A stretch of DNA of 33,552 nucleotides from Gammaproteobacteria bacterium (lineage in GTDB: Bacteria; Pseudomonadota; Gammaproteobacteria; Pseudomonadales; Azotimanducaceae): assembly GCA_018645845.1 (NCBI GenBank), contig JABGVY010000541.1, positions 1 through 33,552 of the forward strand, given 5' to 3'. This document shows positions 1 to 33,552 of the stretch, piece by piece. Both the position numbers and the translations under genes were made by a program. The notes beneath the pieces are model-generated. The model did not search any database and had not been told where the DNA came from. It saw only the letters and a program-made list of their open reading frames with translations. The stretch's first letter is position 1; every line of letters starts with the position of its first letter.

Positions 1-2
1 AA

Positions 3-443
3 AAAACGCGGGTGATGCTGAAGCCAGAAATGATCTGGGAAATTGAAGGAGGGATGAAACTGACGGGTGATGACGTCTATCGAGCCTCTATAGCAAGATC
101 CGAATGGTATCGCGCACTGTTAACCGCGTTTGGGCAGTACGACTATCTGGTTCTGCCGACCGCCCAGCTGTTCCCCTTTTCCGCGGAAACCAACTGGCCA
201 CAATCTATTAATGGCCGCGCCATGGATACCTACCATCGCTGGATGGAGATCGTCATTATGGGAACGCTCTCGGGATGCCCGGTCATTAATGTTCCCGCTG
301 GTTTCAGTGACAAGGGCCTGCCGATGGGACTACAGATTATCGCGCCTCGTTATCATGATCAAAGTGCGTTACAGATCGCCTATGCATATGAGCAGGCTTC
401 CCGCTGGAATCTCGATCACGACCCGATCGTCAAGTCAGCCTAA
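3..443 (+). CDS. Amidase (amidase-signature family), C-terminal part
   Basis: This is the 3' end of a gene cut by the left edge of the window; the frame is open from base 3, so the GTG at 12 is probably internal. The roughly 146 visible residues match the C-terminal portion of amidase-signature hydrolases, which cleave amide bonds with a Ser-cisSer-Lys triad. The visible part has the 'DYLVLPTA' strand, the 'SGCPVINVPAGF' segment and the 'GLPMGLQIIAP' motif typical of the family's last 150 residues. The catalytic triad would lie upstream and cannot be checked. Substrate is unknown. The next gene is on the opposite strand, so there is no operon partner on the right. Confidence 0.85.
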   Translation, partial: KTRVMLKPEMIWEIEGGMKLTGDDVYRASIARSEWYRALLTAFGQYDYLVLPTAQLFPFSAETNWPQSINGRAMDTYHRWMEIVIMGTLSGCPVINVPAGFSDKGLPMGLQIIAPRYHDQSALQIAYAYEQASRWNLDHDPIVKSA

Positions 444-648
444 AAAAGAGACTGCTGCAATAGTAGTTTACGGCGTTAGCGTTCTGGCCTTCTGCATGTT
501 GACGGGTGCGTTCGTCGGCGACATTAAGCAACGGTAGATGAAAGACCAGAACAACGGGAAACACCAGGGCTTCCCGCAGTTCCTAAAGGGCGCCAACCAC
601 AGAAACCAAAAAAGGTTTAAGGGCCGACGAAGCTATTGCTGATTGCCC

Positions 649-1095
649 TTACTCAGTCGCGCCAGTCTCAACGCCAGTCACGTCAAACTTCATTGTTTTA
701 GCAACGAAATCAACCGTACCTAGCGCCAGATTAATTACGCCATCGCTAACCAGGTCAAAAGAATACATTTTGAATACCTTGCCATCTTTCACGTAAACGC
801 CTTGCAGAGTAGCTGTATTTACTTCCTCACCGTTCTGTGTCCACGCATGTCCTGTGAATTCGCCCCGGTCTTTCAGGCCAATCATATCGGTAAAAATGTA
901 AGACAAATATACGCGACCATAGGGACCTGCATCTCCAGATGCCGATACTTCATAAGTCTTACCATCTCGCGTAAATATGGAGTCAATTTGAAAATCACCC
1001 TGGAATTTTTCAGCGCCCAGATTGAGTTCACCTGCATAGGCATTCAATTGAGCAAGAGCTAAGCAGGCTATTAAAACTAATGTAATTACTTTCAT
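649..1095 (-). CDS. Secreted protein of unknown function
   Basis: A 148-residue protein starting at the ATG at 1095. This start is preferred over an in-frame upstream one because it follows a good ribosome site (AGGAAGAGG) and begins a clean signal peptide (MKVITLVLIACLALAQLNAYA). The mature part, about 127 residues, is rich in alternating hydrophobic residues with GPYG, GEFTGHAW and LQGVYVKDGK stretches, suggesting a small beta-barrel or beta-sandwich. I do not recognise the family. It lies downstream of another exported protein on the same strand, 112 bp away, so the two may be co-transcribed. Confidence 0.7.
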   Translation of the reverse strand: MKVITLVLIACLALAQLNAYAGELNLGAEKFQGDFQIDSIFTRDGKTYEVSASGDAGPYGRVYLSYIFTDMIGLKDRGEFTGHAWTQNGEEVNTATLQGVYVKDGKVFKMYSFDLVSDGVINLALGTVDFVAKTMKFDVTGVETGATE

Positions 1096-1207
1096 TTTTA
1101 CCTCTTCCTGTAGATAAACTTCATAAGCCGTTTGAAAAAACCTAAATACACGCAAATTGAATGACGGCGCACCACTTCAACGACGTTAGTCACGTGGAAG
1201 CCATGAG

Positions 1208-1993
1208 TTAGTCAGCGGCTTTTATTAGGTACTCAGCAACCCAGGTATCCTCTCCATCACAGCTGGCGTAAGACGACAGGTAGTCGTTTACTGCAGCTGA
1301 ACCACCGCCATTAGCGATCCAGTTTTCATTAGCCATGAGTTTCGCCATGCTTGTGTAGGACACCAGGTGCATAAATTTGCCTTGACGCTCACCCGCGCCC
1401 TGAGCAGGAATAACAATGTTCCAGGCCGCAACCTCCTGGTCATCTCCGTTATCTGTAAGCCATGAAGCATGCTTAGCTTTTAACTGTTCGTAAGAAACGC
1501 CCTCTTTAGGAGAGCACCAGTTCATTGTCATTATACGGTTGTCGGTGCTATCAAGTTCCTCGGCATTCATCATTTTGTTGGTGCCGCGAGCAAATTTAAA
1601 TCTACAATCGCCAAACTCACCCGAGTCCGCAATGATCTTCTGGCCTTCAGCTGACGCTATGAACTTGTCCCATGCAGAACCAAATTCGTCAATATCACCC
1701 ATGACGAGGTCGATGTAATCAACCGATGGCCGACCAGGCATTCCATGGCTAAACATCGGTGTCAATCGAAGAAGAGAAAGGTTTATATCCATGTTGGCCC
1801 AGGCTTTCTTTAACCGGGGATCCATTTTCACCACGTCGGCTAGCGACTTCCCTTCTTTTAAAGCACACACTTCGAATTGCAAACCGAAATTCCTGTCTAG
1901 ATTGATGCCTCTCCAGGTATTTGTGCCGTCGTCAGCCAAAGCCCCTTGTGTTGAAAAGCCTAGTGCGCAGAGAATAAGTAGAATCTTTTTCAT
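1208..1993 (-). CDS. Secreted protein of unknown function with an internal duplication
   Basis: A 261-residue protein with signal peptide MKKILLILCALGFSTQGALA. I do not recognise a named family. The mature chain appears to be two similar halves: one beginning 'FEVCALKEGKS' and one beginning 'MNWCSPKEGVS', each followed by a helix-like segment, a hydrophobic strand and an aromatic-rich tail. Spacing between the cysteine-containing strand and the following segments is similar in both, which suggests two fused ferredoxin-like (dimeric alpha/beta barrel) domains. That fold assignment is inference. Several other cysteines (in 'GDCRF' and 'YASCDGED') could form disulfides in the periplasm. The start has a plausible AAGAGA ribosome site. 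Confidence 0.7.
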   Translation of the reverse strand: MKKILLILCALGFSTQGALADDGTNTWRGINLDRNFGLQFEVCALKEGKSLADVVKMDPRLKKAWANMDINLSLLRLTPMFSHGMPGRPSVDYIDLVMGDIDEFGSAWDKFIASAEGQKIIADSGEFGDCRFKFARGTNKMMNAEELDSTDNRIMTMNWCSPKEGVSYEQLKAKHASWLTDNGDDQEVAAWNIVIPAQGAGERQGKFMHLVSYTSMAKLMANENWIANGGGSAAVNDYLSSYASCDGEDTWVAEYLIKAAD

Positions 1994-2179
1994 TGATCGA
2001 TCTCTTTATGTTTTTGTCACTTTTACTCTATCGGACAACATAACGGCCTACAAAATTAGTACGGTTTTGGTTAGCTCGCTCAGGTAGCACCCTGACCTAT
2101 CGATTCACAGGTGTCGCTTATGCACTCCTAAGAAGCTTCCTTTATAATGAATCCCAATCAAACCTGTACCTGGAGTCTT

Positions 2180-2854
2180 ATGATGAAATATCTATTTCTG
2201 CTTCTCACCTTCACATTCCTCGCGGGATGCGAAACAACGTCGCCGACACTTCAAACAGGCGCTAATGCCGAAATAACCTTCGATGGACTACATAGAGTTG
2301 ATGGTTCCTATATGCAATATGCCTGGCTGAAACCAGACCTTAACCTTGCCGCCTATACAAAGGTCCGTGTGGTTAACGCAGGGATTGAATATCGAGAGGT
2401 AAAGCCAGCATCCAGAAGCCCCAGCGCAAATGCCAGGAGAAGTGAATTTCCACTAACAGAAAAGAAGAAGGCCCGGCTGGAAAATATCCTGCGGGAAGTA
2501 TTTCAGGAAGAACTCCGCAAGAGTAAGTACTTCACCCTGTCGTACGAACCGGGGCCTGATGTGTTGACATTAACCGGTGGCTTACTTGATGTGGTTTCAG
2601 CAATACCGCCAGAAAGCGCAGGCAGAAGTGATTTCTACGTGTCCAATATCGGATCGGCAAAACTGGTTCTGGAATTACAAGATTCACAAAGTAACGAGAT
2701 ATTGGCCCGTGCTCTTGATGGCCGTAACGCCCAGCCATTAACCATGCAAAAATCTTCGCCGGGAACCAATGCCCAGGAAGTAAGACGAGAGTTTCGACAG
2801 TGGGGTAAACGTTTAACCGCGACTCTCGACCAACTCCATGAGGGTCAGCCCTAA
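2180..2854 (+). CDS. DUF3313-like outer-membrane lipoprotein
   Basis: Two adjacent ATG codons at 2180 and 2183 begin a lipoprotein signal, MMKYLFLLLTFTFLAGC, with lipobox LAGC. TGGAG about five bases upstream serves as ribosome site, so the in-frame ATG at 2147 is probably too early. The mature protein of about 208 residues resembles the DUF3313 group of proteobacterial lipoproteins: an early 'YAWLKPDLNLAAYTKVRV' segment, a helix 'LENILREVFQEELRKSKYF' and a later 'SAKLVLELQDSQSNEILARALD' strand-helix. The function of that group is unknown; an envelope location is predicted from the lipobox. It stands alone between convergent and parallel neighbours. Confidence 0.75.
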   Translation: MMKYLFLLLTFTFLAGCETTSPTLQTGANAEITFDGLHRVDGSYMQYAWLKPDLNLAAYTKVRVVNAGIEYREVKPASRSPSANARRSEFPLTEKKKARLENILREVFQEELRKSKYFTLSYEPGPDVLTLTGGLLDVVSAIPPESAGRSDFYVSNIGSAKLVLELQDSQSNEILARALDGRNAQPLTMQKSSPGTNAQEVRREFRQWGKRLTATLDQLHEGQP

Positions 2855-3218
2855 GCTTGCATAATTTTTTGGCTAACTAAATGCACCTGAGGCTAATCGA
2901 AGACATTGATTAGCCCTAAAGGTCGGGAATAACAAGGTTCGCCCGGTAAAGGCTTGTCTATCGCTTTAAACAAAGCAAGAGTGCTCTACAAAAATTATAG
3001 AACGATCGCATTTGCGCGTATGATACCCCGAGAAATTGGTCGTTTTGTTGCGCCCGGCAATTTTGCGCTGCAATTACGACTAGCAGCCAGGGTTCAAAGC
3101 GAGACAAGAAATAAAACGATACAAAACATTTTGCTGCGAGCGCTCGTCAATGACTTGCATGTCGTCGATCAATGTCGCGGCTTTTTGACTGCATCTATTA
3201 ACAACCAGGAAGAGCTAC
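2855..3218. other. Intergenic region with an inverted repeat and a doubtful small ORF
   Basis: Shortly after the lipoprotein gene there is a perfect 8-bp inverted repeat, GGCTAATC (2891-2898) and GATTAGCC (2908-2915), with a 9-base loop. No T-tract follows, so it could be a weak terminator or an operator. A 92-codon frame (2954-3232, TTG start) runs into the next gene's start by 14 bases. It has no family resemblance or convincing ribosome site that I can see, and I do not call it as a gene. The 3' end of this stretch supplies the AGGAAGAG ribosome site for the BKACE gene. Confidence 0.5.
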
Positions 3219-4133
3219 ATGCCTCTGAATAGCAACCTATCGCCTTTTATCACCTGCGCCGTTACAGGCTCAGGCGGGACTCAAAATCGCTCGGAACATG
3301 TGCCACGTTCGCCAGAACAGATTGCTAATAGCGCGATTGATGCGGCCAAGGCGGGTGCCGCAATTGTTCATTGCCATGTACGTGAACCTGAGAGTGGCGA
3401 ACCGAGCCGTCGACCTGAACTTTACCGTGAAGTGCTAGACAGAATTCGTGACTCGCAGACCGATGTGGTTGTTAACTTCACCGCTGGAATGGGTGGGGAC
3501 ATTGTCTTCGGTGATGCAGAGAACCCGCTACCATTGAATACTGCGGGAACCGATATGGTTGGTGCGACGGAACGGCTGGAACACATTGCTGAGTGTTTGC
3601 CGGAAATCTGTACCTTAGATTGCGGCACAATGAATTTCGCCGAAGCAGATTATGTGATGACCAATACACCGAGCATGCTAAGGGCAATGGGTCAGATGAT
3701 AACTGATCTCGGTGTTCGGCCAGAGATTGAAGTATTTGAGACGGGACACCTTTGGTTTGCAAAGCAACTTGTTTCAGAGGGCATCATTGAAGACCCCGTC
3801 ATGATTCAAATGTGTATGGGTATTCCCTGGGGTGCGCCGGATGATTTGAATACCTTTATGTCCATGGTGAATAATACCCCGGAGAATTGGACTTTTTCCG
3901 CCTTTTCTATTGGTCAACATCAAATGTCCTATGTTGCCGCGGCTATGCTCGCTGGCGGGAATCTTCGCGTTGGTTTGGAAGACAATCTGTGGCTCAGTCG
4001 TGGCAAGCTCGCGACCAACGCACAGCTTGTCGAGAAAGCCGCCACAATAGCAACCAATATGGGCGCAACGTTGATGGGGCCGGCTGAAGTGCGGGAAAAG
4101 ATGCAGCTTGTAAAGCGAGCCCCCCGGGTCTGA
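3219..4133 (+). CDS. BKACE-family beta-keto acid cleavage enzyme, probably for 3-dehydrocarnitine
   Basis: A 304-residue member of the BKACE (formerly DUF849) family. These zinc enzymes condense a beta-keto acid with acetyl-CoA and release acetoacetate plus a new acyl-CoA. The zinc-binding 'HCHVRE' motif has His51 and His53, and the 'VGLEDN' motif supplies Glu254. Length is normal for the family. The start has a strong AGGAAGAG site. The next gene, 13 bp downstream, is an L-carnitine dehydrogenase, so the likely substrate is 3-dehydrocarnitine, giving betainyl-CoA and acetoacetate. That assignment rests on the neighbour and on known carnitine degradation clusters; BKACE specificity is not readable with certainty from sequence. 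Confidence 0.88.
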   Translation: MPLNSNLSPFITCAVTGSGGTQNRSEHVPRSPEQIANSAIDAAKAGAAIVHCHVREPESGEPSRRPELYREVLDRIRDSQTDVVVNFTAGMGGDIVFGDAENPLPLNTAGTDMVGATERLEHIAECLPEICTLDCGTMNFAEADYVMTNTPSMLRAMGQMITDLGVRPEIEVFETGHLWFAKQLVSEGIIEDPVMIQMCMGIPWGAPDDLNTFMSMVNNTPENWTFSAFSIGQHQMSYVAAAMLAGGNLRVGLEDNLWLSRGKLATNAQLVEKAATIATNMGATLMGPAEVREKMQLVKRAPRV

Positions 4134-4146
4134 GCAGGAGTCGAAT

Positions 4147-5145
4147 ATGTCCACCATTGAACGTGCTGCGATTATTGGTGGCGGGGTCATCGGCGCAGGT
4201 TGGATTGCGCGATTTATTGAAAACGGTATAGATGTTGAGGTCTATGATCCGGCGGCTGACGCTGCGGCTAAGGTCGAAGCCGTTCTGGTAAATTCTCGTT
4301 ACGCCTATGACAAATTGGTAAAAGTACAGCGACGGCAAGAAGGTAGCGTCACGTTTTGCGATAGCCTTGTTGACGCAGTCTCAAATGCCCAGCTTATAGT
4401 AGAGTCCGTGCCGGAACGCCTTGAGATAAAACAGTCCGTTTATGCGAACATTGAGCGCCATGCAGATCGCGATGCAATTATTGTTTCCTCTACCTCGGGA
4501 ATTATGCCATCGGATCTTCAGTCAGAGATGCAGACACCAGAGCGACTATTGGTTGCGCATCCCTTTAATCCGGTCTATCTGCTGCCATTAGTTGAACTGG
4601 TAGGTGGTCGAAAAACAAGCCCAACAGTTATTGAGAGAGCAAAAGCGTTCTATTCATCAATCGGCATGAAGCCTCTGCTGGTCAAAAAGGAAATTGAAGC
4701 ATTTATCGCTGATCGCCTCTTGGAAGCTATTTGGCGTGAATCGCTGTGGTTGGTCAAGGATGGTGTCGCAACGACCCAGGATATTGATGATGCAGTACGC
4801 TTTGGGTTTGGGTTGCGGTATGCACAAATGGGTGTCTTTGATACTTACCGGGTTGCCGGCGGCGAAGCGGGTATGCGCCACTTTATGGAGCAGTTTGGTC
4901 CCTGTCTAAAGTGGCCCTGGTCAAAACTTACCGACGTTCCCGAATTTAATAAAGAGTTGGTTGACTTGATCGCCACACAATCGGACCAACAATCCGGCCA
5001 CCTGAGCATTCGGGAAATGGAGCGCATTCGAGACGATAATCTGATCGACATACTCTGTGCTCTTAAAGGTAATAACTGGGGTGCAGGGAGAACTCTCGCT
5101 AACCATGAAGTACGCCTTTTAGAAGCCGCTAACGACCCAAATTGA
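4147..5145 (+). CDS. lcdH: L-carnitine 3-dehydrogenase
   Basis: A 332-residue NAD-dependent dehydrogenase of the 3-hydroxyacyl-CoA dehydrogenase superfamily, predicted to oxidise L-carnitine to 3-dehydrocarnitine. It has an N-terminal Rossmann motif, 'IIGGGVIGAGWIARF', and the family's 'HPFNPVYLLPLVELVGG' segment around residues 138-154. A C-terminal helical domain follows with 'FIADRLLEAIWRESLWLV' and 'GLRYAQMG'. This combination closely matches carnitine dehydrogenases rather than FadB-type enzymes. The single-domain length of about 320-330 residues also fits. It is 13 bp downstream of the BKACE gene and very probably in the same transcript. No thioesterase for the next step (betainyl-CoA to glycine betaine) is nearby. 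It ends 11 bp from the stop of a convergent operon. Confidence 0.9.
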   Translation: MSTIERAAIIGGGVIGAGWIARFIENGIDVEVYDPAADAAAKVEAVLVNSRYAYDKLVKVQRRQEGSVTFCDSLVDAVSNAQLIVESVPERLEIKQSVYANIERHADRDAIIVSSTSGIMPSDLQSEMQTPERLLVAHPFNPVYLLPLVELVGGRKTSPTVIERAKAFYSSIGMKPLLVKKEIEAFIADRLLEAIWRESLWLVKDGVATTQDIDDAVRFGFGLRYAQMGVFDTYRVAGGEAGMRHFMEQFGPCLKWPWSKLTDVPEFNKELVDLIATQSDQQSGHLSIREMERIRDDNLIDILCALKGNNWGAGRTLANHEVRLLEAANDPN

Positions 5146-5156
5146 CTCATCTCCAA

Positions 5157-5498
5157 TCAATCAGTCAAGTCGTCCATTTCGGGCAACTGCATCACGGCTA
5201 GTTTCGGTAATGCCGACATAAACATAATGCCGTGGTGAGGCGTGTCCAATTCCCCGCGATGAAAAATATAATCGAACACCATTTCGGCGCGATCAGATTC
5301 AACCGCCACCTCCAAAACATCTTTTTCCTGCTGTGCTCCTAGGCCAACCATTGAGGAAAGCCTGTTTACCCCGCGAGCATGATAAAAATTTGCATTGCGA
5401 ATACCGAAGTCATTTATCAATCCTTCTTCAATAAAAGAACCCTTTCCCCGCGGAAGGATACATGTGATCTGTTTTGCATCCTGCAATATCACTTTCAC
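5157..5498 (-). CDS. Divergent P-II-like signalling protein (second of pair)
   Basis: A 113-residue P-II-like protein starting at a GTG whose last two bases lie in the stop of the upstream gene (GTGA overlap), so translation is probably coupled. It shares with its neighbour the N-terminal 'ITCI..RGK' strand, a central 'QEKDVLEVAV' strand, and a C-terminal 'GELDTPHHGIMFM' segment where classical GlnB/GlnK carry the nucleotide-binding B-loop. The uridylylated T-loop tyrosine context of GlnB is not visible. P-II proteins are trimeric sensors that bind nucleotides and control transporters or enzymes. Here the likely partner is the DUF1538 membrane protein encoded first in the operon. Ligand is unknown. 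Confidence 0.75.
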   Translation of the reverse strand: MKVILQDAKQITCILPRGKGSFIEEGLINDFGIRNANFYHARGVNRLSSMVGLGAQQEKDVLEVAVESDRAEMVFDYIFHRGELDTPHHGIMFMSALPKLAVMQLPEMDDLTD

Positions 5499-5860
5499 GA
5501 TGCCCGTCCTACTTTCTCTTTGATTTCGGGGGGGATATAGGTCGCAGCTTTTTCAAGCTTGGTCAGATACATAATACCTGCACCCGGCAGATCCATTTCA
5601 GCCGCAAAGTAGATGCGCTCAAAAATCCGATCCGCCTGATCATCCGCCACAAGAATTGTTATAACCTCTTTTTCTACATCTACGGCAAGGCCAAGTAGCC
5701 CAAGCCGCTCTCTTACACCACTGCCATACCCATAGTGTATCGTCGCACCCTGAGCACCTGCGTCCTGAGCGGCTTGCACTACTTCATCAGCCTTACCTCT
5801 TTGGATAATGCAGGTAATCATCGAAACATCGGTGAGAATCGTAAAATCACGTGTCGACAT
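5495..5860 (-). CDS. P-II family regulatory protein (first of pair)
   Basis: A 121-residue P-II family protein with a strong ribosome site (AAAGGAGA) before its ATG. The beta-alpha-beta pattern is visible: 'MITCIIQRGKADEVVQAAQDAGAQGATI' (in pieces), then a glycine-rich loop 'HYGYGSGVRERLG' in the T-loop position, then 'EKEVITILV'. The C-terminal loop reads 'EMDLPGAGIMYL' instead of the GlnB 'TGxxGDGKIFV', so the conserved B-loop lysine is absent. It lies 55 bp downstream of the DUF1538 gene and overlaps the second P-II-like gene. I infer that it senses a small molecule and regulates the membrane protein; it is not a standard nitrogen-regulating GlnB. Confidence 0.82.
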   Translation of the reverse strand: MSTRDFTILTDVSMITCIIQRGKADEVVQAAQDAGAQGATIHYGYGSGVRERLGLLGLAVDVEKEVITILVADDQADRIFERIYFAAEMDLPGAGIMYLTKLEKAATYIPPEIKEKVGRAS

Positions 5861-5915
5861 AGCTATCTCCTTTTACTATCAGGCGCCGCTTCTAACGTAG
5901 TGTCTAGCAAAAATA

Positions 5916-7688
5916 TCAAACGACACCATCAGTTTCAGCGATATCATCTGACATCGCATGACTCTTGAAAATCTTCCAGCGGATATACAAGCCCGTGCTT
6001 AGCACGGCAATAATAGGACCAATCGAAGCCATTGAAAGAATTCCAAAACCCTCAACCGCTCCTAATGCGTTACCAAAACCAAGGCCCATAGCCAACACCA
6101 AAGGAACGGTAACCGGCCCGGTTGTGACGCCCGCACTGTCCCATGCAATATTCACATACTCTTCGTTCGATGCATATGTCAGACCGATAGCGATCAGGTA
6201 ACCCGGAACCAACAGGTAAGCGATTGGAATTTCAAAAATTATCTTTGCAACGCCCAGAGAAATCCCACACGCAACACCAAGAGACACCGCATACATCAGC
6301 GTCGATTTTTTAAATGATCCACTCGTCAAACTCTCTACGGTCATACCTAGCGCGTTCAACGCAGGCTCAGCGAGGGTTGCACCAAAACCGAGTATCCACG
6401 CGAACCCGACTGCAATAAACAGGCCGAAAGAAAGCACATACAACGGTGAACCCTGTACAGACTCTAACGCAGTGAAAGCTGCAGGCACTACCCCTCCACT
6501 CTGCCCTCCTAGCTTCGAAAGCCCGTAGCTCAAACCCAAACTAAAGACAATCATGCCGATGACGCAGAGAAATATGCCGAAACTAACAATCTTTGCATGT
6601 GGAATTCGCTCACCCAACAACAACACCATTACGAGCAATAGAAATATCACCAGGGGCACAATGGCTCTGATACCACCGACAATCTCGACTCCGGGAGATG
6701 ACTCGTACCAGGGTATTTGACCCAAACCCGTCGTCGCCACTGTCGCGGCGGTTATAATCTCGTCAGGAGAATAGGACAATGAAAGCGTCAGCGCGAGGAC
6801 CATTACCGCGACAATAGGAAACAGAGATGCCAAGGTTACGATACCAAACCCTGACATAGCATCACTACCTCGACCTGCTGCTCGCGCAATCCCGATACCA
6901 AGCGACAATACCAGTGGCACAGTGACTGGCCCGGTTGTTACAGCACCGCAATCGAAGGCCAGCCCAAGCACCTTCGATAGCTCTGCATCAAGCGCCATGT
7001 ATATAGCGATAAGTAACACAGGCACCAGCGTCATATAAATCAACGGCTTTAGGCTCCAGCCGTAAATAGATCGAATCGTTCCCAACGCTGCTGCTAGTCC
7101 GACACCCACACCGACGCTTAACACCAGTGAACCTGACCACTGGGTCAGTAAAAAGTACAGGTAAGGTGCCTGATGCACGTTAACTAAAGACCCTGCGATT
7201 TGCAGAGCGCCAATTGCAGGTTCGGCAAAGGTCACGCCAATACCCAACAGAAATACCACAACGACGACGGTCATTAATTTTGCTCTTGCCGGCAAGGACG
7301 TACCCAGAGCTTCACCGAATGGCATCAAGCCCACCTTCAGCCCTTCCATAAATAACATCAAGCCGACTATCACGGCGACCAGACCTGCAGTAATAACGCT
7401 GGAATCCGCAATTGGTTGGCGAAGAATGAACAACTGGAACAACACGAGGTAGATTGCTAGGGGAGTTACAGCGCGAAACTGTTCATTGAATCTAACGGAG
7501 AGATAAGGTTTCAACAGCCTGTAGATATCGCCACTACCTGCTGCAATCGAGGCAGGCCTATATGGTTTTTCATTGCCCTGCGCATCATATTCAATGGGGG
7601 GCACCATTTTGTTGTAACTAAGCTTGTCGACGTGCACATAGAGTTCACGGGTATATCCACCAAAAGATATTTTGCCGTCATTCGCCAT
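5916..7688 (-). CDS. DUF1538 membrane protein with two tandem domains, probable transporter
   Basis: A 590-residue integral membrane protein. After a hydrophilic N-terminal stretch of about 70 residues it consists of two homologous halves. Each has an acidic 'F/LAEPA' motif (residues 154-158 and 439-443), the signature 'TTGPVTVPLVL' (251-261 and 522-532) and a following 'GFGI' helix (280-283 and 547-550). The overall hydrophobicity suggests a dozen or more membrane segments. This is the DUF1538 family, whose substrate I do not know; the internal repeat resembles many secondary transporters. It is the first gene of an operon with two P-II-like genes, which suggests that their products gate or report on it. 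The divergent gene upstream is a Nudix hydrolase 357 bp away. Confidence 0.85.
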   Translation of the reverse strand: MANDGKISFGGYTRELYVHVDKLSYNKMVPPIEYDAQGNEKPYRPASIAAGSGDIYRLLKPYLSVRFNEQFRAVTPLAIYLVLFQLFILRQPIADSSVITAGLVAVIVGLMLFMEGLKVGLMPFGEALGTSLPARAKLMTVVVVVFLLGIGVTFAEPAIGALQIAGSLVNVHQAPYLYFLLTQWSGSLVLSVGVGVGLAAALGTIRSIYGWSLKPLIYMTLVPVLLIAIYMALDAELSKVLGLAFDCGAVTTGPVTVPLVLSLGIGIARAAGRGSDAMSGFGIVTLASLFPIVAVMVLALTLSLSYSPDEIITAATVATTGLGQIPWYESSPGVEIVGGIRAIVPLVIFLLLVMVLLLGERIPHAKIVSFGIFLCVIGMIVFSLGLSYGLSKLGGQSGGVVPAAFTALESVQGSPLYVLSFGLFIAVGFAWILGFGATLAEPALNALGMTVESLTSGSFKKSTLMYAVSLGVACGISLGVAKIIFEIPIAYLLVPGYLIAIGLTYASNEEYVNIAWDSAGVTTGPVTVPLVLAMGLGFGNALGAVEGFGILSMASIGPIIAVLSTGLYIRWKIFKSHAMSDDIAETDGVV

Positions 7689-8045
7689 GGTTAGCCGCCA
7701 TAAATTTAGAATACATCAAGTAAGTTGAATCGATGCCGCTATTTACTGCTTCTAGACCAACGACAAATGACCTCATATGCTTCAGTTGCCAAAGTATTTA
7801 ACACAAAATGGCCTTCGGAGACAATTACCTGCGGCCGCTATCCAAGCCAAGAACGCGGCTAATAGAGCCACGATAACGGCACGCGATCATCACACTCTTT
7901 TCCCGGGATTCAACGCGACGATCCACAAAAGTGACTGATTATCCTCTCTCTTTCAAAATCTGTCAGACTGATATCATTCCCATTCATGCTTTAGACTAGC
8001 GGATAAAAGGCCGGCGCGGCGGGTCCTAAAAGTTGAGATAGATTA
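7689..8045. other. Divergent intergenic region, no recognised element
   Basis: This 357-bp gap separates the DUF1538/P-II operon from the Nudix gene and must hold both promoters. I see no convincing ORF, no RNA gene and no strong inverted repeat. I could not fix promoter hexamers with confidence. Confidence 0.4.
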
Positions 8046-8546
8046 TTGAGAAAATTTAAGTTTTGTCCCATGTGCGCTGCACCCTTAATCGAACGACGAG
8101 TTGACCGTCACGAATGCTCCGTCGAGTGCGGCTTCGTTAACTACGATAATCCAACGCCGGTGGCGGCTGTAGTGGTCGAATACGAAGGGAACATAGTGCT
8201 CGCTCACAATCGATCATGGCGAAACACGTTTTACGGATTGATTACAGGTTTTGTCGATCATTGCGAGGGCCCGGCCGAATGCGCTGTTCGCGAAGTTAAA
8301 GAAGAACTCAATTTAGACGCATCGACGCCGACATTGATCGGAGTTTACCCATTTGAGCAAATGAACCAGGTCATCATTGGTTACCACCTTACAGCGACAG
8401 GCACTATAACGCTGAACGAAGAACTGGACGGCTTTAAACTGGTTTCACCAGAGGACTGTCTGGTGTGGCCCTCGGGAACAGGATACGCCCTGCGCGATTG
8501 GCTGTTACGATTAGGCTTTAAACCACAGACAATCGAGCTACCCTGA
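8046..8546 (+). CDS. Nudix hydrolase with N-terminal zinc ribbon
   Basis: A 166-residue protein that probably starts at TTG 8046. The next in-frame ATG would remove the first cysteine of a zinc ribbon (Cys7, Cys10, Cys24, Cys28). The Nudix box follows the consensus from Gly68, with Glu74 and the 'REVKEEL' core at 82-88; the usual final glycine is Asn. Nudix enzymes hydrolyse a nucleoside diphosphate linked to another group, and zinc-ribbon members include NADH and ADP-ribose pyrophosphatases. The exact substrate cannot be read here. The ribosome site is weak. It is divergent from the DUF1538 operon. Confidence 0.85.
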   Translation: MRKFKFCPMCAAPLIERRVDRHECSVECGFVNYDNPTPVAAVVVEYEGNIVLAHNRSWRNTFYGLITGFVDHCEGPAECAVREVKEELNLDASTPTLIGVYPFEQMNQVIIGYHLTATGTITLNEELDGFKLVSPEDCLVWPSGTGYALRDWLLRLGFKPQTIELP

Positions 8547-8626
8547 ACAAGAATATTCCGAAGCTGCGGAACCCAAAGTCAGCACACAACCAAGGACAGA
8601 TAACCTTAACCACCGACTATAAAATC

Positions 8627-10399
8627 ATGATGGTCCGAAAAAACAGTCTGCACCGACTAACTTTCTCAATGTTTCTAGCTTTGATGCTCATCACAGTTTG
8701 CGAAGCCAATGAACCGTTGCCCGAGGCCGTGCCCCGAAGCATTGAAACCATTGCCGATGATTACGTCGAGGCATTACTCTTACGCTATCCCAGCATTGCG
8801 ACTTCTTACGGGTTGCAAGGCAGACGACATAACCGACTTTTCGATAATTCTCTTCCGGCCCTTTCACGCTGGCAGGCGAAAGAAAATGCCCTTCTAAAAG
8901 AACTACTTGGGCAGGATGCAACGTTTACCGTCGGCAGCCGGGACTGGGTCACTTATGGGTTTCTTATCGAAACGCTCAGCGCTAGCCAGGCGACGCGAAC
9001 CTGCCGAAAGGAACTTTGGGAAACCAGTACCGCCACAGCCTGGCACACCGGTTTACCGTTCATTTTTGATGTGCAACCGCTCGCAACAAAAGCAGAGCGG
9101 GACGATGCACTGATACGTCTGGATGCCGTTGCCGGCTATATCGATACGGAAATCAGTAACCTGACGCTGGGTCTGACGAAAGGTTATTCCTCTCCCCGAC
9201 TCACCGTGGTTGAAGTCCCCGCTCAAGTTCGAGCCTTACTCAACCCGGACAACCCTTTCCTGAACATGGGTCGACGGTCTGGTGATAGCGGGTTCGAGGC
9301 CGCTGTAAGCACTATCTATGAGCAATCTATTCAACCCGCTCTCCATCGATTTATCGATTACATCGAAACCCAGTACCTACCGAATGCCCGAACTGGAATC
9401 GCGATCAGCAACAATCCTGACGGCGCGCAATGCTATAAGGCTTTGATTCGAGCGTTCTCTACCCTACCGGCAACGCCCTCCGAGATTCACGCTGTGGGAC
9501 TTGTGCAAATGGCCGGCATTCGAGCAGAGATGCGCGCTGTAATTGACACCCACTTCAACGGTGAAGCCACCGAAACATTCCTGCGACGTATCAATCAGGA
9601 CCCGGAGTTCACCTTTGAGAGCGAACAAGCCGTACTCGAGTTTTCGATACAGGCGCTGGCCCAGGCGCGCCCCAGAATGAATGAAGTCTTTGACCTACTG
9701 CCAAAAGCATCGGTATTGATCAAACCTTATCCCGACTTTGCGGCTAGCGGCAGCGGGGAATACCATTCCTCCTCCGAGGATGGCACACGACCGGGAATCT
9801 ATTACATTGCAGTAGGCGAACCCAACTTACGGACCCAGGCAACCCAACAATCCACGCTCTATCATGAAACCTATCCGGGCCACCATCTTCAAGGAGCACT
9901 TGCGCTCGAATTAGGTGACAAGGTTCACCCTATCGCACGCTATCTGGGCAATGCGGGCTATGGCGAGGGTTGGGCGCTTTATTCCGAAAGACTTGCGGAC
10001 GAGCTCAATCTTTACTCCCGGCCGTTGGACCGAATGGGCTTATTGTCCGACCAGGGCGCCAGGGCGGCCCGGATGGTCATCGATACCGGCATTCATACCC
10101 TGGGCTGGAGCCGAACCCAGGCGGTCGACTACATGCTCAATAATTGCGGCTGGTCTCGACTCGACATTGAAAACGAAATCAATCGCTACATTTCCTGGCC
10201 TGGCCAGGCCAACGCATACATGTTGGGTATGCTCGAAATCAATCGCTTACGCGCATTGGCACAAGACCAACTAGGCACGCAATTTGACCTGAAGACCTTT
10301 CACCGGCGGGTTCTGGAAAATGGCAGTGTCACCTTGCCCATGGTGGAAGCCGCGATTCTGGATTGGATAGAACCCACACCAATCAGAGCGCCTCGTTAG
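8627..10399 (+). CDS. DUF885 family exported metallohydrolase
   Basis: A 590-residue protein with an N-terminal hydrophobic segment 'LTFSMFLALMLITVCEA' acting as a signal peptide. The two adjacent ATGs at 8627 and 8630 are both usable. The family signature is the 'HETYPGHH' motif at residues 413-420, a zinc-binding arrangement related to HExxH, with 'GYGEGWALYSERLADEL' about 30 residues later supplying a further acidic ligand. DUF885 proteins are about 570-600 residues and are generally viewed as putative peptidases or carboxypeptidases; the physiological substrate is unknown. It lies 80 bp after the Nudix gene on the same strand, but no functional link is evident. Confidence 0.85.
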   Translation: MMVRKNSLHRLTFSMFLALMLITVCEANEPLPEAVPRSIETIADDYVEALLLRYPSIATSYGLQGRRHNRLFDNSLPALSRWQAKENALLKELLGQDATFTVGSRDWVTYGFLIETLSASQATRTCRKELWETSTATAWHTGLPFIFDVQPLATKAERDDALIRLDAVAGYIDTEISNLTLGLTKGYSSPRLTVVEVPAQVRALLNPDNPFLNMGRRSGDSGFEAAVSTIYEQSIQPALHRFIDYIETQYLPNARTGIAISNNPDGAQCYKALIRAFSTLPATPSEIHAVGLVQMAGIRAEMRAVIDTHFNGEATETFLRRINQDPEFTFESEQAVLEFSIQALAQARPRMNEVFDLLPKASVLIKPYPDFAASGSGEYHSSSEDGTRPGIYYIAVGEPNLRTQATQQSTLYHETYPGHHLQGALALELGDKVHPIARYLGNAGYGEGWALYSERLADELNLYSRPLDRMGLLSDQGARAARMVIDTGIHTLGWSRTQAVDYMLNNCGWSRLDIENEINRYISWPGQANAYMLGMLEINRLRALAQDQLGTQFDLKTFHRRVLENGSVTLPMVEAAILDWIEPTPIRAPR

Positions 10400-10503
10400 C
10401 ACTCGCGCCAATAGAAGCGCTCACCTACTTAACAGGGGGCTGATACCCACGGAGAAGAGTGCATGAGTAGCCCGTAATCATCCAAAAGGGCCCGACCAGC
10501 TGA

Positions 10504-11121
10504 TTAGTAAAGCGTCGTTGCTTCGTGTTCCCTAAGACCCTCGTCCAGCTCATCCACGGCGATACTAAGTTTGCCGTGATCGACCAGCGCTTCGCCATAG
10601 GTCGGTAGGCCATCGACCGGGCCCCACCGCTCTGGCGACCAAAGGTTCGATCGCACCACAGCCTTACCGCAGTGAAACATCGCTTCTTCAACGTGCACAA
10701 TAATCGCAAGGCTCGGCGTTTTACCATTGACTGTCATGGTCTCCATCAGCGATGGGTCGCGCGTCAGACTCGCGCCGCCACTAACCCGAACCACTTCTCG
10801 TCGGTTTGGCACCATAAACAGCAAACCGGCACGTGGGTTCTCTAAAATATTTTGAAAGGTATCTGCTCGATTATTGCCCGGTCGGTCGGGTATGGCGATG
10901 GTGTTCTCGTCTAACACCTGCCAGGCGCCCAGCGGATCCCCTTTGGGCGCCACGTCAATTTGACCCGACAGGCTGTAGGTCGACAGGATCAAAAAGGGCG
11001 ACCGCTCTATCCATGCTCGACAATGATCATCGATGTGATCAATGCACTTCGTATCCTGGGTGTATTTTACCTCTCCGATTAGGTCTCTGATTTCAGCAAT
11101 TGAAGTGATGCGATTTACCAT
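10504..11121 (-). CDS. Pyridoxamine 5'-phosphate oxidase-like flavoprotein
   Basis: A 205-residue member of the PNPOx-like split-barrel family, of the MSMEG_1061-type subgroup. Visible hallmarks are the 'PFLILSTYSLSGQIDVAPKGDP' region (first strands), 'IPDRPGNNRADTFQNILENPRAGLLFMVP' (FMN-binding part) and the C-terminal 'FHCGKAVVRSNLW.PERW' segment. These proteins bind FMN or F420 and reduce small substrates or act as sinks for reactive species; specificity is not predictable. It is convergent with the DUF885 gene and divergent, over 288 bp, from the dioxygenase gene. Confidence 0.82.
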   Translation of the reverse strand: MVNRITSIAEIRDLIGEVKYTQDTKCIDHIDDHCRAWIERSPFLILSTYSLSGQIDVAPKGDPLGAWQVLDENTIAIPDRPGNNRADTFQNILENPRAGLLFMVPNRREVVRVSGGASLTRDPSLMETMTVNGKTPSLAIIVHVEEAMFHCGKAVVRSNLWSPERWGPVDGLPTYGEALVDHGKLSIAVDELDEGLREHEATTLY

Positions 11122-11409
11122 TTTCTAACCTTTAATTTATGAATATAAACACAAGATATTTCAAGAGCTAACGCCTCATTAAGAGGTTAAAAATTATTTG
11201 CTTAAATGTCGAGAAACGAAACAGAAAACTGTCTTCGGTCCTGACTGGAGGTGCTTGAATAAACCCCGCACAAGATCGGGTTGACTCGCCAGTTTGCATA
11301 CCTTTTTAGAAATGTTAGCTTTGTATTAGCCTAGCGAAAAGTCAGGTGTGCTTTTGACGGCGCCTTTGCGCAAACCATAAACGAATAGCGGAACGAAGAG
11401 GAGACGTTA

Positions 11410-12396
11410 ATGTCGCAACCAAAGTCATCAGCAACTGCAAGTGTGCAATCCACCTCCCCTTTTCTGGCGGCCACTAACGACCCAGCCCTGAAGCGAACCA
11501 TTGAGCGGGTTGATAAATTGGGTTTAACGAGCAATCTATTAGAACTCAACCTACAGGGTTATACGGTTGTAAAATCTGTCCTATCTCAAGATCGAATCGA
11601 TCGGGCAAAAGCGGCGATTCTCCGTCGTGTTGAAAGCACTGTGCATAAATCGATCGATCCCCACACGGCAACCAGCGATGACTTCAACGGAATGAGCTAT
11701 CAGCACTATCTTCTTTTCGATGACGCGGTTTTCCCGGAAATCTTGCTTGAACCGAAACCCCTGGCGTTGATTGACTATTTATTAGGAGAAAGCTGTGTTC
11801 TTTCCTCAATGGGAAGTCATTTTCGAGGACCGGGCGGCATGCCGTTGGGGATCCACGCCGATGGACAAACTGATGGCTTCCTTACCGACGCAGCGTCAAT
11901 CGCCAATTGCAATTATGCACTCACGCCATACAGCCAGGAGCAAGGTGCTTTAGTGATATTTCCCGGCAGTCATCTTAAAAAACGTCAACCAACGCTGCAT
12001 GAAAATTGGAAAACTAATGACGAGACACTTGTCGACATTATGGACAAGAAACTTAGCCGATTAGAACTAGATAATGTGAACTGGAAGCTTCCTCACGGTG
12101 CCGTAACCATGGACGTTGAACCTGGCGATGCGGTCATCTGGCACGGAAATACATGGCATGGAGGTTGGCGCAGAGATGCTCCAGGCGCGCGCATTAACCT
12201 TGCTGCCTATTTTTGCAGGCCATTTATGTCGACCCAAGAGCGACGCGGCGATGACAGATACCCAGAAGTTTTCGCACGCTATGCCGATGATCCGAGGTTC
12301 GCAAAGCTATTAGGCGAGAAAACCTTTAATGGCTGGCGAGAAGAGGGACCAGACTTCACCGGCCAAAAAACGAGCCCTCGAGGACTTTACGATTGA
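11410..12396 (+). CDS. Phytanoyl-CoA dioxygenase (PhyH) family oxygenase
   Basis: A 328-residue non-haem iron, 2-oxoglutarate-dependent oxygenase. The iron-binding triad is visible as His149 and Asp151 in 'GIHADGQ' and a distal His (250) in 'WHGNTWHGG'; Arg261 in 'ARINLAAYF' is the expected 2-oxoglutarate contact. The family hydroxylates diverse lipids, amino acids and alkaloids, so the substrate is unknown. A good ribosome site (GAAGAGGAG) precedes the ATG. The stop faces that of the MFS transporter gene, with a hairpin between them. Confidence 0.88.
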   Translation: MSQPKSSATASVQSTSPFLAATNDPALKRTIERVDKLGLTSNLLELNLQGYTVVKSVLSQDRIDRAKAAILRRVESTVHKSIDPHTATSDDFNGMSYQHYLLFDDAVFPEILLEPKPLALIDYLLGESCVLSSMGSHFRGPGGMPLGIHADGQTDGFLTDAASIANCNYALTPYSQEQGALVIFPGSHLKKRQPTLHENWKTNDETLVDIMDKKLSRLELDNVNWKLPHGAVTMDVEPGDAVIWHGNTWHGGWRRDAPGARINLAAYFCRPFMSTQERRGDDRYPEVFARYADDPRFAKLLGEKTFNGWREEGPDFTGQKTSPRGLYD

Positions 12397-12436
12397 TCCT
12401 TAGGTAGCGTTTACAAATCTAGGCCGGCATCACCTG

Positions 12437-12457
12437 CCAGAGTGACCGGCACTCTGG
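12437..12457. terminator. Hairpin between convergent genes
   Basis: A perfect 8-bp stem (CCAGAGTG/CACTCTGG) with a 5-base loop lies between the stop codons of the PhyH-like and MFS genes. There is no T-tract on either side, so a bidirectional terminator role is likely but not proven. Confidence 0.45.
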
Positions 12458-12501
12458 GAAAGCGGCTTGTGCGTGCTTGACTTCAGCATTTGGTTTTGAG
12501 G

Positions 12502-13833
12502 CTACTGTAGCTTCTGCATCATTAGCGCCTCAGTAGAATCAAGATCCGCGCGCAATGATCTTGCACCCATAAAGTAATGAAAAGCTGCCCATAGGTTCGC
12601 TAAAACACACAGACACAGGGCATAGCGTAGTGAGTCAATCCTGAATTCTGGTGAAAGCAGGTCGCTAGCGATACCGACAAAATATGGGCCTAACCCCATG
12701 CCGATGATATTCAACATGAACAACAACAAAGCAGAGGCCACCGCTCGCATCCTCAAGGTCACCAGACCCTGGGTCATGGCGAAAGATGGCCCAAGATACA
12801 TGCCCCCCAATACTGAAACGACCGCAAGGGCTGGTATGACTGCAATTAAGTCTTCGTATAGATAGGCAGTGAACTGGAATGGCACCATGAGAAGGGTCGA
12901 AATCCCGGCAATCCACAAATACCAGCGCCTGTCTGCGGTCCAGTCGCTGACCTTGTCTCCAAGATATCCTCCAGCAAAAGTGCCGATAGCGCCGATACCT
13001 GAGATTATCGCCAGCCACGAACCGACTTCTGTAATAGGCATTTCGTGACTGCGAATCAGGAACGGCGCATTCCAGGTTCCAGCGCCGTAACCGACAAAGG
13101 CGTGCAGGCCTGCAGCGAAGCCGATGTGCCTGAAGGAACGACGGTGCCAGAGAAATTTAAAGACCTCTTTCAGCGAGGGTGCCGGCTCTGTAGTTTTAGC
13201 GACCGCTGCTTTGACTGCAGCGGTTTCAGATAAGCCTCTGGGTGGTTCGCGTAGTGTCCCGAGTATCAGCAGTGCGACAAAAATTCCAGGCACACCCACC
13301 AGGAAGAAAGTCATTCGCCAGCCAAGCTCTGATGCGCCCCAGCCTCCCACATAGTTGCCGATCATGGAACCGAAAGGGATGCCCAGAGCATAAATGGACA
13401 ACGCCGTTGCTCTGGACTCGATGGGGAAATAGTCCGAAATAAGTGAGTGCGAGGGCGGACTAGCGCCTGCCTCGCCTACGCCGACACCTATTCTTGCAAG
13501 CAGAAGCATCGTAAAGTTACTTGCTGCACCACACACTGCCGTCATCGCACTCCATATTATCATGGAGATCGCGAGAACCTTGGTGCGGCTCCAACGATCT
13601 GCCAGGGAGGCTATCGGAATACCGAGGGTTGCATAGAACATCGCAAACGCGAGCCCGCCAAGTAAACCCAGTTGTGTATCTGTGAGCAATAGTTCGTTTT
13701 TAATGGGCTCAAGTAGAATAGAGAGAATAGAGCGGTCGATGAAATTAACGACATAGCCAAGGAACAGGACGCCCAGGGCATAGTTTCTATATTTCTTCGA
13801 GTAGATCGTGTTTGCAACGCTAACATCTGACAT
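12502..13833 (-). CDS. MFS transporter, spinster-like
   Basis: A 443-residue major facilitator superfamily transporter with about 12 predicted membrane segments. The N-terminal 'YVVNFIDRSILSILLEPIKNEL' helix, the 'LADRWSRTKVLA' loop between helices 2 and 3, and 'ARIGVGVGEAGASPPSHSLISDYF' in helices 4-5 are typical of the spinster-type branch found in many marine proteobacteria. Substrate is unknown; bacterial members often sit near lipid or aromatic catabolic genes. It is transcribed alone, convergent with the PhyH-like gene. Its upstream side borders the integron cassette cluster. Confidence 0.88.
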   Translation of the reverse strand: MSDVSVANTIYSKKYRNYALGVLFLGYVVNFIDRSILSILLEPIKNELLLTDTQLGLLGGLAFAMFYATLGIPIASLADRWSRTKVLAISMIIWSAMTAVCGAASNFTMLLLARIGVGVGEAGASPPSHSLISDYFPIESRATALSIYALGIPFGSMIGNYVGGWGASELGWRMTFFLVGVPGIFVALLILGTLREPPRGLSETAAVKAAVAKTTEPAPSLKEVFKFLWHRRSFRHIGFAAGLHAFVGYGAGTWNAPFLIRSHEMPITEVGSWLAIISGIGAIGTFAGGYLGDKVSDWTADRRWYLWIAGISTLLMVPFQFTAYLYEDLIAVIPALAVVSVLGGMYLGPSFAMTQGLVTLRMRAVASALLLFMLNIIGMGLGPYFVGIASDLLSPEFRIDSLRYALCLCVLANLWAAFHYFMGARSLRADLDSTEALMMQKLQ

Positions 13834-14262
13834 ATTTGATCTACATCCACATTGATATGGTCGGTTAATCTCCGACTGTATCAGGTTTGAGAGCAGGAAC
13901 TATCAAACGGGAATAGATACAAATAAAAGTATTTTCCCAAAACTGCAAAAATACCCGAAAGGGGGCATCTCTGGGAATAGATCCTGATAAATGCCTGGCC
14001 CTAGTTTTCGCGGGGTTTTTATCTGAAACCTTGGGCCAGGCTGTGGTGAAGAATCCACCAGGTATTCACTGTTCATCACCGCGATTGCTGGAAACAGCGA
14101 GTTTGCTTCGCGTGATTATCTGGCATTCCGAACATTGCATGAGGATCTTGATGCCAACAATCATCTGGTTGAGCCATCACCTATTACTGAGTAGACGGGG
14201 TATGATCTTGCGCAAAGCTTCAAGGGGAAAAGTTGGGAGGATGCCATGAATTCAGGCAGGCA
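13834..14262. other. Intergenic region left of the attC array
   Basis: This stretch holds the upstream region of the MFS gene, then a 10-bp direct repeat (GGGAATAGAT at 13909 and 13973) and a perfect inverted repeat, GCCTGGCCC (13993-14001) and GGGCCAGGC (14033-14041). A decayed coding remnant follows up to the first attC. No integrase gene, attI site or cassette promoter could be recognised. Confidence 0.45.
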
Positions 14263-14269
14263 ACATAAC
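14030..14269 (+). pseudogene. Possible decayed cassette ORF before the first attC
   Basis: One frame reads through about 80 codons with protein-like composition, including 'RYSLFITAIAGNSEFASRD' and, after a single in-frame TAG (14192-14194), 'YDLAQSFKGKSWEDAMNSG'. It has no clear start and continues into the first attC. The position immediately 5' of an attC is where a cassette's gene should be, so this may be the remnant of the first cassette. The 'DYLAFR' stretch weakly recalls the GrpB/UPF0157 family, but I would not rely on that. Confidence 0.3.
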
Positions 14270-14376
14270 ATGCGCTTGAAGTCACGCCCCGCGGGAGCTA
14301 GGATGAAACGACCGCGGTTCAAATGTGAAACACATTTGAACCCTCGGCATCTTAAACGCTTAATTGGGTGTTAGGT
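14263..14376 (+). other. attC site 1
   Basis: R'' is ACATAAC (14263-14269, one mismatch from the ideal complement) and R' is GTTAGGT (14370-14376). The inner boxes, CGCTTGAAG and CGCTTAATTG, pair imperfectly around an extra G. The centre has a perfect 12-bp stem with a 3-base loop at 14316-14342. The sequence is closely similar to attC site 4. Confidence 0.8.
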
Positions 14377-14382
14377 GACTCC

Positions 14383-14706
14383 GTGATTCACAAGTGTCCA
14401 GCATGTGGCTACCAGCTTTCAACATGGGAGAAACTTCTTAACAATTCCTCTGGCAGTTGTTGTCGCTCATGCATTAGAACTGTCCTAGTAGCGAGTAAGA
14501 AAGTCCAGCGCCTGGAATTGTTAATATTTGTCGTTACACTCTGCTCGATAATTGTGGCTCTCCCGACACTCAACCTGGATGAGTGGATTGCAGGTGGGTT
14601 GGCCTTACTAATTCTCCTAGTAAGTTTCGGTTTGATAATTTGGATTCGACTCAAGGCGAACCTATATGCAAAGGAACCTCCACCTATGGATGGGGGCGCC
14701 ACCTAA
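14383..14706 (+). CDS. Cassette protein A: zinc-ribbon membrane protein of unknown function
   Basis: The GTG at 14383, six bases after the R' box, gives a 107-residue protein; an earlier in-frame GTG at 14368 overlaps the attC and is less likely. The N-terminus has a zinc-ribbon pattern, CPAC (Cys5, Cys8) and CRSC (Cys27, Cys30). Two membrane segments follow at about 42-62 and 68-90, then a short polar tail. I cannot name a family. The TAA stop lies within the R'' box of attC site 2, the typical compact arrangement of an integron cassette. No ribosome site is obvious, also common in cassettes. Confidence 0.72.
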   Translation: MIHKCPACGYQLSTWEKLLNNSSGSCCRSCIRTVLVASKKVQRLELLIFVVTLCSIIVALPTLNLDEWIAGGLALLILLVSFGLIIWIRLKANLYAKEPPPMDGGAT

Positions 14707-14816
14707 CATGCCGTTGAAGTCGTTCCCTACGGTCACTCGGAACAAGCAACTTGTCACCTGGCTTGCTTGCGCAACCCAAGCGCCAGCAGTCCTGTCCGCT
14801 TAATAGGTTGTTAGGC
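14701..14816 (+). other. attC site 2
   Basis: R'' is ACCTAAC (14701-14707) and R' is GTTAGGC (14810-14816), 116 bp overall. L'' is CCGTTGAAG and L' is CGCTTAATAGG, with imperfect pairing. Its right half (GGCTTGC..., then GCAACCCAA) closely matches attC site 3 rather than sites 1 and 4. Confidence 0.82.
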
Positions 14817-14819
14817 GTC

Positions 14820-15314
14820 ATGGAGAGTCCCACTGAGCTGCTACGATGGACGTTAATTTTATCGTGTTTAGGCAGTGGAATGATGGCTGGTCTTTTTGTC
14901 TCTTTCTCAACATTCATGATGAAAGCACTTGGTTCACTGGATTCTTCGAACGGAATGCAAGCGATGCAGGCGATCAACCGTACCATCTTAAGACCAAGCT
15001 TCTTATTGGTGTTCTTAGGAACCGCAGTTCTAGCGGCAGTATCCGGGTTTATCGCCTATGCATTAGTCAAGCCTTGGCTATATATCATTGCCGCAGCCGC
15101 GATATATATTTTTGCTTGCATTCTCTCAACTGGATTATTCAATGTCCCTCTAAACAACCTCTTGGAGCGAGCTGATGCGGAAACAGATGAAGGACAACGT
15201 CTCTGGAGAGATTACCTAAGTCAATGGACAAATTGGAATCATGTGCGGTCATTCGCCTGTGTGTTGTCGACGATACTCCTTGCATATTCACTCTCTGAGA
15301 CCGGGGGACTTTAA
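14820..15314 (+). CDS. Cassette protein B: DUF1772 (anthrone oxygenase-like) membrane protein
   Basis: The ATG at 14820 lies four bases after the R' box of attC site 2, giving a 164-residue protein; an earlier in-frame start would fall inside the attC. Four membrane segments are predicted (about 10-32, 60-82, 85-107 and 142-160). The loop motif 'FNVPLNNLLERAD' and the following 'LSQWTNWNHVRSF' are the DUF1772 signature. Fungal relatives include anthrone oxygenases; bacterial members are mostly uncharacterised. A role in small-molecule oxidation is possible but not shown. Its stop lies seven bases before the next R'' box. Confidence 0.82.
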   Translation: MESPTELLRWTLILSCLGSGMMAGLFVSFSTFMMKALGSLDSSNGMQAMQAINRTILRPSFLLVFLGTAVLAAVSGFIAYALVKPWLYIIAAAAIYIFACILSTGLFNVPLNNLLERADAETDEGQRLWRDYLSQWTNWNHVRSFACVLSTILLAYSLSETGGL

Positions 15315-15321
15315 CGTTGCC

Positions 15322-15429
15322 GCCCAACATAGAGTTCAAATCGCTTTGCTCGGTGCCATGTAGCTGTCATTTGGCTTGCCTACGCAACCCAAACGCCCGG
15401 CAGCTGCGCCGCTTAACTGGTTGTTAGGC
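15322..15429 (+). other. attC site 3
   Basis: R'' is GCCCAAC (15322-15328) and R' is GTTAGGC (15423-15429), 108 bp. L'' carries AGAGTTCAAA and L' CGCTTAACTGG, pairing as AGTT-C-AA with one extra base. It belongs with attC site 2 by its right half. Confidence 0.82.
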
Positions 15430-15438
15430 GGCAAGCGT

Positions 15439-15903
15439 GTGACTGCTGCATCTCAGATCAGCAAAATCCTTACGGCCTACTATGGCCTTTATCAAGCAGT
15501 CCACATTCTGGTGAACATTCGCGGCACATGGATACTTATGTCTGGCTCCCAACTCGATTTTCCTGCGCCACCTCCACCATCTGGTTGGCCTGTTGAGGTT
15601 ATCCATTTCATGATTGCGATTGGTGTACTTGATTTGATGAATGCAATCGCTTCGGTATTCTTTGTTTACGCGTTCTTTCATCGCAGACCTAACGCTTTCT
15701 GGCTAGGCAACCTTACGCTCTCAATTTCAGTTTATGCGTTTGGACTTTATACTTACTGGACATATGCAAGCAATGCATGGGTGGCGGGTAATATTTGGGC
15801 TTATGTGTTTGTTTCAGTTACATTCATTCCTATACTAGTTTTGTGGTGCATGTATTGTTATTGGGGCATTCGGAATGAACTCAAATTTGGTAAGCGCGCC
15901 TAA
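15439..15903 (+). CDS. Cassette protein C: four-helix membrane protein of unknown function
   Basis: The GTG at 15439, nine bases after the R' box, gives a 154-residue protein with four predicted membrane segments (about 10-34, 54-80, 87-110 and 118-142) and a proline-rich loop 'FPAPPPPSGWP' between the first two. It is rich in aromatic residues in the third and fourth helices ('YTYWTYASNAW'). I do not recognise the family. The TAA stop is inside the R'' box (GCCTAAC) of attC site 4. The frame extends upstream through attC site 3, but starts there would put the recombination site inside the gene. Confidence 0.7.
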   Translation: MTAASQISKILTAYYGLYQAVHILVNIRGTWILMSGSQLDFPAPPPPSGWPVEVIHFMIAIGVLDLMNAIASVFFVYAFFHRRPNAFWLGNLTLSISVYAFGLYTYWTYASNAWVAGNIWAYVFVSVTFIPILVLWCMYCYWGIRNELKFGKRA

Positions 15904-16011
15904 CATGCAGTTGAAGCCGCGCCCTGCGGGCGCTCGGACGAAGTACCTGCGGTCAAAATGTGAATCACATTTTGATCCTCGGCGTCTTCGCCGCTTAACT
16001 GGGTGTTAGGC
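15898..16011 (+). other. attC site 4
   Basis: The best-formed site: R'' GCCTAAC (15898-15904) is fully complementary to R' GTTAGGC (16005-16011). L'' CAGTTGAAGC pairs perfectly with L' GCTTAACTG except for one extrahelical G, the feature that directs strand choice by integron integrases. A 10-bp stem with a 3-base loop (15953-15975) sits in the centre. Confidence 0.9.
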
Positions 16012-16013
16012 GG

Positions 16014-16481
16014 ATGAACTCCAAGCATCGATGGACATCAAGATTCGTGGTTTTTGTCGCAATTGTACTTCTCTGTAGCGGGTGCGGTCGTTTTGTAGAA
16101 CGCGAGCTTCAAGGAGTTGGTGCAAGAGCACCTAGTGACTTTGAGTTTCTTGGTGACAAGTATCCTTGCTATCTAGAACTAGAGAAAGGAGAGGTCGCCT
16201 TGAGGGTGAACTGTTTTGAGATAGGTGGGTCACTACACATACACTCCTCTCGCTGGGCAAACTTGCCGAGATTTGAAGGAGAAAGCTGGAGAGATAGCAT
16301 ACGTAGGCAGCCTGAGGTCAGGATTGAGATAGAAAAGAAGATATACGCAATGACGGCAACAGTTATTGATAACGAGGAGCTTCGTCGGAGAATGCTAAAA
16401 GATCGCGGCTACATCTACCCCTGGTCGGGAATCACCATTTTTCGTTTTGAACCCCTATCTAAAAACGAGATTCGAGGGTGA
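16014..16481 (+). CDS. Cassette protein D: probable lipoprotein with split-barrel-like domain
   Basis: The ATG lies two bases after the R' box of attC site 4. The 155-residue product begins with 'RFVVFVAIVLLCSGCG', a lipoprotein-type signal whose -3 residue is Cys rather than the usual Leu. The mature part ('GGSLHIHSSRWA', then 'RRQPEVRIEIEKKIYAMTATVID' and 'ELRRRMLKDRGY') resembles the split beta-barrel of deazaflavin (F420)-dependent nitroreductase-like proteins, in which a strand-helix unit is followed by 'NPxVxV...YxAxAxxV'. That resemblance is by eye and moderate. A cassette-borne, membrane-anchored version would be unusual. The downstream attC is truncated. Confidence 0.65.
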   Translation: MNSKHRWTSRFVVFVAIVLLCSGCGRFVERELQGVGARAPSDFEFLGDKYPCYLELEKGEVALRVNCFEIGGSLHIHSSRWANLPRFEGESWRDSIRRQPEVRIEIEKKIYAMTATVIDNEELRRRMLKDRGYIYPWSGITIFRFEPLSKNEIRG

Positions 16482-16483
16482 CG

Positions 16484-16530
16484 TCTACCATGCTGCAGTT
16501 GACGCCGTGGCTTCGCCACTCGGACGCAGT
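16484..16530 (+). other. Truncated attC half-site (site 5)
   Basis: After cassette D the sequence TCTACCATGC followed by TGCAGTTGA, a small GTGGC/GCCAC hairpin and CTCGGACG parallels the left half of attC site 4 (CCTAACATGC, CAGTTGAAG, CGCTCGGACG). No L'/R' half follows; the resemblance stops near 16530. This looks like the right-hand decay or deletion boundary of the array. Confidence 0.6.
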
Positions 16531-16570
16531 CAGCCGACACGAATTGATTACTGGTTTTTACACTACTTCT

Positions 16571-17782
16571 TCAAACTTCGAGTGTGACGTCCCTCACACC
16601 AAATGGAAAAGCTGACACTCCCTGGGCAGCCTTTCGTCTTATCCGCTGCGAGCCCAGCGCAAACCCCGCTAAACGGCGAACGGGTTCGCCCCACCACGCG
16701 CGACTGAGTACAATTTTTGGCGGTTTCGCCTGCAGGTTTTGAATGTAATCAACCTCAATTCTGCGTTCTTTCTCTATGCTCTGCAGTGCGGAGGTCATCT
16801 CTGTTACTGATGTCGACGGGTTGTTCAATATAGGCACCAGATAATTAGCGGCAACAATCGCATCGCGCAGCGCAATATTGACGCCCTGCCCACCCACCGG
16901 TGACATCGTGTGCGCGGCATCCCCAATCAACAAGACCCCGGGCCCACTCCAACTATCGACGCAGTCAGACACGGTATCAAGGAGAAAAGGCTTTTGGGCA
17001 GCAGCGCTGTGAGCCCGTAAATGAGCCGCTAAATCGGGTGACACATGGCGCGCCATTTCTTCTATCCATGCTTCAATTCCTTTGTCGCGAAGCTCTCCAA
17101 AGGTCCCCTTAAGAATAACCCACCCTAGTTGCAAACTGTGATCCCAGGTATGGTATGCCACTAGCAAATGTCCACGACCAACATAGGCTTTTACGCCTGG
17201 CCAATCCTCCGGGCAAGGAAGTTTGCACCAGACAATGTCCATGGGAGGACTATTTTCGGTCACACCGTGATCGAGATGTTTGCGGACTACCGAGTTTCGA
17301 CCATCTGAACCGATAACCAGGTCGGCTGGCAGAAACCTATCACCGTCATCATCTCGAATGGTGACACCTGTAACAGCCCCACCTTCCTCAACCAATTCTT
17401 TCACTGACACGCCACGTTCAAATTTAAACCTGGGAAGTTTTTCGGCTTCTGCCACAATGGCTTCAAGTAGCGCAGGTTGAGAAATCGCAAGCGGGGGATG
17501 TCCCTGAAAAAACTCAGGGTCGAGATGTTCGGCCACTATCTGCTTGCTATTCATGTATAACGTAAAGTCTGGCGCGGCATGACTATCTGTTTGCGCCAAC
17601 GCTTCACCGAGCCCCATCTGATGCAGTGCTTCGATTCCACTAGGCATCAAGATTTCACCACGAAATTCCCTGGCGAAATCTCGACGCCGCTCCACCAGTG
17701 TCACAGCTATGCCACGATTCGCCAGCAAATAGGCAATACTTGCGCCTCCGGGCCCTGCGCCAACGACCACCACGTTTTTCAT
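16571..17782 (-). CDS. FAD-dependent aromatic-ring monooxygenase
   Basis: A 403-residue class A flavoprotein hydroxylase related to p-hydroxybenzoate hydroxylase. The N-terminal dinucleotide motif 'VVGAGPGGASIAYLLA', the central DG motif 'ADLVIGSDGRNSVVRK' and the FAD-ribityl GD motif 'LLIGDAAHTMSPVGGQG' are all present at normal spacing. It typically uses NAD(P)H and O2 to hydroxylate a phenolic ring. Transcription is in the same direction as the hpa genes, which end 189 bp upstream, but a palindromic candidate operator in the gap suggests its own promoter. It may supply a ring hydroxylation for the pathway; substrate is inferred only from context. Confidence 0.88.
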   Translation of the reverse strand: MKNVVVVGAGPGGASIAYLLANRGIAVTLVERRRDFAREFRGEILMPSGIEALHQMGLGEALAQTDSHAAPDFTLYMNSKQIVAEHLDPEFFQGHPPLAISQPALLEAIVAEAEKLPRFKFERGVSVKELVEEGGAVTGVTIRDDDGDRFLPADLVIGSDGRNSVVRKHLDHGVTENSPPMDIVWCKLPCPEDWPGVKAYVGRGHLLVAYHTWDHSLQLGWVILKGTFGELRDKGIEAWIEEMARHVSPDLAAHLRAHSAAAQKPFLLDTVSDCVDSWSGPGVLLIGDAAHTMSPVGGQGVNIALRDAIVAANYLVPILNNPSTSVTEMTSALQSIEKERRIEVDYIQNLQAKPPKIVLSRAWWGEPVRRLAGFALGSQRIRRKAAQGVSAFPFGVRDVTLEV

Positions 17783-17833
17783 GGCTAAGCCTTATGAGAC
17801 GTTTAAAAAAAAGAGAATAACTATTTTCACAGG

Positions 17834-17860
17834 GATATTCAGTCGATATTCTGAATATCG
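17834..17860. promoter_or_regulatory. Palindromic operator-like cluster upstream of the FAD monooxygenase
   Basis: Two overlapping inverted repeats share one right arm: GATATTCAG/CTGAATATC with an 8-base spacer (17834-17859), and CGATATTC-T-GAATATCG (17844-17860). They lie 52-78 bases upstream of the monooxygenase start, the expected place for a transcription-factor site. The cognate regulator is unknown and the motif differs from that near hpaE/hpaG. Confidence 0.55.
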
Positions 17861-17970
17861 AAGCAGCATCCAATGGCTTTCAATTAGCGAGCAACGGAAA
17901 TTGATTGCCTGATAACCGCTATACACTGTCAGGGGCTGGCAAAGCGTTCGGGTTGCGTAGCTCAAAATGG

Positions 17971-18771
17971 CTAAACAAAATCAACCTCAATGGAACCTGA
18001 TTTTCCATAATCAGCAAAGACACGATCCCCCGCCTTCACAGGCACGGGCCTTGTAAACGAGCCGGAGAGAATAACCTGGCCAGGCTCAAGGGCGATTCCA
18101 TGCGGAGCGAATCGTTTGCACACCCAGCGGATACCATGTGCAGGATGGCCCATCACCGCCGCGCCCATACCTGAATCTTCAATCTCATCATTAAGATAGA
18201 GCAAAGAACCAGCCCATTTGAGATCTATATCCTCCGGCGCAACTTTCTCGCCACCACAAATTATCCCGGCATTCGCCGCATTGTCAGCAATAGTGTCACA
18301 CACATTTCGGGTATAGCCCGTTTCAGGATCGACCCGACGACTTCTAGCCGAAATGAGTTCAAGCGCGGGCTGTACATAATCCGTGGCGTCCATCACCTCT
18401 TGAATAGAAACATTGTCTCCAAAAAGTCGCTTTTTCATCACGAACGCAAATTCTGATTCAATTCGCGGATCTAAATAATCTGCGGCTTTAAGCTTCGATT
18501 GATTTGGGAACAGCATCGCATCTGTCAGCACACCGTAATCCGGCGTATCGATATTCATCGCAACTTGCATCGTGCGCGAGGTCAGGCCGATCTTATATCC
18601 AATAATTTTTTCGCCATCCCTCAGCCTGCTGTCTATCCAGGCTTTTTGAATAGCATAGGCGTCGTCCATGTCCATACTAAAAGACATCGATAGCGCCTTA
18701 ATTTGTTCATGTTTCTTTTCCGCCTGGTACAGACGATCCGCCGCATCCGTAATCTGTTGTTGGGTCAACAT
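17971..18771 (-). CDS. hpaH: 2-oxo-hept-4-ene-1,7-dioate (OHED) hydratase
   Basis: A 266-residue protein of the hydratase/decarboxylase branch of the FAH superfamily, close to the 267 residues of enterobacterial HpaH. The visible hallmarks are 'GYKIGLTSRTMQ', the metal-binding 'RIESEFAFVMKK' acidic motif and 'PALELISARSR'. The enzyme adds water to 2-oxo-hept-4-ene-1,7-dioate in the homoprotocatechuate pathway. It is the fourth gene of the hpaE-hpaD-hpaF-hpaH series, with one base between the hpaF stop and its start. The HpaI aldolase that acts next is not in the window. Confidence 0.92.
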   Translation of the reverse strand: MLTQQQITDAADRLYQAEKKHEQIKALSMSFSMDMDDAYAIQKAWIDSRLRDGEKIIGYKIGLTSRTMQVAMNIDTPDYGVLTDAMLFPNQSKLKAADYLDPRIESEFAFVMKKRLFGDNVSIQEVMDATDYVQPALELISARSRRVDPETGYTRNVCDTIADNAANAGIICGGEKVAPEDIDLKWAGSLLYLNDEIEDSGMGAAVMGHPAHGIRWVCKRFAPHGIALEPGQVILSGSFTRPVPVKAGDRVFADYGKSGSIEVDFV

Positions 18772-18772
18772 C

Positions 18773-19141
18773 CTAAAAATTCCTGCTGTTAAACTTCACC
18801 TTTTCTTCCAACTCCCGCATCTCGTAAGAGAGCGTCACCGAATACTCAGCCATCAGCGGCTCGAGATGTTCCAGCATGATTTTCCAGAACGTTTCACCGG
18901 CTTGCATTCTGGTCGGTTCATCGCGGCCGCGACCCACTTTCATACTGAGGTTGAGAAAACCTTTATCAGGGGCACCATCGGCAACGCGGAAGTGCTCACA
19001 CTTGATAGCCCTGCTTCTCATTCCAGCCATCGGAAATATATTAGTTTCCGCCGCCTTCTGGTGCATCTTTTGCATTAAGCCCTGCAGGTCTAACAGTTCC
19101 TCTGGCAGATTAGCGGAGTACTCATAAATAAAATGTGCCAT
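18773..19141 (-). CDS. hpaF: 5-carboxymethyl-2-hydroxymuconate delta-isomerase
   Basis: A 122-residue tautomerase-superfamily protein, about the length of enterobacterial HpaF. The 'IFPMAGMRSRA', 'VADG' and 'MKVGRGRDEPTRMQAGE' segments match the family. It isomerises 5-carboxymethyl-2-hydroxymuconate. Unusually, the residue after the initiator Met is Ala, where the family normally has the proline that acts as catalytic base. It sits 26 bp after hpaD and one base before hpaH. The start is set by the conserved N-terminal strand HFIYEYS. Confidence 0.9.
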   Translation of the reverse strand: MAHFIYEYSANLPEELLDLQGLMQKMHQKAAETNIFPMAGMRSRAIKCEHFRVADGAPDKGFLNLSMKVGRGRDEPTRMQAGETFWKIMLEHLEPLMAEYSVTLSYEMRELEEKVKFNSRNF

Positions 19142-19167
19142 GTTTTTTACCCCCCAACATCTATAGC

Positions 19168-20016
19168 CTAAACCGGAAACTCAACATTGATTTGCCCCGT
19201 GCCAGAGCTGCCAAAGTAAGGACTGATAACCTCTGCCTTACCTCGGTACTGATCCCACCCTAATGCACCCAGCAACATTGCAGTGTCGTGCATAAATCCT
19301 TCACCGTGACACTTGTTCGCATACTCGGGCAATATTTCCGTGAAGCGTTCCCAGTCACCGTTCTGCCACATTTCAATCACACGATGGTCAAATTCTTCCA
19401 AAAAGGGAGACCAGACTTTATGCAAAAACTCATCGGCGGTACCATTTTGTGCAAACCTGTGTGACAAGGACCCAGAAGCGAATATGGCAACTTTACCGTC
19501 ATAATCATTTTCGATAGCCGACCGAAGCGCCCTTCCCGCGGTCGCGCTATCCTTCAGGTCATGCACCATAAGCAAAGAGGCAATTGAAACCACTTTGAAG
19601 TGCCGGTCTTCATTCATATAGCGCATAGGGACCAGGCTGCCGTATTCTAAACTCAAGCTGGTATCCTCATGAGCCCGCATGGACACCCCTGCTTTTGTGA
19701 CAGCATCTGCAATCAGGTGGCCAAGTTCAGGGTTACCATCATATTCGTAAGGTAAATTTTTAATGAAGTGAGGTAATTCGTTACTTGTATAGATTCCTTT
19801 AAAAAGCGGCGCGTTGTTCAGGTGATAGCCTGAATTGACTAACCAATGTGTATCAAACACAACAATCGTATCAACACCCAGAGCGCGACACCGTCTTGAA
19901 ATTTCCCGATGGCCTTCGATCGCGTGATCTCTGCAACCCTTGTGCGGCCCATCCATCTCAGACAGATACATAGAGGGGACATGCGTAATTTTAGCTGCGT
20001 AGGCGAGTTCGCCCAT
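19168..20016 (-). CDS. hpaD: 3,4-dihydroxyphenylacetate (homoprotocatechuate) 2,3-dioxygenase
   Basis: A 282-residue extradiol dioxygenase of the LigB (type II/class III) family, the ring-cleaving step that turns homoprotocatechuate into 5-carboxymethyl-2-hydroxymuconate semialdehyde. Probable iron ligands are His12 ('KITHVPS'), His57 ('FDTHWLV') and Glu239 ('CHGEGF'). The 'LSHRFAQNGTADEF' region holds the conserved second-sphere histidine. Length agrees with HpaD/HpcB proteins. It lies 31 bp after hpaE and 26 bp before hpaF, so one transcript is likely. Confidence 0.93.
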   Translation of the reverse strand: MGELAYAAKITHVPSMYLSEMDGPHKGCRDHAIEGHREISRRCRALGVDTIVVFDTHWLVNSGYHLNNAPLFKGIYTSNELPHFIKNLPYEYDGNPELGHLIADAVTKAGVSMRAHEDTSLSLEYGSLVPMRYMNEDRHFKVVSIASLLMVHDLKDSATAGRALRSAIENDYDGKVAIFASGSLSHRFAQNGTADEFLHKVWSPFLEEFDHRVIEMWQNGDWERFTEILPEYANKCHGEGFMHDTAMLLGALGWDQYRGKAEVISPYFGSSGTGQINVEFPV

Positions 20017-20047
20017 GGTAAATCTCCTTCTCTACACTCTAAACGGT

Positions 20048-21577
20048 CTATCTACCCAAGACGGGTACATTGTGAAGGTCATGTGCAATACAAACGTTCT
20101 TGGTTTCCATGTAAAAATCGAAACTAAAGTCACCTCCGTCCCGACCTATCCCGCTGGCTTTCATGCCACCAAAGGGTGATGGCAGGTTCCTGTTATTCTC
20201 GGAATTAAACCAGAGCATACCCGCCTCCAAATTCTTTGCCAGACGCATTGTTCTCCCCACATCTTTAGTCCAGACATACCCAGCCAGTCCGTACGGCGTA
20301 TCATTAGCCATCCGAACGGCATCTTCTTCTGAATCAAATGTCATCGCCGTCAACACCGGGCCAAATATCTCTTCTCTTGCGACCCGCATACTGTTATCGG
20401 CCTCTGTGAATAGAGTCGGGCAAATATAATTACCATCACCCAGGGTTTCTATTGCATAACCACCTACGGCTGTTGTTGCACCATCGCTTTTCGCGACATC
20501 CATATAACTCATGACTTTTTGAAAATGCGCCCGGCTGACAACCGGCCCTACCTCTGTCTCAGGATCAAGGGGATGACCGACCTTCAGGTTTTCTACCCTT
20601 TCTTTAAGCGCAGCCATAAACTCAGCCTGGATCCCCTGTTGCACCAACAACCTTGAACTCGACGTACAACGCTGACCGTTAAGGCTGTAAAGCATAAACA
20701 CCACGGCGTCCAGCGCACGGTCAAAATCGGCATCATCAAAAACGATGACAGGGTTTTTACCACCCAACTCAAAGTGAACGCGTTTTAGCGTATCGGCAGC
20801 CTGGCGCATGATATGCGTGCCGGTAGCACTTTCACCGACTAACGCGACAGCTTTGATTGCCGGGTGTTCTGTCAACCGTTTACCCGCGGTTTCACCAAAG
20901 CCATTGACGGTATTTAGGACACCATCCGGAATCCCTGCCTCTTTGGCAACTTCAGCCAACAGCAGCGCACTCAGAGGTGACATTTCCGCAGGTTTGTGCA
21001 CAACAGTACAGCCCGCCGCAAGTGCCGGTGCAATTTTCCAGGTCGATAGCATAAACGGTGTATTCCACGGCGTGATAACACCCACCGGCCCTACCGGCAT
21101 TCGCATGGTGTAATTGGTATGAACATCCTGGTAAAGCGCTTGGCCATTGACAGCTTCAGGCGCTTTGTCAGCAAAAAAACGAAAGTTGTCTGCTCCCCTG
21201 AGTGCCGCCTGCTTCATAAATCGAATTGGCTGCCCACAGTCCATCGATTCGATCAGTGCGATTTCCTCTGCACGCGCGGCAATTTTGTCTGCAAAGTGGT
21301 TAAGCAGTTTCTTACGAGCGGCTCCAGACATATCCCGCCAGTCGGCGAAAGCAGCCTTGGCGGCATCACAAGCCCGGTCTATATCCTGATTACTACCGGA
21401 CACAACCTTACCGAGTGTTGTATTGTCAACGGGTGTAAAGTTCTCAAAGGTCTCAGCGTTTGTGGGCACTTCAAATTGGCCGTTGATGAAATGCCCTGTG
21501 ATATTCTCACTAAATCTTTGCAGATAAGATTTCGCTTTGCCCAGATTTTCCTCATTGCTCACTTTGTTGTTCGACAT
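20048..21577 (-). CDS. hpaE: 5-carboxymethyl-2-hydroxymuconate semialdehyde dehydrogenase
   Basis: A 509-residue NAD-dependent aldehyde dehydrogenase. The active-site Glu270 ('FELGGKNP') and Cys304 ('GQRCTSSSR') are intact, and 'GVITPWNTPFMLSTWKIAPALAAGC' matches the cofactor-binding region. Gene context (directly before hpaD, hpaF and hpaH) identifies it as the enzyme oxidising the ring-cleavage semialdehyde. It is the first gene of the minus-strand operon and is divergent from the hpaG-like gene, with candidate regulator sites in the 117-bp gap. Confidence 0.93.
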   Translation of the reverse strand: MSNNKVSNEENLGKAKSYLQRFSENITGHFINGQFEVPTNAETFENFTPVDNTTLGKVVSGSNQDIDRACDAAKAAFADWRDMSGAARKKLLNHFADKIAARAEEIALIESMDCGQPIRFMKQAALRGADNFRFFADKAPEAVNGQALYQDVHTNYTMRMPVGPVGVITPWNTPFMLSTWKIAPALAAGCTVVHKPAEMSPLSALLLAEVAKEAGIPDGVLNTVNGFGETAGKRLTEHPAIKAVALVGESATGTHIMRQAADTLKRVHFELGGKNPVIVFDDADFDRALDAVVFMLYSLNGQRCTSSSRLLVQQGIQAEFMAALKERVENLKVGHPLDPETEVGPVVSRAHFQKVMSYMDVAKSDGATTAVGGYAIETLGDGNYICPTLFTEADNSMRVAREEIFGPVLTAMTFDSEEDAVRMANDTPYGLAGYVWTKDVGRTMRLAKNLEAGMLWFNSENNRNLPSPFGGMKASGIGRDGGDFSFDFYMETKNVCIAHDLHNVPVLGR

Positions 21578-21602
21578 GCTCTCACCTTAATGCCTTATTA
21601 CA

Positions 21603-21675
21603 TAACATGTTAATCAATAATGCTGGATAATACCATTTTATTGGCTTATTATCCGAATATATCCATAACAAGTTA
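21603..21675. promoter_or_regulatory. Candidate HpaR operators in the hpaE-hpaG divergent region
   Basis: A perfect palindrome TAACATGTTA (21603-21612) and a one-mismatch copy TAACAAGTTA (21666-21675) lie 63 bp apart centre to centre, six turns of B-DNA. Both have CA on the left and AA-rich sequence on the right. Between them is another inverted repeat, GGATAATA (21625-21632) and TATTATCC (21647-21654). A MarR-type regulator gene (hpaR) is close by. Assignment to HpaR is inference. Confidence 0.6.
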
Positions 21676-21694
21676 AGCTATTAAGGTTTTTACT

Positions 21695-22573
21695 ATGCGC
21701 TTTCTCTCTTTCATGAATGGCCACCATTCCGCTCAATCCCATAGCTCCTGGGGCGCCATTACGGAGCAGGGAATCATTGACCTCGGCGGACGAATGAAAT
21801 GCGACTTCAAGCAGGCCATTAGTAGTGGTCGCCTGAATGAGGCGCAAGAGCTCGCTTCCGGGCTATCGCCTGATGTAAACACTGATGAGATCACCTATCT
21901 TCCACCTGTTGCTAATCCCGAAAAAATTGCCTGCATTGGCGTCAATTACGCTAACCGGAACGCTGAGTATAAAGACGGATCCAAAGAAGCAAAATTTCCG
22001 AGTCTCTTTATGCGAACACCCGATTCCTTGGTAGGCCATGGTCATCATCTGCTGCGACCACCTGAGTCAGACCAATTGGATTATGAAGGCGAGATTGTCG
22101 TCATCATAGGTCAGGGGGGTCGCCGCATATCAGAAGACAATGCCTATGATCATATCGCAGGGCTCACTATTATGAACGAGGGGACGATCCGGGACTGGCT
22201 AAGGCATTCTAAATTTAATGTTACGCAGGGTAAGAACTTTTACCATTCTGGTAGCGTCGGCCCCTGGATGGTCACCGCCGATGAATTCACCCCCGCCCTC
22301 TACGAGGATATGACCGTGAGAACTCGGGTCAACGGCGAAGAACGGCAGCACGATACAACCAACAACATGACCTTCCCAATCAAGTACCTGATCGCGTATA
22401 TGTCACAGTTTTTCAATCTAAAACCCGGGGATATGATTGCCACTGGGACGCCCAATGGTGCCGGCGCTCGATTCGAGCCCCCACGCTACCTGAAACCAGG
22501 TGACGTTGTTGAAGTTGAGGTTGAAGGAGTCGGCATCCTGTCGAATGAGGTTATAGATGAGGTTGTTGAATAG
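21695..22573 (+). CDS. FAH-family isomerase/decarboxylase, HpaG-like
   Basis: A 292-residue fumarylacetoacetate-hydrolase-superfamily protein. The metal-binding acidic motif 'DYEGEIVVIIG' and the 'KNFYHSGSVGPWMV' and 'GDMIATGTPNG' segments are present. In the homoprotocatechuate pathway this superfamily supplies HpaG, which decarboxylates 5-oxo-pent-3-ene-1,2,5-tricarboxylate and isomerises the product. Enterobacterial HpaG is a fusion of two such domains of about 430 residues, whereas this has only one. It may do both steps, or a second subunit may be encoded elsewhere. It faces hpaE across a shared promoter region and its stop codon lies in a 12-bp tandem repeat. Confidence 0.82.
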   Translation: MRFLSFMNGHHSAQSHSSWGAITEQGIIDLGGRMKCDFKQAISSGRLNEAQELASGLSPDVNTDEITYLPPVANPEKIACIGVNYANRNAEYKDGSKEAKFPSLFMRTPDSLVGHGHHLLRPPESDQLDYEGEIVVIIGQGGRRISEDNAYDHIAGLTIMNEGTIRDWLRHSKFNVTQGKNFYHSGSVGPWMVTADEFTPALYEDMTVRTRVNGEERQHDTTNNMTFPIKYLIAYMSQFFNLKPGDMIATGTPNGAGARFEPPRYLKPGDVVEVEVEGVGILSNEVIDEVVE

Positions 22574-22624
22574 ATAGTTGAATAGACGGTTGAATAGACG
22601 GTTAAATAGACGGTTAAATAGAAG
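22565..22624 (+). repeat. 12-bp tandem repeat after the hpaG-like gene
   Basis: Five consecutive 12-base units of GTTGAATAGACG with small variations (ATA, ACG, ACG, ACG, AAG endings; GTTAA in the last two). The first unit contains the TAG stop of the hpaG-like gene, and because 12 is a multiple of three every further unit repeats the stop in frame. The array ends 17 bases before the hpaR start codon and so sets the gap between two co-directional genes. Confidence 0.85.
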
Positions 22625-22641
22625 GACGACTAGAGGCTTCA

Positions 22642-23097
22642 GTGACTAGCTCACAAAACGAAACACTGCGCGCATTTGATCGCTCACTGCCCATGGCATT
22701 ACTACGTGCCAGGGAAGCAGTCATGAAAAAATTCACTCCTTCATTACGCGAAAACGGTCTATCACCGCAACAGTGGCGGGTCATTAGGGCTCTGAATGAA
22801 GAGGCAGGGCTCGACATCACAGAATTAGCAAATAGATGTTTCTTGCTAATGCCCAGCCTTTCACGAATCATCCAAAACTTGGAGAAACGTGAGCTGGTCA
22901 GTCGAAACCAGTCTTCATTAGACAATCGAAAATCGGTTATATCAATCACTGGGTCTGGCAAGAAACTGTTTCAAAAGATCGCGCCAAAATCAGTTGAACG
23001 CTATGACCTGATAACTGAAAAATTTGGCTACGGTAAGCTTGAGTTACTTTACGAATTGTTAGACGAGTTGATTGAAAAAATTGATGAGAAAGACTAA
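22642..23097 (+). CDS. hpaR: MarR-family regulator of the homoprotocatechuate pathway
   Basis: A 151-residue MarR-type winged-helix repressor starting at GTG, with TAGAGG about six bases upstream. The N-terminal 'LPMALLRAREAVMKKFTPSL', 'LSPQQWRVIRAL' and 'FLLMPSLSRIIQNLEKRELVSR' segments closely parallel enterobacterial HpaR, including the recognition helix and the wing ('SLDNRKSVISITGSG'). HpaR-type proteins repress the hpa operon and respond to pathway aromatics. It is downstream of the hpaG-like gene and 23 bp before the P450. The divergent region at 21578-21694 contains its likely sites. Confidence 0.88.
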   Translation: MTSSQNETLRAFDRSLPMALLRAREAVMKKFTPSLRENGLSPQQWRVIRALNEEAGLDITELANRCFLLMPSLSRIIQNLEKRELVSRNQSSLDNRKSVISITGSGKKLFQKIAPKSVERYDLITEKFGYGKLELLYELLDELIEKIDEKD

Positions 23098-23120
23098 CCA
23101 ATATCGATGCGGAAAGAACC

Positions 23121-24431
23121 ATGAACAACGATAAGGACGACGCCTACCACAAGATCAGTGTTCCACCTGCGACCCAACCAACCGGATGCCCTGTTGATTC
23201 TTCGTTCACACCATTTGACGAAGACTATCTGGCTAATCCATACCCCCAGCTTGAAGCCTTGATGTCGGACAAACCTATTTTCTATGCCGAAGAACTCGGC
23301 TACCTGGTGGTGACGGGAATGGATAACGTCACGGCAGTATTAAAGAACCACGAAGTCTTTTCATCGGAGAATGTTCAAGACCCTGTTTTCCCGGTCTGTG
23401 AAAAAGCCACCGCAGTGATGTCCGCCGCCGACTATAACCCGAAAGCAGTGATGTCGAATTGCCAGCAACCCGACCACACTCGAATCCGCAAGCACAGCCG
23501 TGATGGTTTTAACGCGCGCCGCATGAACCTGCTCGAACCCTACATCCGCGAGACGACCTCCGATTTAATTTCTCAAATGATCGCCGGTGGACAACAATCG
23601 GAAGTTGTTTCTTCTCTAGCACATGCTCTGCCAGGACGGGTAATTTTCCGGCTTATTGGTTTTCCGGAAATTGACGATGAGCAGCTAATCTTCTGGACTT
23701 CAAACCGTCTGATCTTCACCTGGGGCAAACCCACCGATAAGGCACAGACACAAATTGCGGAGAACATGCTGAAATATTGGCGGTATTGCCGGGAATTTGT
23801 TGCTCAAAAAGACAAGGCGCCCGCAGACGATCTTACCTCTGAATTACTAGCGGCTCACAAAGCAGACCCCGAAGGCCTTACTTACCGTGAGGTGGAGTCG
23901 ATCATTTACGGTCTGTCATTCGCTGGGCATGAGATCGTCAGCAACTTTATTTCTCTAACACTCATGAACATTCTTCCCGAACGGGAGCATTGGGAGGCGT
24001 TAGTCAATGACCCGTCACTCATACCCAATGCGCTGGAAGAGATCCTACGAGCCGATTCGCCGCAAACCAGCTGGCGGCGGGTCGCCACTCAGGATACGCA
24101 TCTAGATGGCGTCGACATTCCCAAAGGCACCAGAATTTTCGTCAGTCTGGGTGCAGCCAATCATGATCCAGCGCTTTTTCCTACACCATCGAAATTCATT
24201 CCAGACCGAAATAACGCGAACAAACATATTTCTTTTGGCCACGGTATCCATTTCTGCCTGGGCGCCAGGCTTGCTCGTCTTGAAGCTCAAATCGCAATTG
24301 AGATACTCGCTAAGCGACTTCCTAAACTGCGTCTGGTAGAAAACCAAGAATTATCATTTGCGCCGAACATTACATTTCGAGGACCTTCCACACTGTACGT
24401 AGAATGGGATAAACCAGACGAACAAACATAA
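23121..24431 (+). CDS. Cytochrome P450
   Basis: A 436-residue soluble bacterial P450. The haem-thiolate loop 'FGHGIHFCLGARLARLE' gives Cys379 as the iron ligand, and the K-helix ExxR motif is 'EEILRAD'. In the I-helix, the usual AGx(D/E)T oxygen-activation motif reads 'AGHEIV', so the conserved threonine is replaced. It follows hpaR by 23 bp and precedes an aromatic-acid transporter, so it is plausibly part of the same transcript. It could hydroxylate or demethylate an aromatic precursor of homoprotocatechuate. It needs a ferredoxin and reductase, neither of which is nearby. Confidence 0.92.
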   Translation: MNNDKDDAYHKISVPPATQPTGCPVDSSFTPFDEDYLANPYPQLEALMSDKPIFYAEELGYLVVTGMDNVTAVLKNHEVFSSENVQDPVFPVCEKATAVMSAADYNPKAVMSNCQQPDHTRIRKHSRDGFNARRMNLLEPYIRETTSDLISQMIAGGQQSEVVSSLAHALPGRVIFRLIGFPEIDDEQLIFWTSNRLIFTWGKPTDKAQTQIAENMLKYWRYCREFVAQKDKAPADDLTSELLAAHKADPEGLTYREVESIIYGLSFAGHEIVSNFISLTLMNILPEREHWEALVNDPSLIPNALEEILRADSPQTSWRRVATQDTHLDGVDIPKGTRIFVSLGAANHDPALFPTPSKFIPDRNNANKHISFGHGIHFCLGARLARLEAQIAIEILAKRLPKLRLVENQELSFAPNITFRGPSTLYVEWDKPDEQT

Positions 24432-24519
24432 ACTTTCACGGCGGGGTTAACTCATCACTACTCAATCAACAAATATCAGCGAACTAATAGATCACGGAAA
24501 TTTTTCTGGTCGACAAATA

Positions 24520-25791
24520 ATGATTGTGGCCCTTTGTCTTATCTTCAATATGGTTGACGGCTTCGACATTACCGCAATGGCGGTGACTGCCCACCAAATC
24601 GCTGAGGAAATGCAATTGAGCGCAGAAAAACTTGGTCTTGTGTTCAGTTTCTCTCTTGCAGGCATGATGATGGGGGCAATGTTTCTAGCAACCTTTTCCG
24701 ACATCATCGGTCGGCGAACCATGATTATCATCACACTATTACTGGTCGGCTCAACGGTATTACTCACGGCAACGGTCAACTCCTTCCCCATGCTCATCGT
24801 TCTCCGGTTTGTCAGTGGACTCGGTGCCGGTGCCATGCTGGCCTGTGTGGCAACACTCGCCGCCGAATACAGTCCCGAGCGTTATCGCGCACTTTCGGTG
24901 ACCGCCGTCACCTCTGGGTACCCACTGGGCGCTATGATGACGGGGCTTGTCGCTTCCAGTGTCGTACCAGAATTTGGCTGGCGCGGCATGTTCATCGCCG
25001 GTGGCTCGATAACAGTAGTCCTGGCACTAATCGCCTTTACGCTCATTCCAGAATCCCTACATTTCCTTTGTAACAAACAACCAAAAGGTGCATTACAAAA
25101 GGTCAACAAGATCATCGCTATGTTTTCAGTTCAACCCTTGTCGCAACTACCCACCAGGGGATCAGGCAAAGAAAACACCGCAGCTGATCGCGCCAGTAGC
25201 CTGCAAAAAGTCATGTCGCTGTTAACACCGGCATTAAGACGCTCTACCCTAATGCTCTGGGGAACATTTTTCCTCTGTATCAGCACGCTTTACTTTCTGA
25301 TGAGCTGGACTCCCAAACTCATCATTAACCTGGGTTACGACATAGAGGCAGGTAACCTGGCATTCACGCTATTCAATTTCGGTGGGGTTCTAGGAATATA
25401 CGCTCTCGGTTGGCTGGCAACCAGATGGTCACTCTCGACCCTGATTAGCATCTTTGCGATTACCGCTGCGATACTCATGTGGTTCTTTGCTGCGGCAGCA
25501 TATTTTGCAGCGGCTAAAACCATCCTTATGGCGCTCATTTTTGTTATTGGGATCAGCTTACAAGGCGGGTTCACCGGCATGTACGCCGTGGCCGCCAAAC
25601 TCTATCCTGCTGAAATAAGAAGTACCGGTGTCGGCTGGGCAATTGGCCTTGGGCGCTTTGGCGCTGTACTTGGGCCAGGCATTGCGGGTTATATGATTGC
25701 CATGGGCGTTTCCATCACCGCGAACTTCCTGGTCTTCGCAATACCCATGTTAATCGGTGGGATTTTCGCCTACAAATTGCGCGTGAGTTAA
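24520..25791 (+). CDS. MFS aromatic-acid transporter (AAHS-type)
   Basis: From the first ATG this is a 423-residue 12-helix transporter. The 'FNMVDGFDITAMAV' first helix, 'FSDIIGRRTMIII' loop and 'GLGAGAMLACVATLAAEYSPERYR' segment match the aromatic acid:H+ symporter group. The frame is open for another 23 codons upstream and encodes a family-like N-terminal tail ('STNISELIDHGNFSGRQI'), preceded by a GGCGGGG ribosome-like site. There is no ATG, GTG or TTG in that part; ATC at 24454 is at the right distance. The true start may therefore be 24454, but 24520 is the first normal codon. It likely imports the aromatic substrate of the hpa region. Confidence 0.85.
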   Translation: MIVALCLIFNMVDGFDITAMAVTAHQIAEEMQLSAEKLGLVFSFSLAGMMMGAMFLATFSDIIGRRTMIIITLLLVGSTVLLTATVNSFPMLIVLRFVSGLGAGAMLACVATLAAEYSPERYRALSVTAVTSGYPLGAMMTGLVASSVVPEFGWRGMFIAGGSITVVLALIAFTLIPESLHFLCNKQPKGALQKVNKIIAMFSVQPLSQLPTRGSGKENTAADRASSLQKVMSLLTPALRRSTLMLWGTFFLCISTLYFLMSWTPKLIINLGYDIEAGNLAFTLFNFGGVLGIYALGWLATRWSLSTLISIFAITAAILMWFFAAAAYFAAAKTILMALIFVIGISLQGGFTGMYAVAAKLYPAEIRSTGVGWAIGLGRFGAVLGPGIAGYMIAMGVSITANFLVFAIPMLIGGIFAYKLRVS

Positions 25792-25859
25792 AAGCCTCGT
25801 ACCGACCAGATTAAGAGAGCGGGCAGGTAGCCTCAGTGGCGATTGTGGAAACTACCCCC

Positions 25860-25907
25860 TTCCTGTTTCTGTTTCTGTTTCTGTTTCTGTTCCTGTTTCT
25901 GTTCTTG
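25860..25907 (+). repeat. Hexanucleotide tandem repeat (TTTCTG)n
   Basis: Eight six-base units: five exact TTTCTG, two TTCCTG and a final TTCTTG. The array lies 95 bases upstream of the acyl-CoA dehydrogenase start at 26003, in its probable promoter region. It encodes nothing convincing: the overlapping frame is only a Phe-Leu run. Confidence 0.9.
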
Positions 25908-26002
25908 GGCACCAATCCACGGGGCCTGGGTGAAGCCCTTGCTATCTGCACCAAAATGGAAGGACAATCTGGGAGCGACCAACACATACAGGAGCAGGTA
26001 AT

Positions 26003-27298
26003 ATGTGGGATTTTGAAACCGATGAAGAATACCAGGGCGTATTATCCTGGGCTGATGATTTTGTAACCAAGAAGGTAGAGCCACTCGATATGGTTCTGGG
26101 AGCTACCAAAGAATACCAGGATCCCGATTTCATCCGACAGATTCGACCTCTACAACAGGAGGTTAAAGAACGTGGTCTCTGGGCCTGTCACCTTGGTCCA
26201 GAATTGGGTGGACTGGGATTCGGCCAACTGAAACTCGCATTGCTCAACGAAATCCTCGGTCGATCCAGGTTTGCACCGGTAGTTTTTGGTTGCCAGGCGC
26301 CAGATACTGGCAACGCTGAAATACTCGCTCACTATGGGACCGAAGAAATCAAGAAGGAGTACCTGCAACCGCTTCTGGATGGGGAAGTTTCTTCAAGCTA
26401 TTCCATGACAGAACCCCAGGGCGGTTCTGACCCAACTCAGTTTCAGTGCCGCGCTACAGAGGATGGTGATCACTTCGTCATCAATGGCGAGAAGTGGTTT
26501 TCTTCCAGCGCAAGATATGCAAGTTTCCTGATCACGATGACCGTGACAGATCCGGACGCTGCGCCTCATCAACGCATGTCAATGTTCGTCGTACCTACCA
26601 ATACTCCTGGCGTGAATATCATTCGCAATGTGGGAGTTGGCACTGAAGCCCCCGGCGAAGGTTCACATGCCTATATCAAATATGACAACGCCAGGGTGCC
26701 AAAATCCAACATGCTGGGACCGAGGGGCCAGGCCTTCGCGGTTTCCCAGACACGCCTGGGTGGCGGCCGTATCCACCATGCGATGAGATCTATGGGACAA
26801 ATCAAAGTTGCCTTTGACATGATGTGTAAGCGCGCACTATCCCGGACCACAAAGGGTGAACCTTTGGCGAACAAACAGATGGTTCAGGAAAAAATTGCCG
26901 ATTCCTGGATAGAAATGGAGCAGTTCAGGCTATTGGTACTTCGCACTGCCTGGCGTATTGATCAATACAACGATTATATGAAGGTGCGAAAGGATATAGC
27001 AGCAATAAAAGCGCTAATGCCAAAAGTGTATCACGATGTCATCTCTCGCTGCATCCAAATCCATGGATCTCTGGGAGTGTCCAACGAACTGCCGCTGTCC
27101 GGCATGTTGCTCGGCTCTTACGTCATGGGCATTGCTGATGGCCCAACTGAGGTTCACAAAGTAACAGTCGCGCGTCAAATCTTACGTGACTACGAGGGAA
27201 CCGACGCACTCTTCCCTGATTACACATTGCCGAATCGACAGGCTGATGCGATTGCCCAGTTCGGCGACCAGATTGAGCGGGAGGTCGAGGCCTGGTAG
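26003..27298 (+). CDS. Acyl-CoA dehydrogenase (ACAD10/11-like)
   Basis: A 431-residue FAD-dependent acyl-CoA dehydrogenase with a clear AGGAGCAGG ribosome site. The 'YSMTEPQGGSDPTQFQ' substrate/FAD segment, 'FVINGEKWFSSSA' and the C-terminal 'IQIHGSLGVSNELPL' are present. The residue aligned to the catalytic glutamate of medium-chain enzymes is Asp, in 'GIADGPTEVHK', as in the ACAD10/11 branch. It introduces a 2,3-double bond into an acyl-CoA and passes electrons to ETF. Substrate is unknown. It is monocistronic as far as can be seen, with a tandem repeat upstream. Confidence 0.9.
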   Translation: MWDFETDEEYQGVLSWADDFVTKKVEPLDMVLGATKEYQDPDFIRQIRPLQQEVKERGLWACHLGPELGGLGFGQLKLALLNEILGRSRFAPVVFGCQAPDTGNAEILAHYGTEEIKKEYLQPLLDGEVSSSYSMTEPQGGSDPTQFQCRATEDGDHFVINGEKWFSSSARYASFLITMTVTDPDAAPHQRMSMFVVPTNTPGVNIIRNVGVGTEAPGEGSHAYIKYDNARVPKSNMLGPRGQAFAVSQTRLGGGRIHHAMRSMGQIKVAFDMMCKRALSRTTKGEPLANKQMVQEKIADSWIEMEQFRLLVLRTAWRIDQYNDYMKVRKDIAAIKALMPKVYHDVISRCIQIHGSLGVSNELPLSGMLLGSYVMGIADGPTEVHKVTVARQILRDYEGTDALFPDYTLPNRQADAIAQFGDQIEREVEAW

Positions 27299-27396
27299 CA
27301 GGCTCGTACGGCGTGGGACCTTGTGAGTGCAACCACGTACCACTAGAATCGCACGTGTCATCTGAGGCTACGGTGGGCTACCAAGGCAGGGAAGGC

Positions 27397-27768
27397 TCAA
27401 ATCGCCGGGTCCGGACACCACCGTAATCGATAGACAAACAGATACAGACACAATACCGCGAAAGTGCCATGCAGGATAACATCGACAAATAGCTCATCCG
27501 CAATTGCCAGCGCAACAGCGATGGCCAGGTGAAAGCTAAAGAGGATACCCAACACCGCACCTGCGGCCGTAAAGCTATCCCTATGGGGCCAAGTCCAGAA
27601 AACGGCACTGCCAACCGCAAGAGCCACAAACCCATAATTCCAGGACCACAACACCGCGCTGGCATTTCCTGCATCGACAAGGAATTCCGGCGCAGCAAAC
27701 AGAGCAAATGCACCAGCGCTTTCAATCAATAAATTCGCGATAAGAACAGCAGAATAGACTTTTTTCAT
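27397..27768 (-). CDS. Small membrane protein of unknown function
   Basis: A 123-residue protein with about four predicted membrane helices, beginning 'MKKVYSAVLIANLLIESAGAF'. A second helix pair lies around 'FVALAVGSAVFW' and 'AVLGILFSFHLAIAVALAIA', and the last helix is followed by a short basic tail. The pattern resembles small DoxX-like or DUF4345-like four-helix proteins, but I cannot assign a family. It is on the minus strand, convergent with the acyl-CoA dehydrogenase gene and divergent from the dehalogenase-like gene. Confidence 0.65.
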   Translation of the reverse strand: MKKVYSAVLIANLLIESAGAFALFAAPEFLVDAGNASAVLWSWNYGFVALAVGSAVFWTWPHRDSFTAAGAVLGILFSFHLAIAVALAIADELFVDVILHGTFAVLCLYLFVYRLRWCPDPAI

Positions 27769-28008
27769 GTTCTGAGGCCGTCAATTGGTCATGGCCCTTT
27801 TTTAGCAGTAATGGCAGGATACGAGCAAGCGGGAATCCGGGCAACTGGTTCCTACCTGGCGGCAGCCATTTGTTCATTGCTTGCCTGAGGACTCAAGTAT
27901 AGCCCCACCCTACTCTTCAAACGAACAAGCGAATCGCCAAGCCTGGCTCACCAATTTGTGAATCGTGAATTTGGTGGCATGATGGTTATTCTGTGAACGA
28001 GGCATGAC

Positions 28009-28998
28009 ATGGCTAAATCTCCATACAAACCTTACACCCCTAAACCAGAGCAAATGGCTTTGGTACCTGAGGTGTCCGGAAATACCATTAATGGCCTGGG
28101 TGAAACCGAATTTCGGCAACCCAAGCATGTTTACTGGAGTGAGCCTGAGAACATACCCCATGGCGGCCTTCAAAAATTCTTTTTTGAGCAGAACCCTGAT
28201 AATCCTGCGATCGTCGAAGCACGCGCCAACCGCGATGAGCTCACGGCCGCAGATGTCGCCCCCGTCAGCGGCCCTCCCCTGCAACAATCCGCACAGCAGT
28301 GGTCACAACAATTGGCTGAATATGCTGAAACCATTGAACTGGAGCTTTTCGGGATTACTGCATTCAACCCAGACTGGGCGTTTGAAGGCGTAGAGCTGGA
28401 TTACCAATGGGTCATTGTGATTGGTGTCGCGCACGACTACGAAAAAATCAAAACAGCACCACAGGATATCGCGGGCGCCGAAGTCATACGCCAGTATGGT
28501 AGGGCCAAAAAAGCCAGCAAAGACGTGGCGACCTGGATAAGAAATCGCGGCTGGGACTCATTTGCAAACACCGGCCCCATGGCAGGCACCATGGTAATGA
28601 TTCCTGCTGCCATTGAATGCGGCTTTGGTGAGCTGGGCAAACACGGTTCCATCATTAGCAAGGAATACGGATCTTCGTTCCGGCTCTCTTGTGTGCTCAC
28701 TAATGCGCCATTGATCCCAACTCCTCGCCAAAGCTATCACGTAGACGATTTTTGCAGCCGCTGCCGAGTTTGTGAAAGTGCTTGTCCACCCGGGGCAATT
28801 GGTCCCGAGAAGGTCACTGTTCGAGGGAACGAAAAATGGTATGTGGACTTCGACAAATGCATCCCATTTTTTAATGAAAATTACGGCTGCTCTATCTGTA
28901 TTTCAAGCTGCCCCTGGAGTATTCCCGATAGGGGGCCGAGAATAGTGGAGCAACTGCTACGGCGAAAAGAAAAGCTGAGTAGTTTGGTTGATGAATAA
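28009..28998 (+). CDS. Reductive-dehalogenase-like protein with two [4Fe-4S] clusters
   Basis: A 329-residue cytoplasmic protein related to the catalytic (RdhA) domain of corrinoid-dependent reductive dehalogenases. Two cluster motifs are seen: Cys249, 252, 255, 259 and Cys284, 294, 297, 301, the second in the 'GCSICISSCPW' form typical of RdhA. The segment 'IECGFGELGKHGSIISKEYGSSFRLSCVLTNAPL' (in pieces) matches the RdhA core before the ferredoxin-like part. It lacks a TAT signal and the fused reductase domain of aerobic NpRdhA-type proteins, so external electron donors would be needed. QueG-type epoxyqueuosine reductase is a more distant relative. It is followed after 31 bp by an aromatic amino acid transporter gene. 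Confidence 0.8.
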   Translation: MAKSPYKPYTPKPEQMALVPEVSGNTINGLGETEFRQPKHVYWSEPENIPHGGLQKFFFEQNPDNPAIVEARANRDELTAADVAPVSGPPLQQSAQQWSQQLAEYAETIELELFGITAFNPDWAFEGVELDYQWVIVIGVAHDYEKIKTAPQDIAGAEVIRQYGRAKKASKDVATWIRNRGWDSFANTGPMAGTMVMIPAAIECGFGELGKHGSIISKEYGSSFRLSCVLTNAPLIPTPRQSYHVDDFCSRCRVCESACPPGAIGPEKVTVRGNEKWYVDFDKCIPFFNENYGCSICISSCPWSIPDRGPRIVEQLLRRKEKLSSLVDE

Positions 28999-29029
28999 CT
29001 CCTCACTTCAATGACATTGAAAAATTGCA

Positions 29030-30274
29030 ATGAATAGACCATCCCCCCCTCTTTTCCATGGTGTCGTGCTAGTGACTAGCGCCACTATTGGTGCTGGCAT
29101 TTTTTCCTTACCGGTTGTCTCCGCAGGGATGTGGTTTACATGGACCGCTGCCTGTCTATTTGCGGTTTGGTTGCTCAGCTATCTGGGCGCCTTGCTGTTG
29201 TTGGAAGCGACTCTGGTTTTTCCTCGCGGTGCCAATTTATACACCATTGTTAACGGGATACTGGGTGCAAAATGGAATCTGGCGACCTCGATTGGCATGG
29301 CATTTCTGATGTACATTCTGATTTATGCTTATATCAGCGCGGGGGGCAATATTGTCAATCACTCTTTTGCCTCCATTACCGGTGGCGAAAGTCCACTATC
29401 ACAAAATATCTCGAGCCTTTTGTTCGCGACTTTTTTCGCCACATTGATCTGGTTTGGCACCACCCTGGTCAGCCGTCTTTGCACCGTGCTAGTAATTGGA
29501 ATGGCTATCAGTTACCTATTATTCAATTCTGGCCTGGTGCTACATGTAGAAATGTTCAAGCTCTTCGGTACCCAGGTAGACGGAGAGCGCTATAGTCATT
29601 ACATCTGGGCAGCCCTACCTTACTTCCTGACTTCCTTTGGGTTTGCCGGCCTGGTTCCCAGCCTGGTGAAGTACTATGGCTCAGAACCCACGACAGTACT
29701 GCGTTGCATACTCTACGGCACCCTGATCACTCTCGGGCTTTATCTAATCTGGATTTTGGTGGCTTTTGGTACCCTATCACGCGGCTCTTGGGTGCCAGTA
29801 ATTACCGCGGGCGGTAATATTGCAGACCTCATCGTCGGCTTCCAGGGCGTGACTGAAGCCTACAGCCAAAACATGAGCCTGCTGTTGAACTTGTTTTCCA
29901 ATTTCGCCGTGACGTCTTCCATATCAGCCGTCGGTCTTGTCATGTTCGACTATATAAGCGATGCCTTTGGTTTTGACAATGATGCAACTGGGCGACTCAA
30001 AAGCCTGTTGATTGCTTTCGGACCACCGGCACTGGTCTGCCTGTTTTTTCCCCACGGGTTCATCGTGGCCATTGGTTACGCCGGCCTTGTTATGATTTTC
30101 GGTTATTTTGTCGTGCCGGCGCGGCTGGTACTGAAGCTGCGTTCGGACCAGCTTGAAACCCCATTCCGCGTTTGGGGTGGCAACCCGCTTGTCTACGGGG
30201 TTCTCGCTTTCAGCCTTCTTATCGGCGTGTTCGAGGTCATGTCGATGTTTAACGCACTGCCTGTTTATCCATAG
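29030..30274 (+). CDS. Aromatic amino acid transporter (HAAAP family, TyrP/Mtr-like)
   Basis: A 414-residue transporter with about 11 membrane helices. The N-terminal 'ATIGAGIFSLPVVSAGMWFTW' helix (in two parts) and 'YISAGGNIVNHSF' are characteristic of the hydroxy/aromatic amino acid permease family, whose known members import tyrosine, tryptophan or serine/threonine by proton symport. It lies 31 bp after the reductive-dehalogenase-like gene, so they are probably co-transcribed, and a terminator follows it. The pairing suggests that the imported compound is the substrate of the Fe-S protein. Confidence 0.88.
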   Translation: MNRPSPPLFHGVVLVTSATIGAGIFSLPVVSAGMWFTWTAACLFAVWLLSYLGALLLLEATLVFPRGANLYTIVNGILGAKWNLATSIGMAFLMYILIYAYISAGGNIVNHSFASITGGESPLSQNISSLLFATFFATLIWFGTTLVSRLCTVLVIGMAISYLLFNSGLVLHVEMFKLFGTQVDGERYSHYIWAALPYFLTSFGFAGLVPSLVKYYGSEPTTVLRCILYGTLITLGLYLIWILVAFGTLSRGSWVPVITAGGNIADLIVGFQGVTEAYSQNMSLLLNLFSNFAVTSSISAVGLVMFDYISDAFGFDNDATGRLKSLLIAFGPPALVCLFFPHGFIVAIGYAGLVMIFGYFVVPARLVLKLRSDQLETPFRVWGGNPLVYGVLAFSLLIGVFEVMSMFNALPVYP

Positions 30275-30311
30275 AACCTCGGGTTTCTGGCTCTGGACTC
30301 AGCTAATTGAG

Positions 30312-30343
30312 TGTCCGGCTTCGCCCGGCACCCTTCTTTTTTT
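30312..30343 (+). terminator. Rho-independent terminator
   Basis: An 8-bp stem with one mismatch and one wobble, TGTCCGGC/GCCCGGCA around a TTC loop, is followed by a CTTCTTTTTTT tract. It is 37 bases after the stop of the amino acid transporter gene and ends the dehalogenase-like/transporter unit. Confidence 0.75.
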
Positions 30344-30409
30344 GTTGTATCTCCTTTCCAACCTGACATAGCATAAAGGCATTACTTACCGATCGAGGTC
30401 CGTAGTCAT

Positions 30410-31591
30410 ATGTCTGATTTGAAGAACTTCCGTGAAACGACGCGGGCATGGCTTGAAGAGCATTGCCCACCGGGCGCCAGAGGTCTTGGTGAAGTCTCAA
30501 ACGGTTCCACAAAAATAGTCATAGAGGATGCAGATACCAGGCTCTGGCTTGAACGCATGGTTGAAAAAGGCTGGACGGTACCCAGCTGGCCAACAGCTTA
30601 TGGCGGCGGCGGCCTGAGCACAGGGGAATATGTCATCCTGCTGGAAGAAATGAAACGGATCAGTGCCAGGCCCGCCCTTTCTGGATTCGGCACGAGCATG
30701 ATCGGTCCTACCTTGCTTGAACTTGGTACAGAAGAACAAAAACTTCGTCACCTGCCACGCATTGCACGAGCAGAGGTTGAATGGTGCCAGGGCTATAGCG
30801 AACCGGGCGCTGGTTCTGATCTTGCCAGCCTGCAAACCCGTGCTCTACTCGACGGCGACAACTATGTCATCAATGGATCTAAGATATGGACTTCAGGCGC
30901 GCACAATGCAGATTGGATGTTCATCCTGGTCAGAACCAACCCCGATGCGCCAAAACACGAAGGCATCAGTTTTATGCTTTTACCCATGGACCAACCCGGT
31001 GTAGAAGTCAGACCTATCAAACTGATCAGCGGCAACTCGCCTTTCAACGAAACCTTTTTCGATGATGCTCTGGCTGCCCGGGAAGATCTTGTAGGAGAGT
31101 TGAACCGGGGCTGGACCGTAGGCAAACGACTGCTTCAGCACGAACGTTCAGGCATGGAGTCTCTGCTTCAGGGCGGCACCAGCAAAGGTAAATCAAATCT
31201 GTCGAGTATCGCCAAAGATTATATTGGCGAAGCTGATGGAAAAATCGCAGACAGCGCCATGCGTGATCAGGTGCTGCGCTACGAAATGGCGCAACGCTCG
31301 CTGAACCTGACGAAGCGAAGAGTTATCCAGGAATCCGCAGACGGGGCGACGCCTGGTCCGGCAACATCCATTTTCAAAGTTATGTCGACAGATCTACAAA
31401 AAATTTACTCAGACCTTGCAACCAGTTTACGAGGTAGCCAGGGCTTCGGCTGGGAAGGTGATGCCTTTACCGACACCGAGCGAGAAGATTTGCGGGTACT
31501 CTTATCATCGAGAGCGGCCTCGATTTACTCGGGCAGCAATGAGATACAAAGAAACATTATCGCGAAGCGCGTTCTGGGATTACCAGACTAA
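30410..31591 (+). CDS. Acyl-CoA dehydrogenase
   Basis: A 393-residue acyl-CoA dehydrogenase. The 'GYSEPGAGSDLASLQTRA' FAD/substrate segment, 'YVINGSKIWTSGAHNADW' and C-terminal 'SGSNEIQRNIIAKRVLGLP' are family hallmarks. At the position of the medium-chain enzyme catalytic glutamate (YEG) the sequence is 'YSG', so the base must lie elsewhere, as in some other ACAD branches. It transfers electrons to ETF after alpha,beta-dehydrogenation. The transcript is separate from the preceding unit (terminator between). Its last 12 bases overlap a small convergent ORF. Confidence 0.9.
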   Translation: MSDLKNFRETTRAWLEEHCPPGARGLGEVSNGSTKIVIEDADTRLWLERMVEKGWTVPSWPTAYGGGGLSTGEYVILLEEMKRISARPALSGFGTSMIGPTLLELGTEEQKLRHLPRIARAEVEWCQGYSEPGAGSDLASLQTRALLDGDNYVINGSKIWTSGAHNADWMFILVRTNPDAPKHEGISFMLLPMDQPGVEVRPIKLISGNSPFNETFFDDALAAREDLVGELNRGWTVGKRLLQHERSGMESLLQGGTSKGKSNLSSIAKDYIGEADGKIADSAMRDQVLRYEMAQRSLNLTKRRVIQESADGATPGPATSIFKVMSTDLQKIYSDLATSLRGSQGFGWEGDAFTDTEREDLRVLLSSRAASIYSGSNEIQRNIIAKRVLGLPD

Positions 31592-31768
31592 CTCATCTAT
31601 TGTTTCGAATGGTGGGATCTCATCGACAAATTTTTCGACCTCGGTTGCGAACCAATTACCTTTCCGCGGATCCTGCGAAATCTGCTCTGACGTTCCGGCG
31701 ATGCGTTTGAAGTTGAGAGATTTTATCTCGCGGCCTTTAGGCACTTCCGATCGTGCATAGATGGTCAT
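31580..31768 (-). CDS. Small protein of unknown function downstream of the Lrp-type regulator
   Basis: A 62-residue ORF with a strong ribosome site (AGGGAG four bases before ATG) and a balanced, soluble composition ('YARSEVPKGREIKSL', 'DPRKGNWFATEVEKFV'). It begins 30 bp after the regulator stop on the same strand and overlaps the end of the convergent acyl-CoA dehydrogenase by 12 bases. I cannot name a family. The ribosome site and position make it more likely a gene than not. Confidence 0.55.
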   Translation of the reverse strand: MTIYARSEVPKGREIKSLNFKRIAGTSEQISQDPRKGNWFATEVEKFVDEIPPFETIDELVW

Positions 31769-31798
31769 TTTCTCCCTAACATCAACCTGAGTAAGCCC

Positions 31799-32251
31799 CT
31801 AGCGTCGATCAAATTTAGTCGACAGCACGATGGCCGAGTCCGTATCTCGCACACCATCGATTTCCCCAATTCGGTCAAGTACGGAATCGAGTTCCGCCGG
31901 AGCATGGACCCGAATAATCGCCACCAGATCAATTTTCCCCGAGACCGTATGAAGGGCCTCCAGCTCCGACATACCCTCCAGCGCACTGACCACCTGATTA
32001 CCCAGGTGCGGATCTACCACCAGATTGACATAGGCCTGGAATGTACGTGACTGATAAACGTCACCCAGTTTGAGGTTGTACCCGGCAATGATTCCGCTTT
32101 CCTCCAATTGGGCCAGGCGCTTTTGAACCGTGGTGCGAGAGAGGTCCAATTCACGGGACAATTCGCTGATGGTCTGCCTCGCATTAAGTCGCAAGGCTTT
32201 GATCAGCCGTCGATCATTTCTGCTTAAGTCCACAAACTCGCCACTTTGCAT
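31799..32251 (-). CDS. Lrp/AsnC family transcriptional regulator
   Basis: A 150-residue regulator with an N-terminal winged helix-turn-helix ('DRRLIKALRLNARQTISELSRELDLSRTTVQKRLAQLEESGII' in pieces) and a C-terminal RAM ligand-binding domain ('ALHTVSGKIDLVAIIRVHAPAELDSVL'). Such proteins bind amino acids and usually control neighbouring amino-acid genes. It is divergent, across 112 bp, from the ornithine/diaminopimelate-type decarboxylase, the most likely target. Confidence 0.9.
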   Translation of the reverse strand: MQSGEFVDLSRNDRRLIKALRLNARQTISELSRELDLSRTTVQKRLAQLEESGIIAGYNLKLGDVYQSRTFQAYVNLVVDPHLGNQVVSALEGMSELEALHTVSGKIDLVAIIRVHAPAELDSVLDRIGEIDGVRDTDSAIVLSTKFDRR

Positions 32252-32363
32252 ATTTTAGTATTCATAATGCGCACTATTTGATCATATTAATCATTTTTTG
32301 CAACTATCCGCTGGTCACGCTGGCACAAGATAATAGCCTCATAATAAACACAGGGTGATTGAT

Positions 32364-33552
32364 ATGACTGGCAGGGTCGCTACCGCTTTTAACAAACCTG
32401 AAACGGCCAACTTCTACCAGGACGCCGCACAGATCACCGGCAAATTGAAGCCCACCGAACCTCTGTACCTGTTTTGCCCTGACGCTCTTCAGGCTCGAGC
32501 CAATCGGTTTCTGACGCATTTTCCAGGCACAGTCAGTTATGCCGTCAAAGCCAACCCGGAAATCAGGGTGTTAGAAACCCTGGCCGCCACGGGCCTCCAA
32601 AACTTCGATGTCGCCTCACTCGATGAGGTTCGCCGAGTCTCAGAATATTGCCCGGGGTCGATACTTCATTACAACAATCCTGTTAAAGCAGAAGAAGCCA
32701 TCGCAGAGTCTTATTTAGGTTACGGTGTTCGCTCTTTCGCCCTCGACGAGATATCAGAGCTAGAAAAAATTCAGCGCTGCACCGGAGGTGATCCGAGTGT
32801 TACTTATACGGTTCGCTTCAAGCTGGCGCACGCCGGTGCAGCCTACGACTTCGGCAGCAAATTCGGGGCCACAGAAGACTATGCTGTTGAGTTATTGCAG
32901 GCCATTGAAAAAATCGGGGGCCGCTCTGCCCTGACCTTTCATCCCGGTTCACAGTGCACTGATCCGCAAATGTATGAGCGCTACCTGGAGGCGGCATCTC
33001 GCATCATTAACCGCGCCGGCAACCGCGCCGGCAACCGCGCCGGCAACCGCGCCGGCGTCAAGCCAACATTTATCAACGTGGGGGGTGGGTTCCCCGAGCA
33101 CTATCAAGGCACCACTATCCCGGCACTGGAAGAATACTTCGCGGTTATTTCTTCATCCATGAACAAATATTTTGACCGTGATATTCCGCTGATTTGCGAG
33201 CCTGGCAGAAGCATGGTCGCCTCATCGGTTTCTCTGTTAGCGCGAGTGATTCACGTGCGCGATTGTGGAAAAAGTTTGTTCGTCAACGACGGCGTATATG
33301 GCGGGATGCAAGAGCAATCCCTGGTGGATATCTGCTTGCCCGTGCGCGCCTGGAGGAGCGGTGAGGCACTGAGTGCTACTGAGACCGATTACCACGTATT
33401 CGGCCCCACCTGCGACCCGGTAGATCGCCTATCCAAGACGACGGCGCTCCCAAAGGAGCTGAGGACAGGCGACTATATCGAGTTCGGGTTAATGGGAGCC
33501 TACGGGTCCGCAACGACCACTACCTTCAATGGCTTTAGCTCCTGTACCTACG
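32364..33552 (+). CDS. PLP-dependent ornithine/diaminopimelate-type decarboxylase (fold III), 3' end cut
   Basis: The right window edge truncates this gene after 396 codons. Fold-type III decarboxylase features are present: PLP-binding Lys62 ('YAVKANP'), His193 ('TFHPGSQ'), the phosphate-binding 'GGGFP' (240-244), 'EPGR' (279-282) and the active-site 'CDPVD' (Cys350, Asp351, Asp354). The CDxxD form and overall pattern are closest to ornithine decarboxylase-like enzymes of polyamine synthesis, though related decarboxylases cannot be excluded. Residues 216-231 are an Asn-Arg-Ala-Gly tandem repeat inserted just before the glycine loop. An Lrp-type regulator is encoded divergently. Confidence 0.88.
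   Translation, partial: MTGRVATAFNKPETANFYQDAAQITGKLKPTEPLYLFCPDALQARANRFLTHFPGTVSYAVKANPEIRVLETLAATGLQNFDVASLDEVRRVSEYCPGSILHYNNPVKAEEAIAESYLGYGVRSFALDEISELEKIQRCTGGDPSVTYTVRFKLAHAGAAYDFGSKFGATEDYAVELLQAIEKIGGRSALTFHPGSQCTDPQMYERYLEAASRIINRAGNRAGNRAGNRAGVKPTFINVGGGFPEHYQGTTIPALEEYFAVISSSMNKYFDRDIPLICEPGRSMVASSVSLLARVIHVRDCGKSLFVNDGVYGGMQEQSLVDICLPVRAWRSGEALSATETDYHVFGPTCDPVDRLSKTTALPKELRTGDYIEFGLMGAYGSATTTTFNGFSSCTY
33009..33056 (+). repeat. Coding 12-bp tandem repeat (Asn-Arg-Ala-Gly x4)
   Basis: Four exact copies of AACCGCGCCGGC in frame within the decarboxylase gene encode four NRAG units at residues 216-231. They lie between a helix and the glycine-rich PLP phosphate loop. Exact identity of the copies indicates recent expansion by slippage. 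Confidence 0.95.

Follow-up and report, generated by a model that had tools for sequence, protein, structure and literature searches.

A short RdhA-like gene beside an aromatic amino acid permease gene in a gammaproteobacterial genome, and a possible role in the use of halogenated aromatic amino acids

Results

In the present study, a stretch of 33,552 nucleotides (contig JABGVY010000541.1, here called the window) from a gammaproteobacterial genome was analysed. Two open reading frames, encoding a 329-aa protein and a 414-aa membrane protein, were confirmed on its plus strand with a gap of 31 bp between them. The genes and features around them are as follows, with profile scores given against curated cutoffs; "syntenic" refers to a sister species described below.

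17971-18771, minus strand: HpaH, 2-oxohept-4-ene-1,7-dioate hydratase (TIGR02312, 371 against 351.5)
19168-20016, minus strand: HpaD, 3,4-dihydroxyphenylacetate 2,3-dioxygenase (TIGR02298, 454 against 316)
20048-21577, minus strand: HpaE, 5-carboxymethyl-2-hydroxymuconate semialdehyde dehydrogenase (TIGR02299, 803 against 638)
21695-22573, plus strand: HpaG-like or FAA hydrolase-family protein (TIGR02303, 174 bits, below the cutoff of 276; syntenic)
22642-23097, plus strand: MarR-like regulator (named from its translation alone; syntenic)
23121-24431, plus strand: cytochrome P450 (PF00067; syntenic)
24520-25791, plus strand: MFS transporter, closest to the aromatic acid/H+ symporters of TIGR00895 (below cutoff; syntenic)
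26003-27298, plus strand: acyl-CoA dehydrogenase-like gene upstream of the pair (Pfam; syntenic, 98% amino acid identity, omega 0.032)
28009-28998, plus strand: short RdhA-like protein of 329 aa, a putative corrinoid/[4Fe-4S] reductase, predicted to be cytoplasmic
29030-30274, plus strand: aromatic amino acid permease of the Mtr/TnaB/TyrP family
30311-30340, plus strand: possible weak terminator, a hairpin with a T-run

The original prediction described a TAT-less RdhA-like gene with both [4Fe-4S] motifs, lying 31 bp before a TyrP/Mtr-type transporter, with a terminator closing the pair. The reading frames, the motifs and the gap were all confirmed. As for the terminator, there is a hairpin at about 30311-30331 with a T-run behind it, but its fold is weak (-10.1 kcal/mol, z -1.0), the pattern scan did not list it, and it is absent in the sister species, whose homology stops 3 bp past the permease stop codon. 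No Rfam family matched in the region. A 574-bp stretch (27356-27929), which contains a 123-aa reverse reading frame, is present in the window between the genes for the acyl-CoA dehydrogenase and the RdhA-like protein; in the sister species its place is taken by about 50 bp.

The transporter assignment also held. The permease matched PF03222 at 350.6 bits and passed TIGR00837 (araaP) with 358.3 against a curated cutoff of 350; it fell below all three equivalog cutoffs (Mtr 352 against 515, TnaB 255 against 497, TyrP 187 against 482), so that no specificity is assigned to it; its score is closer to Mtr than to TyrP. It was the only PF03222 member found in its own genome, which is 76% complete.

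The RdhA-like protein matched the reductive dehalogenase family TIGR02486 with an E-value of 3.7e-27 and 96 bits, below the curated cutoff of 160.35, and gave no match to the dehalogenase domain PF13486 at E<=0.01. It also matched the 4Fe-4S dicluster family Fer4_7, and its two Fe-S motifs are C249-x2-C252-x2-C255-x3-C259-P and C284-x9-C294-x2-C297-x3-C301-P. There was no twin-arginine (RR) motif within the first 45 residues and no RdhB-like partner beside the gene, the next gene being the permease. Among solved structures, a PDB sequence search placed PceA and NpRdhA as the best relatives, with QueG weaker.

In order to define the family, 60 sequences of about 330 aa, the window protein among them, were gathered from the class of the window and from other genomes of Proteobacteria. 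Among the loci that carry a name are those of Gammaproteobacteria, Rhodobacteraceae and Kordiimonadaceae. Y163, R225 and seven of the eight Fe-S cysteines do not vary in the 59 full-length rows, and the eighth cysteine is kept in 58. Y163 aligns with Y246 of PceA and Y426 of NpRdhA, and R225 with R305 of PceA and K488 of NpRdhA. Tyr246 and Arg305 are active-site residues of PceA (PMC5500849), and Y426, K488 and R552 are the key residues of NpRdhA (PMC10463259). The position of R552 is occupied by Phe in the window protein, by Trp in RdhAs of about 400 aa, and by Arg in all four NpRdhA-type references. The window protein also carries K211 where most RdhA references have arginine. The QueG protein of the same genome has Tyr and Phe at the positions aligned to Y163 and R225. 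The DYH motif, a feature of QueG (PMC4646009), is present in this QueG and absent from all short-family sequences collected. A QueG identity for the RdhA-like protein was therefore rejected, since it has no DYH and carries Arg225 instead of Phe.

In two trees the short family formed its own clade, apart from the PceA, NpRdhA and BhbA references in the first (support 92/91) and from the 400-aa RdhAs in the second (99/99), with the root uncertain in both because the QueG and PceA branches are long. Two AF2 models were built, a poor one with five sequences and a slightly better one of the core only; both are of low confidence (pLDDT 49.5 and 60.9). In Foldseek searches both models matched PceA-type RdhAs best, with NpRdhA next and QueG and B12 chaperones after it; as regards a corrinoid-binding pocket, these low-confidence models thus match corrinoid-containing RdhA and QueG structures. 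Judged by its sequence, the window protein is a member of an undescribed short RdhA-like clade. We did not file it as RdhA proper because of its score (96 against 160 bits) and the separate short clade. The label "RdhA-like" of the original prediction is borne out by the Fe-S cysteines and the Tyr/Arg pair, but the name "RdhA" needs qualifying.

The same features could be read in another way, in which the protein, as a corrinoid/[4Fe-4S] reductase of the RdhA/QueG superfamily, would carry out a reduction other than dehalogenation in the metabolism of aromatic amino acids. The clade lies below the RDH cutoff, lacks PF13486 and stands alone in the trees, K211 replaces the usual arginine, its gene neighbours are very varied, and QueG is a superfamily member with other chemistry (PMC4646009). 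The Tyr and Arg pair is nevertheless that of dehalogenases and unlike that of QueG, DYH is absent, and better-scoring relatives with the same types of neighbour do pass the RDH cutoff. We consider this explanation unlikely.

Two further RdhA or RdhA-like genes were noted in the genome of the window, one encoding an NpRdhA-type protein of 724 aa (L003, G000:C429; G and L numbers are our labels for genomes and loci) and one a second short RdhA-like protein beside an NSS transporter and a P450 (L030, G000:C388).

Conservation of the pair, whose absence the original prediction had named as a refutation, was then considered. In the sister species (G1066; locus L005, contig JABJED010000144.1), the block from HpaE to the permease is kept at 89% DNA identity, with amino acid identities of 94% for the RdhA-like protein and 91% for the permease. 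All tested genes of the block are under purifying selection between the two species (omega 0.03-0.14; RdhA-like 0.087, permease 0.116). The exact pair is common only to the window and this one sister species. Most RdhA-like genes of the short clade have no adjacent aromatic amino acid transporter, and across about 50 loci of the clade no conserved partner was found, the neighbours being diverse. The only other short-clade locus with a permease (L031) has it about 4 kb off and lies beside a phenol 2-monooxygenase, and another relative (L112) adjoins a Rieske dioxygenase. No relatives were found in viral contigs, and plasmids yielded only distant RdhAs. The exact pair was given up as the unit of conservation because it is too narrow; an association emerges only when all RdhA subfamilies are compared.

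Some other arrangements within the short clade were observed. A same-phylum genome of 2.4 Mb, listed as 100% complete (G636), carries at least eight short RdhA-like genes, five of them in tandem (L039:6858-12889, L040, L041). In three loci (L078, L080 and L099, of G836, G922 and G734) a class I/II aminotransferase gene overlaps the start of the short RdhA-like gene, and in L080 the two form one frame of 726 aa, by a frameshift or a fusion.

For the wider comparison, 207 genomes of the family were searched for the permease (E<=1e-60) and for all RDH-like genes. The Trp/Tyr permease was found in only seven of them, and therefore both genes are patchy. Five of these seven permeases have an RdhA gene at a distance of 3.4 kb or less (the window, the sister species, G170, G215 and G1064), and they represent three lineages. 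In G170 and G215 the permease and RdhA genes overlap on the same strand. The probability of this co-localisation under random placement was about 8e-12, or about 3e-7 with lineages counted once, and with the window lineage excluded two of the four other lineages co-localise (p about 5e-5); these values are guides, because the distance of 3.4 kb was picked after seeing the data. Although the literal pair is shared with one sister species only, the association of RdhA with the permease recurs independently and is not random. The genomes are mostly metagenome-assembled, with varying completeness and contamination (some partners are 6-9% contaminated), which could affect genus labels but leaves same-contig linkage unaffected by binning.

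These data bear on the possibility of accident, in which a stand-alone RdhA-like gene happens to lie beside a housekeeping Trp/Tyr permease. The patchiness of both genes and the restriction of the exact pair to two closely related genomes are what one would expect of it. On the other hand, it does not account for the co-localisation of five of seven permeases, which persists without the window lineage, for the overlapping genes of G170 and G215, or for the purifying selection and the edge of synteny at the permease end. We therefore regard accidental adjacency as very unlikely.

The RdhAs of G170, G215 and G1064 belong to another subfamily of about 400 aa, in which PF13486 is present, and are about 25% identical to the window protein; that of G170 passes TIGR02486 at 176.9 bits. 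In G1064 (L130:7024-11028) genes for a MarR regulator, PrnB (PF08933, 595 bits), a class-V PLP enzyme and the Trp/Tyr permease follow one another in an operon that is divergent from the RdhA gene. In the synthesis of pyrrolnitrin, PrnB acts on chlorotryptophan. The same PrnB locus in the sister genome (G1066, L170:4181-4339) keeps the RdhA, PrnB and PLP genes, with similarity to the permease over its first 53 residues only.

Other RdhA loci have a different transporter. A 400-aa RdhA accompanies an NSS/SNF sodium-dependent transporter and homogentisate dioxygenase (HmgA, TIGR01015, 633 against 511) in three species of a single genus (G192, G1073, G1074; L165, L167-L169), and an FAA hydrolase joins them in loci long enough to show it. 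In the genome of the window (L030) and in two congeners (L175, L176), a second short RdhA-like gene stands end to end with that of an NSS protein 68-70% identical to the HmgA-linked one. NSS members are not all aromatic-specific; because of its homogentisate neighbours, the NSS protein of these loci may carry tyrosine.

Two genomes of a further class of Proteobacteria, probably Alphaproteobacteria, have a 400-aa RdhA gene that is operonic with or divergent from genes for kynureninase (TIGR01814) and tryptophan 2,3-dioxygenase (TIGR03036), all above their cutoffs (L192, L199), and in G914 the RdhA and kynureninase genes overlap. The linked genes extend over L199:7363-10666 and L192:5434-13424, and L192 also has an indolepyruvate oxidoreductase. 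Other 400-aa RdhA loci of that class are without such genes or lie beside prephenate dehydrogenase and HisC; in L200 (1808-5096) and L203 the HisC-type aminotransferase and prephenate dehydrogenase genes are directly upstream of the RdhA gene. An uncharacterised protein of about 305 aa with a signal-peptide-like N-terminus is encoded directly after the 400-aa RdhA in five loci (L165:8481-9401, L167-L169, L130:4792-5709), and its L165 copy has no Pfam or NCBIfam match. In the RdhAs of L130 and L165 the Fe-S motifs occupy residues 283-294 and 337-345, as reported for Ros_A3X954, an RdhA from Roseobacter with debrominating activity on 2,6-dibromophenol (PMC13101508).

Discussion

The neighbours of these RdhA loci support aromatic amino acids as the substrate class. 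Transporter families are common to different RdhA clades, and a single clade occurs with two unrelated ones (the Trp/Tyr permease and NSS) as well as with Tyr/Trp catabolic genes. Most simply, these RdhAs would act on halogenated aromatic amino acids or on early products of them. Since such pairings recur in separate lineages, often by genes of tyrosine or tryptophan breakdown, the pair of the window probably takes in and dehalogenates halogenated amino acids. To the more definite proposal that the two genes make up an uptake-and-reduction unit for halogenated aromatic amino acids, we give about an even chance. The original prediction had offered halogenated tyrosine or tryptophan as a speculation; it has now gained genomic support from the recurrent loci, but most of the short clade lies without such neighbours.

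In the proposed mechanism, the permease would import a halogenated aromatic amino acid of the Tyr or Trp type, in which the halogen is most likely bromine. In the cytoplasm the RdhA-like enzyme would use base-off cobalamin and two [4Fe-4S] clusters, with electrons from a separate reductase or ferredoxin, to strip the halogen reductively from the amino acid or from an early breakdown product. Ortho-halogenated phenols are the substrates of all catabolic RdhAs that have been characterised (PMC10463259), which fits 3-halotyrosine, itself such a phenol. Halotryptophan is not an ortho-halogenated phenol, so the enzymes of the tryptophan-linked loci may act at a different position or after hydroxylation.

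The dehalogenated skeleton would then enter ordinary aromatic catabolism, perhaps through the adjacent homoprotocatechuate ring-cleavage genes. Such a sink had been foreseen in the original prediction, and HpaD, HpaE and HpaH do pass their equivalog cutoffs, but the linking hydroxylase was not identified: neither HpaB nor a complete route from tyrosine to homoprotocatechuate was found in the 76%-complete genome of the window. The P450 or another oxygenase could take the place of HpaB.

The same genes lend themselves to a second explanation. Here the enzyme would reductively dehalogenate aromatic acids or phenols, such as 3-bromo-4-hydroxyphenylacetate; these would enter via the upstream MFS transporter and be degraded by the homoprotocatechuate genes, and the permease would be a loosely related neighbour. 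The HpaD, HpaE and HpaH genes, the P450 and the MFS transporter lie in the same region, the syntenic block holds the HpaG-like, P450, MFS and acyl-CoA dehydrogenase genes, some relatives adjoin the phenol 2-monooxygenase or the Rieske dioxygenase, and the known preference of catabolic RdhAs is for ortho-halogenated phenols. This explanation gives no account of the repeated adjacency of RdhA genes to Trp/Tyr permeases, NSS transporters, tryptophan 2,3-dioxygenase, kynureninase and HmgA, and it seems to us rather unlikely. Some points do stand against the uptake and dehalogenation of halogenated amino acids: the window protein is distant from the RdhA type with Tyr/Trp catabolic neighbours (about 25% identity), most short-clade genes have no aromatic amino acid transporter as a neighbour, the aromatic-acid-type MFS offers an alternative substrate supply, Phe replaces the R552 equivalent, and neither HpaB nor a full route from tyrosine was found in the incomplete genome.

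More broadly, it is suggested that marine Proteobacteria have an undescribed aerobic route for halogenated tyrosine and tryptophan, in which cytoplasmic B12-type dehalogenases of at least two clades work with aromatic amino acid importers and feed homogentisate, kynurenine or homoprotocatechuate catabolism, and that the window pair is its short-clade version; we place this idea a little short of an even chance. Marine sponges are a well-known source of brominated tyrosine derivatives (PMC6409637, PMC3229238), but no bacterial catabolic route for halogenated Tyr/Trp using a B12-type dehalogenase was found in the open-access literature searched. Many cytoplasmic RdhAs are annotated but orphan, and for these the recurrent loci offer a definite hypothesis on the substrate; if it is true, reductive dehalogenation would reach into the aerobic turnover of amino acids in the sea and into bromine/iodine cycling.

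Comparison with known systems

Like NpRdhA, BhbA and JtRdhA, which it matches in sequence and fold searches, the window protein is predicted to be cytoplasmic, TAT-less and equipped with two [4Fe-4S] motifs and a catalytic Tyr with a basic residue (K488 in NpRdhA, Arg here). It differs from them in its length of about 330 aa, in having neither the N-terminal duplicated domain nor the C-terminal reductase, in the Phe at the R552 position and in its separate clade. With Ros_A3X954 it shares a short, single-domain, TAT-less cytoplasmic architecture, and the L130 and L165 RdhAs, which have the same Fe-S motif positions as Ros_A3X954, share the aromatic amino acid neighbours; in contrast to this clade, the window protein is about 70 aa shorter, lacks a PF13486 match and is only about 25% identical.

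With PceA of Sulfurospirillum multivorans and Desulfitobacterium, which gave the best Foldseek matches, the window protein shares the equivalents of Y246 and R305 and the Fe-S motifs, but it has no TAT signal, no RdhB-like partner beside its gene and a much shorter N-terminus. QueG belongs to the same superfamily, with the catalytic Tyr and two [4Fe-4S] clusters, but the window protein lacks DYH and has Arg225 where the QueG encoded separately in its genome has Phe. The permease is a full-length match to the Mtr/TnaB/TyrP permeases (TIGR00837) above the curated cutoff, yet stands under the cutoffs of all three individual equivalogs. Finally, iodotyrosine deiodinase (IYD) would carry out the same net reaction on halotyrosines as the one proposed for the window enzyme, but it is a flavin enzyme of unrelated mechanism, with no corrinoid or Fe-S clusters.
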